Of a stretch of 64,000 nt of DNA, positions 1 through 64,000 are shown in pieces. The position numbers were made by a program, and so were the translations under genes. The DNA is from Phycisphaerae bacterium. Lineage in GTDB: Bacteria; Planctomycetota; Phycisphaerae; Phycisphaerales; Phycisphaeraceae. The notes below the pieces were generated by a model, which worked only from the letters and a program-made list of their open reading frames with translations, ran no database searches and had not been told where the DNA came from. Position 1 is the stretch's first letter; every line of letters begins with the position of its first letter. Where the stretch lies: contig JAUHZU010000002.1 of NCBI GenBank assembly GCA_030425705.1, positions 62,001 to 126,000 on the forward strand, in the 5' to 3' direction.

Positions 1-32
1 TCGTCAGGATCGACTCCCGCTAAGCTGTACCC

Positions 33-1961
33 ATGTCCGTCGCCGTGGTGGTCCAGAGCGAGTCGGAGGCGTCGGCCCTGGTGGGCTGGGCGTGGCAGGT
101 CGCGCGGGCGCGGGCCTCGGATGTCAAGGTGTTCTGGCTGGCGGGCAACGGCGGGAAGGACGCGGCGGAGCACGACCCGACGGCGGTCGCGGTCCGCGCG
201 GCGGTGAGCGAGGTGGTCGATGGGCACGCCCGGCTGGTCGCGGCGCTCGCCGACCAGCAGGCCTCCGGCGAAGCGGCCAAGCCGGCGGGCCCGGAACGCG
301 TCCCGGAGTTTGAGCTGGTCGCGATCGCGGGCCAGGACCCGGCGGACGGTGTGCTCGCGGCGCTGGCGGAGCACGGCACCAAGCTGCTGATCGTCGCCAA
401 GCACAAGGTCGACCGGGCGGTCGAGTCGCTGCCGGCCCGGCTGTTCCGCGAGGCGAGGTGCACGGTCCTGCTGCTGCGGCCCGGCGCTTCGGCCGGGCAG
501 CGCAGCGGACGCATCCTCGTGCCCACGGCCGGGGGCCCGCACGCGACCGAGGCACTCAAGCTCGCCGACACCCTCACCCTGCTGCCCGAGGCGACCTGCG
601 GCATCGACCAGCAGAAGCCCGGCGGGGTGGACGCGCTGTTCGTCGAGCCCAACGTCGGGCCCGAGGCCCAGGCCGTCGGCGAGCAGATCCTCGGCAAAGC
701 GATCCGCAAGGCGATCGGCGACCCGTCCAGCCACCCGAAGGTGCGCCCGGTCGTCCACCTCGCGCCGGAGTTCCGCCAGGGCATCGCGGAGGTCGCGCAG
801 GACGGGGGGTACGACCTGGTTCTCGTCGGCGCGACGAACCACTGGCACGCCCGGCGCGCGCTGTTCGGCTCGGTGCCGGACAAGCTGATCAACGACCCGC
901 AGAGCGCATTGACCGTCGGCGTGGTGCGGCAGGCGCTGCCGTGGATGGAGGCGGCGAGCGAGGCGATCCGCGGCCGGCTGCAGCAGCTCATCCCGCAGCT
1001 CGAACGGGCCGACCGCATCGACCTGGTCGAGCGGGTGCAGCAGGCCAGCGCGTGGAACGTTGACTTCGTCGCGCTGATCTGCCTGTCGACGCTGATCGCC
1101 ACGCTGGGGCTGATGCAGAACTCGGTGGCGGTGGTGATCGGCGCGATGCTGGTCGCGCCGCTGATGACGCCCCTGATCGGCTGCGGGCTGTCGGTCGTGC
1201 AGGGCAACGGCCTGCTGATCCGTGAGGCGTCGCGTTCGGTCTTGCTGGGGTTCCTGCTCGCGATCGCGATCGCGTTCGCGATGGGCGAGCTGATCCCCCA
1301 CGCCGGGCTGACGCCGCAGATGCTCGCGCGCGGCCAGCCGAACCTGCTGGACCTGGGCGTGGCGTTTGTCTCGGGTATCGCGGCGGCCTATGCGACGGCT
1401 CGCCCGACGCTGTCGGGCGCGCTGCCGGGTGTGGCGATCGCCGCGGCGCTGGTCCCGCCGATCTCGACCTCGGGCGTCGCGCTGGCGCATGGCGACTGGG
1501 TGACCTCTGCGGGTGCGGCGCTCCTGTTCCTGACCAACATCGTCGCCATCGTGCTGGGCGCCGCGATTGCGCTCTACGCGGTGGGCATGCAGGCCGCGCA
1601 CCTGCATAGCAGCAAGAAGCGATGGACCCGCCACGCGGTGATGTCGCTGATCATGGTGGTGGTGCTGCTGGGCGTGCCGCTGTGCTACTGGCTGTATGCT
1701 TCGCTCCCGCAGCACCGCATCCCTGACGCGCTCCGCGAGCGCATCGCCGAGCACGTCGAGCAGCACAGCGACTGCATGTTCGACTCGATCGCGTCGGCCG
1801 GCGTCGACGACGGGGAGCTGCGGGTCGAGATGGTCGTGCAGTGCCCCGTGGCGGTGGACCGCGCGTTGGCGGACGAGGTGGACGCGATGCTGGAGGACCA
1901 CTTCGGCCGCGCCTGCCGGGTACGCGTGGTTACGCACCTGGTCACCGAGTCGGGGCGGTAG
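33..1961 (+). CDS. Universal-stress-like domains fused to DUF389 membrane protein
   Basis: The 642-residue product has a soluble N-terminal half and a membrane C-terminal half. Residues 1-300 look like two Rossmann-type universal stress protein domains in tandem: repeated patterns such as TKLLIVAKHK and YDLVLVGATN sit before small basic segments. Residues about 335-530 carry several hydrophobic helices with the DUF389 signature region (SVAVVIGAMLVAPLMTPLIG, then a GVAIAAALVPP segment), followed by a short soluble tail. DUF389 proteins are of unknown function; the USP half suggests a nucleotide-controlled or stress-controlled membrane protein, which is inference. The ATG at 33 fits the start of the first USP domain. 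The gene converges with leuB with only 21 bp between stops. Confidence 0.8.
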   Translation: MSVAVVVQSESEASALVGWAWQVARARASDVKVFWLAGNGGKDAAEHDPTAVAVRAAVSEVVDGHARLVAALADQQASGEAAKPAGPERVPEFELVAIAGQDPADGVLAALAEHGTKLLIVAKHKVDRAVESLPARLFREARCTVLLLRPGASAGQRSGRILVPTAGGPHATEALKLADTLTLLPEATCGIDQQKPGGVDALFVEPNVGPEAQAVGEQILGKAIRKAIGDPSSHPKVRPVVHLAPEFRQGIAEVAQDGGYDLVLVGATNHWHARRALFGSVPDKLINDPQSALTVGVVRQALPWMEAASEAIRGRLQQLIPQLERADRIDLVERVQQASAWNVDFVALICLSTLIATLGLMQNSVAVVIGAMLVAPLMTPLIGCGLSVVQGNGLLIREASRSVLLGFLLAIAIAFAMGELIPHAGLTPQMLARGQPNLLDLGVAFVSGIAAAYATARPTLSGALPGVAIAAALVPPISTSGVALAHGDWVTSAGAALLFLTNIVAIVLGAAIALYAVGMQAAHLHSSKKRWTRHAVMSLIMVVVLLGVPLCYWLYASLPQHRIPDALRERIAEHVEQHSDCMFDSIASAGVDDGELRVEMVVQCPVAVDRALADEVDAMLEDHFGRACRVRVVTHLVTESGR

Positions 1962-1982
1962 GCGAGACGCGGGGCGGCCGCC

Positions 1983-3071
1983 CTACCCGAGCGCCGCGAT
2001 CGCCATGTCGCCGATCTCTGTCGTCGAGTACCCGCTGCGGTCCAGCCGCTTGCCGGTAAAGTTCGGCGTCACGGCCTGCACCGCCGCAGCGACCTTGTCG
2101 CCGGCTTTACTCAGCGCGGGGCGCTGCTTCACCCGCCCGGTCTCGCGCAGCAGCATCGCCAGCGAGTCGATGCACGCCAGCGGGTTGGCCTTGTCCTGCC
2201 CGGCGATGTCTGGCGAGCTGCCGTGCACCGGCTCGAACATGCTCACGCTGCCCGCGCCGGCGTCCGGGTTCAGGTTGCCCGAAGCCGCGATGCCCATACC
2301 CCCCGCGACCGCCGCGCCCAGGTCCGTGATGATGTCGCCGAACATGTTGGGCACCACGACGGTGTCGTAGATCTCCGGCTTGGTCGCCATGTACATGCAG
2401 CAGGCGTCGACGTGGTGGTAGTCGGTCTCGACGTCGCTGTACTCCGTGGCGAGGTCACGGAACGTGTCGAACCAGGTCCCGCCGCAGTGGGTGAGCACGT
2501 TGGTCTTATGCACGAGCGTGAGGTGCTTGCGCTCGCGCGTCTTGGCGAGCTCGAACGCGTAGCGCACGCATCGCTCGACGCCGAAGCGCGTCGCGATCAT
2601 CTCCTGAGTGCTGATCTCCTGCGGTGTGCCGACGCGCGCCCGGCCGCCGTTGCCGCAGTAGAGGTCTTCGGTGTTTTCGCGCACGCAGACAAAATCGATG
2701 TCGTCGGGCCCCTTGTCCTTCAGCGGCGTCTCGATGCCCGGGTACAGCTTCACCGGCCGGAGGTTGATGAACTGATCGAGCTGGAACCGCAGCTTCAGCA
2801 GCAGCCCCTTCTCAAGGATGCCCGGCTTCACGTCCGGGTGGCCGACCGCGCCCAGCAGGATCGCATCGAACCCGCGGAGCTCATCGACCTCCTCGTCGGT
2901 GATGACGCTGCCGGTCGCGAGGTAGTGGGCCGCGCCATAGTCGAAGTGGGTGGTCTGGACGGCGACCGAGCCGTCGGCGGTGACGGCCTCGAGGACGCGG
3001 AGCGCCTGGGCGACGACCTCGGGCCCGGTGCCGTCGCCGCCGAGGATGGCGAGGTTCAGGGGGGTAGACAC
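1983..3071 (-). CDS. leuB: 3-isopropylmalate dehydrogenase
   Basis: LeuB oxidatively decarboxylates 3-isopropylmalate with NAD in leucine synthesis. The 362-residue product is full length for the isocitrate/isopropylmalate dehydrogenase family. It begins with the LAILGGDGTGPEV loop and contains the RPVKLYPG substrate region, VRENTEDLY, the HKTNVL lysine motif, and MFGDIITDLGAA with its metal-binding aspartate. The C-terminal NAD loop reads FEPVHGSSPDIAG. The start is GTG, chosen because a GGAGGAG Shine-Dalgarno lies 8 nt upstream. Tartrate or homoisocitrate dehydrogenase activity is possible in this family, but the motif set fits LeuB best. No other leu genes are adjacent. Confidence 0.86.
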   Translation of the reverse strand: MSTPLNLAILGGDGTGPEVVAQALRVLEAVTADGSVAVQTTHFDYGAAHYLATGSVITDEEVDELRGFDAILLGAVGHPDVKPGILEKGLLLKLRFQLDQFINLRPVKLYPGIETPLKDKGPDDIDFVCVRENTEDLYCGNGGRARVGTPQEISTQEMIATRFGVERCVRYAFELAKTRERKHLTLVHKTNVLTHCGGTWFDTFRDLATEYSDVETDYHHVDACCMYMATKPEIYDTVVVPNMFGDIITDLGAAVAGGMGIAASGNLNPDAGAGSVSMFEPVHGSSPDIAGQDKANPLACIDSLAMLLRETGRVKQRPALSKAGDKVAAAVQAVTPNFTGKRLDRSGYSTTEIGDMAIAALG

Positions 3072-3137
3072 GTGGTAGCTCCTCCGCGTGGGGTTCGGGT
3101 CAAGCGGGGTGTTGTAGGGGGGATGCCGCGAGATGAC

Positions 3138-3222
3138 AAGCCGGGCCAGGGCGCAGCGACGGCCCGGGTTTCCATATCACGATGTACACGACCCGGGCCG
3201 TCGCTGCGCTCTGGCCCGGCTT
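3138..3222. repeat. Long inverted repeat with 32-bp arms
   Basis: The left arm at 3138-3169 and the right arm at 3191-3222 are reverse complements over 32 bp with a single mismatch that is a G-U wobble in RNA. The loop is 21 bp. The arms are very GC rich (core GGGCCGTCGCTGCGC). The element lies between the leuB start and the metalloprotease stop, both on the minus strand. No T-run follows, so it is not a classic intrinsic terminator; it could stabilise or end the protease mRNA, or be a REP/MITE-like palindromic element. Confidence 0.85.
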
Positions 3223-3236
3223 GGGGATGCGTCGGC

Positions 3237-4625
3237 TTAGTCGTGTGGCATTGATCCCGTGCAGTGTGGGCACGCCTCATGTGCAGCGCCTTCGACCGGC
3301 AGCGTCCCGACGGCTGTGCTGGACTCGATGCCGTCGGCCGGCAACGCGCCCAGGCGCTCCGGCCCATTCAGCGTCAGCACGCCCTCCGCGTCGCGCGTGT
3401 AGTCCAGGTGGAGATCCTCTTTAAACGATGCCCAGCCGTTGGCGTGGACCCGGACCAGGCGGACCTGCCCGCGCTCGCCGTGGAACGCGGTGCAGTCGAT
3501 CGTGAACCGGCCCTCGCCGTCGGGCACGGCCACGTGCGTCGTGGCGTCGTAGTCGCTGCCGCCCTCCGGGTCGAGGTAGGCGATCACCGCGTGGACCGGG
3601 ATGTCGCTCTCGACACGGCCGGTGAGCCGGGTCCCTCTGCCCTCTGCGATCGGCTCGTGCTCGAGGGAGACGTACCGGCTGCGCGGGCGGCGGTTCATAT
3701 CGCGCACCGACCCGCTGAAGCTGGGGTGGACGGCCAGCTTCAGCGCGTGTGCCAGCGTAAGGAACGAGCCGCGCCCCTCGCCGCGCAGCTCCTCGCCGTA
3801 GGTCCGGTTGCCCGAGCCCATCAGCGCGGTGCCCCAGAGGGCGCGTTCGTCGGCGCGCTCCCGGTTGTGCGGCAGGCCGAGCGCGTGGCCCAGCTCGTGG
3901 CACACCCCGCCGACGAAGATCGACTGGTAACGCCCCAGCGAGATGTGGCCGTACTGCCCGTCGCGGAGGTACTGGTCCCGGTCGGTATTGCCCAGCTCCG
4001 CCGCATCAAGCAGGACCGAATCGAGCTGCCAGGCCCGTCCTTCGCGGGACGAGCCGATCGCGTAGTACGGGCTATGGTGGCGCATCGTCCGCGCCGCGGG
4101 GTCCCACACCGTCAGGTTGCAGAACATCACGACCGTGCGCGTGTTGCCGTCGATACCTTCTTCCGCAAGCGCGCGGTTGATGATCTCGCGGATCTCCCGG
4201 CCGTGGTCGCCGTTGTATTCGGCGTTCGGTCGATCGCCGCGCACGACGTGGACTTTGAGCAGCCCGTCGTCTTCGAGCTCGAGGGGGAAGGTGATCGGCC
4301 CGAAGCCGTGGCGGTCCATCTCGTCGGCGTAGAACCGCTGGATGTGCTGCATGGTGCGTGTGAGCCGTTCGCGGTAGTGTGGGGCCGGGTCGGTGTCGCT
4401 GCCGGTGAATAGCGCGATGACCAGCGGCCGTTCGCTGCGGACATCACCGTCGCCGGTGGCGCGCCAGGCCTCGAAGACCGCGCGGGCTTGCTCCGCCTGG
4501 GCGTTCTGCCGAACGATGAGGGGGTGCTGTTCGCCCTCCGCGGTGGCGGGCTCTGCCGCGGCGTTCAGCGGGACCAGGGCCGTGAACGAGGTCAGGAACA
4601 GTACGAGGATGTGCGTGCGTGTCAT
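3237..4625 (-). CDS. Secreted zinc metallopeptidase (HExxH, metzincin-like)
   Basis: The product is about 462 residues from the ATG at 4625, which begins a clean signal peptide (MTRTHILVLFLTSF to the LNAAAEPA cleavage region). The catalytic segment HELGHALGLPH matches the metzincin HExxHxxGxxH zinc motif, and ALMGSG about 25 residues later looks like the Met-turn. A C-terminal part of about 130 residues looks like beta-rich accessory domains. The protein should be an exported protease of unknown substrate. The exact family (M12, M43 or a planctomycete group) cannot be fixed by eye. No Shine-Dalgarno precedes this ATG, so the start rests on the signal peptide. A longer frame up to 4796 would overlap the promoter region and lacks secretion logic. 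Confidence 0.72.
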   Translation of the reverse strand: MTRTHILVLFLTSFTALVPLNAAAEPATAEGEQHPLIVRQNAQAEQARAVFEAWRATGDGDVRSERPLVIALFTGSDTDPAPHYRERLTRTMQHIQRFYADEMDRHGFGPITFPLELEDDGLLKVHVVRGDRPNAEYNGDHGREIREIINRALAEEGIDGNTRTVVMFCNLTVWDPAARTMRHHSPYYAIGSSREGRAWQLDSVLLDAAELGNTDRDQYLRDGQYGHISLGRYQSIFVGGVCHELGHALGLPHNRERADERALWGTALMGSGNRTYGEELRGEGRGSFLTLAHALKLAVHPSFSGSVRDMNRRPRSRYVSLEHEPIAEGRGTRLTGRVESDIPVHAVIAYLDPEGGSDYDATTHVAVPDGEGRFTIDCTAFHGERGQVRLVRVHANGWASFKEDLHLDYTRDAEGVLTLNGPERLGALPADGIESSTAVGTLPVEGAAHEACPHCTGSMPHD

Positions 4626-4761
4626 CGGTCTCGGGTGTTGGGGGGCTGGGCTGCGGGAGGGATGCTCGCCGCGGCCCCGTGTTACGCGGCAGGGCCGGGC
4701 CGGCGGGCGAGTGTATCCCGCGCGCTGCCGGCTGTCAGCACGATGAGCCGGTGGTTTTCCC

Positions 4762-4790
4762 TTGACAACGCCGGCACCACCTAATAATGT
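4762..4790 (+). promoter_or_regulatory. Strong sigma-70-type promoter for the zinc-ribbon/radical SAM operon
   Basis: A perfect TTGACA at 4762-4767 is followed 17 bp later by TAATGT (4785-4790). A better -10 match, AATAAT, lies at 4783-4788 with a 15-bp spacer. The AT-rich block stands out in GC-rich DNA and lies about 37 bp before the ATG at 4827. Confidence 0.6.
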
Positions 4791-4799
4791 ACGCATACA
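4788..4799. promoter_or_regulatory. Candidate operator palindrome at the promoter start site
   Basis: TGTACGCATACA matches its reverse complement at 10 of 12 positions and covers the end of the -10 and the predicted transcription start. That is where a repressor would act. No regulator gene is adjacent, so its partner is unknown. Confidence 0.35.
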
Positions 4800-4826
4800 C
4801 TAACACTACAGGTGGTTGCCCGCTTT

Positions 4827-5372
4827 ATGGAAACCCCGAGCCCTACCCCGCCCGCGACGCCGGCCACGGATTTGCCCGGCCCGCGCGACGCCCCGGCGCT
4901 CCACTGCCCCGGCTGCGGGTACAACCTGCACGGGGTCTGCACCCCGCAGCGGCCGGCGGGGCACTGCCCCGAGTGCGAGCGTGCCTTTGTTCGCGAGCAC
5001 CTGCTCCGTCTCCTGGCCGTGCAGGGCCGGGGCCCGAACCTCATCATCGGGCTGCTCGTTTGGCCGATCGCGACGGCGCTGTTCTGGCCGTTGGCGTCGT
5101 GCTTCTTCGGCGCGTTGCTGCAGGATGCCTTTGGTTTCGGGGTCGTGGTGATCCTCGCGCTGCTGCTCGGGTCCTGCGGGCTGACCGGCTGGTGGCTGGC
5201 GAACGCCTTGGTGCAGGCCAAGCGGGCCGGGCGGGACTGGGACGAGGTCCCGGCGTTCTACCGCCACGCGTTCTGGCCCTGGCTCTTGTTCACCGCGGCG
5301 CACGTGGTGCTCACCGTCGCCTACTTTGCCGGCGGATGCGCGCTGGTGATCTCCATCATCGTCAGCAGCTGA
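4827..5372 (+). CDS. Zinc-ribbon membrane protein, first of two paralogues
   Basis: The 181-residue product has an N-terminal four-cysteine zinc ribbon (CPGCGYNL, then CPECERAF) followed by about four hydrophobic segments (LIIGLLVWPIATALFWPLAS, FGFGVVVILALLLGS, WPWLLFTAAHVVLTVAYFAG and the tail). Ribbons of the type CGYNLxG..CPECG are common on planctomycete membrane proteins; function is unknown. An in-frame GTG at 4812 is possible, but the ATG at 4827 is better placed after the promoter, with a GGTGG sequence upstream. The next gene is a paralogue sharing the ribbon and the FxGGCAL ending. It leads a tight operon with a radical SAM enzyme and an Lgt-like protein, so a role in the envelope or in metal/cofactor handling is plausible but unproven. 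Confidence 0.7.
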   Translation: METPSPTPPATPATDLPGPRDAPALHCPGCGYNLHGVCTPQRPAGHCPECERAFVREHLLRLLAVQGRGPNLIIGLLVWPIATALFWPLASCFFGALLQDAFGFGVVVILALLLGSCGLTGWWLANALVQAKRAGRDWDEVPAFYRHAFWPWLLFTAAHVVLTVAYFAGGCALVISIIVSS

Positions 5373-5391
5373 CGCACGCTACCCCCCCGCC

Positions 5392-5931
5392 ATGCAGGAC
5401 GGACCGCCCCCGACTAGACGCCCAACGATGCCCGGCCCCGCGCCGGCGTGTGCGTGCTGTGGCTACAACCTGACGGGTATCTGCACGCCCGTGCGCCCGA
5501 CCGGTGTCTGCCCGGAATGCGGCACCGTGTTCGAGCGCGCGCAGCTCCTCGAACGCCACCTCGAGCGCGCCTCGTTCCCGCTGAGCTTTGTGGTGCTGCA
5601 GTTGCTGCTGTTCCCGGTCATCATCGTGTTCACCCCGGTCTGCTGTGTCGGCACCCTGTGGGATTCCCTGTTTTTGGACGAGCCCTCGGACGCGGCGATG
5701 ACGCTGGTGTTTGTGGGGATGCCGCTGTTCGCGGCGTTCCTCGCCGGCGGGCTGATCGCCAGGCAGTACTACCCCGGGGCGGTGCTCGGCGTCCCGCCCG
5801 AGCGACGACGCGGGCTGAAGCGGCACATCATCCTGCCGTGGCTGCTGTTTTTCCTGATCGAGGCGGTGCTGGCCGTGGTGTACTTCTTCGGCGGGTGCGC
5901 GCTGCTTTTGGCTGTATTCGGGCTGCTCTAA
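5392..5931 (+). CDS. Zinc-ribbon membrane protein, second paralogue
   Basis: The 179-residue product has the same plan as the upstream gene: a ribbon with CACCGYNL and CPECGTVF near residues 21-45, an amphipathic LLERHLERA stretch, then about four membrane segments ending in VVYFFGGCALLL. The two genes are separated by 19 bp, and the radical SAM gene starts 12 bp downstream, so all three are probably co-transcribed. The pair looks like a tandem duplication. The start ATG at 5392 lacks a clear Shine-Dalgarno; a second ATG at 5428 would also keep the ribbon. No function can be assigned. Confidence 0.7.
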   Translation: MQDGPPPTRRPTMPGPAPACACCGYNLTGICTPVRPTGVCPECGTVFERAQLLERHLERASFPLSFVVLQLLLFPVIIVFTPVCCVGTLWDSLFLDEPSDAAMTLVFVGMPLFAAFLAGGLIARQYYPGAVLGVPPERRRGLKRHIILPWLLFFLIEAVLAVVYFFGGCALLLAVFGLL

Positions 5932-5943
5932 CAGGAGGCGGAC

Positions 5944-7377
5944 ATGGACCTGCTCGCGCTCAACCCCGCGGAAACGACCCTGAAAACCACGTCCAGCCTG
6001 TGCCCGGTCTGCCGGTCGCAGGTGCCGGCCCGTGTGGTACAGCGCGGCCCGGAGGTGTTTCTGAGGAAAGCGTGCCCGGAGCACGGCCGGTTCGAGGCGC
6101 GCATCAGCAGCGATGCGCGCTGGTACCACCTCTCGCTCGGCGCAGACACGGCGGACCGCGGGGGCTGCTGCGGCGGGAACTGCTGCGGCACCGCACCCGC
6201 ACCCATCAACGGTGATGCGGCGGCACCGTCCGCCTCGGCCGGCCACGACCCGACGATCGTCGAGCGGTCCTCGACCTGCATCGCGCTGATCGAGATCGTC
6301 GAGACCTGCAACCTTGCGTGCCCGACCTGCTACGCCGGCAGCGCGCCGCCGGCTAGCGGCGATCCCCATACCGTGCTGCCGCTCGACGACTTCCGCGGAC
6401 GCATGCAGTCGGTCATCGACCGCAAGGGGTTGATCGATATCCTGCAGCTCTCCGGCGGGGAGCCGACGCTCCACCCCGCGTTCTTCGAGCTGCTTGAATG
6501 GTCGTTGACGCACGACCGGATCGGCTACGTCCTGCTCAACACCAATGGCGTCCGGCTGGCGAACGAGCCGGGCTTCATGCAGCGCCTCGGCGAGCTGCAC
6601 CGCCTGCGGCGCAAGTTCGAGGTGTACCTGCAGTACGACGGACCGCAGGCGCAGGGGCAGACTGCGCTGCGCGGCATCGACCTGCGCCGCGTCCGGCAGC
6701 GTGTGGTCGATGCGTGCGCCTCGCGGGGCGTGCCCGTGACGCTGGCGATGACCGTGGACGGGCACAACCAACATCACCTGGGCGACACGGTCCGGTTCGC
6801 GCTGAGCAGCAAGGCGATCCGCGGGATCACGTTCCAGCCGATGTTCGGCTCGGGCCGGGCCTACGAAGGCGTGAACCTGACCGTGGAGGGGGCGGACGCC
6901 GGGGGCTCGGCCACGCGGGATGCGACGGGGGTCCGGCGCCCGCCGACGCAGCGCCTGTCGGTCGCGGACACGGTGCTCGGGCTGATCGACCAGTGCGACG
7001 GGCTGCTCTCGGCCGAGGACTTTACCCCCCTGCCCTGCGGCGACCCGAACTGCCACACCGTCGGCTATCTCGTGCGCCGCAAGGACGGCGCGGTCGGCGT
7101 GTCGAGCATGGTCGACCTCGCGTCGATGCAGGGCTTCCTCCAGGACCGCATCAACTTCGATCTGGACGACCTCGCCCGATGCGGCTGCGAGAGCGAGGAG
7201 CTCGGCGCGGTGCTGAAGCACCTGGAGGTCGGGCCGGACGACGTGCTCCGGCTGTTTATCAAGCCCTTCATGGACGCGTTGACATACGACCAGCACCGCA
7301 TCGACCGCTGCTGCGTGCACGTGGTCGGTGAGGGCGGCCGGCTCGAGTCCTTCTGCCGGCACTACGCGATGCGGTAG
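5944..7377 (+). CDS. Radical SAM protein resembling tetraether lipid synthase (Tes/Mj0619-like)
   Basis: The 477-residue product has an N-terminal cysteine module (CPVC at 20-23, CPEHG at 44) typical of the archaeal Tes family, a Cys-rich linker (GGCCGGNCCG), and a radical SAM core with CNLACPTC at 122-129 binding the SAM [4Fe-4S] cluster and GGEPTLHP at 171-178. Further cysteines occur in LPCGDPNC and in the C-terminal CCVHV...FCRHY, again as in Tes. Known Tes enzymes join two lipid chains by carbon-carbon bonds to make membrane-spanning lipids. That this one does so is inference; other radical SAM chemistry on lipids or proteins is possible. An AGGAGG ribosome site lies 5 nt before the ATG. 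It is followed 7 bp later by the Lgt-like gene. Confidence 0.78.
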   Translation: MDLLALNPAETTLKTTSSLCPVCRSQVPARVVQRGPEVFLRKACPEHGRFEARISSDARWYHLSLGADTADRGGCCGGNCCGTAPAPINGDAAAPSASAGHDPTIVERSSTCIALIEIVETCNLACPTCYAGSAPPASGDPHTVLPLDDFRGRMQSVIDRKGLIDILQLSGGEPTLHPAFFELLEWSLTHDRIGYVLLNTNGVRLANEPGFMQRLGELHRLRRKFEVYLQYDGPQAQGQTALRGIDLRRVRQRVVDACASRGVPVTLAMTVDGHNQHHLGDTVRFALSSKAIRGITFQPMFGSGRAYEGVNLTVEGADAGGSATRDATGVRRPPTQRLSVADTVLGLIDQCDGLLSAEDFTPLPCGDPNCHTVGYLVRRKDGAVGVSSMVDLASMQGFLQDRINFDLDDLARCGCESEELGAVLKHLEVGPDDVLRLFIKPFMDALTYDQHRIDRCCVHVVGEGGRLESFCRHYAMR

Positions 7378-7384
7378 CCCGACG

Positions 7385-8191
7385 ATGCCCAACGACCTGC
7401 ACCAGCCGTTTATTTCGCCGGGCTACACCGCCATGATGGTGGCGGGGCTGGTGGTCGGTGCGCTGGTGTGGGGTCGGCGGGTCGGGGATCGGCCGGAGAT
7501 GGTGGTCGTGCTCGCGTCGGGTCTGGTGGGCGCGTTCCTCGGCGCGAAGGCGGGCTATGTCCTGGCCGAGGCGTGGACGGTCTGGGGCGACGCGGGGTTC
7601 TGGCGGTCGATGCTGGTGGGCAAGACCGTCGTTGGCGCACTACTCGGCGGGTACGGCGGGGTCGAGCTGGGCAAGCGATGGGTCGGCGTCCGCGAACACA
7701 CGGGCGACGCCTTCGCGATCGCCGTACCGGCCGGGCTCGCACTCGGGCGCATCGGCTGCCTGATGCACGGCTGCTGCCGGGGGGTTGCTTGCGACCACGA
7801 CACCTGGTGGGCGGTCGCCGACCACGCGGCCCTCGACGCGGGCCTGGCGTACGCCTACTACTACCCCGCCGCGGTGGTCGAGCTGGTGTTCAACCTCGGG
7901 TGCGCCGCGGTGCTGCTCCTGCTCCGCAGGGCGGGCGCGTTCCCGGGCAACCTGTTCCACCTCTACCTGATCGGCTACGGCCTGTTCCGCCTCGCGCACG
8001 AGCCGCTGCGCGCGACGCCGAAGCTCGTGCCCGGCGTGTCGGTGTATTCGCTTCTGGCGCTAGGGCTCGTGGGGCTCGGGGTGCTGCGCTGGCGGCAGCG
8101 GCGTGTAACTCGGGACCAGAAGCCCGCTAGTAAACCCGCCGACGCGTGTACCACCCGTACAGCAGGAACCCCCCGACCCCCAGCAGGATGA
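7385..8191 (+). CDS. Lgt-like membrane transferase (prolipoprotein diacylglyceryl transferase family)
   Basis: The 268-residue polytopic protein has about seven membrane helices. The conserved region LALGRIGCLMHGCCRG corresponds to the Lgt signature around GRIGNFINGE, but with cysteines and histidine in place of the Asn/Glu. True Lgt moves diacylglycerol from phosphatidylglycerol to the lipobox cysteine of lipoproteins. This divergent paralogue is coupled to a Tes-like radical SAM gene (7 bp apart), so a different lipid acceptor or donor is likely. Start ATG 7385 is chosen because it follows directly on the upstream stop. The 3' end overlaps the convergent DUF3592 gene by 65 bp, so the last 20 or so residues are low-complexity tail. 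Confidence 0.7.
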   Translation: MPNDLHQPFISPGYTAMMVAGLVVGALVWGRRVGDRPEMVVVLASGLVGAFLGAKAGYVLAEAWTVWGDAGFWRSMLVGKTVVGALLGGYGGVELGKRWVGVREHTGDAFAIAVPAGLALGRIGCLMHGCCRGVACDHDTWWAVADHAALDAGLAYAYYYPAAVVELVFNLGCAAVLLLLRRAGAFPGNLFHLYLIGYGLFRLAHEPLRATPKLVPGVSVYSLLALGLVGLGVLRWRQRRVTRDQKPASKPADACTTRTAGTPRPPAG

Positions 8192-8606
8192 CGGGGATCA
8201 GCAGGTAGAAGAAGGTGCCCCCGCCCGCGCCGGGCTCGAGCACGGCGTTCCCGGGGAGCCCGGGGTCGTAGTAGACCTCGACCTCTGTCCCCGCGGGGTA
8301 TCGCTCGGTCACGCGGCGTGCGGCCGACGGGTTGTTGCCCGTGGTGTCTCCGAACTTGATGCGGCTGGAGGTATATGGCCGGCCGTTGACCTGGTAGGCG
8401 TAGGTGACGCGGGGCTTCTGCTTCGTGCCGCGGGTGATGATCTCGCTGGCGGTGACCCGCCCGGTGACGGTGGGCCAGCCGGTGCTCGCGCTCGCCGACG
8501 TAAACGCCTTGTACGCCGGCCAGGCGGAGAGCGGCGCGGCGAGCAACAGCACGATCCCCAGGACCAGGGCAATCAACTGCTTGACGGGGTCGGGGATCAT
8601 GGGCAT
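8127..8606 (-). CDS. DUF3592 membrane protein
   Basis: About 159 residues: an N-terminal membrane helix (LIALVLGIVLLLAAPLSAW), a small extracytoplasmic beta domain with RVTYAYQVNGRPYTSSRI and the VEVYYDPGLPGNAVLEPG segment that is characteristic of DUF3592, and a C-terminal helix (LLIPVILLGVGGFLLYGW) ending in a basic tail. The family is of unknown function. The start is uncertain between ATGs at 8600, 8606 and 8645 because none has a Shine-Dalgarno; 8606 leaves a short cytoplasmic lead before the helix. It is convergent and overlapping with the Lgt-like gene. Confidence 0.7.
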   Translation of the reverse strand: MPMIPDPVKQLIALVLGIVLLLAAPLSAWPAYKAFTSASASTGWPTVTGRVTASEIITRGTKQKPRVTYAYQVNGRPYTSSRIKFGDTTGNNPSAARRVTERYPAGTEVEVYYDPGLPGNAVLEPGAGGGTFFYLLIPVILLGVGGFLLYGWYTRRRVY

Positions 8607-8806
8607 CGTGGCGTTCCGGGAGGGCGGAGGTCGAGCCGGGATCATAAGGGCTGTGTATTCGGGTGTGCCGCCGGTTTCATACGAGATTTGCAAAGCAATA
8701 CCGCCGCCGGCTTCCCGCTCTGGCGACTTGTGGACGCCCGGCTCCGAACCCAGGGAGGCCGGGCCGCGTTAGGATATGCCCGGTACGCCCCTCCGCAGGA
8801 GCACGC

Positions 8807-9805
8807 ATGTCGTCCTCAAACGGCCTGGTCATCGATCTCAAAGGCGTCGAGAAGCGCTACGGAAGAAAGGTCCACGCGCTCAAAGGCGTCGACCTGAAAG
8901 TCCACCCCGGCGAGGTGTTCGGGCTCCTGGGCCCCAACGGCGCGGGCAAGAGCACGCTGGTCAAGTGCATGCTCACCGTCGTCCGCCCCACCGCCGCGTC
9001 CGGCAACGTCCTGGGCGCCCCCCTGGGCGACAAGCCCACGCTCGCGCGTGTCGGCTACCTCCCCGAGCACGCACGCTTCCCCCGCCACCTCACCGGCCGG
9101 CAGGTCGTCGAGTTCTTCGGCGCGATGGCCAAGATGCCCAAGGCCCTGTGCAAGGAAAAGGCCCAGGAACTCATCGACCTCGTCGGCGCCCACGACTACG
9201 CGGACCGCAAGGTCGGCGGGTACTCCAAGGGCATGCAGCAGCGCATCGGCATCGCCCAGGCGCTGGTCAACGACCCGGACCTGGTCGTCCTCGACGAGCC
9301 GACCGACGGCGTCGACCCCGTCGGCCGACGCGACATCCGCGAGGTGCTCCTGGCGATCAAAGAGCGGGGCAAGACTGTCTTCGTCAACAGCCACCTGCTC
9401 AGCGAGTTGGAGATGATCTGCGACCGCGTCGCGATCATGGTCAGCGGCAAGGTCGTGCAGCAGGGGACCATCGACGAGCTGACGATCGACGAGAAGCACT
9501 ACCTGATGGTGCTGGACTGGAACCGCGAGACCGCCGCGCCCGGCAAGCTCGCCGAGGCGCTCGGCGTGGCGATGAAGCCGGAGCAGGAACGCGGCGGCGT
9601 GCCGGTCCTGGCCGGGGAACTGGAGGGCGTGCGGTACGAGCTGCACGGCCCGAAGCTGAAGGTGATGGTGACCGACCCCCCGGCCGTGCAGCCGGTGATC
9701 GACAAGGTCCGCGCCGCGGGGATCGTCATCCGCAGCGTCGAGCCCAAGCGGCCGTCGCTTGAAGAGCTGTTCATGCAGGCCGCCGGCGAAGGGGGTGACC
9801 ATTGA
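8807..9805 (+). CDS. ABC transporter ATP-binding protein
   Basis: The 332-residue ATPase belongs to the ABC-2 export type. It shows the Walker A loop GPNGAGKST, signature YSKGMQQR, Walker B LVVLDEPTDGVDP and the switch histidine in VNSHLLSE, followed by a C-terminal extension of about 90 residues. The ATG at 8807 has GCAGGAG 5-6 nt upstream. Its TGA overlaps the TTG start of the next gene (TTGA), so the two are translationally coupled and should form one exporter. The substrate is unknown. Confidence 0.88.
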   Translation: MSSSNGLVIDLKGVEKRYGRKVHALKGVDLKVHPGEVFGLLGPNGAGKSTLVKCMLTVVRPTAASGNVLGAPLGDKPTLARVGYLPEHARFPRHLTGRQVVEFFGAMAKMPKALCKEKAQELIDLVGAHDYADRKVGGYSKGMQQRIGIAQALVNDPDLVVLDEPTDGVDPVGRRDIREVLLAIKERGKTVFVNSHLLSELEMICDRVAIMVSGKVVQQGTIDELTIDEKHYLMVLDWNRETAAPGKLAEALGVAMKPEQERGGVPVLAGELEGVRYELHGPKLKVMVTDPPAVQPVIDKVRAAGIVIRSVEPKRPSLEELFMQAAGEGGDH

Positions 9806-10953
9806 CCCAGACCCTTGCACTACTGTGGGACGCGTACCGCGAGCTGAACGCGAAGAAGATGTTCTGGATCACGATGATCCTGTCGGGTCTGATCGTTGCA
9901 ATCTTCGGATGTATCGGGATCAACGAGCAGGGGCTGAAGCTGCTGGTCTGGCAGCTCGACACCCCGATGTACAGCACACAAACCATGACCGCCGCGACGT
10001 TCTACAAGTCGTGGTTTGTCTCGCTGGGGATCGCGATCTGGCTGGCGTGGATCGCCACCATCCTCGCGCTGGTCTCGACAGGCGGCATCTTCCCGGACCT
10101 GATGACGTCCGGCTCAATTGATACGCTGCTGTCCAAGCCGATCAGCCGGCTGCGCTTGTTCCTGACCAAGTACATGCTCGGGCTGATGTTTGTCGCGCTG
10201 CAGGTTCTGGTGTTCTGTGTCGCCAGCTTCCTGGTGATCGGCATCCGGGGCGGCGTTTGGGAGCCGGGGCTGTTTATCGCTGTCCCGATGGTCGTCTTGT
10301 TCTTCTCGTACCTCTTCTCGGTGTGTGTGCTGCTGGGCGTGATGACCCGGTCGACGATGGCGGCGATCCTTTTGACGATCCTGCTGTGGTTCGGCTTGTT
10401 CATGGTGAACCAGGCGGACGGGGTCATGCTCATGCTCCGCGCCAACGCCGAGGTGCAGGCCGAGGGCGCGGCGGAGCGGCTCGATATGGCGCGCGCGATG
10501 TCCCCCGAAGAGATCGAGGAGAAGGTCGAGGAGATCACCCGCCGTTCATGGATGGGAGGCGACGACCCGCTGGTCAAACCACTTCAAGCAGCGCAGGAGG
10601 GCGACTACACGCTGCTGGAAGCCGAGGTGGACCGGGCCGACCGATCTGTGGCGACATGGACCAAGTGGTCGCGCTTTGTCTTCGCGGTCAAGACGATCTT
10701 CCCCAAGACCAACGAGACGATCGGGCTGCTGGAGCGATGGCTCATCTCGTTGGCCGACCTGCCGACCGAGGAGGACACCGAGGAGGACCCGATGATGCAG
10801 AATACCGAGTTCGGCGGCGACACAGCAGTGCAGAAGCGACTGATGGAGCTGTCGCGCGAACGGCCGGCCTGGTGGATCCTCGGTACCTCGATTCTCTTTG
10901 AAATCGTCATCCTCGCGTTCGCCGCGTGGAAGTTCTGCCGGCGGGACTACTGA
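9802..10953 (+). CDS. ABC-2 type transporter permease
   Basis: The 383-residue protein has a first helix just after KKMFWITMIL and about six membrane segments in all. The GSIDTLLSKPISRLRLFLTKY region matches ABC-2 permeases whose coupling loop carries 'LSKPISR'. A large charged insert at residues 210-330 (EEIEEKVEEITRR and an acidic stretch) precedes the last helix. The start is TTG, overlapping the upstream stop, with a purine-rich GGGGGTGA just before it. It is the membrane partner of the preceding ATPase. Confidence 0.82.
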   Translation: MTQTLALLWDAYRELNAKKMFWITMILSGLIVAIFGCIGINEQGLKLLVWQLDTPMYSTQTMTAATFYKSWFVSLGIAIWLAWIATILALVSTGGIFPDLMTSGSIDTLLSKPISRLRLFLTKYMLGLMFVALQVLVFCVASFLVIGIRGGVWEPGLFIAVPMVVLFFSYLFSVCVLLGVMTRSTMAAILLTILLWFGLFMVNQADGVMLMLRANAEVQAEGAAERLDMARAMSPEEIEEKVEEITRRSWMGGDDPLVKPLQAAQEGDYTLLEAEVDRADRSVATWTKWSRFVFAVKTIFPKTNETIGLLERWLISLADLPTEEDTEEDPMMQNTEFGGDTAVQKRLMELSRERPAWWILGTSILFEIVILAFAAWKFCRRDY

Positions 10954-11033
10954 TATACGCGTTGTCGCGGTCGCCCGTGCAGCCCTCCACGGAAGCCGTG
11001 TTACGACTTCTTTCCTTTTCAAGTCAGGTCGCT

Positions 11034-12344
11034 ATGCCACACCTCTGCCCTCCACGTCTCGCGTTTGCGTCGCTCATTCTGCTCGGCTCACTGTTCCTCG
11101 CCGGCTGCGGGTCCTCGCCGGACACGGTGCAGCCGCCCGTGGTGGCCTACGAGCCGGGCGAGACGGCCGAGGTGTTCAAGGAGATCGTTGCGACCCTCTG
11201 CGAGGACGTGATGGAGGGGCGCGACGCGGGGACGCGGGGCATCGACATCGCCCGGGACTATTTGGTGTACCAATACGCCAAGGCCGGGCTCGAGCCGGGC
11301 TTCGTTGTCGACGGCCGGTGGTCGTACACCCAGGAGTTCCAGCTCGCGATCGGCCGGGACGCCGAGGGCAACGTGATCAACGCGCCGATCAGTAACATCG
11401 GCGGCATCCTGCCCGGCGTCGGGGAGCTGGCGGGCGAAGTCGTCATTATCGGGGCGCACTACGACCACATCGGCTACGGCGACATCGGCAGCCGGGCCCC
11501 CGCCCGCCGCGGCGAGATCCACCCCGGCGCGGACGACAATGCCTCGGGCACCGCCGGGCTGGTCATCCTCGCCCGCCGGCTGGCGAACTACGCCCGCGCC
11601 CACCCCGACACCCCCCGCCGGACCATCCTCTTCACCAGCTTCGCCGGCGAGGAACGCGGGCTGCACGGCTCGCGCTTCGAGACCGAGAACGCCGAGTCCT
11701 GGCCGTTCGACATCGAAGACATCTCCGGCATGATCAACATGGACATGATCGGCCGGCTTCGCGAGCGGCTGATCGTCTACACCGCGGAGACCGGCGAGCA
11801 GTGGGCCGACTGGATCAACCAGGCCAACACCGATAACGGCAGCCCGATCGTCGTGTCGATGGAGACCGATGCGCCCGGCGGCAGCGACCACACCAGCTTT
11901 ATCCGTGTCGGGGTCCCGGCGGTGTTCTTCTTTACCGGGCTCCACGCCGAGTACCACACGCCCGACGACACGCCCGAGAAGCTGAACAACGAGGGCGCGG
12001 CGCAGGTGCTGGAGCTGGTCGGCGACGTCCTGATCCGCACGGCGACGGACCCGGAAAAGGTGACCTTTGTCACGCCGCCGCTGCGGCCGTTCATGGGCGT
12101 CCGCCCGGGCGACGCGGCCGAGGGGGGCGGGCTGGTCATCAGCCGGGTGTTCGGCAACTCCCCCGCCGCCACGGCCGGGATGGAGAGCGGGGACGTGCTG
12201 CTCCGCTTCGGCGACCGGGCGATCGACAGCCCCCGCGACCTGTCGGTCGCGCTGCGCGAGTCCGAGGCCGGCCAAGAGGTCGTGCTCCTGGTCCTGCGCG
12301 ATGGCGAAGAGGTGGAGCTCACGATCGAGCTCGGCGGGCGCTGA
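11034..12344 (+). CDS. M28-family zinc aminopeptidase lipoprotein with C-terminal PDZ domain
   Basis: The 436-residue product starts with a lipoprotein signal ending in the lipobox LFLAGC. The peptidase domain carries M28 zinc ligands: GAHYDHIGYG, HPGADDNASGTAG, GEERGLHGSR, NMDMIGR and a terminal H in EYHTPDD. From about residue 340 to the end a PDZ fold (PFMGVRPG, VISRVFGNSPAATAGMESGD, LLRFGDRAIDSP) probably binds substrate C-termini or partners. M28 proteins of this plan are exported peptidases. It is anchored to a membrane facing the periplasm. The ATG at 11034 is chosen because it begins the signal peptide; an upstream in-frame ATG at 10926 lies inside the previous gene. Confidence 0.85.
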   Translation: MPHLCPPRLAFASLILLGSLFLAGCGSSPDTVQPPVVAYEPGETAEVFKEIVATLCEDVMEGRDAGTRGIDIARDYLVYQYAKAGLEPGFVVDGRWSYTQEFQLAIGRDAEGNVINAPISNIGGILPGVGELAGEVVIIGAHYDHIGYGDIGSRAPARRGEIHPGADDNASGTAGLVILARRLANYARAHPDTPRRTILFTSFAGEERGLHGSRFETENAESWPFDIEDISGMINMDMIGRLRERLIVYTAETGEQWADWINQANTDNGSPIVVSMETDAPGGSDHTSFIRVGVPAVFFFTGLHAEYHTPDDTPEKLNNEGAAQVLELVGDVLIRTATDPEKVTFVTPPLRPFMGVRPGDAAEGGGLVISRVFGNSPAATAGMESGDVLLRFGDRAIDSPRDLSVALRESEAGQEVVLLVLRDGEEVELTIELGGR

Positions 12345-12419
12345 CCGCCGGATCGGCCCGCATCCAAAGGACTGGCGCCTGGGTGGCCACCCCCGGGTCT
12401 GGCGGCATACGATAGGGGC

Positions 12420-12896
12420 ATGACCGAGCCCCTCTCCTCCCTCGACACCGGCGACCTCGATGCCCTCGGCATCGTGATCGTGGACCACGGCTCCCGGCGG
12501 GCCGAGAGCAACGCGATGCTCGAGCGGTTTGTCGATCTGTTTATCGCCCACCGCCCGCAATACAAGATCGTAGAGCCGGCCCACATGGAGCTGGCCGAGC
12601 CCTCGATCGAGACGGCCGTACGTCGGTGCGTCGAGCGCGGTGCGTCGCGTGTCGCGGTCTGCCCCTACTTTTTCGCGCCGGGCAAGCACTGGGCCAAGGA
12701 CATCCCGGAACTGGCGGAGCAGGCGGCGGAGTCGGCGGGTGTGCCGTGGGTCGTGACCGCCCCGATCGGGCTGACCCCGCTGATGGTAGACGTGATCGAC
12801 AACCGCCTGACCCACTGCTTGGACCACATCGCCGGCCGGGCCGAGGAATGCGACTCCTGTGCCGGGCTGGGCCGGTGCCGGCTGCACGCGGTTTAG
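12420..12896 (+). CDS. CbiX-like sirohydrochlorin cobalto/ferrochelatase
   Basis: The 158-residue protein is the short CbiX/SirB form. It begins with GIVIVDHGSR containing the metal-binding histidine, continues with HMELAEPSIETAVRRC, and has AVCPYFFAPGKHWAKDIPE with the second active-site histidine. The C-terminus adds a cysteine motif (CDSCAGLGRC) that might bind zinc or an iron-sulfur cluster, as some CbiX proteins do. It would insert Co or Fe into sirohydrochlorin for cobalamin or siroheme synthesis. No other tetrapyrrole genes are nearby. Confidence 0.75.
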   Translation: MTEPLSSLDTGDLDALGIVIVDHGSRRAESNAMLERFVDLFIAHRPQYKIVEPAHMELAEPSIETAVRRCVERGASRVAVCPYFFAPGKHWAKDIPELAEQAAESAGVPWVVTAPIGLTPLMVDVIDNRLTHCLDHIAGRAEECDSCAGLGRCRLHAV

Positions 12897-12912
12897 CGTT
12901 TGCACCGTCCAT

Positions 12913-13410
12913 TTACCGCCACGGCTCGTCGGGGTCGACCTCGTCGCCGGGGTTCTCGTCGTCTTCGTCCGGGTCGGGGTCGACGTAGGGCTTGTCTTCA
13001 AACAGGCCGAACGGGTCGTCTTCGCCGGGGTCACTGTCCTGGTCACCGGGCGCGGGGGTGTCCCACGCGGGCCCGAGCGGGCCGCTGTCATCGTCGGGCT
13101 CATCATCGGCACCGCCGGCCGCACGCTCGGCGATCTCCTCGGGCGACAGCCGGTCCGGGTCGACGTAGCGGTCCGCGCCGGCCTTCCACGCGTCGCCGGG
13201 CGGCGGGCCCTGCTCGGCCCGTCGTTTCTCGATCGAACGCTCCAGCAGGACGATGCGGCGACGCGCCATCCGACGGGCGACCATCATGGAGATCACCATG
13301 ATCACCGCCGCCAGACCCACCGCCGCGATGAGCACGATCAGGCCGTAGGCCTCCAGCAGTGTTTGCTGCTGATCGTCGGTCTGCTGCGCCAGGAAGAACA
13401 CCGGTTGCAT
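12913..13410 (-). CDS. Hypothetical single-pass membrane protein with acidic tail
   Basis: About 165 residues from the ATG at 13410 (MQPVFFLAQQ): a short N-terminal segment, one membrane helix (LIVLIAAVGLAAVIMVISMM), a basic stop-transfer region (ARRMARRR) and a coiled charged stretch, then a long Asp/Glu/Pro-rich tail to the end. I do not recognise a family. The topology suggests an inner membrane protein with its acidic tail in the cytoplasm. The stop is 16 bp from the convergent CbiX-like gene. Confidence 0.6.
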   Translation of the reverse strand: MQPVFFLAQQTDDQQQTLLEAYGLIVLIAAVGLAAVIMVISMMVARRMARRRIVLLERSIEKRRAEQGPPPGDAWKAGADRYVDPDRLSPEEIAERAAGGADDEPDDDSGPLGPAWDTPAPGDQDSDPGEDDPFGLFEDKPYVDPDPDEDDENPGDEVDPDEPWR

Positions 13411-13509
13411 CCACGGATTGTAAGCCCGGGCCGCTTTTTTCGTGCCCCCCGGGTTGCGATATGCTGGTCCCGCAACGTGAAACCCGCCATCCCATCCCAA
13501 GGAGGACCG

Positions 13510-14067
13510 ATGACCACCGCCCGCAAGATCGTTCTGCCCGCCCTCGCCGCCGCGCTGCTGGTGCTGATCGTGGGGTGCATCCCGGTGAAGGACGTGTCGC
13601 GCGGCTGGGCGATGGCCGAGCCCGACGAGGCGTTGGGCGGTCGATGGGTCGGCAAGTTCAATACGTCTGACACGGTGGCCTTCGCGATGACCGACGCCGA
13701 CTTCCTTGTAACCTCGGGCAGTGCCGGGCTCGACGGGGCCGTCCGCACGCTCCAGGTCGGCGACCACCAGTACATGATCGTCGCGAGCCTGCGCCCCGCG
13801 CTCGAGGGCTTCGAGGAGATGGACGAGTACAGCAAGTCCGGGAACCTGCTGCGGTACACCCTGGTCGACGGCACACTGACGATCTACCAGTTCGACTCCA
13901 CGGCCCTGGAGAACGCGATCGACAACGGTGACGTGGCCGGCATCAACAACGAGGAAGAATCCACCACGGTCCTCGCCCTAGACGACGACACGCTGGACTG
14001 GCTCGAAGACGTGGCAGGCGATGACGACCTCTGGACCGAGACGGTCTACGTCCGCAAGGACGAGTAG
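13510..14067 (+). CDS. Hypothetical lipoprotein
   Basis: The 185-residue product has a canonical lipoprotein signal (MTTARKIVLPALAAALLVLI, cleavage before the Cys of VGC) and a small beta-rich domain (RWVGKFNTSDTVAFAMTD, NLLRYTLVDGTLTIYQFD). It is followed by an acidic region with DDDTLDWLEDV. A GGAGG ribosome site precedes the ATG by about 5 nt. No family is recognised; it is a likely outer or inner membrane lipoprotein of small size. Confidence 0.7.
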   Translation: MTTARKIVLPALAAALLVLIVGCIPVKDVSRGWAMAEPDEALGGRWVGKFNTSDTVAFAMTDADFLVTSGSAGLDGAVRTLQVGDHQYMIVASLRPALEGFEEMDEYSKSGNLLRYTLVDGTLTIYQFDSTALENAIDNGDVAGINNEEESTTVLALDDDTLDWLEDVAGDDDLWTETVYVRKDE

Positions 14068-14092
14068 GCGCTCCCGGTCGGTATGCACCACC

Positions 14093-14123
14093 AACGGCCT
14101 GCGCGATCTGCGCGGGCCGTTTT
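14093..14123. terminator. Bidirectional intrinsic terminator
   Basis: AACGGCC (14093-14099) pairs with GGCCGTT (14115-14121), with an inner GCGC/GCGC stem and a run of T after it. It lies between the convergent lipoprotein and PTPS genes. Confidence 0.75.
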
Positions 14124-14150
14124 CTCTCGTCTGTTCGCTGGGCCCGCCGG

Positions 14151-14948
14151 TCAGTCCCCGCGGTAGGTGCAGGCGGTCTTTTCGGTTTCCCATACCGTGA
14201 CCTCGTCGAGCGTGCTGCCGGTCGGCAGGTGGTCGGCGAGCAGTTCCCAGACGGTCTGCGCGATGTGCTCGACCGAGGGGTTGCGGTCTTTGAACGCGGG
14301 CACATCGTGGTTCAGGTGCTTGTGGTCGAGGGCTTCGATGATGTGTGTGTTGACCGCGGCGTCAAGGTCGGCGGGGTCGAGGGTCGTGCCGTCGTCGGCG
14401 ATCGCGCAGCGGGCGGCGACCTGAACGCGGTAGTTGTGGCCGTGGCCGGCGGGGTTGTTGCACTTGCCGAAGGTCGCGCGGTTGTCCGCGTCGCTGAGGG
14501 CGGGCACGTGCAGGCGGTGGGCGGCGGAGAACTCGTACTGCTGACGGAGGGTGATGTGGGCCATGGTGTCGTGCTCGATGTCGTAGCGGAGCGTCGGCGT
14601 GAGGACCAGCGCGAGGGCGCATACCGTGCCGCCGAGGGGTGGCTGGACCGAAGCGAGCAGGGCGCGGAGCAGCGCGCCCATGGGCGTGTCGGCGGTGTGC
14701 TGGTCGTCGGCGATGGCCCGGCGGAGGATCGGCAGCGCGTGGTCGCGCACCGCCGTATCGATCTGCTTGATGTTGATGAAGTAACCTGTTGCCGGGTCCG
14801 CTTCTCCCCGGCAGGTGACGTGTAGCTCGTAGTACCGCCCCAGCCCGCGCATCGCCGGCCAGGCGCTGAACGTGTTGTCGCGGGGGGTGTCCGCCTCGGC
14901 CCCGTCCCCGTTGAGACAGAAACGGACCGCCCGTGTCAGCTCCAGCAT
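14151..14948 (-). CDS. Tandem 6-pyruvoyl-tetrahydropterin synthase / QueD-like protein
   Basis: The 265-residue product is about twice the size of QueD/PTPS. The C-terminal half is a normal domain with zinc histidines in FSAAHRLH and GHGHNY, the cysteine of FGKCNNPAGHG, the LDHKHLN segment and a final EVTVWETEKTACTY. The N-terminal half repeats the fold (GRYYELHVTCRGEADPATGY, INIKQIDT) but the zinc histidines are replaced (VRFCLNG, GRYYEL), so it is probably non-catalytic. The family converts dihydroneopterin triphosphate to 6-carboxy- or 6-pyruvoyl-tetrahydropterin in queuosine or pterin pathways. No neighbouring queuosine genes are seen. The start at 14948 (MLELTRAVRF) is the most conservative. 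Confidence 0.75.
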   Translation of the reverse strand: MLELTRAVRFCLNGDGAEADTPRDNTFSAWPAMRGLGRYYELHVTCRGEADPATGYFINIKQIDTAVRDHALPILRRAIADDQHTADTPMGALLRALLASVQPPLGGTVCALALVLTPTLRYDIEHDTMAHITLRQQYEFSAAHRLHVPALSDADNRATFGKCNNPAGHGHNYRVQVAARCAIADDGTTLDPADLDAAVNTHIIEALDHKHLNHDVPAFKDRNPSVEHIAQTVWELLADHLPTGSTLDEVTVWETEKTACTYRGD

Positions 14949-15110
14949 GCGGGGAGTATAGGCACCGCCGCGTGTGCGGGTTATGCCGCCCATGCCGGCG
15001 GGACCGCTGCGGCCGCGGGCGATTTGGCTTGCGGCGGGCCCGGCTGGATCGGTCACTGTGGGTCCGGAGCGCGCCGCGGGCCGCGCGATTCGCACAGGGA
15101 GCACGCATCG

Positions 15111-15359
15111 ATGCCGAGTTGGGGACGCTACGCCATGACCGTCTACCTCGGGCTGCTGATGGCCGGGGCGCTGGGCCGGCCGCCGATGGCCGCGCGGTCG
15201 GCGTCGCAGCACGACGGCGGGTCCGGCCTGTCGGCGAAGCTCGCGCCGCTCAAGGCCCCCTACCGCTACCCCGACAAGACCGGCGCCGCCGCGTCCCCTG
15301 CAGATATACAGCACGAGCCGGCCCGGGAAACGGCGCGCGATGTGCCGCGGCCGCGCTGA
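15111..15359 (+). CDS. Possible small secreted protein
   Basis: An 82-residue frame starts at an ATG preceded by AGGGAG about 10 nt upstream. A hydrophobic stretch after the second Met (MTVYLGLLMAGALG) could be a signal peptide, and the rest is Pro/Ala-rich with a KAPYRYPDKTG segment. No family is recognised. It occupies most of an otherwise empty 450-bp divergent region between the PTPS and TPR genes; the remainder of that region shows nothing I can name. High GC favours long open frames, so this is a weak call. Confidence 0.35.
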   Translation: MPSWGRYAMTVYLGLLMAGALGRPPMAARSASQHDGGSGLSAKLAPLKAPYRYPDKTGAAASPADIQHEPARETARDVPRPR

Positions 15360-15396
15360 TTGCCTGGCGGGTCAGACCTGCTACGCTGGCACAACT

Positions 15397-16494
15397 GTGC
15401 CCAACGACACCCGTCCCAGTCCGCGCCGCCGACACACCGCCGGGCTGTCGCGCGCGACGTTGCTGGCCGTACTCGGCGCGGGGGCGGTCGGTGCCGGCGT
15501 CGTGGCGGTGGTTTACTTCCGCGGCGATCCGCCGCCGGCCCAGACCACGCCGCGCGACACCGCGCACGAAGAGATGGTCGCGCTGCAGGAGGACTTCAAG
15601 CGGTACGTCGAGAACCGCCTGGACTTCATCGACCTGCTGCCGGACGCGAAGGCCTACACCCGCCGCCACCCCGACGCCGTGGCCGGGCACATCCTGCTCG
15701 CGCAGGTGCTGATGAAGCTGGAGCTGTACGGCGAGGCGTACCCGTCGCTGATCCGCGCACTAGAGCTCGAGAGCCGCGGCGAGAACTTTGAGCTGCTCAA
15801 GCTGACCGGGACGTGCGCCGCCAAGCTCGGCGTCTGGGGCGAGGCGGAGCGGCACCTGCTCGCCGCGGACGCGCTGCGGCCCGACGACATCACGGTCGTG
15901 CTGCAGCTCGGCAATGTGTTTTTCCAGACGGGCCGGCTGGAGGAGGCGGAGGAATCGTATCAGCACGCACTCAACGCCAACAGGACCACACCGCCCCACA
16001 AGGCCTATGCCGGGCTTGCGGAGATCTGCGCTGCGCGGGGCCAGTACGATGAGGCACAGCCCTTCATCAATCGCGCCATCCGTTGGGCGAAAGAAGACGG
16101 CGAGGCGCAGGCCTGGGTCTACCAACTGAAAAAGGTGCGCATCCTGTTCGACGCGGGGCAGTGGGCCGCCGGGGAATCGCTGCTGATCAGCACCCAGGGC
16201 GAGTCGCCTGAGGCGACGTATACCCTGCCCTGCACCCACCTGCGTGCGCGCCTGCACGGCCACCACGGCGAGCCGCTCCGGGCCGCGCGCGACTACGAGC
16301 TCCTGATCAGCGGCGTCGTCGATACCGCGAGCTTCACCGACGCCGAGCGTGCGGAGATCTACGCCGAACTGGCACACTGGCACCTCGAGGCGGGCAACAC
16401 CGAGCGTGCAGGCGAAGCGGTTGCCGAGCTGCGGCGACTCGTCCCGGGAGACCCGCGCCTTGCGTCGCTCGAGGCCCGTCTGCGCGGGGGATGA
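15397..16494 (+). CDS. Membrane-anchored TPR-repeat protein
   Basis: The 365-residue product has a basic N-terminus (RPSPRRRHTAG), one membrane anchor (TLLAVLGAGAVGAGVVAVVYF) and then about seven tetratricopeptide-like helical pairs, e.g. AWGEAERHLLAADALRPDD-type and LEEAEESYQHALNANR repeats, to the C-terminus. TPR domains mediate protein assembly; the partner is unknown. The start is taken as GTG 15397 because it sits just before the basic anchor; an ATG at 15340 in frame is an alternative but overlaps the preceding small frame. Confidence 0.72.
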   Translation: MPNDTRPSPRRRHTAGLSRATLLAVLGAGAVGAGVVAVVYFRGDPPPAQTTPRDTAHEEMVALQEDFKRYVENRLDFIDLLPDAKAYTRRHPDAVAGHILLAQVLMKLELYGEAYPSLIRALELESRGENFELLKLTGTCAAKLGVWGEAERHLLAADALRPDDITVVLQLGNVFFQTGRLEEAEESYQHALNANRTTPPHKAYAGLAEICAARGQYDEAQPFINRAIRWAKEDGEAQAWVYQLKKVRILFDAGQWAAGESLLISTQGESPEATYTLPCTHLRARLHGHHGEPLRAARDYELLISGVVDTASFTDAERAEIYAELAHWHLEAGNTERAGEAVAELRRLVPGDPRLASLEARLRGG

Positions 16495-16500
16495 CGCGGG

Positions 16501-16860
16501 TCACGACGCGTGCGGCTGGAGTTGGACCCCGTCGTGGACATTGGGCACGATGCGATCCAGGTCAAGCTCTAATGTCGAGGTGATCCCGAGTGCTTTCTGA
16601 AGCCGCTCGCAGACCCGCTCGTGCCGGCTTCCCGCTAGACCGAGTTGGCAGTCGGGTTCTATGCAGCAGAACGGCGAGCCGGCGGGCAGGAAGTGCAGGG
16701 TCCCCCAGACTCGGATTCGCTCGGTGGGTCGGCCGGCGAGCTCGACCGCTTCGACGAACAACGCGAGGCCGCGCGGCGCGGTCTCACACTCCTCGGCGAT
16801 GACCTGTTCGATCAACCGCCGGATCGCGTCGTCCGAGCGTTTCGTGCGTGCGGGTCGCAT
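16501..16860 (-). CDS. Hypothetical protein at the end of the LPS operon
   Basis: The 119-residue protein has a helical N-terminus (RRLIEQVIAEECETAPRG), a cysteine-containing middle (GSPFCCIEPDCQLGL) and a C-terminal segment ITSTLELDLDRIVPNVHDG. I recognise no family. It starts 15 bp after the hldE stop on the same strand, so it is likely the last gene of maf-lpxK-hldE. Confidence 0.55.
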   Translation of the reverse strand: MRPARTKRSDDAIRRLIEQVIAEECETAPRGLALFVEAVELAGRPTERIRVWGTLHFLPAGSPFCCIEPDCQLGLAGSRHERVCERLQKALGITSTLELDLDRIVPNVHDGVQLQPHAS

Positions 16861-16875
16861 ACGGATGTCGGCGCG

Positions 16876-18351
16876 TCAGTCCTCCACGCCGATGCGCTTG
16901 AGGATGTTGGTGGTGCTCCGGCCCTCGGCCTCGCCGACGAGGACGATCCGCCCGCCGTACTGCTCGACGACCTCCCAGCCGACGACGTCTTCCTTGCGCT
17001 TGTAGTCGCCGCCCTTGACGAGGGTGTCGGGCTGGATGGCCCGGATCAGCTCGGTCGGGGTGTCTTCCTCGAAGACGACGAGGTAGTCGATGCTGGCCAG
17101 CTCGGACATGACCATGAGCCGGTCGTCGATCTGGTTGACGGGCCGGCCCGCGCCCTTGAGCCGGGTGATCGAGTCGTCGCCGTTGAGCGCGAGGACGAGC
17201 AGGTCGGCGGTCTGCTTGGCCTGGCGGAGGTACTGCACGTGCCCGGCGTGGAGGATATCGAAGCAGCCGTTGGTGAAGGCGACGGTCTTCCCCGCGGCGC
17301 GGTGGGCGGCGAGTTCGGGCAGCAGGTCGGCGAGCGTGCGAACCTTGCCCAGCCGGTGCCCGCGGAGCTCGAGCAGCGACAGCAGCACCTCGCCGAGCCG
17401 GATCGGCACGACGCCGAAGCGTTCGACCTCCAGCCCCGCCGCGACGTTCGCTAGCTCAACCGCCTGGTTCCACGCCGCGCCGTTGGCGAGCGCGGCGGCG
17501 AGCATCGCGATGACCATATCGCCCGCGCCGGTAACGTCGTACACCTGCCGGGCGACCGTGGGGATCGCCAGCGGCTCGCCGTCGACCCGTGTGAGTAGCG
17601 CACCTTCTTTATCAAGGGTGAGGACGACGTACTCCAGGTCGACCGAGCCGAGCAGCTCCCGCGCGAGGGCGCCGGGGTCGGCGCTGTCCATGCCGGTGGC
17701 CCGTTCCGCCTCGGTGCGGTTGGGGGTGATGCACGTCGCGCCGCGGTACTTGCGGTAGTCGTCGATCGACGCGGGGTCCACATGCACCGGCACACCACGC
17801 GTTTTCGCCAGCGCGATCAGCCCCTGGCAGACGCGCTCGGTCAGCACGCCCTTGTTGTAGTCTTCGAGGATCAGCGCGTCGGCCCCTTCCAGGGCGCGTT
17901 CCGCGGCGGCGAGCAGACGGTCGGCCGCGGCATCGCTGAGCGGGGACTTGTCCTCGACGTCGATGCGGAACATCTTCTGCGGGTGCCGGTGCTGCGCGAG
18001 GCCGACCAGGTTGTGCTTCAGCGTCGTGGGTCGGCCGGGCTCGGCCACGAGCCCCGTGGTCTCGACCCCTGCGGCGTCGAGCGCGGCCCGCAAGGCCCGG
18101 CCGGTGTCGTCTTCGCCGACCACGCCCAGCACCATGACCGCGCAGTCGAGCGCGGCCAGGCACAGCGCGACGTTGGCCGACCCACCCGGCTTGTCCTCGG
18201 TCCGCCGGACCGCGAGCACGGGCACGGGCGCATCCGGCGACAAACGGTCGGCATCGCCGTAGGCGTAGCGGTCGAGCATGAAATCGCCGGCGACGACGAT
18301 CTTCTTCGTCTGCCAGCGGTCGACCAGGTGGATCAGCGAGTCGGTAGGCAT
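16876..18351 (-). CDS. hldE: Bifunctional heptose-7-phosphate kinase / heptose-1-phosphate adenylyltransferase
   Basis: The 491-residue HldE makes the ADP-heptose precursor of the LPS core. Residues 1-330 form a PfkB-type kinase (VVAGDFMLDRYAYGD, GGSANVALCLAALD, and the catalytic DVTGAGDMV). Residues 350-491 form the nucleotidyltransferase with TNGCFDILHAGHVQYL (HxGH) and the terminal EGRSTTNILKRIG. Both halves look intact. The ATG at 18351 gives the standard N-terminus. It is downstream of lpxK (about 60 bp), consistent with a lipid A/LPS core operon in an organism with a Gram-negative envelope. Confidence 0.92.
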   Translation of the reverse strand: MPTDSLIHLVDRWQTKKIVVAGDFMLDRYAYGDADRLSPDAPVPVLAVRRTEDKPGGSANVALCLAALDCAVMVLGVVGEDDTGRALRAALDAAGVETTGLVAEPGRPTTLKHNLVGLAQHRHPQKMFRIDVEDKSPLSDAAADRLLAAAERALEGADALILEDYNKGVLTERVCQGLIALAKTRGVPVHVDPASIDDYRKYRGATCITPNRTEAERATGMDSADPGALARELLGSVDLEYVVLTLDKEGALLTRVDGEPLAIPTVARQVYDVTGAGDMVIAMLAAALANGAAWNQAVELANVAAGLEVERFGVVPIRLGEVLLSLLELRGHRLGKVRTLADLLPELAAHRAAGKTVAFTNGCFDILHAGHVQYLRQAKQTADLLVLALNGDDSITRLKGAGRPVNQIDDRLMVMSELASIDYLVVFEEDTPTELIRAIQPDTLVKGGDYKRKEDVVGWEVVEQYGGRIVLVGEAEGRSTTNILKRIGVED

Positions 18352-18414
18352 GGGCGCGTTCGTTGGCCGCCGCCGATGGGCGACGGGTCTGGCGGGGTTA
18401 GGTCCGCCCATAGT

Positions 18415-19497
18415 CTAGTCGTTCGCCGACCCCGTCACGGGCAGCCGTTCCGCCACCAGTTGCTCCAGCGCCTCCGCCCCGTCCCGGAAACGCATCGCAA
18501 GCACGGCACGGCAGATCGGGAACGCCGGCGGCCGGTCTTCCAGCAGCACCGACCACTTGACCCAGTCTTTCTCGGTGGTCACCAGGGCCTCGGCCCCGGC
18601 GGTCTGCGCCAGGTCGATCAGGCGGTTGAGTTGGGTCGTCGTGTAGCGGTGATGGTCGTGGAGCTGTTCACAGTGGACAATCCGGCCGACGTGTTGCGCG
18701 AGTGTGTGCGCGAACGCGTCGGGGTTGCCGATGCCGACGACGCCCATCACCGGCCGGCCCGCGAGGTGGTCGAGGGGCAGCGTCTTGCCCGGTTGGTTGG
18801 GCTTGCCCTGTCGGTAGCCAGACCAGGCGTGCTCCGCGTGGGCGATCGGCGGTTGGCCGATGAGGGTCTTGATCTCGTCGTCGAGCCGCGCGAGGGCTTG
18901 GTCATCCACCTGGTCGGCGCGGGTGACGATCACGGCGTCAGCGCGCCGGAGCGCGCCGCGGGGCTCGCGCAGCAGCCCGCGCGGCAGCAGCCGGCCGAAG
19001 CCCCAGGGGTTGGTCGCGTCGATCAACACGAGGTCGAGGTCGCGCCGCGCTCTTCGGTGCTGGAACCCGTCGTCCAGCACAAAGCACGTCGTGTCGGGCG
19101 CTTCGCGGAGGACGGCTTCGGCGGCGGCGACACGGTCTGGGTTGGGCTCGATGCGTGCGAGCGTGTCGAGGGCCCGGCGGTGCTCCTCCGCTTCGTCGCC
19201 GCCCTTGTAGCCGCGTAGCAGCACGCACGGCCGGTGCCCCGCGTCAACAAGTGCACACACCAGGTGCTGGACCATCGGCGTCTTACCCGTGCCCCCGGCG
19301 GTGAGGTTGCCGACGCTCACGGTGGGCCGGCCCAACGGGTAGGTGCGCTTGAGCCCGACGGCGAACCCAGCCGACCGCAGCGCGTTGCCGGCACGGTAGC
19401 CGGGCGAGAGTGCTGACAGCGCCGCCCGGGTCAGCGCCCCGCGTGGCGAGGTGTCGCTGCCGGACATCACGTCGAGGATGCGTCGGCGCTTGGCCAT
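18415..19497 (-). CDS. lpxK: Tetraacyldisaccharide 4'-kinase
   Basis: The 360-residue LpxK phosphorylates the 4' position of the lipid A disaccharide at the inner membrane. The P-loop VGNLTAGGTGKTP near residue 60 is the family hallmark, followed by the LLRGYKGGDE region, the LDDGFQHRRARRDLDLVLID segment with the catalytic aspartate and histidine, and VTTEKDWVK. Length is close to usual, but the N-terminal membrane helix is weak. It lies between maf and hldE on the same strand. Confidence 0.9.
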   Translation of the reverse strand: MAKRRRILDVMSGSDTSPRGALTRAALSALSPGYRAGNALRSAGFAVGLKRTYPLGRPTVSVGNLTAGGTGKTPMVQHLVCALVDAGHRPCVLLRGYKGGDEAEEHRRALDTLARIEPNPDRVAAAEAVLREAPDTTCFVLDDGFQHRRARRDLDLVLIDATNPWGFGRLLPRGLLREPRGALRRADAVIVTRADQVDDQALARLDDEIKTLIGQPPIAHAEHAWSGYRQGKPNQPGKTLPLDHLAGRPVMGVVGIGNPDAFAHTLAQHVGRIVHCEQLHDHHRYTTTQLNRLIDLAQTAGAEALVTTEKDWVKWSVLLEDRPPAFPICRAVLAMRFRDGAEALEQLVAERLPVTGSAND

Positions 19498-19547
19498 GGC
19501 TGGAGTTTAGCGGCCCGCTACTCGGGTGGCGGTATCGGTGTGCCTGT

Positions 19548-20231
19548 TCAGGCAACGACGCCCCAGGCCGTCAGCGCTGAAGCGAGCTTCCCCATCGGCA
19601 GGCCGACGACGGTGGTCGGGTCGCCCGCGACGGTGATGGGCCAGCCGGCCCGCTGGCGGTCGAACAGGTTGTAGCCGCCGGCCTTGCCGCGCCAGTGGTC
19701 GGTGTCGAGGTAGCGTTCCAGGTCGGGGGCCGGCACCCGGCCGAAGGTAACGATGGCGGTGTCGGCGAACGTGGTTGCAGTCGGCCCCGCCTCGATATCG
19801 CGTCCAGGGTCTGCTGTAGTGGGGTGCGTCCGCGTGTCGACGCCGACGGCTATCAGCGCGACGCCGGACACCACGGCGTGGTCTGTGTCCATGAAGGCCT
19901 GCAGCATGCTCAGCGCATCCGCCCGGTCGCGGGGCTTGCCGATCAGCGCACCCTCCCGGCCGGGCGACAGGGAGACGCACAGCGTGTCCGCGGCGAGCAG
20001 GATGGCGGGCCCGGCGACATGCCGAACCATGCTCACCGCCTTCTGTCTGGCGAGTTCGGCGGCGTACGCTTCGGCCTCGGCGAGGCTGTGCGGCTTCGTC
20101 GCCTCGGGCTGGTCGGGGTCGGCGAAGGGCGGGGCCTGCTGGGTGTACCGGTAGCCCGCGTCGCGCAGCAGCTCGGCCCGCCGGGGCGATTGGCTGGCGA
20201 GGATGAGTTGGGGGGTGGCGGAATCGGGCAT
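19548..20231 (-). CDS. maf: Maf-like nucleoside triphosphate pyrophosphatase
   Basis: The 227-residue product belongs to the Maf/Ham1 superfamily, hydrolysing non-canonical or canonical NTPs. It shows LILASQSPRRAELL at the start, the ARQKA segment, ILLAADTLC, the IGKPRDRADA loop and GGYNLFDRQRA near the C-terminus. Members are bacterial house-cleaning or cell-division-linked enzymes. The usual aspartate/glutamate after AADT is replaced locally (AADTLCVS), so subfamily specificity is unclear. It is probably the first gene of the lpxK-hldE operon. Confidence 0.85.
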   Translation of the reverse strand: MPDSATPQLILASQSPRRAELLRDAGYRYTQQAPPFADPDQPEATKPHSLAEAEAYAAELARQKAVSMVRHVAGPAILLAADTLCVSLSPGREGALIGKPRDRADALSMLQAFMDTDHAVVSGVALIAVGVDTRTHPTTADPGRDIEAGPTATTFADTAIVTFGRVPAPDLERYLDTDHWRGKAGGYNLFDRQRAGWPITVAGDPTTVVGLPMGKLASALTAWGVVA

Positions 20232-20562
20232 GAGGTCTTGCTAAGGGGGTGTGAACCGCGTTCGCTATGGGACGCTGGTCGGTGATGGTAGCCCGTCTCG
20301 TGTTGTGGATGTGAGCACCGCGGTTTCATAGGGATGGAATCGCGCAGCAAAGCTGCCCAAACCCCCATTCTTCAAGCCCGCGCTCGCTCGGCCCCGATAA
20401 GAACGACAAGCGGCGGGCTGCCCGCCGCGAGACGACGTTGTTTACGGGCTGGCGGAGCTGGCCCGGGCCATGGATCACTTCGACGACCGGGCGTGCCGAC
20501 GTGGGCTTTCCGCGGCACGCCCGCCCACCAGCGCCGCCACCCGCGGCACCCCGGAGCCCCTT
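20232..20562. other. Intergenic region between maf and parA
   Basis: This 331-bp divergent region should carry both promoters. The only structure I see is a palindrome at 20410-20428 with two 9-bp arms (GCGGCGGGC and its complement) around one base. No convincing -35/-10 pair stands out. An in-frame ATG at 20470 would extend ParA by 31 residues of Ala/Arg/Pro-rich sequence. Confidence 0.4.
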
Positions 20563-21972
20563 GTGCGCACCATCGCGATCATCAACCAGAAGGGCGGCTG
20601 CGGCAAGACCACGGTCTCGATCAACCTCGCCGCGACGCTCGCGTCCCGCGGGTTCAAGACCCTGCTGGTCGATATGGACCCGCAGAGCCACTGCGCCCTG
20701 GGGCTGGCGGTGCCCGAGGCGCAGATCGATAAGTCGACCGCCGACCTGCTGCGTTCGGGGCTGAGCGGTGAGCTGGGCGTGGCCGACATCACCTGGCAGA
20801 TCTCGCGGAACCTGGACCTCGCGCCCTCAACCGTCGCGCTCGCGGGCGTCGAGCCGCAGCTCGCCAACGCGCCCGACCGTGACCGCCGGCTGGCGCAGGT
20901 CCTCGCGACCGCGGCCGACCGCTACCAGTACTGCATCATCGACTGCCCGCCCTCGATCGGGCTGCTGACCTTCAACGCGCTCCGCGCCGCCGACGAAGTG
21001 ATCGTCCCCGTCGAGACCGGCTACTTCGCCATGCAGGGCAGCTTCCGCCAGGAGCAGACCATCGAGATGCTGGCCCAGAAGGTCGGCCACCGCGTCCGCT
21101 TCTCCATCCTGCCGACGCTCTACGACGTCCGCACGAAGCTGGCCCGCGAGATCCTCAACGAGTTGAAGAAGCACTTCGGCGACAAGCTCCTGCCGCTGGT
21201 CATCAACTTCAACGCCAAGCTCAAAGAGGCCGCGAGCTTCGGCCAGCCGATCACCGAGTACGACGCCGGCTCGCGCGGGATGCAGGACTTCGAGGAGCTC
21301 GCCGCCTGGCTCCAGCAGCACCCGCCGCGCGCTGCGCTATCGGTCGCCCCGGCCGAGGATGTGGTCGCGCACGGCAGCGCCGAGGCGCACACCCCGCCCA
21401 GGCCCGCCGGGGCCCCCGAGATCGGCCCGTCGCCCGCTTCGAGCGCCAACCCGTCGCTCTCCCGCGCCGCCGAGCTGGTCGAGCGTGCCCGCGAGCTGTC
21501 GACCCGGACCGTGGTCCTGTCGCAGCGGCTGAACCGCGAGGTCCACGACGAGCAGATCCACGAGCCCATCCCGCCTAAGCCGGCTGAATCTCTCGAAGCG
21601 CCCGCCAGCAGCGAGGCCCAGCCGACGCTCCAGCCGCTGGCCGTGCAGCCCGCGCCGGAACGCCCCGGCCTGCAGGAAAAACTCGAGCGGGTCTACGGCA
21701 TCAAGCACACCACCGAAGGCGTCCTGTTCATCCAGCCGGCCGAGGGCGCCGGCCGGGTCGGCGTCGCCGGCGACTTCAACAACTGGAACCCCGCCTCGAC
21801 CCCGATGCGCCGCAACGAGCAGCTCGGCGTCTGGCAGGCGTGCATCAAGATCCCCGCCGGCCGGTACCGCTACCGCCTGGTCGTGGACGGCCAGTGGGTG
21901 CAGGACCCCCACAACCCGCAGACCGAGACCAACCCCTTCGGCGAGCTGAACAACGTCGTCGAAGTGCACTAG
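20563..21972 (+). CDS. ParA/MinD-type ATPase fused to a C-terminal glycogen-binding-like domain
   Basis: The 469-residue product starts at GTG 20563, which has CGGAG 7 nt upstream and begins the ParA fold directly (RTIAIINQKGGCGKTT, the deviant Walker A). LLVDMDPQSH and CIIDCPPSIGLLTFNALRAAD complete the ParA motifs in the first 250 residues. A Pro/Ala/Ser-rich linker of about 120 residues follows. The last 80-90 residues read GRVGVAGDFNNWNP, GVWQACIKIPAGRYRYRLVVDGQWVQDP, the typical AMPK-beta/CBM48 glycan-binding pattern. ParA proteins position DNA, polysaccharide machines or flagella; a glycan-binding tail suggests positioning against glycogen or an envelope polymer (inference). The next gene, 43 bp away, encodes a P-loop-less relative. 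Confidence 0.85.
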   Translation: MRTIAIINQKGGCGKTTVSINLAATLASRGFKTLLVDMDPQSHCALGLAVPEAQIDKSTADLLRSGLSGELGVADITWQISRNLDLAPSTVALAGVEPQLANAPDRDRRLAQVLATAADRYQYCIIDCPPSIGLLTFNALRAADEVIVPVETGYFAMQGSFRQEQTIEMLAQKVGHRVRFSILPTLYDVRTKLAREILNELKKHFGDKLLPLVINFNAKLKEAASFGQPITEYDAGSRGMQDFEELAAWLQQHPPRAALSVAPAEDVVAHGSAEAHTPPRPAGAPEIGPSPASSANPSLSRAAELVERARELSTRTVVLSQRLNREVHDEQIHEPIPPKPAESLEAPASSEAQPTLQPLAVQPAPERPGLQEKLERVYGIKHTTEGVLFIQPAEGAGRVGVAGDFNNWNPASTPMRRNEQLGVWQACIKIPAGRYRYRLVVDGQWVQDPHNPQTETNPFGELNNVVEVH

Positions 21973-22015
21973 ACCCCGCCCACCCTCGCGCGGGGCCACC
22001 CCGCCCGGAGCAGTC

Positions 22016-23719
22016 ATGGACGACCCCCGGACCCCCGGCAGCCCGGCCGCGACAGGCCAGACCCGGACGCGACAATCCATCGACGAACTCGCCGAGCTCT
22101 ACCTCACCGGCATGCAGGCCTCGGCCAAGCCCCGGCCCGACCCGCTCGAAGGGCCGCCCCCCATCCGCCTTGCGCCTAAGCCGGTCACAGCGACCGCGTC
22201 GTCCGCCACGGTGCTGGATGCACACCCCGTGCCCCCGCAACCCGCGAAGCACCCGGAGGACCCCGGCCACCCGATCCTCCGGTTGACCGAGGGCGACGAC
22301 ACCGCCGAACGCCAGGAACTCCTCGGGCAGGACGCCCCCGACAACGACCGACCGGCCCACGCTGAACGTCCTGCCGGAAGTAGCCGCCCGAACGTGAGCG
22401 ACGACCGCGCGATCAACGCCCACCGACCCGCCTACGCCCGCGCCCAGGCGGTGATCCTCGGCAACCTGCCAGGCATCAGCGGCCCGTGGCTGACGCAGTA
22501 CGCCCAGCTCACCGCGCAGCAGCGCGGGCCGGTGGTGGTGCTGCATGTCGATGAAGAGACGATCGACCTGGAGCTTGTTGAGCCGCGCGAAGAGGCGCAG
22601 CCCGCTACTCGGTCCGACACCCCGGCCGTACGTATCCCCCCGGCCGCGCCGGGGAGCGGGCTGGTCGGCCTGCTCGATGCGCTGGTACGCGCGGAGCAGG
22701 CCCCGGTGCAGACGGTGTTGGTCCGGCTCCCGGCCGAGCCCGACGCGATGGCGGTGTCCCGGTTGTCGGCGTTGGAGGAGTGGACGGTGCTCTGTGGGGC
22801 GGACGACGCATCGGTCGTCGCGACCTACCGCATGCTCAAACAGGTCGTCGAACACGACCCGCGCAACGCCGGCAAGCACGTCGGCCTGATGGTGATGGGC
22901 AGCGATGAGCCGGCCGTACACCACGCGGCCGACAAGATCGCCACGGCCGCGGCGAGCCACCTCAGCACGCCGGTCCGCCTGGTGGGCCAGCTCCAGCAGA
23001 TGCAGCCGGTGTCGGTGCGTCAGCTCGGCAGCTTCCCCGACCCGGTCGGTGTTTGGCCGGAGCTGGTCGCCTGGATGCAGGGGCTCGAGTCGCCGGCCGA
23101 CGAATCGCCGCAGCCCCCCGCCGACAAGACCGAGGAGAAAGCGATGTCCCAGCACGCCGAGCCGATCATCAGCCCGCACCTGCGTGTCCCGCCCCGGCCG
23201 CAGCGAACACAGGACACTGAGCCCGCACAGCCGACCCGCCCCGAGTCGCCGGGCCAGGCCCCGCGCACCGCGATGCCGGTGCGCGAACAGGCCGCCGCCT
23301 CAGCCCCCGCGACGCCCGAGCTGGACCTGTTCGCCCTGCTCAACCAGGGGCCGGCAGGGATCGCCGGCGGGACGGCGCTGGAGGCGCGCATCCCCGCGGC
23401 ACCGTCGATCCAGCTCGCGCTGGATGCTCAGGGCGTCGTCCACCTGCTGGTCCAGCACGCGGTCGCCGACGACCCCCGGCGGGCCGTGCCCGAGCTGATG
23501 GAGGCCAAACGCTGGGCCGAGGAAAACCGCTCGCTGCTCGCGCTGACCCAGCGCGACCGCGGGTTCGCCCCCGCCCCGCCGGTGCTGCACCTGTTCACCG
23601 ACCGCCCCGAGCAGGCCACCGCCCTGGTTGCCCGGCTCGGCGACACGCTCCGGCTGCACCTGCTGCAGAAGGTCACCCTTGGACGTGAGACCGGCTGGTA
23701 CTGCACCCCGCTGAACTGA
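22016..23719 (+). CDS. MinD/FlhG-like pseudo-ATPase, partner of the ParA fusion
   Basis: The 567-residue protein has a disordered Pro-rich start (residues 1-140), then a region that follows the FlhG/MinD fold without a Walker A lysine: PVVVLHVDEETIDLEL, TVLVRLPAEPDAMAVSRL (where MinD has its 'D.PAG' motif), then VLCGADDASVVATYRMLKQV and HVGLMVMGSDEPAVHHAADKI (where MinD has its 'adjacent helix' region). A second linker precedes a C-terminal domain of about 160 residues with no family I recognise. I infer a non-hydrolysing partner for the upstream ParA. The annotation of the fold is by pattern only. A hairpin terminator follows. Confidence 0.6.
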   Translation: MDDPRTPGSPAATGQTRTRQSIDELAELYLTGMQASAKPRPDPLEGPPPIRLAPKPVTATASSATVLDAHPVPPQPAKHPEDPGHPILRLTEGDDTAERQELLGQDAPDNDRPAHAERPAGSSRPNVSDDRAINAHRPAYARAQAVILGNLPGISGPWLTQYAQLTAQQRGPVVVLHVDEETIDLELVEPREEAQPATRSDTPAVRIPPAAPGSGLVGLLDALVRAEQAPVQTVLVRLPAEPDAMAVSRLSALEEWTVLCGADDASVVATYRMLKQVVEHDPRNAGKHVGLMVMGSDEPAVHHAADKIATAAASHLSTPVRLVGQLQQMQPVSVRQLGSFPDPVGVWPELVAWMQGLESPADESPQPPADKTEEKAMSQHAEPIISPHLRVPPRPQRTQDTEPAQPTRPESPGQAPRTAMPVREQAAASAPATPELDLFALLNQGPAGIAGGTALEARIPAAPSIQLALDAQGVVHLLVQHAVADDPRRAVPELMEAKRWAEENRSLLALTQRDRGFAPAPPVLHLFTDRPEQATALVARLGDTLRLHLLQKVTLGRETGWYCTPLN

Positions 23720-23754
23720 CGCGCCGCGCCGCGACACAACCCCGGTACGATACG

Positions 23755-23781
23755 AAGCCCACGCCGACCCGGCGTGGGCTT
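23755..23781. terminator. Hairpin after the ParA pair (recurrent stem)
   Basis: AAGCCCACGCC (23755-23765) pairs with GGCGTGGGCTT (23771-23781) around a 5-nt loop. The same stem occurs at 41791-41817. There is no T-run, so termination is inferred from the position after the operon. Confidence 0.6.
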
Positions 23782-23857
23782 CCTGCCAATCTGGCACCCC
23801 GCGACGCATTGAATCGGCTCTAAACGGCTTGAAAACAGGGGTTTGCGTCGCGTGGGT

Positions 23858-23874
23858 CTGGCAAGCACTTTGCA
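23858..23874 (+). promoter_or_regulatory. Sigma-54-like -24/-12 promoter before dnaJ-clpB
   Basis: CTGGCAAGCACTTTGCA carries GG and GC separated by exactly 10 bp, and matches the TGGCACG-N4-TTGC consensus with one mismatch. The predicted start is about 11 bp before the ATG at 23896. A TTGAAAA further upstream could instead belong to a heat-shock or sigma-70 promoter. Confidence 0.4.
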
Positions 23875-23895
23875 CCCACATCGCCGAGGGAACCT

Positions 23896-24822
23896 ATGGC
23901 GCTCAAGTTCGAGGACTACTACAAGACCCTGGATGTCCCGCGCGATGCGTCGGCGGATGTCATCAAACGCGCCTACCGCAAGCTGGCCAGCAAGTACCAC
24001 CCGGACAAGAACAAGGACGACCCACAGGCGGCCGAGAAGTTCTCCAAGGCCAACGAGGCCTACGACGTGCTCTCCGACCCGGAGAAGCGCAAGAAGTACG
24101 ACCAGCTAGGTGCGAACTGGAAGCACGGCCAATCGTTCGACCCGCCGCCGGGCTTCGGCTCGCACTTTCGGCCGGGCCAGGGCGGCTTCAGCTTCCAGGG
24201 TGGCGACGCGGGCGGGTTCAGCGACTTCTTCGAGATGCTGTTCGGTCAGCAGGCCCGGGGCGGGGCCGGCGGAGCGGGCTTCGAGCAGATGTTCACCCAG
24301 CCCGGCGGGCCCGGCGGCGGCCCGCGCATGCAGGCCGCACCGCGCGAGCAGGAGCACGAGTTGGCCGTGTCGCTGCACGAGGCCTACCACGGCTCGACCC
24401 GCCAGCTCCGGATGCAGGGGCCGCAGGGCGACAAGACCCTGGACGTCCGTATCCCCCCCGGATCGACCACGGGCACGAAGCTCCGGCTGAAGAACGACGG
24501 GCTGGTCCTCAAGCTCCGGGTCACGACCGACCCGCGCTTCGAGATCGCCGGCCGGAACCTCATCACCACCGTGCGCGTGATGTGCTGGGACGCGGCGCTG
24601 GGCACGAAGGCCGACGTGCCCACGATGGACGGCACGGTGTCGATGACCATCCCCCCGGGCACCGCGAGCGGCGCGAAGCTCCGCCTCAAAGGCAAGGGTA
24701 TGCCCGGCCGACGCAAGGACGACGCGCCCGGTGACCTGCTGGTCCGCGTGATGGTCGAGGTGCCCAAGACGCTGACCGACGACCAGCGCGAGCTGTTTGA
24801 AAAACTGCGCGGCGACGAGTAA
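23896..24822 (+). CDS. DnaJ-class co-chaperone, CbpA type
   Basis: The 308-residue J-domain protein starts [13 protein letters not shown] with the catalytic HPD near residue 35, a Gly/Phe-rich linker (residues 75-130), and two C-terminal beta-sandwich substrate domains ([52 protein letters not shown]). There is no CxxCxGxG zinc finger, so it is the CbpA/type II class that delivers clients to DnaK. clpB follows after 22 bp; DnaJ, DnaK and ClpB cooperate in disaggregation. Confidence 0.9.
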
Positions 24823-24844
24823 CGCCGCGGACAGGGAGAACCTT

Positions 24845-27505
<2,661 letters not shown>

Positions 27506-27561
27506 CCACGCGGCGACGACCGATCCATGCCGTCCCCAACACCCCGCGCGGTGACTACTCC

Positions 27562-27747
27562 ATGCCAGACGACCCGGCGACCCAAGCCGACAAGCCCGAC
27601 AAGCCCGCCATCCCCGCCGTCGCCCGCGGCATGGGCGAATCGAACATGATCGACCCGACGCCCGGCTGGGTGCCGTTCGTTGTCGTCATCGGTCTGGGCG
27701 TCGTGCTGGTCTTCGCGTTCGTGCTGGCCGCGATCCTGATCCCCTAG
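27562..27747 (+). CDS. Small single-pass membrane protein
   Basis: The 61-residue product has a polar Asp/Lys/Pro-rich N-terminus and one C-terminal membrane helix (WVPFVVVIGLGVVLVFAFVL), a tail-anchored layout. It lies 56 bp downstream of clpB on the same strand, so it could be co-transcribed. No family is recognised. The hydrophobic helix makes it more credible than a random small frame. Confidence 0.5.
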   Translation: MPDDPATQADKPDKPAIPAVARGMGESNMIDPTPGWVPFVVVIGLGVVLVFAFVLAAILIP

Positions 27748-28046
27748 CGCGGGTCAACGCCCCGTGACCGCGGGGAGGGCTGCGCGAGCGTTAAAACAGG
27801 TAGTTTGTCTGCAGGCCGGCTTCGGAGCCCGCCATCCCTGTTTTTCGTGCTTTTCCCGGCCCGGGGGTTTCACGCCGACCGGGCTGCCGGTAGACTCGGG
27901 GCTCGGTATTCCGGGTGGGGGAAAGCCCGCCGCTTTCTTGTCGTTCTAACCGAATCCTGACGCCGCCCGCATCCGCGGGTTTATACTATCCCACTCACGG
28001 GCACGGCAGACCGCCACGCCCACCCCAACCCGCTGAGGAGAACCCC

Positions 28047-28904
28047 ATGCAGCTTCGTACCGCTATTGCTCTAACCGCGCTCGCAGGCCTGACCGCCGGA
28101 ACCGCCAACGCCACCGTCGTCGGCTTTGAAGACTTCGATGGTGGCGACATCAACCTGACCGGAACGTCCAACGTCCTCCTCTTTGGGGCGGGCGGCGGCG
28201 CATCGGGCGATGTTTTCGGTGTCGTGACCCCTTTCAACGGCGGCACCGGCACCGGTGGCCCGTTCGATGTTTTTGATGACAGCGTCGTGGACGCCAGCGG
28301 CGGCGGCGTCTTCGCCGGCGACACGCTCGGCCTGGTTGGCCAGAACGCGACCGGTTTCTTCGCGATCAACGACGCCGACGGCGCGAGCATCCCCACGGTC
28401 ATCAACGACGCCACCTGGTCCTTCGACATCTCCTCGGCCCTTTCGATCACCGACATCACGATCGGCATCGCCGCGCTGGGCGACTTCGAAGCGGCATCCT
28501 CCGATGGCTTCACGATCTCGGCACAGATCGATGGCGGCGGTTACCAGACCATCTTCCAGGCGGTCACCGATGAAGACGCGTTCATGACCTACCGCCCCTC
28601 CGATGATGGCACCGTCTTCGCCGACGACGACCCCCTGGAGCTTTTCATCGACGGCGCGGGGACGTCGGTCGGCTACCTCGACCGTGCCGACTCGACGGGC
28701 GTGTTCGATAACTACACCTCGACGCTCTTCGCCGGCCAGTCGGGCTCGACCCTTGACATCCGCGTGAGCTGGGCCGGCAACCCGTCGGGCAGCGAGCCGC
28801 AGGGCATCGACAACATCACGATCAACGGCGTCGTCCCCGAGCCCGGCTCGCTGGCGCTGCTGGGCCTGGGCGGCCTGCTGATCGCCCGCCGCCGCCGCGG
28901 CTAA
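28047..28904 (+). CDS. Secreted PEP-CTERM protein
   Basis: The 285-residue product has an N-terminal signal peptide (MQLRTAIALTALAGL to NA), a beta-rich body (VVGFEDFDGGDINLTGTSN, then FDNYTSTLFAGQSGSTLD) and a perfect C-terminal PEP-CTERM tag (VPEPGSLALLGLGGLL followed by IARRRR). The tag directs processing by an exosortase/archaeosortase-type enzyme, with release or attachment at the outer surface. GAGGAG lies 6 nt before the ATG. A second gene with the same tag is at 51784. No exosortase gene is in the window. Confidence 0.88.
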   Translation: MQLRTAIALTALAGLTAGTANATVVGFEDFDGGDINLTGTSNVLLFGAGGGASGDVFGVVTPFNGGTGTGGPFDVFDDSVVDASGGGVFAGDTLGLVGQNATGFFAINDADGASIPTVINDATWSFDISSALSITDITIGIAALGDFEAASSDGFTISAQIDGGGYQTIFQAVTDEDAFMTYRPSDDGTVFADDDPLELFIDGAGTSVGYLDRADSTGVFDNYTSTLFAGQSGSTLDIRVSWAGNPSGSEPQGIDNITINGVVPEPGSLALLGLGGLLIARRRRG

Positions 28905-28937
28905 GCCGTTCTCACGGTTCATCCCGTTACCTAAGAG

Positions 28938-28968
28938 CCACCACCGCCAACGCGCGGTGGTGGTTTTT
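28938..28968. terminator. Intrinsic terminator after the PEP-CTERM gene
   Basis: CCACCACCGC pairs perfectly with GCGGTGGTGG around a 6-nt loop, followed by TTTTT. It lies between convergent genes and may serve both. Confidence 0.85.
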
Positions 28969-28984
28969 CATTCACCGTCTGGGC

Positions 28985-29599
28985 CTACGGCGTCAGCGCC
29001 GCGTCGGTCCCGCTTCCCTCGTGCTCGAAGCGGACCGCCTCCCAGCCCCCGCCTTCCCGGCGCTGCCACTGGATGCCCCAGACCGAGATGTCCAGCCCGG
29101 CCAAGCCCTCGAGCCCCTCCCACGACCCGCCCGCCTCCACCCGGATCCGCACCGTCGTGATCCAGATGTCCCGCGCCTCGTCGCACGCGTCGGCCTCGGA
29201 CAAGAGGGTGATGTCCTCGACGGTCAACCCCTGGAGCTGGCGGTCCATCGCCGCGCGGGTGAACTCCACGCCCAGGTAACGGGCCGTCGCGTCCTCGGCC
29301 GTCAGCCGGTCGAATGCGTCCCAGTCCTCCGCCTCGACCGCCGCGAGGAGCTGCCGCATCGAGGCCCGCACCTGCTCGCAGGGGGTCTGGACGTACCACG
29401 CGACCCCGAGCAACGCCGCAGCGATCAGCAACATCCCCCACGACGCGGTGCGCAGCCGCTTGCCCAGCGCCGCGCGCTCCTCGGTCAGCAGCCGGACCCC
29501 TACCAGACGCATCAGCGCCCAGACGACGACGAGCGCCACCACGATCGGCCAGGGCCGCTCAAACAACAGGGATTCGACAAGGTTCGCGAGGGTGAGCAT
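28985..29599 (-). CDS. Membrane protein with NTF2/SnoaL-like domain
   Basis: The 204-residue protein has two N-terminal membrane helices (WPIVVALVVVWALMRLVGV and ASWGMLLIAAALLGVAWYV) and an extracytoplasmic domain of about 130 residues. The latter begins QVRASMRQLLAAVEAEDWDAFDRLTAEDATA, a pattern typical of SnoaL/NTF2-like alpha+beta domains. No catalytic function can be assigned. It diverges from the flagellin-glycosylation operon. Confidence 0.6.
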   Translation of the reverse strand: MLTLANLVESLLFERPWPIVVALVVVWALMRLVGVRLLTEERAALGKRLRTASWGMLLIAAALLGVAWYVQTPCEQVRASMRQLLAAVEAEDWDAFDRLTAEDATARYLGVEFTRAAMDRQLQGLTVEDITLLSEADACDEARDIWITTVRIRVEAGGSWEGLEGLAGLDISVWGIQWQRREGGGWEAVRFEHEGSGTDAALTP

Positions 29600-29684
29600 G
29601 GTTCACATCATACGGCCGCTTGTGGGCCGCGGCCGAGCCCTTTCCCAAGCGACGCGCGCAGACCAGCCGATAACACCCAGAGCG

Positions 29685-31661
29685 ATGGCTGCGCCCGCCC
29701 CCAACCCGACGCTCGCGAAGAACCTCGCCGCCCTGTCGCGCGCCGACCCTGTGTTGGCTCGGCAGATCGCGGACACCGCGCCCGCGCCGCTCGCCTGGGC
29801 CGAGTCCAAAGCCGGGCCCCTCACCGCGACGCTTGAGACCGATGGCCGGCCCCTCGCACTCGCCAGCCGGTACGACCCCGACAAGGAAGCCGCCAAGCTC
29901 ATCGCCGACGTCGACCCGCAGAAGACCGCCTGCGTGGTGGCGCTGGGCATGGGGCTGGGCTACCACGCCGACCTGCTCGCGCGCGGCGGTACAAAGGGTG
30001 GCCCGGTCGCCCTGAGCGAGCGCGACCTGCTGATCGTCTTCGAGCCCGAGCTGCCGCTGCTGCGGGCCGTGCTCGACCGGCTGGACTACAGCGCCTGGCT
30101 CGGGCACCCGGCAGTCATCCTCGCCGGGCCCGACACCGACAAGGCTGCGCTGCTGGGCCGGCTCGAAAGCCGGTCGGGCACGCTGACCCTCGGCACGCAG
30201 CTCGTCACCCACCCGCTCACCCGGCAGCGCCACCCCGGCCCGGTTAACGCCTTCGGCAAGCTGGTCACCGAGACCCTCGCCTTCTGCCGGACCAACGTCG
30301 CGACCGCGCTCGTCAACGCGTCGCGCACCATCGGCAACCTCGCCAACAACCTGCCGCACTACACCGCGGGCGCGACCATCAACGAGCTGGTGGACGCCGC
30401 CCGGGGCTACCCCGCCGTGTGTGTCGGGGCCGGGCCTTCACTGGTGAAGAACCTCGACCGGCTCACCGACCCCGCGGTCCGCCGGAACGTCGTCGTCATC
30501 GGTGTGCAGACAACGCTGCGTCCGATGCTCGACCGCGGCATCCGGCCGGACTTCGTCACCGCGCTGGACTACTCGGCGATCTGCACGCGGTTCTACGAGG
30601 GCCTCCCGCCGCTGCCGGACGTCACCCTCGTCGTCGAGCCCAAGTGCAACCCCGCGATCATCGCCGCCTACCCCGGCCCGGTGCGGGTGTGCCACTCGCA
30701 GGTCAACGACCGCCTTCTGGGCGACCTCGCCCGGCCGATCGCGCCGATGCGCTCGGGCACGACCGTCGCGCACCTGTCGTTCTACCTCGCGCAGCTCCTG
30801 GGCTGCGACCCGATCGTCATGATCGGCCAGGACCTGGGCTTCTCGAACGGGCTGTACTACTGCCCGGGCACCGCGGTGCACCAAGTGTGGGCCGGCGAGC
30901 TGGGGGCGTTTAACACGATCGAGACGATGGAGTGGACGCGCGTCGTTCGGATGCGCGGCAACCTCCAGCGGGCCGAAGATATCCACGGCCGACCGATCTT
31001 CACCGACGAGCAGATGGCGACCTACCTGGGCCAGTTCGAGCGGGATTTCGCCGATGCGAAGCAGCGCGGCATTACCGTGATCGACGCGACCGAGGGCGGC
31101 CTGCCCAAGGCGCATACCCAGCCGATGCCGCTCGCCGACGCGCTCGCGGCGCACGCGACGCGCCCGGTGCCCAAGGTGCCGACGCCGGGCACCGCGCTGG
31201 ACCTCGACCGGCTCCGTGGGGTCCGCGACCTGCTGCGCGATCGGCTGGCCGAGGTGCGCGAGCTCAAGCGTGTCACCCGCGAAACCGTCGCGCTGCTCAA
31301 CAAGATCAAGAAGCATCAGCACGACAAGGCGCAGGTCGACAAGCTGTTCACGAAGGTCCAGCGCAACACACGGCGGGTGCAAACCGACCTAGCGGACATC
31401 TTCTCACTGGTCAGCTCGCTGAACATGATCGGCACGTTCCGACGGGAACGGACGGACCGGCAGCTCAGCTTCGCGCAGCCGAAGGACGCCTACGAGCAGC
31501 AGCTCCAGCAGATCGCGCGGGACCTGGACAACCTCGACTTTATCCAGCAGTCTTGTGACGAGGCCGTGACAATCTATGAGTCCGCGCGTCGGCGGGTCGA
31601 GGACGCGGTCGCCGAGCACCAGATCGCCAAACCCCGCAAGCCCGCGCACGCCGCCGCATGA
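29685..31661 (+). CDS. Motility accessory factor (MAF, DUF115) glycosyltransferase
   Basis: The 658-residue product belongs to the MAF/Mpt-E-like DUF115 family, which transfers nonulosonic acids such as pseudaminic or legionaminic acid to flagellin. The core GAGPSLVKNLDRL motif is near residue 250, preceded by the DUF115 N-domain and followed by ALDYSAICTRFYEG, VIGQDLGF and a long helical C-terminus. Start ATG 29685 (MAAPAPNPTL) is chosen; upstream in-frame starts have no ribosome site. It overlaps the next gene by ATGA, so it heads a translationally coupled operon with CMP-sugar and epimerase genes. Confidence 0.8.
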   Translation: MAAPAPNPTLAKNLAALSRADPVLARQIADTAPAPLAWAESKAGPLTATLETDGRPLALASRYDPDKEAAKLIADVDPQKTACVVALGMGLGYHADLLARGGTKGGPVALSERDLLIVFEPELPLLRAVLDRLDYSAWLGHPAVILAGPDTDKAALLGRLESRSGTLTLGTQLVTHPLTRQRHPGPVNAFGKLVTETLAFCRTNVATALVNASRTIGNLANNLPHYTAGATINELVDAARGYPAVCVGAGPSLVKNLDRLTDPAVRRNVVVIGVQTTLRPMLDRGIRPDFVTALDYSAICTRFYEGLPPLPDVTLVVEPKCNPAIIAAYPGPVRVCHSQVNDRLLGDLARPIAPMRSGTTVAHLSFYLAQLLGCDPIVMIGQDLGFSNGLYYCPGTAVHQVWAGELGAFNTIETMEWTRVVRMRGNLQRAEDIHGRPIFTDEQMATYLGQFERDFADAKQRGITVIDATEGGLPKAHTQPMPLADALAAHATRPVPKVPTPGTALDLDRLRGVRDLLRDRLAEVRELKRVTRETVALLNKIKKHQHDKAQVDKLFTKVQRNTRRVQTDLADIFSLVSSLNMIGTFRRERTDRQLSFAQPKDAYEQQLQQIARDLDNLDFIQQSCDEAVTIYESARRRVEDAVAEHQIAKPRKPAHAAA

Positions 31662-33424
31662 GCCCGATGAAGACGATCGCCCTCATCCTGATCGATACCC
31701 GGCACGGCCGACTGGGCCACGCCGCGTCGCTGGACCACGAACTGGCGGGTACGACCGTGCTGCAGCACACGCTCGACCGCGCCGCCGCGGTCAAGGGGGT
31801 GGATGCCGTCGTGCTCGCGGTGCGTGGTGAGGCGGGTGACACCGGCGACGCGTCTGCCGACCCGTGCGCCGGGCTGCCGTGCACCGCGCCCGTTGACACA
31901 CCTTGCCTGCGGACTTCTTGGTCGCTGTCGGCGGGTGAGCAGGCCCAGCACGACGCGATCGCCGCTGCGCGCAAGTGGTCGCTCACCGCCTGGCGGGGCG
32001 GGATCGCCGGCATGACGGCGTACGACGAGTTGCTCCCGGCCGGTCCGATCGCACGCCTCATGGCCGAACACGGGGCCGATGCCGCGGTTGTGGTGCGCGG
32101 GGACTGGTGCTGCTTCGACCCCGCGCTGGCCGACGAACAGCTCGCGGTGTTCCGCTCGGCGCCGGAGTCGTTCCGCCTGGTGTTCACGCAGGCGCCGCCG
32201 GGGCTGGGCGCGCTGGTCGTAGACCGGAAGGTCGCGCAGGACCTGGACCAACACCGCACGACGGTCGCTCGGTTGCTTTGCTACAACCCTGACAAGCCGG
32301 CCCTGGACCCGATCAGCCGGGACGTCTGCGTCGCCGTGCCCGCGTCTGTGCGCGACCGGCACCGGCGGTTCATCTTTGATACACCCCGCGCGGCGCAACA
32401 CTTGGGCGCGATCGCCGACCGCCTGGGCGGCAGCTTCGCGTCCGCCGGCGCGGCGGCCCTTGCCGGTGCTTCGCTCGCGCTCGACACCGAACACCCCGAG
32501 CGACAATTCGACCGGCTGCCGCAGCAGTGGACGATCGAGCTCACGCCGCGACGCAAGGCAGGCGGCCCGATCGTCCCGCAGCACCACCTCGACCTGCCGC
32601 GCCCCGCGATGGCCCCCGGGCTCGCCCGCGACCTTGTGCAGCAGCTCGGTGCGGTCGGTGACGCGTCGGTCTTGCTCGGCGGGCTGGGCGATGCGCTGCT
32701 GCATGATGAGTGGCTGTCGATTGCCGAGGCCGCGCGCCACGCCGGGGTCCTGGGGGTCGGTGTCGAGACGGACCTGCTCAGCGGCGACGGCACGATCGAT
32801 CGGCTGCGCTCGGCCCCGCTGGACGTGCTGAGCGTGCGCATCAACGCCGACACCGCCGCGGTCTACGAGCAGCTCATGGGCCTCGACGGGTACAAGACGG
32901 TGCTCGACCACCTCCAGTCGCTCTACAGCGGTGGCGGCCGCTTCGACCGGACGCAGGCCCCCGCGACCACAGAGAACGACGGCGGCGGGGTCGGCTGGAT
33001 CGTTCCGCGGCTGGTAAAGGTGGCCGACAACCTCAAAGACATGGAGACGTTCTTCGAGCGTTGGACGCGGATCATGGGATGGGCCGTGATCGACCGGTTC
33101 GAGACCGGCGAAGGCCTGATCCCCGACCAGAGCCCCGTGCCGATGCGCGTCCCCCGCCCGCCGGGCTACACGCCGCCGCGCCACCGCCACAAGCGCCGGC
33201 TCACGGTGCTGTCCGACGGCACGGTCACGCTCTGCGGGCAGGACTGGCTCGGCCGGGCACCGCTGGGTAACGCCGCGGAAGAACCACTGGAAACAATCTG
33301 GCAACGCTCGGTCGAGCGCACGGCCCGTTGGCTGGACACCCCCGAAACCGATCGGCCGATCTGCCCGGACTGCCACGACTGGCTCGCCGTGCAGCACGCC
33401 TGCCTCGCCGGTACATCGGCCTGA
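31658..33424 (+). CDS. Spiro-SPASM-like protein with degenerate radical SAM core
   Basis: The 588-residue product has an N-terminal nucleotidyltransferase-like domain (about 1-240), a middle TIM-barrel-like domain (290-500) and a C-terminal SPASM-like region with TLCGQDWLG and CPDCHDW near 526-573. This order is that of spiro-SPASM proteins found with flagellin glycosylation genes. Where the radical SAM CxxxCxxC motif should be, after WTIELTP at about 291-297, the sequence reads RRKAGGPIVPQHH with no cysteine. The protein therefore probably cannot bind the SAM iron-sulfur cluster and may act as a scaffold or modified enzyme. It overlaps its neighbour by ATGA. Confidence 0.65.
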   Translation: MSPMKTIALILIDTRHGRLGHAASLDHELAGTTVLQHTLDRAAAVKGVDAVVLAVRGEAGDTGDASADPCAGLPCTAPVDTPCLRTSWSLSAGEQAQHDAIAAARKWSLTAWRGGIAGMTAYDELLPAGPIARLMAEHGADAAVVVRGDWCCFDPALADEQLAVFRSAPESFRLVFTQAPPGLGALVVDRKVAQDLDQHRTTVARLLCYNPDKPALDPISRDVCVAVPASVRDRHRRFIFDTPRAAQHLGAIADRLGGSFASAGAAALAGASLALDTEHPERQFDRLPQQWTIELTPRRKAGGPIVPQHHLDLPRPAMAPGLARDLVQQLGAVGDASVLLGGLGDALLHDEWLSIAEAARHAGVLGVGVETDLLSGDGTIDRLRSAPLDVLSVRINADTAAVYEQLMGLDGYKTVLDHLQSLYSGGGRFDRTQAPATTENDGGGVGWIVPRLVKVADNLKDMETFFERWTRIMGWAVIDRFETGEGLIPDQSPVPMRVPRPPGYTPPRHRHKRRLTVLSDGTVTLCGQDWLGRAPLGNAAEEPLETIWQRSVERTARWLDTPETDRPICPDCHDWLAVQHACLAGTSA

Positions 33425-33442
33425 ACAAAGACGGAAGAGACG

Positions 33443-34186
33443 ATGCCCGACCGACCCGCCAGCCCAACGCCCAAGCCCGCGCTCGCCATCGTCCTCGCCC
33501 GCGCCGGCAGCAAGGGCCTGCCCAACAAGAACGGGCTGTCGCTGGCGGGCAAGCCGATGCTTGCGTGGACCTTAGGCCATGCGCTCGAGAGCCGACACAT
33601 CGACCGCGTGGTGCTCTCGACCGACGGGCCGGCCCTGGCCGAGGTCGGCCGACAGACCCGGGGGGTCGAAGTGATCGAGCGCCCCGAGGAACTGGCGGAC
33701 GACACCGCGACGGTCGACGCCGCCGCGCGTCACGCCGTGTCGCAGTTGATCTCGATGCACGAATCGGTGGTTATCCTCTACGGCAACGTGCCCGTCCGGC
33801 CTGCGGACCTGAGCGACCGCGCGGTCGAGCTGCTCCACCGCACCGGCGCGGACAGCGTGCAGAGCGTGTGCCCCGTCGGCAAGCACCACCCGTACTGGAT
33901 GAAGCGCGTCGGCGAAGCCGGCGAACTCACCGCCTATAAGGAGAACGCCGTCTACCGCCGGCAGGACCTCCCGCCGGTCTACGAGTTGGACGGTGGGGTG
34001 ATCGCGGTCACACGCAAGTCGCTGTTCACCACGCGCGAAGGCGAGCCCCACGCGTTCCTCGGCGGGGATCGACGGGCCATCGTCACGCAGCCCGGCGAGG
34101 TGATCGATATCGACGGGCCGGCCGACCTGGATGTCGCGGCCAGTGTCCTCGCCCGTCAGCCCGGCCCGGCGCGGAACGCGGGATGA
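33443..34186 (+). CDS. CMP-nonulosonic acid (acylneuraminate-type) cytidylyltransferase
   Basis: The 247-residue enzyme activates a nine-carbon acidic sugar with CTP. The N-terminus ALAIVLARAGSKGLPNKN matches the NeuA/PseF loop, followed by LAGKPMLAWTL, VVLSTDGPAL, RPEELADDTATV and ELDGGVIAVTRKS. A GGAAGAG site precedes the ATG. Its TGA overlaps the ATG of the epimerase gene (ATGA). With MAF this indicates transfer of legionaminic- or pseudaminic-like sugar to flagellin. Which sugar is not determinable here. Confidence 0.8.
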   Translation: MPDRPASPTPKPALAIVLARAGSKGLPNKNGLSLAGKPMLAWTLGHALESRHIDRVVLSTDGPALAEVGRQTRGVEVIERPEELADDTATVDAAARHAVSQLISMHESVVILYGNVPVRPADLSDRAVELLHRTGADSVQSVCPVGKHHPYWMKRVGEAGELTAYKENAVYRRQDLPPVYELDGGVIAVTRKSLFTTREGEPHAFLGGDRRAIVTQPGEVIDIDGPADLDVAASVLARQPGPARNAG

Positions 34187-35247
34187 GACGCGTCGCCTTG
34201 ATCACCGGGACCCGCGCAGAGTACGGCATCCTGAAGTGCGTGCTCGACGCCGCCGGGGCTCACCCCAAGCTCGAACCCAAACTCATCGTGACGGGCACGC
34301 ACCTGATCACGCAGAGCGCCAGGGACATCACCCACCCCATCGCGGCACGGGTCCGGATGCAGCGCCGCCACCAGGCGGGCTACGACGCGGATGCGCAGGC
34401 GCTCGCGCGCGGCGTTGCGGGGCTGGGCAAGGCGTACACCGTGCTTCGGCCGGACATCGTGGTCGTGCTGGGCGACCGCATCGAGATGCTCGCGGCGGCG
34501 ACGGCGGCGGCGGTCAGTGGCCGGCGGATCGCGCACATCCACGGCGGCGACCGGGCCGAAGGCGTCGCCGACGAAGCGATGCGCCACGCGGTCAGCAAGC
34601 TGTCGCACCTGCACTTCGCCGCGACGGCTCAGAGCAGACGCCGGCTGATCCGAATGGGCGAGGACCCCGGCACCGTGTTCAATGTTGGCTCCCCGGCGAT
34701 CGACGCGCTCCGCGGTGTCGCCCCCGCGCCCGACGCGCCGACACTGCTCATCATGCAGCACCCGGTCGGTGCCGAAGACGATCAGGAGCGCGCCTGGATG
34801 GATGCGACGCTGCGCGCAACGAAAACACATGACCGGCTGGTCTTCGCCCCCAACCACGACCCCGGCTCGGCCGGCATCCGGCAGGCCATCGCGGACCACG
34901 GCATCACACCGGTCGAGCACCTGCCGCGCGAGCGGTTCCTGGCGCTGCTGGCCGGTGCCTGCGCGATCGTCGGCAACTCCTCGGCCGGGCTGATCGAGGC
35001 CGCCGCGCTCCGCACACCGTGCGTCAACATCGGACACCGGCAGGGCGGACGCGAAGCCCCGGGAAGCGTTACGGCATGCGCGTACAGCCAACGCGCGGTC
35101 CGCGCCGCGTGCAACACGGCGTTGGCGATGGAGACCCGGCGGCTGCGTCACCCCTACGGCCGGGGCGACGCCGGCCAACGCATCGCCAACCTGCTGGCCG
35201 ACCTGCCGCTGGACACGTGGCCCACCCGCAAGCGTAACACCTACTAA
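34183..35247 (+). CDS. UDP-N-acetylglucosamine 2-epimerase (hydrolysing), NeuC/LegG-like
   Basis: The 354-residue protein has the GT-B epimerase fold: VALITGTRAEYG at the N-terminus, VVVLGDRIEMLAAATAA, HIHGGDRAEG, a GSPAIDAL segment and VGNSSAGLIEAAALRTPCVNIGHRQGGRE near the end. NeuC-type enzymes release ManNAc from UDP-GlcNAc (or a 4-amino analogue for LegG), the first step to sialic or legionaminic acid. No synthase (neuB/legI) is in the window. It is the last gene of the operon, 19 bp from the convergent HD-GYP-like gene. Confidence 0.82.
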   Translation: MRRVALITGTRAEYGILKCVLDAAGAHPKLEPKLIVTGTHLITQSARDITHPIAARVRMQRRHQAGYDADAQALARGVAGLGKAYTVLRPDIVVVLGDRIEMLAAATAAAVSGRRIAHIHGGDRAEGVADEAMRHAVSKLSHLHFAATAQSRRRLIRMGEDPGTVFNVGSPAIDALRGVAPAPDAPTLLIMQHPVGAEDDQERAWMDATLRATKTHDRLVFAPNHDPGSAGIRQAIADHGITPVEHLPRERFLALLAGACAIVGNSSAGLIEAAALRTPCVNIGHRQGGREAPGSVTACAYSQRAVRAACNTALAMETRRLRHPYGRGDAGQRIANLLADLPLDTWPTRKRNTY

Positions 35248-35266
35248 TCAAAGGGCCGCGGATCGT

Positions 35267-36469
35267 TCAGGCCCAGCCGCGCAGCGCCTCGGCGTAGCCG
35301 GGGATGTCCTCGGGCTTGAAGTTGAAGCGCAGCGTCGGCACGTCTTCACACGCGATCACGTCGACGCCCTCCTCTTCGCCGAGGTCGACCGTCGGGCCCA
35401 GCTCATCGTCGAGCGGCGGGAACTGCTCGCCGAGGATCATCCGGACCACCGGCCGGCAGGGGTCGGCGAGGTTGTGGTCGATGACGATCGCGTGCTTACC
35501 GTTGCTCAGCCGGACGTACGCGCCCGGCGGGTAGGGCGGCGTGACCTCGACCAGCCCGCAGAGCACATGGGGGTCGAACCGGTCGCGCAGCGTGGGCGAT
35601 AGCATCGCGCTGAGCGCGGCGACGGCCGGGCGCTCGCGCTTGCCCGGCGGGTGGCGCAGGCGGGTGAACATGTCCGCGACCGCGACGATGCGCGGGAAGA
35701 TGTGGATCGACTCGCCCTGCTGGACGGGGAAGTCCTGCCCCGTGTACCCCTTGCCGTCGTAGCGCTGGTGGTGGTGCAGGAGCACGACGGCGGCGGTCGG
35801 GTCGATCTTGCCGCGGACGGTGCGGTAGCCCAGCGCGGTGTGCTCCCGCCAGGCGGGGTCGGACTCGTCGCCGGTCTCCTCGAAGCGCTCGACGACCTCC
35901 TGCGGCAGCATCGTGACGCCCAGGTCGTGCAGCATCGCGCCGACCCCGAGGTTGGTCACTTCCTTCGCACGGTCGATCGGCACGTGCCGGCGTTGCCGGA
36001 TGAGGTAGCCCTCGAGCTTGAGCCCGATCAGCAGCGACAGGTACGTCACCGCGGCGCTGTGGCGGAGCATGGCCTGGCTGTCGTCCTGCTGGCACAGGTC
36101 GCCGACGAAGATCGCGGCGTCGGGGTTGCACATCACGCTCTCGACGAGTTCGGCGATCGAGCGGGTGTAGCCGTCGTAGTCCAGCTTCGGCACGGACTCG
36201 CCCTGGATCGCCTCGAAGGTGTTGCGGATCTGCGAGATGACGTGCGACTGCTTCTCCATCGCCGCCGGGTCGATGAACTTGTCCAGGAAGTCCAGGCTCG
36301 GGAAGTCCACCCAGAGCGTGCGGATCGACACGTCCTCGAGCTTCTCGATGATCGAGGGTGTCAGCTCGTAGCCGGCCTTAAGCAGCTCGTGCCCGGGCAG
36401 CTTGGGGTTCATCACCGGCAGCGCCAGCGTCATCCCCGGCCGGGCTTTCCGAAGTTCGACTCGCAGCAT
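35267..36469 (-). CDS. HD-GYP-like phosphodiesterase domain protein, variant motif
   Basis: About 400 residues. An N-terminal domain of about 110 residues begins MLRVELRKARPGMTLALPV (similar to DUF3391-like leaders on HD-GYP proteins). The HD domain carries HSAAVTYLSL, MLHDLGVTML and HHHQRYDGKGY; the canonical HHExxDGSGYP is altered to DGKGYTG, so the GYP proline is lost. A final beta segment (PPGAYVRLSNGKHAIV) matches HD-GYP C-terminal extensions. It would hydrolyse cyclic di-GMP if active, controlling motility or biofilm, and sits next to flagellin glycosylation genes. The ATG at 36469 starts the conserved leader; a TTG at 36478 is also open. Confidence 0.72.
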   Translation of the reverse strand: MLRVELRKARPGMTLALPVMNPKLPGHELLKAGYELTPSIIEKLEDVSIRTLWVDFPSLDFLDKFIDPAAMEKQSHVISQIRNTFEAIQGESVPKLDYDGYTRSIAELVESVMCNPDAAIFVGDLCQQDDSQAMLRHSAAVTYLSLLIGLKLEGYLIRQRRHVPIDRAKEVTNLGVGAMLHDLGVTMLPQEVVERFEETGDESDPAWREHTALGYRTVRGKIDPTAAVVLLHHHQRYDGKGYTGQDFPVQQGESIHIFPRIVAVADMFTRLRHPPGKRERPAVAALSAMLSPTLRDRFDPHVLCGLVEVTPPYPPGAYVRLSNGKHAIVIDHNLADPCRPVVRMILGEQFPPLDDELGPTVDLGEEEGVDVIACEDVPTLRFNFKPEDIPGYAEALRGWA

Positions 36470-36630
36470 GCAAGACAACCGCGCCGATGGGGCGCGCCTC
36501 CATGACTATCGTCGGCCGGTTCCGCACGGGGGTGAAGCCCTGCGGGCTGTGCGGGCTGAAACCGCGCGTCCAGACTGGGGCGGGGCACACGGCTGTGATG
36601 GTTGTGCGGCCTGTAACGGTCAGGCGGGAC

Positions 36631-37143
36631 TCAGGACAACGCCCGCAGCCCGCGTGCCACACGGCCCGCGTTGACCTGCTCCAGCGCGGCCGGCTCGTGT
36701 CGCAGCAGCTTCACGAGCTGCGACGTGCTGACGCCCAGCGCGTCGGCCGACGCCGAGACGTCGTAGCCGTCCGCCCCGATCACGTCCAGCGCCTCGGCCA
36801 GCAGGGCCGGGAAGTCTTCGTGCCCCGGGTTGATCGCCAGCCGGCCGCCCTTCACCCGCGCCGCCCAGCGTGCGCTGGGCACGCCGGCACGCCCCCCCGC
36901 GCCGACCGGCCGACGCACCGCCAACGCCAGCTTCACCCGCAGCCGGAACACCGCCGCGGCGTGGTTCTGCGCCTGGCTCCGCCTTTCGCTCGCGACCACA
37001 CTCACGCCCGTCGGCCGGTGCGTCAGCCGGACCGCGGTCGACACCTTGTTGCGGTGCTGGCCGCCCGGCCCCGAGCCGCGCGTCCGCTGCACATCGCAGT
37101 CGGTCAGCAAGTCATCGGGTTCTAATGCGGCGGGGTGGGGCAT
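36631..37143 (-). CDS. Release-factor-like peptidyl-tRNA hydrolase domain protein (GGQ motif)
   Basis: The 170-residue protein contains the class I release factor domain around GSGPGGQHRNKVSTAVRLTH, where GGQ is the catalytic tripeptide for peptidyl-tRNA hydrolysis, and a following basic helix region ASERRSQAQNHAAAVFRLR. There is no stop-codon-recognition domain, so it resembles ArfB/PrfH-type rescue factors. The C-terminal 60 residues (DVSASADALGVSTSQLVKLL) look helix-turn-helix-like and differ from ArfB, whose tail is basic and flexible. Start at ATG 37143. Confidence 0.72.
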   Translation of the reverse strand: MPHPAALEPDDLLTDCDVQRTRGSGPGGQHRNKVSTAVRLTHRPTGVSVVASERRSQAQNHAAAVFRLRVKLALAVRRPVGAGGRAGVPSARWAARVKGGRLAINPGHEDFPALLAEALDVIGADGYDVSASADALGVSTSQLVKLLRHEPAALEQVNAGRVARGLRALS

Positions 37144-37280
37144 GGCGGGTCGTCGCGAACTGGCAATCGATGTCCATCGCCGCCGCGTCACACGCGGCGG
37201 GCGGCAGACGCATCGGTTATCGCACCAACCGCCGCACCCAAGGTACCATCCAACCTCGCGATCCTGCCGATAGTAGCCCT

Positions 37281-38273
37281 GTGACCGACGACACGGACAA
37301 GCAACCCGACCCGCCCGACTCCGCGCTCGCCAGGCTCGACGCGTTCATGGCCGCCAGCCCCTGGCACCCGCGGCTGCTGCCGTTCTTTGTCTACATCATC
37401 TTCGGCCTGTTTATCGCCGGCCTCGCGATCGAGGCCTCGCCCTTCACCCGCCCGATCGTCTACGCCTTCGTCGTCGGCACGGTCGTTTTCCTGCTCTGGC
37501 GCTACCGCCGGCTGACGCCCGAGCTCACGATCCGGTTCCACTGGCTGGCGGTGCCCACGGGCATCGGGCTGCTGTTCGCCTGGGTCTACCTGGGCTACTG
37601 GACCAACCAGGCCGCCGCCGCGCTGCAGGGCACGCCCGTCGCCGGTCCCGTCGCCGACTTCTTCGTGGGCGCCGACAACGCGCTGCACGCCGCCGACACC
37701 GCCCGCCGCGAGACCCACGCGATCAAGCAGGGCTATACCGACTACGGCCCGGTGTGGTACTGGGTGACGATGGTCCTCCGCCTGCTGGGGATGGCGCTGG
37801 TCGTGCCGCTGTTCGAGGAGCTGTTCGTGCGTTCGGCGGTGCTCCGCGCGACGTTCAGCCGGCGCAAGACCTGGCGGGGCATCCTGCAGTTCGCGTCCGA
37901 CCTGCCGGTGATCGGCGACGCCGTCGCCGGGTCCAGGGCCGGCCGCGCGGCCGAGCAGGCCCCGCCCGCGTTCACCGAGCAGCTCACGCAGACGCCCGTC
38001 GGCCGGATCAGCCTGTTCAGCATCATGGCCTCGACGGTGGTGTTCATGCTCAGCCACGTCCCGCGCGACTGGGCGGGGTGCATTGCCTGTGGCGTCGTTT
38101 GGTGCGGGCTGGTGTGGTGGACCAACCGCCCGCGCAAGAGCAAGGGCGAGACGTGGGAGTCCCTGCCCCCCGGCGGGCGGATGGGCCTGGGCCCGATCGC
38201 CTGGAGCCACGGCATCACCAACGCCGCCCTCTGGGCGTGGACCCTGCACATCGACGACTGGCAGTTCCTCTAG
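37281..38273 (+). CDS. CPBP-family intramembrane metalloprotease
   Basis: The 330-residue protein has about eight membrane helices. The active-site residues EELFVRS (EExxxR) lie on a helix after LVVPLF, with later histidine motifs SHVPRDW and SHGITNAALW, which is the glutamic-type CPBP arrangement (ABI/CaaX protease-like). Start is GTG 37281. These proteases cut within membrane helices, and some planctomycete and related members work with PEP-CTERM or VPEID sorting. The window has PEP-CTERM proteins but no exosortase, so that link is only a suggestion. Confidence 0.72.
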   Translation: MTDDTDKQPDPPDSALARLDAFMAASPWHPRLLPFFVYIIFGLFIAGLAIEASPFTRPIVYAFVVGTVVFLLWRYRRLTPELTIRFHWLAVPTGIGLLFAWVYLGYWTNQAAAALQGTPVAGPVADFFVGADNALHAADTARRETHAIKQGYTDYGPVWYWVTMVLRLLGMALVVPLFEELFVRSAVLRATFSRRKTWRGILQFASDLPVIGDAVAGSRAGRAAEQAPPAFTEQLTQTPVGRISLFSIMASTVVFMLSHVPRDWAGCIACGVVWCGLVWWTNRPRKSKGETWESLPPGGRMGLGPIAWSHGITNAALWAWTLHIDDWQFL

Positions 38274-38287
38274 CCGGCCCGTGCAAC

Positions 38288-38316
38288 AAAAAACCCCGCG
38301 TTCCTGCGGGGTTTTT
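38288..38316. terminator. Bidirectional terminator between CPBP and prepilin genes
   Basis: CCCCGC pairs with GCGGGG (38294-38299 and 38306-38311) with an A-run on the left and TTTTT on the right, so it can act on both strands between convergent genes. Confidence 0.85.
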
Positions 38317-38339
38317 CGTGTCATTGAAAGTTTCGCCCG

Positions 38340-39089
38340 TTACGGCGCATCGAAGTCCCAGACCAGCTCCTGCCGGGCATCGGGCTCGTCGAACCAGGAC
38401 TTATAGTTCACGCTGCCGATCGAGTCGGCCTGTGTCTCCTGCTTGACCGACTCGGCGTGTGCATCGGCAAACGCGACATTCGCCGCGCCGCCGTGCCGGA
38501 TGTAGACCCAAGACTCCGCGCCATGGAACGCGGTGTTTGCACCGCTGTTGATCGACAGCCCCATGTCTTTTGAGACACCGTCAAAGAAAACAGCGGTGTT
38601 GACCGGGGAGGCAAGAGACGTAATGCGGTGGAAGTCGACGTTTCCGCCCGACAGGTCCCCGAAGTTCTCGTTCATCTTGATCGTTCGGCTGCCGTTTCCG
38701 CCGGTCTGCCCGGTATCTTCACCGAATGTATCGTAGATCGGGTCCTGCTTGAACTCGTTGTAGTTGCGCTCGGAGGCGCTGCTGTAGTCGTCCTCGCTGA
38801 GTTGGCCGAGGTAGTCGTCAAGTGCGTTGAACCACAGCGCATCGAAGCGTTTGCTCCCGAGGTCGCTGTCTTGGAACGGCTGGGGGAACGAGCCCTCGAA
38901 GTCGACGTTGTACATCTGGGTCGCGGTCGCCAGCGACCTGTGGTGGCTCAGGCACTTCGCTGCCCGGGCCGACCGCCGGGCCGCGCCGAGGGCGGGCAGG
39001 AGGATGGCGATGAGGACGCCGATGATGGCGACGACGACCAGCATCTCGATCAGGGTGAAGCCGGCGGGTCGCTGTGGGGTGGGTCGCAT
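38340..39089 (-). CDS. Type II secretion/type IV prepilin-like protein
   Basis: The 249-residue protein has the class III prepilin signal: GFTLIEMLVVVAIIGVLIAI, with Glu+5 after the processed Phe, followed by a soluble domain that ends with HGGAANVAFADAHAES, the G/DG...H pattern that planctomycete prepilins carry. A prepilin peptidase would cleave it after the Gly before assembly. GGAG sits about 7 nt before ATG 39089. A second protein of this kind is at 52702. Confidence 0.85.
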   Translation of the reverse strand: MRPTPQRPAGFTLIEMLVVVAIIGVLIAILLPALGAARRSARAAKCLSHHRSLATATQMYNVDFEGSFPQPFQDSDLGSKRFDALWFNALDDYLGQLSEDDYSSASERNYNEFKQDPIYDTFGEDTGQTGGNGSRTIKMNENFGDLSGGNVDFHRITSLASPVNTAVFFDGVSKDMGLSINSGANTAFHGAESWVYIRHGGAANVAFADAHAESVKQETQADSIGSVNYKSWFDEPDARQELVWDFDAP

Positions 39090-39292
39090 CGTGGGCTCCG
39101 GAGAGGGCGTTCGGCGGCGGGTTGCAGGCAGGAAGCAGGGGGTCGGCCGGTGTGGCCGCCTCCTTATGGGTAGGGACTGATTGTATCCCGGTACACAGGG
39201 TCGGGTCCACGCATTTCGGTGAGAGACCGGACACCCCGGTGTGTCAGGCAGGAAACGTCCCAAAATCTCAACGGTGAGCCGGGTCGCGGGTG

Positions 39293-39320
39293 TTGAACCC
39301 CACGCGGGCCTCGCTACACT
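39293..39320 (+). promoter_or_regulatory. Promoter of tRNA-Met
   Basis: TTGAAC (39293-39298), a 16-bp spacer and TACACT (39315-39320) lie 14 bp before the tRNA. The preceding GCGGGTGTTG is identical to that at the tRNA-Ser promoter. Confidence 0.65.
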
Positions 39321-39334
39321 ATGGGGCTCACCCC

Positions 39335-39407
39335 GGCGACGTAGCTCAGTTGGTAGAGCAGGGGATTCATAAGCCCCGGGTCACAGGTTCGAGTCCTGTC
39401 GTCGCCA
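39335..39407 (+). tRNA. tRNA-Met (CAT), elongator type
   Basis: The acceptor stem GGCGACG/CGTCGCC pairs fully, the D-arm is GCTC...GAGC, the anticodon loop is TTCATAA and the T-arm ACAGG TTCGAGT CCTGT. A G1-C72 pair (not mismatched) argues for elongator rather than initiator tRNA. A CAT anticodon could also be tRNA-Ile2. The 3' CCA is not encoded. The anticodon stem has one A-G mismatch at its base. Confidence 0.92.
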
Positions 39408-39410
39408 TTG

Positions 39411-39443
39411 CCGCCCCGCGCCAGCACCCGGGGCGGTTTTTTT
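39411..39443 (+). terminator. Intrinsic terminator of tRNA-Met
   Basis: CCGCCCCG (39411-39418) pairs with CGGGGCGG (39429-39436), then seven T. It lies just after the tRNA. Confidence 0.9.
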
Positions 39444-39658
39444 GGCCGGTACCCCCGCCGCCACCCTGCCCCTTCGGGTGATTTTCGGACGCTACGGCGA
39501 TTCGAGGCGGTGGATACGGGCCAACCCTATACACTCTTGCCGCTTGGTGTAACTGCCTGAGCCGTGCGTGGCCGGGCATCGAACACGGCTCCGGGTCGGG
39601 TCCCCGCTTGCGGGAGGTTTCGCGACCCGGACAGACCTTCTACATAAGGAACGACGAC

Positions 39659-40699
39659 ATGGCTGGATGGCAATGGATACTGGCACAGGCCGATGGCGCG
39701 GAGGCCGAGCCCCCGGCCGACGCGGGTGGCGCGGATGCGGGCGGGGCCGATGCCGCGGTGGACGGCGCTGCAGACGCGGCGGGCGCCGCGGCCGGCGGGG
39801 TGGACCCGGCGAACCCGGACTCGCTCTCGGCCGCCGGCGAGGCGGCGAAGCAGGACGCGATGAACGCATGGGACGGCCTGATGTCCGGCGACGTGGGGGC
39901 GGCGATGCCGCTCTTCGAGAAGTACCTCTTCCCCGCGCTGATCGCGCTGGCGATCCTGATCATCGCGTACTTCGTGGGTAAGTTCCTGTCCCGCACCGCC
40001 AGCGCACCGATTACCCGCCGGGTCGACGCGACGCTGGGCAAGTTCATCGGCAAGCTGATCTTCTATGCGATCATGATCTTCGCGCTGCTCGGCGTGCTCG
40101 GTCGGTACGGCATCAGTGTCGCCGGCTTCGCGGCCGTCCTCGCCGCCGCGGGCTTCGCGATCGCGATGGCGTTCCAGGGCACGCTGGGCAACTTTGCGGC
40201 CGGCATCATGCTCCTGGTCTTCCGCCCGTTTAAGGTCGGCGACGTCATCAACGCCGCGGGCATCACCGCTAAGGTCGACGCGATCGACCTGTTCACCACG
40301 ACATTCGACACCCCCGACAACCGCCGCATCATAGTGCCCAACGGCCAGATCGCCGGCGGCACCATCGAGAACATCTCGTTCCACACCCAGCGCCGCGTCG
40401 ACGTCACTACCGGTGCCGACTACAGCGCGTCGATCGACGAGACCCGCAAGGCCCTCGAAAAGGCCGCCGAGTCCCTCGGCGACAAGATGATCCAGGGCGA
40501 AGGCCGGGGTTACCAGATCGTCCTCGGCGACCTGGGCGATTCGAGCGTCAACTGGACCGTCCGTTTCTGGTGCAACGCGGCGGACTTCTGGGGCGTCAAG
40601 GAAGCCCTCACCCGCGCGGTGAAGATGCACCTGGACGAGGCCGGCATCGGTATCCCGTTCCCGCAGATGGACGTCCACCTCACCAAGAGCGACGACTAA
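39659..40699 (+). CDS. MscS-type mechanosensitive channel
   Basis: The 346-residue protein has an Ala/Gly/Asp-rich N-terminal segment (residues 10-60) where a signal or disordered region would be, then TM1 (PALIALAILIIAYFVGKFL), TM2 and the pore helix with AGFAIAMAFQGTLGNFAAGIMLL, a close match to the MscS TM3 with its Gly/Ala packing. The beta domain RPFKVGDVI...VPNGQI and the mixed C-terminus follow. It releases solutes during hypo-osmotic shock. ATG 39659 is preceded by AAGGA. The N-terminal extension is longer than in E. coli MscS. Confidence 0.9.
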   Translation: MAGWQWILAQADGAEAEPPADAGGADAGGADAAVDGAADAAGAAAGGVDPANPDSLSAAGEAAKQDAMNAWDGLMSGDVGAAMPLFEKYLFPALIALAILIIAYFVGKFLSRTASAPITRRVDATLGKFIGKLIFYAIMIFALLGVLGRYGISVAGFAAVLAAAGFAIAMAFQGTLGNFAAGIMLLVFRPFKVGDVINAAGITAKVDAIDLFTTTFDTPDNRRIIVPNGQIAGGTIENISFHTQRRVDVTTGADYSASIDETRKALEKAAESLGDKMIQGEGRGYQIVLGDLGDSSVNWTVRFWCNAADFWGVKEALTRAVKMHLDEAGIGIPFPQMDVHLTKSDD

Positions 40700-40786
40700 A
40701 CCCCGCGGCTTCCACAAACGTATTCACCGGCGGGGCGGCGCTTGCCGCCCCGCCCTTTTCACCCCCTCCCAAGGATGACTCAAGCG

Positions 40787-41752
40787 ATGAAGTTCTCTCT
40801 GCCCATGACCACCGCCGCCCTGCTGCTGTCGGCCTGCGGCGCGGCCCAGGCCGAAACCATCACCCTGGTGGACGGCGACGTGATCAACGCCCCCATCACC
40901 GCGAGCGACGACACGTCGATCACCATCAACCACCCGACGCTGGGCGAGCTGACGATCCCCCGCCTCAAGGTCGCGTCGATCCACGACGATGCGGACGCCC
41001 TGGCCGAGGCCCGCGCGGCGCAGGAAGAGGCCGAGGCCGCCGAGGCCCTCGCCGCCGAGCGCGCCGCGGACGACGGCATCTTCGGCACGGGCCTGCTCCA
41101 GGGCTGGACCCGCCGGATTTCCCTGGGCATCAACGGTGCCGAGGGCAACTCCCGCAACACCAACATCCGCGCCAACTTCAACGCGGGCTACGAGGACGAC
41201 GAAGACCGCTGGGCCTTTGACATGCTCTACCGCGTGTCGCGCGCCAGCGGCGCGACCACCGAGAACCGCTTCCAGGCCGAGCTCACTAAGGACTGGTTGA
41301 TGCCCGGCGAGGACTACTTCTACTGGGCCAACGCCAAGTTCGAGTGGGACGACTTCGAGGTCTGGGATAACCGCATCAGCGGGTTCGTCGGCATCGGCTA
41401 CCAGTTCATCGACAACGACACTTGGGACGTCCGCGGCCGGGCCGGTGTCGGCGGCAACCAGACCAACGGCGGCGGTACCAACGAGTTCACCGCCGAGGCG
41501 TTCCTCGGCGTCGAGGTCGACTACGCCATCTCCGACAAGCAGTCGGTCGCCTTCACCAACTACCTCTACCCCTCGCTCGAAGACGGCGGGGAGTTCCGCA
41601 ACATCACCACCCTCGGCTGGCAGATCGAGATCGACCAGGACAAGGGCATGTCGCTTGAACTGGGCGTTGCCAACGAGCACGACTCGGCCGCCCCCGCTGG
41701 CTTCAAGAAGAACGACTTCACCTACTACATCGCGCTGGTCTGGGACTTCTAA
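40787..41752 (+). CDS. DUF481 outer membrane protein
   Basis: The 321-residue product has a signal peptide (MKFSLPMTTAALLLSACGAAQA), a short periplasmic beta region (TITLVDGDVINAPITASDD), an Ala/Glu-rich helix (residues about 70-90) and a beta-barrel-like C-terminal domain. The latter has alternating aromatics and ends YYIALVWDF, a terminal Phe typical of outer membrane barrels. DUF481 (YdiY-like) proteins are outer membrane proteins of unknown role, sometimes salt induced. The ATG at 40787 has AAGGA 11 nt upstream; an ATG at 40775 is an alternative. Confidence 0.78.
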   Translation: MKFSLPMTTAALLLSACGAAQAETITLVDGDVINAPITASDDTSITINHPTLGELTIPRLKVASIHDDADALAEARAAQEEAEAAEALAAERAADDGIFGTGLLQGWTRRISLGINGAEGNSRNTNIRANFNAGYEDDEDRWAFDMLYRVSRASGATTENRFQAELTKDWLMPGEDYFYWANAKFEWDDFEVWDNRISGFVGIGYQFIDNDTWDVRGRAGVGGNQTNGGGTNEFTAEAFLGVEVDYAISDKQSVAFTNYLYPSLEDGGEFRNITTLGWQIEIDQDKGMSLELGVANEHDSAAPAGFKKNDFTYYIALVWDF

Positions 41753-41790
41753 GACCCGGGCGCGACACCAACTGGGAATCCACAGAAGAG

Positions 41791-41820
41791 AAGCCCACGC
41801 CGACACGGCGTGGGCTTATT
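41791..41820. terminator. Terminator after DUF481 gene (recurrent stem)
   Basis: AAGCCCACGCCG pairs with CGGCGTGGGCTT around a 3-nt loop, followed by ATTATT. The stem is the same as that at 23755. It lies between convergent genes. Confidence 0.8.
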
Positions 41821-41872
41821 ATTGATTGGCCTTCTGGTTTCAGATGCTTCGCAGGCCCGGCGCGGCGTAGCA

Positions 41873-44800
41873 TCAGAACGCGAGTTCGACCACCGCGTCG
41901 GGGTCGTTCGTGACCGACTGGCCTCGGACCGCCCGGCGTGCGCCGGTGTCGGGCTCACTGACGACGACGCTGTACGTGCCGTCCTCGAACACCGCGGGGC
42001 GGAACACATCCCCCTTGATCCGCAGGGCGTAGACGAGTTCGCCGGTGCCCTCGTGGATGACGTGGATCACCGGGTCCGTCAGCCCCGTCACCCTCACCGT
42101 AGGCAGGTAGCCCGCGAGCTCCTTCGCGTAGTTGTCCGCCTGCTCGATCAAACGTGGCCAGCCGGCGTACTGCTGCGACGGGTCGGTGGGGTCGGCCGAC
42201 CTCGGCCAGCACTGTACGTCGTAGGCGCGTTCGTCCTTGCGGATCACCACGATGCCGTAGCCCGGCATGTTGTCGTGCAGCAGCGGCCAGTTCGTGCCCA
42301 TGTCCCGGCCGGGGTTGCTCGCGGCGTACACCGTCACTAGGTTCTTGAACCCGTCTTCGCGGTGCCCCATGAACTGCTCGTTGCTCGGCCATGCGTAGGG
42401 CCCGGGGCACTCGGGTGCCCAGGCCCGCGGGTACGCGTTCGCCACGCTCGGCACACACAGCGACCACACCGCGTCCTCGTGCGCATCGATCCCGTGGTGC
42501 ACCAGCGAACCGAGGTGCTGGTCCCCCGCGATGTGGAACGCGAACGCACGGCGGAGCTCGCGCAACGCCTTGTTCCGGCCGGTCTGCGGCCAGCCGTTGC
42601 TGTCCAGGTCCGCGATCAGGTAGCTCAGCCCGCCGCCGTGGTGCGTCGCCATGTTTGCGAAGATCGTCTGGCTCAGCGCCACCTTCATGTCCGCGCCCTG
42701 CCAGTCGCCCGCCCAGTGGTTCAGGAACGACAACTGACGATCCCCGAGCAGCACCAGGCCCGGCAGGTCGAGGTCGGCGGTGTCGAACTCGGCGTTGTTG
42801 TAGTGGTCCGGCCGACCCGTACCCGACGGGGGCAGGCCGTGGTCGGCGCAGCCGCTCTTGAACATCCGGTCCGCGATCACGGCGAAGCTCACCCGGCCGT
42901 ACAGCATGTCCGTGTAGTACACGCTGATGCCCTGCTCGATCGGCGTCGGGTCGTACGGGTCGGGCAGGTGGCTTGTCTGCGTCCGGTGCACCACATTCAC
43001 AAACCCCGGCGCATGCACGTACCCGCCGGTGTTGTCACGCCCCGGCGCGGGCCGCCCGCCCTCGCCCCAGACGTTGCCCTGGTACACGTCGTGGTCGTCG
43101 GGGATCGTCACCGTCGGGATGTCGGCCGTGATGTCGCGGTACGCCCAGCACCACAGCAGCCACTTGTACAGGTAGTCGATCTCGATGTGTGCTCGGTCGG
43201 CGAAGCTCGGGCTTCCGCCCTCGTAGATCTGGTCGCCAGAGAAAAACAACACGTCCGGGTCGTGCTGCACCACGCGCTCGACCAGGTCGTGGTGCGGGAA
43301 GAACGTGATGTCCTTCCAGTTGCTGCGGTTGCCCCAGGGCATATTGATGTTGCCGGTAAACGCCGCGACCGTGATGTCCGGCTGGTCCACGGGGTCCCGG
43401 CGGACCGTGCCCGGCCAGGTGTAGGCGTAGGCCCGGCCCGCCGATACGGGCATCGTGTACCGGACGCGGTAGTCGTGGTCGGCCGAGTCGTCCCAGCCCG
43501 CGACACGGAACTGCGCGGTCCAGCTCTGAGTATCCAACTCGGCCGTATCAATCGTCACCCACCGCCCGGACCGGCGCACCTGCAGCTCTACGCTGCGCGG
43601 CGCGTCTTCACCCATCGGCAGGAACTGGGCGGTCATCTTCAGCACGCCGCGCGACAGCGTGTGCTGCGCACACGCGATCGGGCCGAACGTTTGCCCCGGA
43701 CGCTGCGAGACGCCCGCCCCCGCGATCGTCCAGCCCTCAAACGCGTACAGCGCCGGCTCGAGACCCGGCCCGCGCGTCCCCGGGTGCGACACGACCGCGA
43801 CATTCCCAAGCAGCCGGTCCGCATCGATCATCTTGGCCGCAGCACCGATGACCTCACCCGTCGCGGGGTCCGTCGCCGTCACCGTCAGTGCGACCCGCCC
43901 GTTCGCGGCCGGCTCGGCCTCCAGCACCAGATCGACAACGCTCGGTACCCCTTCGAGCGAAGGCGCATCAACCTCGCCATCGGCATCAAAGCCGCGCGTC
44001 ACCCAGAACTCCGCGACCGATGTCGCCGGTTGGGGCCGCTGGGCCGAGTGCGCCTCGAGCATGACATACCTCGCCTCGACCTCTTCAAATGACACCCGCT
44101 GCGGGGCCTCTGTATTCGGGAACGTCCCCTGCGCCAGCAGTTCGCTCCACGTCCGCGCATCATCGCTGACTTTGATGCGGTAGCGCCCGACACGGCCCGA
44201 GTCGCTCTCCTGCCGGGGCAGGTAGGCGATGCCATCGAACGCGGTCGGTTCTCCCAGGTCGATGACCAGCGCGTGCGGGTGTTCGTCGCGCTGCTCGCGG
44301 TAGCGGGTGTGCCAGAACGTAGCCGGGTCGCCATCGATGGCCAGGCCCGGTGCACCGTCGGGCTCTTCGCTGTCCGCCGCGGCCCGCCAACCCTCTCGGG
44401 ACAGCGCGCCTGCCGGGTCCGCGAAAGACGAAGCGCCGCCCGCTGCGCCGAGTGTCCATGCGGCTTCGTTGTCCACGATGAAGCACCCGCCCGCCGCATT
44501 GATGCCGACAAACAGCCCGCCGCCGTACGCCTGCCACTCGTGCACGAGCGCCGCCGCGCGGTAGTCCATCTCGCCCCGCCCCACCCCAACCAGGAAACCG
44601 CCCCCGCCATCGGGCGCTGCCTCGCCCTCACTGGTGAGCGTCACGCGCGCCGCGACACGCAGCGGCCGACCCGCGTCCTCCACCTGCCGCGTCAGGTCAT
44701 GCACGGTCCGCACGCCCAGCCAGCCCTGGGGACAGACACAGACGATCCGCCCGTCTTCAAACCGCCAGTCGTGCAGCCGGTTGCCCCAATACCTCGGCCC

Positions 44801-44941
44801 GAGCCAGTGCCGAACACCGATCTCGGGCGCGACCGGCCCACGGTTCTGGGCGGTCGGTTGGCCCGTCCCGGTTGAGGCGCAGCCCGCCAGCAGGACGGCC
44901 ACACCGATCAGGAGGGTTGGCATCGCTCGCATCCGCAGCAT
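41873..44941 (-). CDS. PhoD-like phosphatase lipoprotein with discoidin-type domain
   Basis: The 1022-residue lipoprotein (signal MLRMRAMPTLLIGVAVLLAGC) has a large N-terminal part containing an F5/8 type C-like domain at about residues 190-320 (FDGIAYLPRQ, ARYVMLEAHSA). This is followed by a PhoD-like metallophosphatase domain from about residue 520: NINMPWGNRSNW, DVLFFSGDQIYEGG, PTVTIPDDHDVYQGNVWGEGG and HIAGDQHLGSLVHHG with metal-ligand Asp/His. Known PhoD enzymes hydrolyse phosphodiesters and monoesters. The glycan-binding-like front end suggests surface polymers as targets. AAGGAAG precedes the ATG. The gene has the tRNA-Ser promoter region upstream of it. Confidence 0.8.
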   Translation of the reverse strand: MLRMRAMPTLLIGVAVLLAGCASTGTGQPTAQNRGPVAPEIGVRHWLGPRYWGNRLHDWRFEDGRIVCVCPQGWLGVRTVHDLTRQVEDAGRPLRVAARVTLTSEGEAAPDGGGGFLVGVGRGEMDYRAAALVHEWQAYGGGLFVGINAAGGCFIVDNEAAWTLGAAGGASSFADPAGALSREGWRAAADSEEPDGAPGLAIDGDPATFWHTRYREQRDEHPHALVIDLGEPTAFDGIAYLPRQESDSGRVGRYRIKVSDDARTWSELLAQGTFPNTEAPQRVSFEEVEARYVMLEAHSAQRPQPATSVAEFWVTRGFDADGEVDAPSLEGVPSVVDLVLEAEPAANGRVALTVTATDPATGEVIGAAAKMIDADRLLGNVAVVSHPGTRGPGLEPALYAFEGWTIAGAGVSQRPGQTFGPIACAQHTLSRGVLKMTAQFLPMGEDAPRSVELQVRRSGRWVTIDTAELDTQSWTAQFRVAGWDDSADHDYRVRYTMPVSAGRAYAYTWPGTVRRDPVDQPDITVAAFTGNINMPWGNRSNWKDITFFPHHDLVERVVQHDPDVLFFSGDQIYEGGSPSFADRAHIEIDYLYKWLLWCWAYRDITADIPTVTIPDDHDVYQGNVWGEGGRPAPGRDNTGGYVHAPGFVNVVHRTQTSHLPDPYDPTPIEQGISVYYTDMLYGRVSFAVIADRMFKSGCADHGLPPSGTGRPDHYNNAEFDTADLDLPGLVLLGDRQLSFLNHWAGDWQGADMKVALSQTIFANMATHHGGGLSYLIADLDSNGWPQTGRNKALRELRRAFAFHIAGDQHLGSLVHHGIDAHEDAVWSLCVPSVANAYPRAWAPECPGPYAWPSNEQFMGHREDGFKNLVTVYAASNPGRDMGTNWPLLHDNMPGYGIVVIRKDERAYDVQCWPRSADPTDPSQQYAGWPRLIEQADNYAKELAGYLPTVRVTGLTDPVIHVIHEGTGELVYALRIKGDVFRPAVFEDGTYSVVVSEPDTGARRAVRGQSVTNDPDAVVELAF

Positions 44942-45032
44942 GGTCTTCCTTTAGGAATGTAGGTTTCGTTGAATCTCGCGGCGTCAGGGCAGGCACGCCG
45001 TGCGCGACAGGTCCCGCGTGACCGAGCGGGTG

Positions 45033-45060
45033 TTGCCCGCCTCATCGGGGCTGCTACAAT
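45033..45060 (+). promoter_or_regulatory. Promoter of tRNA-Ser
   Basis: TTGCCC (45033-45038), a 16-bp spacer and TACAAT (45055-45060). The tRNA starts 39 bp after the -10. Confidence 0.65.
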
Positions 45061-45098
45061 AACCGATCGCCGGGGCCGGCCACGCCGAGCCCCCCTCT

Positions 45099-45188
45099 GG
45101 AGAGGTGGCCGAGCGGCTGAAGGCAACGGTTTGCTAAATCGTCGTAGTGGTTATACCGCTACCGCGGGTTCGAATCCCGCCCTCTCCG
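45099..45188 (+). tRNA. tRNA-Ser (GCT)
   Basis: Class II tRNA of 90 nt. The acceptor stem GGAGAGG/CCTCTCC pairs fully, the anticodon GCT lies in TTTGCTAAA (45133-45135), a long variable arm follows (GTCGTAGTGGTTATACCGCTAC), the T-arm is GCGGG TTCGAAT CCCGC, and the discriminator is G. The 3' CCA is not encoded. Confidence 0.95.
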
Positions 45189-45195
45189 CTTCCAA

Positions 45196-45249
45196 AACGC
45201 CGCAAGTCCTCTGCTTTTGGGCTTGAGGCGTTGTTCTTTGGGCGGCTTC
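45196..45249 (+). terminator. Probable terminator after tRNA-Ser
   Basis: An imperfect stem AACGCC-CAAG-CC pairs with GG-CTTG-GGCGTT around TCTGCTTTT, followed by TTCTTT. Confidence 0.55.
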
Positions 45250-45272
45250 CGTCTGAGATTGCGGCATGACAT

Positions 45273-46775
45273 TCAGGCAAGGATGTCGTGGATCACGTGG
45301 CCGTGGACATCGGTGAGTCGGCGTTCGATGCCGTTGTTGTAGTAGCTCAGGCGTTCGTGGTCGAGGCCCAGGAGGTGCAGGATCGTTGCGTGCAGGTCGT
45401 GGACCTCACAGATGTTCTCCGCGGCCTTGTGCCCGAAGGGGTCGGTCGCGCCGTAGCTGTGGGCCCGCTTCACACCGGCACCCGCGAGCCAGGCGGTAAA
45501 CCCCCCGGGGTTGTGGTCCCGGCCGGAGGCACCCTTCTGGAACGTGGGCATCCGGCCGAACTCGGTCGTAAAGACGACGAGGGTTTCCTCGAGCAGGCCG
45601 CGGCGCTTGAGGTCCTTGAGCAGTGCGGCGGCGGGCTGGTCGAGGATCTGGGCGTGTTTGTTGTATTGGTTCTGCAGGTCTCGGTGGCCGTCCCAGTTGC
45701 CGACGCCCTCGCCCATCGCGTAGGCACCGTTGAACAGCTGCACGAACCGGACACCTCGTTCGATCAGCCGGCGGGCGAGGATGCAGTTACGCGCGAAGCC
45801 GGCCTTGGTCTGGTCGGTGCTGTCCGCCCCGTAGAGGGCGAGGGTCTCGCGGCTTTCGGTCGAGAGGTCGGTGACGCCGGGGACGGTGGACTGCATGCGC
45901 GCGGCGAGTTCGTAGCTGGCGATACGCGCGCTCAATTCGGTATCGCCGGGGAACTGCTCGAGGTGGCGTTCGTTGAGCCGGCGGAGCAGGTCGCGGGAAG
46001 CGCGGTCGGTGGCGGCGTCGATGCCGGCGGGCCGGCCGAGGTTGTCGATCGGGCGCTCGGCGTTGAACGGGGTCCCCTGGTAGACGGCGGGGAGGAAGCC
46101 GTTGCCCCAGTTGTTCCCACTGGCCTGGGGGACGCCTCGCGGATCGCAGATCGCGACGAAGGCGGGCAGGGACTGGCTCTCGGTGCCCAGGGCGTAGGTG
46201 GCCCAGGACCCCATGGAAGGGAAACCGTCGAGCGTGAAGCCCGTGGACATGAGGTTCTCGCCCGGGCCGTGCGTATTGGTCTTCCCGGTGAGCGAGTGGA
46301 TAAAGCACATCTCGTCGACCAACTCGCCCAGGTGCGGCAGCAGGTCGCTGGTCATCTTGCCCGACTCGCCGCGCGGGCGGAACCGCCAGGGGCTTTTGGC
46401 CAGGTTGCCGTTCTCGCCCTGGAACGTGACGAGGTTGTCGGCCCCGGGCATCGGCGTGTCGTGGTAGCGGATGAGTTCCGGCTTGTAATCGAACGTGTCG
46501 ATGTGGCTGAGCGCGCCCGAGCAGAAGATGACGATCACGTTCTTCGCACGCGGCGCGAAGTGCGCCGGCCGGGGCGCGTGCGGCGCGGCGGGATCGATCC
46601 GTGGGCGGATCGGCCCCTTGCCGGTGCGAGCCGTCGTGCTGCCCAGCACCCCCTCCGTGCCGAGCAGGTAGGCCAGCGCGATCGAGCCGAGCCCCGCCCC
46701 ACCCTTGGCGAGGAACGACCGGCGGTCCAGCATAATCTGCCCATTCGGCGTGAGCAGCCGTGGGTCATCAGCCAT
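45273..46775 (-). CDS. DUF1501 secreted protein (Tat-like signal)
   Basis: The 500-residue protein belongs to DUF1501, distantly related to alkaline phosphatase/sulfatase folds and abundant in planctomycetes. Its N-terminus, [15 protein letters not shown], is a twin-arginine-like signal. The body has [37 protein letters not shown] and the [17 protein letters not shown] motif near the C-terminus. The upstream gene, 38 bp away, encodes a cytochrome-domain DUF1549/DUF1553 protein, the usual partner. These pairs are thought to act in surface polymer degradation, but their biochemistry is not known. Confidence 0.85.
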
Positions 46776-46813
46776 CGCTAGCCCCTTCGCGGGTGTCCTG
46801 GTCAGTCATGGCC

Positions 46814-49588
46814 TTACTCCACAAACAGGAACTCGTTGGTGTTGAAGAGCACCCGGCACAGGGCCTCGAGCCCGTGTTCCTCGATCAGCGCGATGCAGGC
46901 CTCCAACTCGTCGTCCGCGGGCTCGCGGCTGTAGAGCAGCGCGTAGGCCCGACGGACCTGCGCCGCCGGCCCGTCCCCCGCGTCTTCGATCAGGCGTTGT
47001 GCGAAGTGGTTCGCCTGGTCCACGACAAACGGGCTGTTGAGCAGGTTGAGTGCCTGCAACGCGGTGGTCGATCGTGGACGCTGCGGGGTGCCCTGCCCGC
47101 CATCCGGACAATCGAACCCGCCGAAGGTCAGGTCCCGTTCCATGCGGACGTGGTGGGCATAGACCATGCGTCGCCAGTCGTCGGGGCCGAAGGTGTGCTT
47201 GTGGTTGTAGACGCGCACGTAGTTTTCGTTGGGCTCGAAGAAGCTGAAGCCCGGGCCGTACATGGTGAGGTCGAGCTTGCCGGTGGCGAGCAGCATCGAA
47301 TCGCGGATCACCTCGGCCTCGTGCCGGCGGGGCTGGAACCGCCACAGCAGGGCATTGCCCGCGTCGATGCGTGCCGCGGATTCATCGGGGGCCGAGTCCT
47401 GCCGGAAGGTGCTGGAGCTAAGGATCAGCCGGTGGAGCTGCTTGATCGACCAGCCGCCCTCGACAAAACGCGACGCGAGGTAGTCCAGCAGCGCCGGGTG
47501 CGTGGGCTCGGCCCCCATCGCGCCGAAGTCGCTGGGCGTGGTGACCAGCCCGGCGCCGAAGTGGTACTGCCAGACACGGTTGACCATGACCCGCGCGGTG
47601 AGCGGGTGGTCGGGGTCGGCCAACGATCGGGCCAGCGCCAGCCGGCGGTTCTGTTCCGGCTCGTCGGGGGAGAGGCCGAGACTGCCGAGCACGGTGAGGG
47701 TGTCCGGCGCGACGACCTCTCGCTTCGCGGCCGGGTCGCCGCGGTACAGGCGGTGTGTCGGGCCGGGCTGCATGAACCGGCCGGCGTAGATCAGTTGCGG
47801 CCCGGCCTGTGCCCGCAGCGATGCGCGACGGTCCAGCAGCTCGGCGAGGCCCCCGACATCCTGCGCGGTCGGCGGGGTCTCTCCGGGCTGTACGCGGTCG
47901 CGTGATGTGGCAACGACCCGCCACTCGCCCGGCTCCAGCGCGACCTCGATGCGGTAGTCCGTTGCCAGGCGGTCGGCGTACCCGCCTGTCCGGTCGCGAC
48001 CCCACACCACGCGGTCGATCTCGTACACGCGGCCCAAGGTGATCTGTGCCCAGCCCCGGCCGTATTCGGCGCTGATCCAGCTAAAGTCGTTGCCGTAGTT
48101 CCCGTCGTTGAGGTGCGCGAGCTGGTGCTTGGGGTTGCCGACGTAGTCCCCGGAGCTGGTGGCGACGCCACCCGCCGAGGCCAATGCGATGTTCACGGGG
48201 GCTTTGCCGTCGGCCGCCGTCGGGTACACCTCTAGCTCGTCAATACACGGCTCGAACGTGTTGGTGGACTCGATCACGATCCGCACATACCGGGCGCTGA
48301 CCGGCGCGAACCGCTCCACGTTCCGCTCCGCGTTCACCGGGCCCCGGTGCGGCTCGGCCTCCGCCTGGATTCGGGCGAGGGGCTCATAGCCGTCGATCTC
48401 GGCATCCAGCAGACCGATCTCGGCACGGATCGACTCGAGTTCTGGGTGGACGGCGCTGGTCGGGCGTTCGCCGTGCTGCACCCCGGCGAAGAAGGCCTCC
48501 ATCGCGTAGTAGTCGCCGTGGAGGATCGGGTCGAACTTGTGGTGGTGGCAGCGGGCGCAGGCGACGGTGAGCCCCATGAATGTCGTCGAGGTCACGTTCA
48601 CCATGTCGGCCAGCTCGTTGCTGCGCTGCATCGCCGTGAGTACCGGGTCGGGGCTGCCCACGATGTCCTTGGTGCCCGCGACGAGGAAGCCCGTCGCCGC
48701 GTCTTCCCCAGTCGTGTCGCCGGCCAGTTGGTCGAGGATGAAACGGTCGTAGGGGACGTCGTCGTTAAACGCGCGGATGACGTAGTCGCGGTAGGGGTAC
48801 GCGTTGGGCCGGGGCGTGTTTGTCTCGAACCCGTTGGTGTCGGCGTAGCGGACGATGTCCAGCCAATGCCGGGCCCAGCGTTCGCCGTAGCGCGGCGAAT
48901 CGAGCAGCTCGTCGACCATCCGCGCGTACCAGTCGGGGCGCGGGTCGTTGACGTATTGCGACACCTGTTCGGGGGTCGGGGCCAGGCCGTGAAGCGTGAA
49001 GAAGACCCGGCGGATCAGCCGGCGGCGGTCGGCCTCGGGCGAGGGCTCGAGCCCGGCCGCGCGGAGCGCTTCAAGGATAAAGCCGTCGACCGGGTTCGCG
49101 CACCAGGGGTCCGCCGCAACGTCCGGCACGACCGGGTCGACCACGGGTTGGAGCGACCAGTGGTCGCGCTGCAGGAAGTCGTCGGTGTCACTCTCTCCCC
49201 CGGGCCAGTCGGCGCCCTCGTCGATCCACCGCCGGACGAGCGCGATCTGCGGTTCGCTGAGCGGGTCGCGGTTGAGCGGCATCTGCTTCAGACCGTCCGC
49301 GCCGGTCAGCGAATGCACGAGGTGGCTCGCCGCGCTGTCGCCGGGGACGACCCCGGGCTCTCCCGAGTCCCCGCCGCGCCACACGCTGGCCCGCCGGTCC
49401 AGCCGCACCCCCCCGCGCTGCCGGTCCTCGCCGTGACAGGCGTAGCAGTGCTGCTCGAAGATCGGTTGGATATCCCGGGCGAAATCGACCGGCTGCGCAT
49501 CGCCCTGCGCCCCCGCGGGACACGCAATCACGATCAGGCCCCCAAGCCCGACCATGAAGCGAAGCAACCTGTTGCTCAGTCGTGCCAA
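46814..49588 (-). CDS. Planctomycete PSD1 protein: cytochrome, DUF1549, discoidin and DUF1553 domains
   Basis: The 924-residue secreted protein starts at TTG 49588, because an AGGAGG lies 7 nt upstream and the resulting N-terminus (MARLSNRLLRFMVGLGGLIV) is a proper signal peptide. The mature part opens with a PSCyt1 domain having the haem motif CYACHG, then DUF1549 (NPVDGFILEALRAAGLE, YGERWARHWLDIVRYADTNG, DQLAGDTTG). An F5/8-type region of about 130 residues is inserted (ARYVRIVIESTNTFEP, DEIDRVVWGRDRTGGY-like). DUF1553 ends it (HPLTARVMVNRVWQYHFG, TTALQALNLLNSPFVV). Together with the downstream DUF1501 gene it forms the standard planctomycete pair of uncertain function near glycan-degradation genes. 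Confidence 0.9.
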   Translation of the reverse strand: MARLSNRLLRFMVGLGGLIVIACPAGAQGDAQPVDFARDIQPIFEQHCYACHGEDRQRGGVRLDRRASVWRGGDSGEPGVVPGDSAASHLVHSLTGADGLKQMPLNRDPLSEPQIALVRRWIDEGADWPGGESDTDDFLQRDHWSLQPVVDPVVPDVAADPWCANPVDGFILEALRAAGLEPSPEADRRRLIRRVFFTLHGLAPTPEQVSQYVNDPRPDWYARMVDELLDSPRYGERWARHWLDIVRYADTNGFETNTPRPNAYPYRDYVIRAFNDDVPYDRFILDQLAGDTTGEDAATGFLVAGTKDIVGSPDPVLTAMQRSNELADMVNVTSTTFMGLTVACARCHHHKFDPILHGDYYAMEAFFAGVQHGERPTSAVHPELESIRAEIGLLDAEIDGYEPLARIQAEAEPHRGPVNAERNVERFAPVSARYVRIVIESTNTFEPCIDELEVYPTAADGKAPVNIALASAGGVATSSGDYVGNPKHQLAHLNDGNYGNDFSWISAEYGRGWAQITLGRVYEIDRVVWGRDRTGGYADRLATDYRIEVALEPGEWRVVATSRDRVQPGETPPTAQDVGGLAELLDRRASLRAQAGPQLIYAGRFMQPGPTHRLYRGDPAAKREVVAPDTLTVLGSLGLSPDEPEQNRRLALARSLADPDHPLTARVMVNRVWQYHFGAGLVTTPSDFGAMGAEPTHPALLDYLASRFVEGGWSIKQLHRLILSSSTFRQDSAPDESAARIDAGNALLWRFQPRRHEAEVIRDSMLLATGKLDLTMYGPGFSFFEPNENYVRVYNHKHTFGPDDWRRMVYAHHVRMERDLTFGGFDCPDGGQGTPQRPRSTTALQALNLLNSPFVVDQANHFAQRLIEDAGDGPAAQVRRAYALLYSREPADDELEACIALIEEHGLEALCRVLFNTNEFLFVE

Positions 49589-49595
49589 ATGTCGG

Positions 49596-49601
49596 CCTCC
49601 T
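49596..49601 (-). promoter_or_regulatory. Ribosome binding site fixing a TTG start
   Basis: AGGAGG on the minus strand, 7 nt before TTG 49588 of the PSD1 gene. The nearest ATG (49555) has no ribosome site. Confidence 0.7.
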
Positions 49602-49836
49602 GTGCGAACCCGATCGGATTGCCGAATCGTGCTAACCGTTGAAGTGAGTCCGGGCTGGCGCCTCGGCCCGAATGAGGCGTTAGTCGTCCCAAGACCGGAC
49701 TGCATGATCCTACAGGCGCAGACGCGAGACCACACCGATCGTTTCGCCGAGATTTGCTCATGCTGTGCCGTTGCGCAAAGATCCGGGTTGTGGCTTCGTA
49801 AATCATCTCGGGCCTCGCCGCGAGCCATCACGGCCG

Positions 49837-51684
49837 CTACTCGGCGGGATTGCCCCAGACCTCGACCGATCGCAGGTGGAAGTAGGTCGGCTCGTCCCGC
49901 TCGATCCTCAGGCGGACATACCGCGCCGTCCGGCCGGGCACTTGGATCCCCGCCTGCGGCCGAGTAATCGGTACGGTCCATCGGCGGCGGGTGTCGTCGG
50001 CTCGCCAAACAGTGTCCCAGCCCACGCCGTCGACTGAGATGGATACGCTGAGCCCTGCCGACTTCGCCTCATAGAGCGGTCGGTTCTCGATCAGCACGCC
50101 GGTCACCTCGTAGACACCGCCCAGGTCGATCGTGACCCATGGGTGCTCTTCTTCAAGCGTGTGAAACGCGAATTCCGGGGCGTCTTCCGCCCCGCCGAGC
50201 AGATAGGCGTGGTGGTCCGGGTTGTCCCAGTGCGCTACTGAGCTTGTGGTGAACCTCGCATGCCGCGAGACCACCGCACCGAAGCGTTCGTCGCTCTCGA
50301 ACAGGTGAACGGGCCCACCGGGCTCGGCGAGACGGTTGACAGCACCTTCTACCGTCAGCTCGATCACGGTGTTGATCGGGTCGCGCGCCTCGGCGGGCAG
50401 GCCGACACTTAGCCGGCCCGATGCGTCCTGTGACCACTGCACCTCGGCGTCTCCAGTCAGGAGACGCGCGTCGGTGATCCGCTGACCGTAAGCGGGCAGA
50501 ACGAGTTGCCCCAGCGGCCAGTTGAAGACGTGCAGGTAGATCTTGTTGCCACGGCAGGTACTCCCCCCCCACTCGCCCGGCCGCCAGGGCCCGCCCCGGG
50601 TGCCATAGACCGTGTGCCCGTAATCATCGAGCCATGCGCCCATCTCACGCAGCCGCTCCGCCTGCTCGGAGTCGACCACGCCCAGCTCGGTCGGCCCCAC
50701 GTTGAACAGCAGGTTCCCGTCGCCGGCCGCGCAGTAGACCAGCGAGCGCAGGCAACTCGCCAGCGACTTGACCGTGTCGTTGGGTTTCCAGGCCCACTGC
50801 GTGCCGATCGTCATGCACGTTTCCCAGGGGGTCGCACGGTTGAACGTGCCGAGCTTCTGCTCCGGCGTCAGGTAGTCGCCCGAGTCCAGATCGGTGGCGT
50901 GATCGCCGCGCATCGCGCGGTTGTTGATGAGGATGTCCGGGTCCAACTCGCGGACGAAGGCGACCAGGTCTTCCCCCCGCTCATCTGTCCACGTCCCCGA
51001 CTCCCACGCCCCGTCGAACCAGATCAGCTCCGGCTCAAACCGTGTGATGAGTTCGGCGAGCTGGGCCTTCATATAGTCCACGTACACGTTCAGGTCCGGC
51101 TCGACCCCATCGGGCAGCGCTTCGCCCGCCCCTCCGAACTGCGGGTTCTGCGGGTAGTAGTGCGGGTGGTACCAATCCAGAACCGAGTAGTAGAGGCCGA
51201 AGTGCAGCCCGCGCGATCGGCAGGCCTCCGCCAGCTCCGCGACGACGTCCCGCGCGAACGGTGTGGCCATGATGTCGAAGTCGGTTTCGACCGTGTCCCA
51301 CATGCAGAAGCCGTCGTGGTGCTTGGTGGTGAAGACGACATACTTCATCCCCGCGTCGACCGCGAGTTGCGCGATCGCGTCCGCATCAAACCCGACCGGG
51401 TCAAACCGCAGGTAAAGGTTGTCGTACTCCTCCCGCGGGGTCACGACACCACGGGACCAGCCGATCTCGTGGCCCGTCAGGCTTACGGGTGCCCAGTGGA
51501 TGAACATCCCAAACCGCGCATCGGTAAACCACGCGAGGCGGTCGTCTGCGGCCTGGGGCGGGGCTTCCGCACGGGCGAGTGTGTGTGTGGGGGTCCCCGG
51601 TGCAGCGTGTCCGGTCGTGCAGGCCAACAGGAGTGCCGCCAGCCCGCACAAGCAGCCGAGAACGTCGTGACGAAGTGTCATCAT
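49837..51684 (-). CDS. Alpha-L-fucosidase lipoprotein, GH29, with C-terminal discoidin domain
   Basis: The 615-residue enzyme has a lipoprotein signal with lipobox LLLAC (Cys about 22). The GH29 domain follows: ARFGMFIHWAPVSLTGHEIGW, VFTTKHHDGFCMWDT, LHFGLYYSVLDWYHP and IWFDGAWE with the catalytic Asp near residue 224. A C-terminal domain of about 120 residues (ARYVRLRIERDEPTYFHLRSV) is discoidin-like and could bind the polymer. It removes terminal L-fucose from fucosylated or fucoidan-type glycans at the cell surface. The ATG pair at 51684/51681 follows AGGA by 5 nt. It feeds the L-fucose pathway encoded downstream. Confidence 0.9.
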   Translation of the reverse strand: MMTLRHDVLGCLCGLAALLLACTTGHAAPGTPTHTLARAEAPPQAADDRLAWFTDARFGMFIHWAPVSLTGHEIGWSRGVVTPREEYDNLYLRFDPVGFDADAIAQLAVDAGMKYVVFTTKHHDGFCMWDTVETDFDIMATPFARDVVAELAEACRSRGLHFGLYYSVLDWYHPHYYPQNPQFGGAGEALPDGVEPDLNVYVDYMKAQLAELITRFEPELIWFDGAWESGTWTDERGEDLVAFVRELDPDILINNRAMRGDHATDLDSGDYLTPEQKLGTFNRATPWETCMTIGTQWAWKPNDTVKSLASCLRSLVYCAAGDGNLLFNVGPTELGVVDSEQAERLREMGAWLDDYGHTVYGTRGGPWRPGEWGGSTCRGNKIYLHVFNWPLGQLVLPAYGQRITDARLLTGDAEVQWSQDASGRLSVGLPAEARDPINTVIELTVEGAVNRLAEPGGPVHLFESDERFGAVVSRHARFTTSSVAHWDNPDHHAYLLGGAEDAPEFAFHTLEEEHPWVTIDLGGVYEVTGVLIENRPLYEAKSAGLSVSISVDGVGWDTVWRADDTRRRWTVPITRPQAGIQVPGRTARYVRLRIERDEPTYFHLRSVEVWGNPAE

Positions 51685-51783
51685 GTGATCCTGAGCATAC
51701 AAGAGCCGTGTCGTCACAAACCCCGGGTAGCGAAAACCGCGGGCGCTGCAGCCGAGCGCCCGTGGTGAAGGAGGGTGGGCGAT

Positions 51784-52449
51784 CTACTTCCGGCGGCGGG
51801 CCACGAGCAGGCCGCCGAGGCCGAGCAACGCCAGCGAGCCGGGCTCGGGCACTTCGTTGACACTGACCGCATCGACCAGCAGGTCGTTGTCGATGGATGA
51901 GCCGGCCCCGAGGTTGTCCGAGATCGTCAGCGCGGTGGTCGTGCCCGTCGCCACGAAGTTGAACGAATGGGTGGTCCATGCACCATCGGTTGCTCCTTGG
52001 GTCAAGGAATTGATCCCACCCGCATCGACCGTGACGCTTTGCTGGCCCGAAGAGAAGGCGCCGGCGATCGAGAACTGGACCGTGTATTCCTGCCCGATGA
52101 CCGTCGCGAGGTCTTGGGACAGCATCCCGGTCCCCGCGCCCTGGTTTGCGTTAAACGCGACAAACTGTGTGCCGTCGACGGCCTCGTTCGTGCCCGGGGC
52201 GACCGCCCCGGTCAGGCCGACGCCAAAGAACGTCCGGTCATGCAGGAAGACATTGCTGGTGCCTCCCAGCCCGTCGAGGTCGCGGGTCACCGTCCAGCCG
52301 CTGAGGGCTGGGTTGGCGTCCGTGCTGGTGCCGTCGGCGATGTCGGACAGCTCGAAGCTCCCGTTGGTCACCAGATCCGCGCCGGCGAAGCCTGCGAAGG
52401 CGGTGAAACAGGCGGCCAGAGCCAGCATCCGGTCTTTACGATTCAGCAT
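51784..52449 (-). CDS. Secreted PEP-CTERM protein
   Basis: The 221-residue product has a signal peptide (MLNRKDRMLALAACFTAF), a beta-sandwich body beginning DLVTNGSFELSD and the C-terminal tag VPEPGSLALLGLGGLL followed by VARRRK. The NGSFE start is typical of DUF642-like or carbohydrate-binding-like domains. GGAGGA lies 6 nt before ATG 52449. Its promoter at 52517-52544 resembles the fucose operon promoter. It is divergent from a prepilin gene. Confidence 0.87.
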   Translation of the reverse strand: MLNRKDRMLALAACFTAFAGFAGADLVTNGSFELSDIADGTSTDANPALSGWTVTRDLDGLGGTSNVFLHDRTFFGVGLTGAVAPGTNEAVDGTQFVAFNANQGAGTGMLSQDLATVIGQEYTVQFSIAGAFSSGQQSVTVDAGGINSLTQGATDGAWTTHSFNFVATGTTTALTISDNLGAGSSIDNDLLVDAVSVNEVPEPGSLALLGLGGLLVARRRK

Positions 52450-52516
52450 GTCGAGTCCTCCAATAGCAGTGATGAGATAGAAAGGGGTGCCGGGAACGCC
52501 CCGCGACACAACAAAT

Positions 52517-52544
52517 ATAATATCTAATTTATGGGCTCCGTCAA
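52517..52544 (-). promoter_or_regulatory. Promoter of the PEP-CTERM gene, AT-rich shared motif
   Basis: On the minus strand TTGACG (52539-52544), a 16-bp spacer and TATTAT (52517-52522). An AGAT lies 13 bp after the -35, as in the operon promoter at 61178-61206. Confidence 0.6.
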
Positions 52545-52583
52545 GCCTATTTTTTCTGTTATCGATGTTTTTTTAGACAAATT

Positions 52584-52637
52584 AAAGGAGGATCGATGGC
52601 ACTTGACAGAGATGTCGCGGAAGATAATATATTATAG
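52584..52637 (+). other. Ribosome site with a 13-codon frame in the divergent region
   Basis: AAAGGAGG at 52584-52591 is a consensus ribosome site, and ATG 52596 opens [13 protein letters not shown] then TAG. The -35 of the prepilin promoter lies inside the frame, so it would only be translated from an upstream start. It may be a gene remnant, a leader peptide, or chance. Confidence 0.25.
52603..52635 (+). promoter_or_regulatory. Promoter and AT-rich palindrome before the prepilin gene
   Basis: TTGACA at 52603-52608, then TAATAT at 52625-52630 (16-bp spacer). The -10 lies in a perfect 12-bp palindrome ATAATATATTAT (52624-52635), preceded by AGAT 13 bp after the -35. Confidence 0.6.
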
Positions 52638-52701
52638 ATCGCCATGTGCCCCCGCATTTGCCGTGATCAATCGTCACATCGCCCTATCAATTGAGGTCCC
52701 C

Positions 52702-53508
52702 ATGAAACGCCACGCCTTTACCCTGATCGAACTGCTGGTCGTGATCTCCATTATCGCCCTGTTGATCGCCATCCTACTGCCTGCCCTGGGCAGTGCCCGC
52801 AAGTCGGCCCGGCTGTCGCAGTGCCTCTCCAACCAGTCGCAGTACGGCAAAGCGATCTACGCCTACGCCGCAGACAACCGCCAGAACCTGCCCGCCCATG
52901 AAAACTGGTACAACCTTGCGGGACCGGCCGGGTCGGCGACCGGCGCGGCGATCTGGCCTGTCCTTTCTCAGAGCGGGCTCGCCAGCGAGGTAGGAAGCAA
53001 CGGCGTCATCGCAGCGCGGGCACTCAACGAGTACCTTGGCGATAGCGCCGATGCCTCGCGCTGCCCCGAAGACAAGGGCGACGCTTTCTTCCCAGATGTC
53101 GAAAACGCCTTTGAGGACTACGGCAACAGCTACATCCCCCAGTGGAAGGACGGCACCGGCGTGCCCTATTTCGGCGTGGTGCAGGTGTTTGGGGCGTCGA
53201 CCCTGGATGCCTCGGGACGCCGGCAGGTCATCGACGGCCGTGAGCCGGCCAACATGGACTCGGGCGTGCGCAACGGGGGCGTGCTCTACAACTTTGGCTG
53301 GTCCAACAAGATCCTCATGGGCGACTACCCGTGGCACGGCAACCGGGACCTGGCCGACCCGCGCAACCAGTGGCACCTCCGCAGCTCGGAGACCAAGCGG
53401 CTGGCCGTCCTGCTCTTCGGCGACGGGCACGCCGAGTATTTCGAGTTCGACAGCGACTACGGTGACCTCAACGCACCGGTCGACCCGACCGAGAACGGCT
53501 TTTGGTAG
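52702..53508 (+). CDS. Prepilin-like protein with H-X9-DG type C-terminus
   Basis: The 268-residue protein has the class III signal [20 protein letters not shown] with the Glu after the processed Phe, then an alpha-helical stalk ([22 protein letters not shown]) and a soluble domain. Near the end comes [19 protein letters not shown], the planctomycete pseudopilin DGH pattern. Such proteins are abundant in planctomycetes and are probably surface or pseudopilus components. GAGG precedes ATG 52702. It diverges from the PEP-CTERM gene through two similar promoters. Confidence 0.85.
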
Positions 53509-53558
53509 TCGCAGTACTTCTTGGATTCTGGCGCGTAGGTTTCAACGGACGCATGTGA

Positions 53559-55085
53559 TCAGATCAGCCTAAGGATGGCCTGCGCTGCACGGTCCAACTC
53601 CCGCTGGCGGTCGGCCAGAGCAGGGTCGGCCAGGTCTTCGTCGAAGCCCGGGACGATCGACGCCATGCGCGCCCGGCCGTCGGGTGTCGCCAGCCGGTCG
53701 GCGAAGCATTGCCGGACGACCTGCAGGATGATGTGCGTCGAGACCGAGGCGCCGGGCGATGCGCCGAGCAGCGCGGAGACGGTGCGATGGGCGTCGGTTA
53801 CGACCTCGGTGCCGAAGTGCACGATGCCCGCGTCGCCGTCCTCTTTCTTGATGGCCTGCACCCGGATGCCGGCGTCCAGGAGCCGCCAGTCCTCGGGGCG
53901 GGCGTCGGGGTAGAAGTGCCGCAGCTCGGCGATGCGCGAGCTCATGCGCTGCAGCCCCTGCTGGATGAGGTAACGCACCAGCGGCAGGTTGCCCAGGCCG
54001 ACGCGGACCAGCGACAGGAGGTTGTCCGGCCTGACCGAGCGCAGCAGGTCCGTGCGCCTGCCGGTTTTGTGCAGGAATCTGGTGGTCCACCCGCCGAACG
54101 GCCCGAAGAGCAGGACCTCTTGGCCGTCGATCACGCGCAGGTCCAGGTGCGGGACCGCCATTGTTGGCGCGGAGCCGGGCGACATGCCGTATACCTTCGC
54201 GCGGTGCTGGGCGACGACGTCCGGCCGATCGCAGATGAGCCAGCGCCCGCCGACCGGGAACCCGCCGAACCCCTTGGCTTCGGGGATGCCGGACTTCTGG
54301 AGCAGCGGCAGGCTCCCGCCCCCGGCACCGATGAAGACGAAGCCCGCGTGGCGGACGATGCGCTGGCCCGTGCTGACCGAACGGATCGTGACGTCCCACC
54401 GCCCGTCGCCACGGCGCGTCAGCCCCTCGACGCGGTGCCCCGGTGTTGCCAGGCAGCCGGGCTGCCGCCCGAGCCAGCGCACCGCCTGGCCGGCCAACGC
54501 CCCGAAGTTCACGTCTGTCCCGGCGTCCATGCGGGTCGCGGCGATCGGCTCGCCGGGGTCGCGCCCTTCCAGCAGGAGCGGTGCCCACCGACGGATCTCG
54601 TCGCGGTCCTCGGTATAGGTCATGTCCGCGAAGAAGTGGTGGCGGGACATCTGCTCGTAGCGCGAGCGGAGGAAGTCGACCTGGTCCTGCCCATAGACAA
54701 AGCTGATGTGCGGGACCGGCTGGATGAAGCCGGAGGGGTCTTCGATGACGCCCGCTTTGACGAGCGTGGCCCAGAACTGTTTGGAGGACTCGAACTGGTG
54801 GAAGATCTCGATCGCCTTGGCGACATCGACCTCGCCGTCGGCGCCGCGGTCGGGCGTGTAGCTCAGCTCGCAGATGCCGGCGTGCCCGGTGCCCGCGTTG
54901 TTCCAGCCGTTGGACGCTTCCTGCGCGTAGTCGTCGGCGGCCTCGTAGAGCTCGATCCTGAGCGCGGGGTCCAGCAGCTTCAGCATCGCGCCGAGCGTCG
55001 CGGACATGATGCCGCTGCCGATAAGCAGCACGTCGGGCGGGGTCTGAGGGTAGACGGTGTCGGGTCTCACGGGTGTCCGGATCAT
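53559..55085 (-). CDS. Malate:quinone oxidoreductase family protein (possible L-lactate:quinone oxidoreductase)
   Basis: The 508-residue flavoprotein is of the Mqo family: DVLLIGSGIMSATLGAMLK binds FAD, followed by NGWNNAGTGHAGICELSYTP, FIGAGGGSLPLLQKSGI, and C-terminal DAGIRVQAIKKEDGDAGIVHFGTEVV and LLGASPGASVST. Mqo oxidises malate to oxaloacetate at the membrane, passing electrons to quinone. A homologue in Staphylococcus aureus (Lqo, formerly Mqo2) oxidises L-lactate instead. As the last gene of a fucose operon whose pathway ends in pyruvate and L-lactate, that specificity would fit here, but this is inference. ATG 55085 follows the amidohydrolase by 15 bp. Confidence 0.82.
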   Translation of the reverse strand: MIRTPVRPDTVYPQTPPDVLLIGSGIMSATLGAMLKLLDPALRIELYEAADDYAQEASNGWNNAGTGHAGICELSYTPDRGADGEVDVAKAIEIFHQFESSKQFWATLVKAGVIEDPSGFIQPVPHISFVYGQDQVDFLRSRYEQMSRHHFFADMTYTEDRDEIRRWAPLLLEGRDPGEPIAATRMDAGTDVNFGALAGQAVRWLGRQPGCLATPGHRVEGLTRRGDGRWDVTIRSVSTGQRIVRHAGFVFIGAGGGSLPLLQKSGIPEAKGFGGFPVGGRWLICDRPDVVAQHRAKVYGMSPGSAPTMAVPHLDLRVIDGQEVLLFGPFGGWTTRFLHKTGRRTDLLRSVRPDNLLSLVRVGLGNLPLVRYLIQQGLQRMSSRIAELRHFYPDARPEDWRLLDAGIRVQAIKKEDGDAGIVHFGTEVVTDAHRTVSALLGASPGASVSTHIILQVVRQCFADRLATPDGRARMASIVPGFDEDLADPALADRQRELDRAAQAILRLI

Positions 55086-55100
55086 GTCTTTTGGCCGGGG

Positions 55101-56045
55101 CTATCCCTCGGTGATGCGAGGGATCGGCTTGGCCGGTGCTGGGGTATCGGCGGGGAAGCCGTAGAGCCGCCGGGCGTTGCCGGCGAGGACGCGGGCCTTG
55201 TCGGTTTCGCTGATGCGGTCCGTGTCGCGCAGGAACGCGAGCGACTGGTCGTAGGTGAAGTCGGTCATCGTGCGGGGCCAGTCCGAGCCCCACATGATCT
55301 TGTCGGCACCGATGTGTTCGATAGCTTCGCAGACGGCATCGAGCGCGGGAGCGAACCCGGTGCCGTGGGCGCGGTAGAGCCAGACGATCCCGCCGGTCTC
55401 GATGTAGACGTTTTCGTACCGGCACAGCTCGAGCTGACCGGGCCAGCCGCCGCGGCTGGGCATGCCGAAGTGACCCACGGCGACCTTCAACGCCGGGAAT
55501 CGATCGAGCACGCGCCTCATCGCGGGGACCTGCGCTTCGTCCTCGCAGAGATCGATCGCCAGCACCGCGCCCGCGTCGTGCACCTGTTCATAAGCGGCCA
55601 TGAATCTGATGTCGTCCAGCGTGGTGGTTCCGGTCAGGTGCATGGCCGGCAGCTTGATGCCCCGGAAGCCGCGCGACAGCAACGCCCCGACCTCGGCGGC
55701 GACGCCATCGGCGTTGAACCAATCCGGCAGGGCGTGCATGAAGAACCGGCCGGGGTAGCGCGACGCGGTCTCCAACAGGTAGTCGTTCTGCTCGCCGTCG
55801 AGGTACTCCTGCACGACGACCGCGCCGCCGACACCCGCCGCCTCCATCTCGGCGATGAAGTATTCGGCGCGCGCCCGGCAGTCGAGCATGTACGCGGGCA
55901 TGCCGAGCACGTCGTTGTCGCCGATGCGGACGACGCCGTTGGCGACCGGCACGACGGGCGTCTTGCCCTGCACGGTGCCGTGCACGCGGTCCCAGAGGTG
56001 CATGTGCGCGTCGATCACGGGGTGTGGGGGGTTGTGTGCGTTCAT
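55101..56045 (-). CDS. Amidohydrolase-family lactonase (L-fuconolactonase candidate)
   Basis: The 314-residue protein is an amidohydrolase_2 TIM barrel. It opens PVIDAHMHLWD (metal-binding HxH), has GFRGIKLPA and LKVAVGHFGMP, and ends in IMWGSDWPRTM with the catalytic aspartate. L-fuconolactonase and related sugar lactonases belong to this family; dicarboxylate hydrolases do too. Position between the FAH hydrolase and Mqo genes supports L-fuconolactone hydrolysis. Predicted cytoplasmic. Confidence 0.75.
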   Translation of the reverse strand: MNAHNPPHPVIDAHMHLWDRVHGTVQGKTPVVPVANGVVRIGDNDVLGMPAYMLDCRARAEYFIAEMEAAGVGGAVVVQEYLDGEQNDYLLETASRYPGRFFMHALPDWFNADGVAAEVGALLSRGFRGIKLPAMHLTGTTTLDDIRFMAAYEQVHDAGAVLAIDLCEDEAQVPAMRRVLDRFPALKVAVGHFGMPSRGGWPGQLELCRYENVYIETGGIVWLYRAHGTGFAPALDAVCEAIEHIGADKIMWGSDWPRTMTDFTYDQSLAFLRDTDRISETDKARVLAGNARRLYGFPADTPAPAKPIPRITEG

Positions 56046-56082
56046 GAAGACAGCGTAGGGAGCGGTCTGTGTGCTGCCAACG

Positions 56083-56955
56083 TCAGCACGCCGGCGCCGC
56101 GGGAGTCCAGGCCCGGGCGGTTTGCCGTGAGCGGCCCAGGCCGTCGATACCGAGTTCGACCACGTCGCCGGGCCGGAGATAGACCGGCGGCTTCAGGCCC
56201 AGGCCGACCCCGGCCGGTGTCCCGGTGCTGATGATGTCGCCGGGCTCGAGGGTCATGAACCCGCTGAGATAGCTGACGAGGGTGGGGATGTCGAAGATAA
56301 GGTTGGCGGTGCTTCCGTCCTGCATGCGCTTGCCGTTGACATCGAGCCAGAGCCGCAGCGCGTGCGGGTCGGGCACCTCGTTGGTCGTCGCGAGGAAGGG
56401 CCCGAGCGGGGCGAACGTGTCGCAGCTTTTTCCCTTGACCCATTGGCCGCCGCGTTCGAGCTGGAACGCGCGCTCGGAGTAGTCGTTGTGCAGCATGTAG
56501 CCGGCGACGCAGCCCATCGCTGCATCGCGCCCGACATACGACGCGCGTCGACCGATCATCACCGCCAGTTCGACCTCCCAGTCGGTCTTGTCGCCGCCGC
56601 GCGGGATGACCAGATCGTCATCAGGGCCGCACACCGCGGTGGTGGCCTTGAAGAACACGACCGGCTCGTCGGGTGGGTCCATGCCGGACTCGCGCGCGTG
56701 GTCCTTGTAGTTCAGCCCGATGCAGATGAGCTTGCCCGGCCGGGTGATCGGAGGGCCGAGCCGCGCGTCCGGGTCAAGACACGGCGCTTTGTCTGCATGT
56801 TCTTCGGCCCACCGTGCAAGCCGCTGCAAGCCGCTTTCTGCGAAGAACCCGGGCGTGTAGTCGTTCGTGACGGCCCGCGCGTCGCGGCGGGTGCCGTCGG
56901 GCATCAGCAGGCCAGGGATTTCTTCGTGGTGGGGTCCGACACGGATGAGTCGCAT
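56083..56955 (-). CDS. FAH-family hydrolase (2,4-diketo-3-deoxy-L-fuconate hydrolase candidate)
   Basis: The 290-residue protein has the fumarylacetoacetase fold: KLICIGLNYKDHARES, PVVFFKATTAVCGPDD, DWEVELAVMIGR (metal ligands E..E..D), LHNDYSERAFQLERGGQW and the GDIISTGTPAGVG motif. In the non-phosphorylative L-fucose route such an enzyme cleaves L-2,4-diketo-3-deoxyfuconate to pyruvate and L-lactate. Ureidoglycolate lyase and other diketone hydrolases look similar. Its neighbours, an SDR upstream and a lactonase downstream, favour the sugar-acid role. Confidence 0.78.
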   Translation of the reverse strand: MRLIRVGPHHEEIPGLLMPDGTRRDARAVTNDYTPGFFAESGLQRLARWAEEHADKAPCLDPDARLGPPITRPGKLICIGLNYKDHARESGMDPPDEPVVFFKATTAVCGPDDDLVIPRGGDKTDWEVELAVMIGRRASYVGRDAAMGCVAGYMLHNDYSERAFQLERGGQWVKGKSCDTFAPLGPFLATTNEVPDPHALRLWLDVNGKRMQDGSTANLIFDIPTLVSYLSGFMTLEPGDIISTGTPAGVGLGLKPPVYLRPGDVVELGIDGLGRSRQTARAWTPAAPAC

Positions 56956-57004
56956 GTTGCCTCGCGGGTCGCGGTGGATTCGGGTCGTGGGGAGGGTGTT
57001 GGGC

Positions 57005-57775
57005 CTAGATCAGCGTGGTGACGCCGCCATCGAGCGGATAGGCTGAGCCGGTGATGAACGCCGCGTCGTCGCTGCACAGGAAGGCGGCGAGCGCCGCGAC
57101 CTCTTCGGGGGTGCCCATCCGTCCGATCGGTTGGTACCGGCTGAGGGTGTCGAAGACCTCATGCTCGTGGCCGGCGTGGTGCTTCTTCAGGTAGCCATCG
57201 ACGAACGGCGTGTGGATGCGGGCGGGGCAGATGCAGTTGCAGCGGATACCGTCGTGGATGTAATCGATCGCTACCGAGTAGGTCATGGTCAGGACCGCGC
57301 CCTTGCTCATGGAGTAGGCGAAGCGGTCTTTGATGCCGATGAGTGACGCGATCGACGCGAGGTTGAGGATGACCCCCCCGCCCGCGCCGACCATGTGCGG
57401 GATCACCGCGCGCATCCCGTGGTAGACCCCCTTCACGTTGACGCGGTAGACCCGGTCCAGCTCGTCGCCATCGGTCTCGGTGAGCCGGCCGATCGACGCG
57501 ACGCCGGCGTTGTTAACCAGCGCATCGACCCGGCCTCTGTCGGCCACGACACCCTCGACCGCGCGTTCGACAGCCACCACATCGGCGACGTCGCAGGCGT
57601 GTGCGGATGCGCGGCCGCCTTGCTCGCCGATCCGGCCCGCAGTCTCCCGCGCGGCGTCCGGATCGATATCAAGGACCGCGGCGTGTGCGCCGTGCGATGC
57701 GAACCGCTCGGCGATCGCGCGTCCGATCCCCGAGCCCGCGCCAGTCACCACCACTGTTTTGCCCGTGTAATCCAT
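57005..57775 (-). CDS. SDR dehydrogenase (2-keto-3-deoxy-L-fuconate dehydrogenase candidate)
   Basis: The 256-residue classical SDR has TGAGSGIGRA for NAD binding, NNAG, and catalytic Ser-Tyr-Lys in LASIASLIGIKDRFAYSMSKGA. It ends with DGGVTTLI. Residues CNCICPARIHTPFVDGYLKKHHA resemble the family that includes 2-keto-3-deoxy-L-fuconate dehydrogenase and the NAD-dependent epimerases of deoxy sugars. Its operon position before the FAH hydrolase supports oxidation of 2-keto-3-deoxy-L-fuconate to the 2,4-diketo compound. Substrate cannot be set by sequence alone. Confidence 0.78.
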   Translation of the reverse strand: MDYTGKTVVVTGAGSGIGRAIAERFASHGAHAAVLDIDPDAARETAGRIGEQGGRASAHACDVADVVAVERAVEGVVADRGRVDALVNNAGVASIGRLTETDGDELDRVYRVNVKGVYHGMRAVIPHMVGAGGGVILNLASIASLIGIKDRFAYSMSKGAVLTMTYSVAIDYIHDGIRCNCICPARIHTPFVDGYLKKHHAGHEHEVFDTLSRYQPIGRMGTPEEVAALAAFLCSDDAAFITGSAYPLDGGVTTLI

Positions 57776-57820
57776 CGGCGTGCTGTCTCCCGCTCCCGGT
57801 GATCCGTGTGAGTCGTCCGG

Positions 57821-58288
57821 CTAGTCGATGTGCATCAGCATCTCGATCGTGCGCCACTGCTGGCCGTCCGGCGTGCCGGGCAGGCGGTGCTGGCAGGTGT
57901 CGGTGATCGGCCACCACTTGTCGCGCGTTGTCGGGTCGGCGGCGATACCCGCGAAGTCCGCCTCGGGGTCGCTGCCGTGGTACTCGAAGAAGCTGAAGAG
58001 GTAGCGCTTCCCGCCCAGGTCGGCGACGAAGATGTTGTAGTTGCGGATGTTGGCCTTCTCGATCGCCGCGAGGACTTCGGGCCAGACGTCCGCGTGCAGT
58101 TCGCGGTACAGCCGCTCCTTCTCGACGTTCAACTCGATCACCGAGCCGTAGTAGCGGACGCCCGCCTCGGCCTGCTGGTCGGCGGTCGGGTTGGTCGGGC
58201 CGTAGACCGGCTCGGCCACGGGCAGCGAACCGCAGCCCACCAGCCAGAGCGTGCAGGCCAGCAGAGCGATCGGGAGACGCGGTGTCAT
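57821..58288 (-). CDS. RhaM/FucM-like sugar mutarotase with lipoprotein signal
   Basis: The 155-residue product has a lipoprotein signal (MTPRLPIALLACTLWLVGC, lipobox LVGC), then a ferredoxin-like L-rhamnose mutarotase family domain. This domain has HADVWPEVLAAIEKANIRNYNIFV, YLFSFFEYHG and KWWPITDTCQHR with the conserved His, Trp and Arg. The known family is cytoplasmic and interconverts alpha and beta anomers of L-rhamnose or L-fucose. Here the signal would place it on the envelope, where it could prepare sugar for uptake. The gene lies between the transporter (27 bp) and the SDR (45 bp). Confidence 0.8.
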   Translation of the reverse strand: MTPRLPIALLACTLWLVGCGSLPVAEPVYGPTNPTADQQAEAGVRYYGSVIELNVEKERLYRELHADVWPEVLAAIEKANIRNYNIFVADLGGKRYLFSFFEYHGSDPEADFAGIAADPTTRDKWWPITDTCQHRLPGTPDGQQWRTIEMLMHID

Positions 58289-58315
58289 GAAGCACCTTCT
58301 TCCATCAGCGGAGTG

Positions 58316-59986
58316 TCAGCGGAAGCACCAGTACAGGAGGACGACGAAAACAAACAGGAACAGCGCCAGGATGCGCGGGTCGCGGGCACCGCCTTTCAGC
58401 GGCTTACCGAGCAGCGCCGACAGCGGGTTGGCCCAGCACAGCCCGTCGGTCTGATCGGGCCGGGGTCGGGGTGTAGCCAGCGAGACCGCGACAAACAGCA
58501 CGCAACAGATCACACAGAGCCACCACGCCTGGAGCATGAAGGGGATGCCCAGCGTGTGCGAGACGAACTGGATAGCATCACCGTCGGCGTTGTTGCCGAA
58601 GAGGTGGCCGGAGACCGCGGGAAAGTCGATGACGAAGACAACCGCTCCAAGGAGCGACCCGCCGAGGAGCGTGGCTAGCGCGGCCTGCTGCGTGCCGCGC
58701 GGCCAGAACACGCCCAGCACGAACACCGCGGTGATCGGCGGGGCGAGGCAGGCGATCATCTGGTTCAGCCCCGCGAAGATCCCGCCGAACCGCCCGCCCT
58801 GCGTGCTCCACAGGATCGCTAGCACCATCACCACGACCGCGGTCACCCGGCCGATGAAGACGAGTGATTTCTCCGGGGTCTCCGGCCGGAGCCGCTGGAC
58901 GATGTCGATCGAGACCAGCGTCGACGCGGCGTTTAGCGCCCCGGCCACGGTAGACATCAGCGCCGCGAGCAGCCCCGCCGCGAGCAGCCCCTTGAGCCCA
59001 ACTGGCACGAGCCGGTCGATGAGTACGGGCAGCGCCTGGTCGGGGTTCTCGCCGATGGCGTCCCTGAAGAGGATGTACGCCATCACGCCGGGGAACACCA
59101 TCAGGAACACGGGCAGGACCTTAATGAACCCGGCGAAGATGGGCCCGACCATCGCATCGCGTTCGCTACGAGCGCCGAGCACACGTTGCACGATCGTCTG
59201 GTCGGCACACCAGTACCACACCCCCAGCACCGGGTAGCCCAGCAGCATGGCGTACCAGGCGAAGCCCCCATCGGCGTGAAGCATCGAGAGCTGGTCGGGT
59301 TTCGTCGCGGCCTTGAACGCGGCCCAGTCACCGACCCCCGCGTCGCCCAGCGCGATCACGCCGAGCACCGTGATGATCAGTGCCCCGGCGAGCAGCAGCA
59401 CGGTCTGCACCGACTCGGTCACCACGACCGCGAGCAGCCCGCCGACCACGGTGTAGAGCGCGGTCGCCGCGGAGATGATCAGGATCGACACATAGACGTT
59501 GAGACCGAAGAAGCCCTCGATGATCGTGGCCCCCGCATACAGCGAAACGCCGATGTGGATGAACAGCGCGCCGAAGACCGCCATCACCGCGAGCATCGTG
59601 CGCGACGCTGGCGAGAACCGCCTCTCGAGGTACTCGGGCAGCGTGGTGACACGGTTGCGGAAGTAGAACGGCGCAAAGACGAGCCCGAGCAGGATCAGGC
59701 AGAACGCCGCGAGCCACTCGAAGTTGCCGAAGACCAGCCCGTGCTCGTACCCGGCCGACGCCAGGCCGACCAGGTGTACCGTCGAGATGTTGGTCGCAAA
59801 CAGCGAGAGCCCGATGACCGGCCAGCGCAGGTTGCGGCCGGCCAGGAAGTAATCGTTCGCCGTGTCTTTCTCGCGGCGCGCGGCCCAGAGCCCCAGCGCA
59901 ACGATGCCCACGAGATAGCCGATGATGATGACCAGGTCCACCGTATGGAACCCGGCGGCGAGTTGGGGCGGGGGCGCGGGAGGCAT
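58316..59986 (-). CDS. Sodium:solute symporter (SGLT-like)
   Basis: The 556-residue polytopic transporter belongs to the SSS family, with about 14 membrane helices. It has VDLVIIIGYLVGIVALGLW, the NDYFLAGRNLRWPVIGLSLFATNIST segment after TM1, WYWCADQTIVQRVLGARS in the mid-region and the LLAALMSTVAGALNAASTLVSID sugar/sodium-site helix. It should import a sugar with sodium, in line with a marine lifestyle. The neighbours make L-fucose or a fucose derivative the probable substrate. It starts 9 bp after the Ldh-family gene stop. Confidence 0.87.
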   Translation of the reverse strand: MPPAPPPQLAAGFHTVDLVIIIGYLVGIVALGLWAARREKDTANDYFLAGRNLRWPVIGLSLFATNISTVHLVGLASAGYEHGLVFGNFEWLAAFCLILLGLVFAPFYFRNRVTTLPEYLERRFSPASRTMLAVMAVFGALFIHIGVSLYAGATIIEGFFGLNVYVSILIISAATALYTVVGGLLAVVVTESVQTVLLLAGALIITVLGVIALGDAGVGDWAAFKAATKPDQLSMLHADGGFAWYAMLLGYPVLGVWYWCADQTIVQRVLGARSERDAMVGPIFAGFIKVLPVFLMVFPGVMAYILFRDAIGENPDQALPVLIDRLVPVGLKGLLAAGLLAALMSTVAGALNAASTLVSIDIVQRLRPETPEKSLVFIGRVTAVVVMVLAILWSTQGGRFGGIFAGLNQMIACLAPPITAVFVLGVFWPRGTQQAALATLLGGSLLGAVVFVIDFPAVSGHLFGNNADGDAIQFVSHTLGIPFMLQAWWLCVICCVLFVAVSLATPRPRPDQTDGLCWANPLSALLGKPLKGGARDPRILALFLFVFVVLLYWCFR

Positions 59987-59995
59987 GGGTCGGCG

Positions 59996-61135
59996 TTACT
60001 CGGCGTGTCGGGCGGGCTGGCTCGTCTCCGCCTTGCTGGCGACAGTACCCGGACCTGTGTTATCCGGCGGGCCCATGATCCGCAGGCGGGGCAGCCCGTG
60101 CTTGTCCGCCAGGCCCGTGAGCTCTTCGATCAGGTTCAGGCCCAACGGCACACCCTCCCGCAACCGTTTCGCGCGGCAGTCCAGCTCCGGCTCGCCAGGG
60201 AACTGCACCCGCCCCCCGGGTTGCGCGGGCTTGATCCGTACCCACCGGCCGAGCATCTGTTCGATGCGGTCGCGGAACTCGTCGACCGGGACAAACCGCT
60301 TGATATCGATCGCACCCACCAGCCCGCCCAGACGCCGGCGCTCCGTATAGTCGCCGTACATCTTAGGGATATCCGGCCCGATCGGTGCCCCCGACAGCAT
60401 TGCGCACAGCACATCAATCACCAGCCCAAGACCCGCGCCCTTGTAGCCCGCGACCGGGTAAAGCGCAGCAACCTCCGAGGCGTTGTTGGTGTCTCGGCCT
60501 TGCCCGTCCACGGCCCACCCCGAGGGGATCGGCACGCCTTCCATCGCGGCGTTCGCAACGCTGTTCCACGGGGTCACGCTCGTCGCCATGTCCAGGCAGA
60601 GGTCGCGCCCGTCCCGGCCGGGCATCGTGATGCAGATCGGGTTGGTCCCGCAGAACGGTTCACGACCGCCGTGCGGCAGCACCATCGGGTCGACGTGCGT
60701 GAAGACCAGGCCGATCATCCCTGCGGCCGCGATCTGTAGCCCGAAATACGACAGCGCCCCGCAGTGCGACGAGTTGCAGATGCTCACCCAGCCCGCCCCG
60801 CTGTCTTGGGCGAGGCGGACCGACTCGTCCGCCGCGCGGGCCATGACAAGCTGGCCCATGCCGTGCCCGCCATCCAGCCGACCCGCCGCCGGACCGAGCT
60901 TTTCAAACGCCATGGTCGGCCGGGCCTCGATACTGCCGTGGCGGATCCGTCTGAGGTAGTGCTGCAAGCGGGCGACCCCGTGGGAGTCGATCCCGCGCAG
61001 GTTGGATTCGACCAGCGAGTCCGCGAGGAGCCGGGCGTCCGTCACGGCCATTCCGTGCAACTCCAGCAGCCTGGCACACAGCGTGCGGACCGAGGCCGGC
61101 TCGCAGACACGGGATTGAGTGGAGACTTGGGCCAT
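59996..61135 (-). CDS. Ldh-family NAD(P)-dependent oxidoreductase (malate/L-lactate dehydrogenase type II)
   Basis: The 379-residue protein is of the malate/L-lactate/ureidoglycolate dehydrogenase family. It has SNLRGIDSHGVARLQHY (catalytic His), the GGHGMGQLV region, NSSHCGALSYFGLQ, FCGTNPICITMPG and GYKGAGLGLVIDVL. This fold is unlike the Rossmann lactate dehydrogenases. It is the first gene of the operon behind the promoter at 61178-61206, so it may oxidise or reduce lactate or a sugar-acid intermediate. No ribosome site is visible before the ATG. Confidence 0.82.
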   Translation of the reverse strand: MAQVSTQSRVCEPASVRTLCARLLELHGMAVTDARLLADSLVESNLRGIDSHGVARLQHYLRRIRHGSIEARPTMAFEKLGPAAGRLDGGHGMGQLVMARAADESVRLAQDSGAGWVSICNSSHCGALSYFGLQIAAAGMIGLVFTHVDPMVLPHGGREPFCGTNPICITMPGRDGRDLCLDMATSVTPWNSVANAAMEGVPIPSGWAVDGQGRDTNNASEVAALYPVAGYKGAGLGLVIDVLCAMLSGAPIGPDIPKMYGDYTERRRLGGLVGAIDIKRFVPVDEFRDRIEQMLGRWVRIKPAQPGGRVQFPGEPELDCRAKRLREGVPLGLNLIEELTGLADKHGLPRLRIMGPPDNTGPGTVASKAETSQPARHAE

Positions 61136-61177
61136 AAGGCGAGTTCGTGGGACGGCAGAGGCCGAAAGAATACATCA

Positions 61178-61206
61178 TATATAATCTAAGATATCCATCC
61201 CGTCAA
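61178..61206 (-). promoter_or_regulatory. Promoter/operator of the fucose operon
   Basis: On the minus strand TTGACG (61201-61206), a 17-bp spacer and TATATA (61178-61183). AGAT lies 13 bp after the -35, within a GATATCTTAGAT segment; ATCTAAGAT at 61184-61192 is a palindrome. The 5' UTR would be about 36 nt. Confidence 0.6.
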
Positions 61207-61289
61207 TTCCGATGAAGGGTTGTGCTTGTTTTTTGCCGACTACACACCTTATCGCGGGGTTTTCGGCATCCGTCCGCCGGAGAGGCGGC

Positions 61290-61317
61290 TTGACACACGA
61301 TAAATATCGTATATCAT
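61290..61317 (+). promoter_or_regulatory. Promoter of the GntR regulator
   Basis: TTGACA (61290-61295), a 16-bp spacer and TATCAT (61312-61317). The -10 sits in an ATAT-CGT-ATAT inverted element. The predicted start falls at about the ATG 61324, so the mRNA may be leaderless. Confidence 0.6.
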
Positions 61318-61323
61318 TCTTGG

Positions 61324-62028
61324 ATGACTCAGAACACGACCCACAGTTCGGTGACCCCGATCCCCTCGGTCATCAGTCTCCGGGCCAAGGTGGCCGGGCA
61401 CCTGATGCAGTCGATCTTTACCGGGGGACTGACCGCGGGCGACCGCCTGGTCGTGACCAAGCTCGCCGGCCAACTCGGCGTGAGCGCGACGCCCGTCCGG
61501 GAGGCGTTGGTGGAACTTCACAGCATCGGACTGGTTGAGCTGCTGCCCAACCGCGGGGCGGTCTGCCTGCCTTTCGGGGTCCGCCAGCTCCGCGAGGTCT
61601 ATCACATGCGTCGCGTGCTGGAGGTCGAGGCGACACGCCTGGCCTGCGGGCACATCCCTAAGAACCGGTTGGTCGCGCTCACACAAACCTTTAAGGCACT
61701 CGCCAAAGCCGACATCGGCTCGCCCGAGTGGTCGTCGAAGGCGATCGACCAGGACATGGCCCTGCACACGCTGATCGCCGAGCACTGCGGCAACGGCCGG
61801 ATCCGTCACGAGCTGGACCGCTACAAGGAGATGATGCGGGTCATCCGCGAGGTCGCGGGCAACCAGCACGACATCCAGGTCCAGGCGGTCGACGAGCACT
61901 TGGAGATCATCGCCGCGTTGATGGACGGAGACGCGGACGCCGCCGCCCGCGCGATCGGCCGACACATCGACCATACCGCGGTCCTGGTCGAGCCCCTCAT
62001 CTTCAGCCCCGAATTGGCCGGCGAATAG
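61324..62028 (+). CDS. GntR-family (FCD) transcriptional regulator
   Basis: The 234-residue repressor has an N-terminal winged helix (DRLVVTKLAGQLGVSATPVREAL, then ELHSIGLVELLPNRGAVC) and a C-terminal FCD ligand domain with metal-binding Asp/His residues (DMALHTLIAEHC, DEHLEIIAAL, RHIDHTAVL). FCD regulators commonly respond to sugar acids or lactate. It is divergent from the fucose operon, with its own promoter about 85 bp from the operon promoter, so it likely controls both. It may be made from a leaderless transcript since no ribosome site precedes the ATG. Confidence 0.87.
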   Translation: MTQNTTHSSVTPIPSVISLRAKVAGHLMQSIFTGGLTAGDRLVVTKLAGQLGVSATPVREALVELHSIGLVELLPNRGAVCLPFGVRQLREVYHMRRVLEVEATRLACGHIPKNRLVALTQTFKALAKADIGSPEWSSKAIDQDMALHTLIAEHCGNGRIRHELDRYKEMMRVIREVAGNQHDIQVQAVDEHLEIIAALMDGDADAAARAIGRHIDHTAVLVEPLIFSPELAGE

Positions 62029-62153
62029 TCACCCTTGTCGCCGCACAGCAGGCGCTGCCGCGCCCATCCTGCACCTCGCATGCCGCAGCCACGGTCGGCG
62101 AGTGATCCCCTCACTTACCCTCGACCGGTCGAAACCCAGCAACGGTAAAGTCC

Positions 62154-63152
62154 ATGAACATCCTTCGTTTTCTGGTACCTGGTTTCCTTTTGGCGTTGTC
62201 GGGAGCGGTGTTTCTAGGAGGCCGCGCGCCTTATGTAGACGCGAGTGAGGCCCGGCCCGGCGAGGGCTCACCGATCGAGAAGATCGGTACGATCGATGTA
62301 GACACGGTCGAGACCAGCCCGGTCGTGTTCAAGGACACGCTATACCGCTTCGAGTCGATCCGGCCCGGCTACCACGGCAACACGACCGGCCAGCCCTACT
62401 TCCAACTCGTCGATGTCGCGACGGGCCAAGCCACACCCGCGTTCGCACACGGGCATGCGCTGGGCTCGGCCTATGCCGAGGACGGCACGATGTATGTCTA
62501 CGGCACCGCGGGATGGGGCAGCTCGATCGTCCGGGTCTTTGTCTCCACCGACCTCGAACACTGGGAGGAGCACGTCGCCCTCGACCTGCCGGGTTGGGAG
62601 CTCTATAACACCAGCGTCTGCAAGGCGGAGGACGGATATGTCATGGCCTTCGAGGTCGGCGGGCCGCCCGAGGTCGCCGGCCAACGCTTTACCGGCCGGT
62701 TCGCGTTGTCCGACGACCTGCTCGAGTGGACGCTGCTGCCCGAGCCGGCCGTCTACACCAAAGAAAAGTACTCCGCCTGCCCGACGATCCGCTGGTCCAA
62801 CGGGTGGTACTACATGACCCACCTCGAAGCGATCGGCGGGTACCGGTTCGAGACCCACATGGTCCGAAGCCGGGACCTGGCAACCTGGGAGATCAGCCCG
62901 GGCAACCCGGTCATAACGTTCGATGACCGCGACAAGGCCATCGCGTCGGATCGGCTGACCCGCGAGCAGATCGAGCACATCCGCGGCGCGCTGAACCGGA
63001 ACAACTCCGATATCGACTACACCGAGTTCGACGGCCAGGTCGTCATCTACTATTCCTGGGGCGACCAGACCGGCAACGAGTTCCTGGCCAAGGCGTTTTT
63101 CCGCGGGACCCTGGATGAGTTTTTCGCGTTCTACTTCGACACGTCCGAGTAA
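62154..63152 (+). CDS. Secreted beta-propeller glycoside-hydrolase-like protein (GH43/GH32 type)
   Basis: The 332-residue protein has an N-terminal signal anchor (ILRFLVPGFLLALSGAVFLGG) and repeated blades with VFVSTDLEHWEEH, GRFALSDDLLEWTLLPE, YYMTHLEAIGGYRFETHMVRSRDLATWE and YYSWGDQTGNEFLAKAFF. The S/D-DL-W repeats are typical of five-bladed propeller hydrolases. Catalytic acids cannot be assigned by eye, so activity on arabinose-, xylose- or fucose-containing glycans is uncertain. It lies between the regulator and the L-fucose dehydrogenase gene, 28 bp from the latter. Confidence 0.7.
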   Translation: MNILRFLVPGFLLALSGAVFLGGRAPYVDASEARPGEGSPIEKIGTIDVDTVETSPVVFKDTLYRFESIRPGYHGNTTGQPYFQLVDVATGQATPAFAHGHALGSAYAEDGTMYVYGTAGWGSSIVRVFVSTDLEHWEEHVALDLPGWELYNTSVCKAEDGYVMAFEVGGPPEVAGQRFTGRFALSDDLLEWTLLPEPAVYTKEKYSACPTIRWSNGWYYMTHLEAIGGYRFETHMVRSRDLATWEISPGNPVITFDDRDKAIASDRLTREQIEHIRGALNRNNSDIDYTEFDGQVVIYYSWGDQTGNEFLAKAFFRGTLDEFFAFYFDTSE

Positions 63153-63179
63153 GACCCCGATCCCCCGAGCACAACGGGC

Positions 63180-63959
63180 ATGAAGCTGCAGGATAAAGTC
63201 GTTGTTGTGACCGGCGGCAGCAAGGGGATCGGGCTCGGCTGCGCCCGTGTGATGGGCCGGCACGGCGGCAGGGTCGTGATCGCGGCGCGCGGGGAGGCCG
63301 CGGGCCAGGACGCCGAGCGGTCCCTGCGTGACGCGGGCATCGACGCGCTATTCATCCCCTGCGATGTCACCCGCGAAGATGCGATGCGCGGGCTGATCGA
63401 CCGTACCCTTGAGCGCTTCGGCCGGCTGGACTGTTTCATCAACAACGCCGGCTGGCACCCGCCGGCGATGACGATCGACCAGGTCGGGCTGGACGACTTC
63501 GAGTCGCTGCTCCGGCTGAACCTGACCAGCACGTTCCTGGGCTGCAAGCTCGCGCTGCCACACCTGCTCGAGACACGGGGCAGCATCATCAACATGTCCA
63601 GCGCGGTTGGCGAGATCGGCCAGGCCGGGGCGTGCAGCTATGTCACGACCAAGGCCGGGCAGATCGGCATGACCAAGGCGCTGGCGCTGGACCTCGCGCC
63701 GCGCGGAGTGCGTGTCAATGCGGTCGCGCCGGCGGGTGTCATGACCCCGCTCATGCAGGAGTGGGCCGACACCGAGTACGACCCGAAGGCCGCGCTCGAG
63801 ATGGTCGACCGCTGGCACCCCGTGGGGCGGATGGCCACGATCGACGAGGTCGGCGAGGTCTGCGCCTTCCTCGCCAGCGACGAGGCCGCGTTCATCACCG
63901 GGCAGGTGATGATGGTCGATGGCGGTGCCGGCCTGGGGTACGCCGACAAGGCCACCTGA
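63180..63959 (+). CDS. SDR resembling L-fucose dehydrogenase (HSD17B14-like)
   Basis: The 259-residue SDR has TGGSKGIGLG, CDVTREDAM, NNAGWHPP, LNLTSTFLGCKLALPHLL, catalytic Ser-Tyr-Lys in MSSAVGEIGQAGACSYVTTKAG, PAGVMTPLMQEWA and a tail GGAGLGYADKA. From memory, these align closely with human HSD17B14, now known as an L-fucose dehydrogenase (NNAGHHPP, SSLVGAIGQAQAVPYVATK, GGAELGYGCKA). It would oxidise L-fucose to L-fuconolactone with NAD. It starts 28 bp after the beta-propeller gene and fills the first step of the pathway. Confidence 0.82.
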   Translation: MKLQDKVVVVTGGSKGIGLGCARVMGRHGGRVVIAARGEAAGQDAERSLRDAGIDALFIPCDVTREDAMRGLIDRTLERFGRLDCFINNAGWHPPAMTIDQVGLDDFESLLRLNLTSTFLGCKLALPHLLETRGSIINMSSAVGEIGQAGACSYVTTKAGQIGMTKALALDLAPRGVRVNAVAPAGVMTPLMQEWADTEYDPKAALEMVDRWHPVGRMATIDEVGEVCAFLASDEAAFITGQVMMVDGGAGLGYADKAT

Positions 63960-63995
63960 CCCACACGTTTGCCTTTTCTTTTTAACCGGAGACCG

Positions 63996-64000
63996 ATGAT
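63996..64000 (+). CDS. Start of a further gene, cut by the window edge
   Basis: CCGGAG (63986-63991) lies 4 nt before ATG 63996, directly after the L-fucose dehydrogenase gene on the same strand. Only the first codons are present. An L-fuconate dehydratase (enolase superfamily) would complete the pathway, but nothing in these five bases shows it. Confidence 0.35.

Follow-up and report, generated by a model that had tools for sequence, protein, structure and literature searches.

A Tes-related radical SAM enzyme, an Lgt-like protein and cysteine-ended small membrane proteins as a candidate protein-modification system in scattered bacteria

What might an operon do in which an Lgt-like membrane protein stands beside a radical SAM (rSAM) enzyme related to Tes and two small membrane proteins? 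This set of four genes lies in the window, the whole stretch of 64,000 nucleotides that was analysed. A sequence-only reading had proposed a lipid or lipoprotein modification operon, which we found plausible, since Tes is the closest relative of the rSAM protein and three components stay together in other genomes, but "Tes-like" overstates the function, the promoter found no support and the zinc ribbons are not the conserved feature. The four genes lie on the + strand as described, with intergenic gaps of 19, 12 and 7 bp (Table 1), and a putative peptidase, a DUF3592 protein and ABC genes lie outside the operon. The promoter had been called near-perfect; the spacer between TTGACA and AATAAT is 15 bp, and a scan for spacers of 16-18 bp gave no + strand site.

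Table 1. Coordinates of the operon features within the window
Feature	Position	Strand	Remarks
Possible weak promoter	TTGACA 4762-4767, AATAAT 4783-4788	+	spacer 15 bp, read from sequence
Small membrane protein 1	4812-5372	+	GTG start, or ATG at 4827
Small membrane protein 2 (paralogous to protein 1)	5392-5931	+	ATG at 5392, or at 5428
Radical SAM (rSAM) enzyme, Tes/TrsS superfamily, 477 aa	5944-7377	+	
Lgt-like membrane enzyme, 268 aa, seven long helices	7385-8191	+	

The rSAM protein matched PF04055 (54.3 bits) and, at its N-terminus, the HMPTM zinc ribbon PF23545 (63.5 bits). Its nearest solved relative was M. jannaschii Tes/GDGT-MAS (MJ0619, PDB 7tol; E 2e-35), and its predicted model, built with 46 sequences, aligned with Tes over 386 residues with a Z score of 39.3, while the next unrelated entry reached 19.2. 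Tes is thus the closest relative by both sequence and fold. The two proteins share domain order, the CX2CX20CX2H and CX3CX2C motifs and a C-terminal RCC..H...FC region. In the window protein the first two motifs are the rubredoxin-type site C20, C23, C44 and H47 and the radical SAM site C122, C126 and C129, and both were invariant in all 83 core rSAM sequences; other well conserved cysteines are C76, C81, C112, C365, C370, C413, C415, C456, C457 and C471. "Tes-like" nevertheless claims too much as a statement of function. The protein scored 151 bits against the Tes model NF045702 (cut-off 450), and its best NCBIfam match, TrsS (NF045646), reached 202.8 bits (cut-off 490). Among the 83 relatives, Tes C438 is replaced by Ile in 79, Met439 by Lys in 82 and Tyr459 by Val in 81, so that nearly all lack the Met439 ligand of [Fe4S4]C and the conserved Tyr459; Tes variants M439A, Y459F and Y459L retain robust activity. 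Position mapping and tree building used 18 of the 83 core sequences. In these, the Tes [Fe4S4]N ligand positions held Cys at 73 in 18, at 77 in 8 and at 80 in 6, so that of the Tes set C73, C77 and C80 the last two are not conserved. Nearby, C76 was kept in 77/83 and C81 in 80/83, in a region where the alignment is uncertain. The family also has a shorter segment before FMDA than Tes; we would guess that the missing part corresponds to the second Tes lipid pocket. Because both scores fell under the family cut-offs and Tes residues were replaced, we rejected a plain Tes or TrsS identity.

The usual neighbour of a TrsS gene is a DVU_1556-type methyltransferase gene. None adjoined the window rSAM gene, which has the other operon genes on either side. 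Two relatives, of haloarchaeal and Mycolicibacterium origin, scored higher on TrsS (352.5 and 335.5 bits, below the cut-off of 490) and were followed by a methyltransferase gene of the DVU_1556 type (NF045667) that fell just below the cut-off of that model. Neither an Lgt-like gene nor a cysteine protein was found within the stretch examined at four TrsS-like loci of this kind. TrsS itself was found in the literature only as a table entry.

The fourth gene product matched PF01790 (LGT) at 73.1 bits, above the gathering score of 24.9, and canonical Lgt (TIGR00544) at 52.4 bits, below the cut-off of 118.9; a canonical Lgt is encoded elsewhere in the host, at C16:376728. Structure prediction with 54 sequences gave a model (pLDDT 90.3) that recovered the Lgt fold: 5azb was the sole PDB match under E 0.001 and aligned over 219 residues (Z 15.2, rmsd 4.6), with the next entry at Z 7.0. 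The altered motif pointed out by the sequence-only reading is present, with GRIGCLMHGCCRG where GRxGNFINGE would be expected. Published work gives Y26, G99, H103, G142, R143, G145, N146, G154, Y235, R239 and R246 as essential in E. coli Lgt. By alignment, the window protein has counterparts of nine of these 11 (retaining Y14, G133, R122, Y198, R202 and R209 among others), so that residues critical for lipid transfer in E. coli Lgt are kept; it differs at H103 (V), N146 (C) and also E151 (C), with C125, C130 and C131 occupying the places of N146, E151 and the next residue. H103 and N146 are both described as variable among Lgt proteins; N146C is known in distant members such as MSMEG_5408, with activity presumed low, and the role of N146C paralogues is not settled (PMC13251419). 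Lgt-type arginines and glycines were invariant across 54 aligned Lgt-like partners. Searching with PF01790 over 196 genomes did not separate the paralogue among the strongest matches listed, and alignment A2, which itself includes three sampled loci (L105, L107 and L121), was used instead. A tblastn search of plasmids with the window protein gave no match; a profile search found relatives on four plasmid records that tblastn had missed (L125, L128, L129 and L130).

The two small proteins had been described as a duplicated zinc-ribbon pair. Both do have an N-terminal CxxC...CxxC zinc ribbon followed by hydrophobic segments, and they are paralogues (36-37% identical), but the ribbon is not the conserved element: Pfam saw one in a minority of the family, the commonest model, DZR, matching 5/67 small proteins. 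What is conserved is a C-terminal cysteine. Both zinc-ribbon proteins have a common terminal motif that the first reading overlooked, AYFAGGCALVISIIVSS and VYFFGGCALLLAVFGLL. The C-terminal helix of protein 1 ends ...AYFAGGC (Cys176, codon 5337-5339) and that of protein 2 ends ...VYFFGGC (Cys169, codon 5896-5898), each with a tail of 10 residues. Across 61 genomes, matches covering most of protein 2 lay at rSAM loci and nowhere else. The group is very diverse, sharing a cysteine (often FGGC) that closes the last membrane helix some nine residues short of the C-terminus, and Pfam and NCBIfam searches gave no family covering it. An actinobacterial member used as query, with the L125 record left out, retrieved two Mycobacterium branderi proteins and a weak Chthoniobacter match (E 0.5). 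Candidate small-protein ORFs number two in the window and up to five at other loci.

An ORF with a hydrophobic end lay directly upstream of the rSAM gene at 66/83 loci, and 65 of the 66 had a Cys within the last 30 residues, preceded by G, A or S in 58; the exception, at L041, is actually the Lgt-like ORF. In 50 of these 65 the distance between the Cys and the C-terminus was 6-15 residues, and residue -3 was most often F (25/65). With a 25-residue window, 63/66 upstream ORFs had a Cys against 3/27 hydrophobic-ended ORFs farther off at the same loci (P 7e-16), and 57/66 against 0/27 had [GAS]C (P 5e-16). In a random-anchor control, which took the 79 of 83 loci with at least 450 nt upstream, hydrophobic ends still carried the signal in 79/186 cases compared with 57/63 at the rSAM start, the anchors being able to strike other copies or frames.

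The layout around the cysteine was examined in 119 cysteine-ended ORFs, 27 of 146 having been dropped for want of a usable 14-residue uncharged stretch; ORFs of L142 and L149, which duplicate L050 and L011, remain in the set. Net charge was +1.85 before the helix and +0.25 after the Cys, and was greater before the helix in 90 ORFs and smaller in 12. Median values were 23 uncharged residues and a nine-residue tail, the hydrophobic stretch being partly built into the selection and the topology deduced from charge counts. A positive segment, a hydrophobic helix and a small residue before Cys are also features of lipobox signal peptides and MYXO-CTERM. The small proteins did not have an N-terminal signal peptide ending [LVI][ASTVI][GAS]C; their Cys is C-terminal with a short tail behind it. 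In MYXO-CTERM, as described in the accessible part of PMC11980579, the Cys motif instead leads and the remainder of the tag follows.

These three components recur together. The rSAM gene, Lgt-like gene and cysteine protein were found side by side in Planctomycetota, Verrucomicrobiota, Actinomycetota and Bacteroidota, and on replicons of Mycobacterium, Nonomuraea and Persicobacter, so that the association crosses phylum boundaries. A same-strand Lgt-like gene was present, more often than chance would give, at 71/83 non-redundant rSAM loci, counted after 8 duplicates and all best matches below 200 bits had been dropped from searches of which one contributed its best 80 of 136 relatives. In 67 of the 71 it lay no more than 1.2 kb away from the rSAM ORF; of the 12 remaining loci, 4 end within 400 nt of that ORF. 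In this core family the cysteine protein did not depend significantly on the Lgt-like gene (60/71 with it, 8/12 without; P 0.22). Among 45 distinct, more distant rSAM loci, it accompanied the rSAM gene in 17/22 with an Lgt-like gene compared with 1/23 without (P 4e-7). Exceptions exist in both directions: across the 128 distinct loci, 16/93 with an Lgt-like gene had no cysteine protein and 9/35 without a detected one still had it, by a criterion that scores L129 as lacking the protein though inspection showed two. These counts leave out L108, L142 and L149 (repeats of L151, L050 and L011); with them kept, the distant loci gave 19/24 vs 2/24 and all loci 79/95 vs 10/36. Lgt-like genes without an rSAM neighbour were seen at G225, G215 and G170, and four weaker matches lay in Verrucomicrobiota genomes without the rSAM gene. 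A wider operon was considered and set aside: blast clustering mostly recovered the known genes in alternative frames and the small-protein groups, and among the 25 clusters listed no further neighbour family extended beyond a few loci. Literature searches found no description of such a system, and nothing, partly judging from titles listed, that linked Lgt with a Tes-type rSAM enzyme.

Gene order, co-occurrence, residue conservation, the folds of the predicted models and the helix layout point to a three-part protein-modification system, in which the Lgt-like enzyme would lipidate the small-protein cysteine and the rSAM enzyme would modify the lipid or the protein. We give this reading a probability of about one half. 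The small membrane protein helix (a positive loop followed by some 23 uncharged residues, frequently (F)G(G/A/S)-Cys, and a short tail) would be a lipoprotein signal peptide layout shifted to the C-terminus, and would bring the cysteine to the outer face of the membrane. There the Lgt-like enzyme could transfer a glyceryl lipid from phospholipid onto the thiol, and the cytoplasmic rSAM enzyme would perform C-H activation, its target being either the lipid, as with Tes, or the protein. Canonical Lgt acts on the outer side of the membrane and the rSAM enzyme is expected in the cytoplasm; a single pathway would therefore need a relay across the membrane. Also against the three-part system is the change of H103 and N146, both essential in E. 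coli Lgt, as judged from the alignment, and the conserved membrane cysteine could instead serve as a metal ligand or stabilise a complex. A bolder and more tentative version is a second, C-terminal lipoprotein pathway, in which a dedicated Lgt paralogue with an active-site cysteine would transfer a glyceryl lipid to the last-helix cysteine of fast-evolving small membrane proteins, whereupon the Tes-family enzyme would join the lipid tails or change them; if true, several bacterial phyla would have a protein anchor that is radically modified and perhaps spans the membrane.

Other assignments of the three parts were weighed against the same evidence. If the locus served lipids themselves, the rSAM enzyme would couple lipid tails like Tes, the Lgt-like protein would handle the head group and the small proteins would be scaffolds or lipid presenters. 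This accords with Tes being closest in sequence and fold, with the core-family cysteine protein accompanying the rSAM gene whether or not an Lgt-like gene was seen, and with the accessible parts of two studies in which Tes homologues from Planctomycetota and other bacteria are taken as potential genes for membrane-spanning lipids (PMC11868695, PMC8941075). We nevertheless consider it unlikely: the rSAM protein scores far below the Tes cut-off, I, K and V replace C438, M439 and Y459 in nearly all 83 relatives, the segment preceding FMDA is shorter, and a scaffold would be expected neither to diverge strongly while keeping one cysteine nor to be nearly missing from distant loci without an Lgt-like gene. 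Peptide-type maturation, with a thioether or other cross-link made at the C-terminal cysteine as by sactipeptide maturases and the Lgt-like protein as a membrane partner, would suit candidate substrates that are small, variable and often tandem, and the RiPP maturase SkfB was the second PDB sequence match of the rSAM protein and third-ranked in Foldseek. It is distinctly improbable, as the predicted place of the cysteine, the outer helix end, is distant from a cytoplasmic enzyme, peptide maturase models score far below those of Tes and TrsS, and the invariant Lgt-type arginines and glycines of the 54 partners would fit catalysis. Least probable is a metal or redox system without lipid transfer, in which metal binding or redox pairing would be the role of the CxxxxCC motif of the Lgt-like protein and of the membrane cysteine: GCC occurs in 77/93 distinct partners, and other rSAM superfamily members pair with DVU_1556-type methyltransferases, the next-best models being arsenite methyltransferases, yet 15/93 partners keep the first Cys alone, 11 of these 15 loci still have the cysteine protein, and the lipid-site residues are retained.

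To our knowledge, Lgt has one known job, the lipidation of the N-terminal cysteine of lipoproteins. Under the three-part reading, the N146C paralogues would gain a partner enzyme as well as a candidate substrate in which one exact residue can be examined. Cultured Chthoniobacter flavus has four cysteine-ended ORFs around its rSAM/Lgt-like pair, and the idea is therefore testable. The partner set that distinguishes the window rSAM enzyme from Tes, an Lgt-like protein and cysteine-ended proteins, also bears on lipid geochemistry and its open question of bacterial Tes homologues, as some Planctomycetota Tes relatives sit in a different gene system. In the accessible part of PMC11868695, Tes homologues in 110/684 Planctomycetota MAGs are listed as potential sources of membrane-spanning lipids, a count that may include the present family. 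The finding calls for caution before any bacterial Tes homologue is taken for a membrane-spanning-lipid gene. More broadly, the locus suggests that an undescribed route of lipid attachment to proteins may exist in scattered bacteria.

The four genes lie on one strand with gaps of 19, 12 and 7 bp, in agreement with the sequence-only reading. The near-perfect promoter that it placed ahead of them did not hold up: TTGACA and AATAAT are separated by a 15 bp spacer, a weak arrangement that was not reported by a promoter scan. The flanking genes look unrelated to the four-gene set: a DUF389/Usp protein, an isocitrate/isopropylmalate dehydrogenase and a putative peptidase on the 5' side, and a DUF3592 protein followed by two ABC-transporter genes on the 3' side. 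The putative peptidase (PF12044; 3237-4796, - strand) adjoins the operon.

Genes of the operon, with positions in the window
Gene	Product	Position	Strand
1	zinc-ribbon cysteine protein	4812-5372	+
2	zinc-ribbon cysteine protein	5392-5931	+
3	radical SAM (rSAM) protein	5944-7377	+
4	Lgt-like protein	7385-8191	+

The rSAM relatives were drawn from 61 genomes, the window's own and 60 related to it, and from the best 80 of 136 matches in a genome-contig scan. Duplicate removal left a core set of 83 loci, mostly from Planctomycetota and Verrucomicrobiota. Within this set a same-strand Lgt-like gene is present in 71 of the 83 loci, in 67 at no more than 1.2 kb; four of the remaining 12 loci end less than 400 nt from the rSAM ORF. 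When the 21 best Lgt-like matches in 196 Planctomycetota genomes (all at least 118 bits) were sorted, 18 were near an rSAM match, one at 3.8 kb, and a nineteenth at a contig end (genome G241) was found on re-reading. Two were unpaired, with rSAM on another contig in G225 and no rSAM found in G215; a match below the 21 best, in G170, likewise lacked an rSAM neighbour. Only three of 115 Verrucomicrobiota genomes had rSAM at E 1e-60 or better. The three top-scoring Lgt-like matches all fell in these genomes, no more than 1.2 kb away, and each locus had a cysteine-ended ORF; only two of the three are independent, since the sample was centred on Chthoniobacter flavus. A further four Lgt-like matches, weaker at 108-123 bits, came from other genomes.

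The rSAM protein contains the Pfam radical SAM domain and an HMPTM N-terminal zinc ribbon. TrsS and Tes were its best NCBIfam models, at 202.8 and 151 bits; the cut-offs are 490 and 450, and by those standards it is a member of neither. The nearest solved structure was M. jannaschii Tes, both by sequence (E 2e-35; by profile, E 2e-84) and by the fold of its AlphaFold model (mean pLDDT 83.9; Foldseek E 5e-34; VIA Z 39.3 and rmsd 2.4 over 386 residues, against 19.2 for the next unrelated entry). As a name for its function, the earlier description as Tes-like goes too far. Invariant across the 83 non-redundant relatives are the radical SAM cysteines, the ligands of rubredoxin type, C112, C365 and C370, and C413, C415, C456, C457 and C471 are kept in 81-82. 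The positions of Tes C438, Met439 and Tyr459, as numbered in PMC9433317, are Ile in 79/83, Lys in 82/83 and Val in 81/83. Met439 and Tyr459 are described there as non-essential in Tes, so their replacement bears on family membership and not on loss of activity. One rSAM gene with an Lgt-like partner has an in-frame TGA soon after a CC pair (L111:2617-2619), which may encode selenocysteine since TrsS is listed as a selenoprotein. In the Roseibacillus ishigakijimensis gene an in-frame TAA right before the conserved CGC (L074:9114-9116) is either a nonsense change or a sequence error.

The Lgt-like protein was modelled as seven long helices (pLDDT 90.3), and its sole PDB match below E 0.001 was E. 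coli Lgt (Z 15.2, rmsd 4.6, 219 residues). Nine of the eleven essential Lgt residues given in PMC13251419 have counterparts (Y14, G79, G121, R122, G124, G133, Y198, R202 and R209). In contrast to E. coli Lgt, H103 is replaced by Val, N146 by Cys125 and E151 by Cys130; the altered motif described in the sequence-only reading is confirmed. The host also encodes a separate canonical Lgt (host contig C16:376728-377648, 189 bits). According to the same paper, N146C occurs in distant Lgt proteins and is combined with Y26H in MSMEG_5408; a second type of Lgt-like partner found here likewise has His and Cys at these positions.

Immediately upstream of rSAM, 66 of the 83 core loci have an ORF with a hydrophobic C-terminal segment, that at L041 being the Lgt-like ORF itself. 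A Cys is located within the last 30 residues of 65 of these 66 ORFs and is preceded by Gly, Ala or Ser in 58; in the region 6-15 residues before the C-terminus Cys has a frequency of 0.12-0.13, compared with 0.01-0.05 in other bins. The last 25 residues include Cys in 63/66 and [GAS]C in 57/66, compared with 3/27 and 0/27 of the hydrophobic-ended ORFs further off in the same loci. This C-terminal signal was found at 57/79 rSAM starts and 79/4143 random anchors, or, given a hydrophobic end, 57/63 and 79/186. The cysteine proteins are otherwise highly diverse, with a mean column identity of 8% (n=67) and BLAST groups of 39, 11, 3 and 2 plus 11 singles, and matched no specific Pfam or NCBIfam family. 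Both zinc-ribbon proteins noticed earlier are present, and they also belong to this group. Among 61 genomes, matches spanning most of window protein 2 occurred only at rSAM loci (G000 twice, G021, G040); five shorter matches covered mainly its N-terminal part. In Chthoniobacter flavus (L065) there are four cysteine-ended ORFs, two before rSAM and two between rSAM and the Lgt-like gene. At L028, where no Lgt-like gene was found, the upstream membrane ORF lacks a Cys close to its end, the nearest lying 26 residues before it.

Profile searches extended the pairing to more distant rSAM loci, with an Lgt-like gene adjoining 16 of 20 TrsS-like rSAM genes of Planctomycetota (L105-L124). All three components occur together on Mycobacterium, Nonomuraea and Persicobacter replicons. 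M. avium has two tandem proteins, ending AGICTGLNPAMYTWR and AGYCTGLNPSDYRSY, between the Lgt-like and rSAM genes, and an M. branderi small protein matched three of 72,556 plasmid records, each with an rSAM gene. Haloarchaeal and Mycolicibacterium relatives (L126, L127, L131, L132) have, in place of an Lgt-like gene, a methyltransferase following rSAM, of DVU_1556 type in the three scanned, and neither an Lgt-like gene nor a cysteine protein was found in the stretches fetched. Partners of the rSAM superfamily are thus of two kinds or more. In the 45 distinct loci of L105-L152 (three repeats removed), the cysteine protein was present in 17/22 with an Lgt-like gene and 1/23 without (Fisher P 4e-7); for all 128 distinct loci the values were 77/93 and 9/35. 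Within the 83 core loci the contrast was not significant (60/71 and 8/12, P 0.22), four of the 12 Lgt-less loci ending before an Lgt gene could show, and it is thus the distant loci that tie the Lgt-like gene to the cysteine protein. The two occur together without rSAM in G225 (L160). Lgt-less loci L116, L120, L145 and L152 fall inside Lgt-bearing clades of the rSAM tree, so partners were lost, moved or missed. Some Planctomycetota genomes have several distant Tes-like matches (G155 seven, G208 four, G076 five), and one copy from each (L134, L135, L133) had no Lgt-like neighbour. L159 and L162 have Lgt-like genes with GRLGCAARHCCFG and no rSAM in the stretch; some 1.7 kb downstream lies a membrane ORF with a cysteine end. 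They may represent a variant lacking the radical SAM step.

Of 146 cysteine-ended ORFs, 119 have at least 14 uncharged residues in a row before the Cys (median 23, quartiles 19 and 25; tail 9), and helix layout was analysed in these. Mean net charge was +1.85 in the loop before the last helix and +0.25 in the tail, the loop being higher in 90, equal in 17 and lower in 12. By the positive-inside rule for membrane helices, the Cys is predicted at the outer membrane face, where canonical Lgt works. The elements follow the same order as in a lipoprotein signal peptide, but at the C-terminus. From this layout we propose that the small proteins are substrates, and that the Lgt-like enzyme would move a glyceryl lipid to the Cys in their C-terminal region; the lipid or protein may be modified by the Tes-like rSAM enzyme. 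The genes, their conservation and co-occurrence, the folds of the models and the helix layout are observed; the substrate role, the lipid transfer, the reaction order and the rSAM target are inferred. A difficulty for this scheme is that an rSAM enzyme lacking an evident export signal would be expected to act from the inside. The lipid or lipoprotein modification suggested by the sequence-only reading is best supported in this C-terminal form, which we put at about even odds: removing three repeated loci slightly strengthened the distant-locus contrast, and the non-significant core result limits it.

Among the papers listed in searches of an open library, none relevant to Lgt together with Tes-type radical SAM enzymes was found, and a term search of PMC13274423 returned neither "Lgt" nor "diacylglyceryl". 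In two surveys (PMC11868695, PMC8941075), Planctomycetota Tes homologues are counted as possible membrane-spanning-lipid genes. The four-gene set is real, is patchily distributed over several phyla and tells more than was first noticed. In the present system, a lineage of Tes relatives is seen with other partners.
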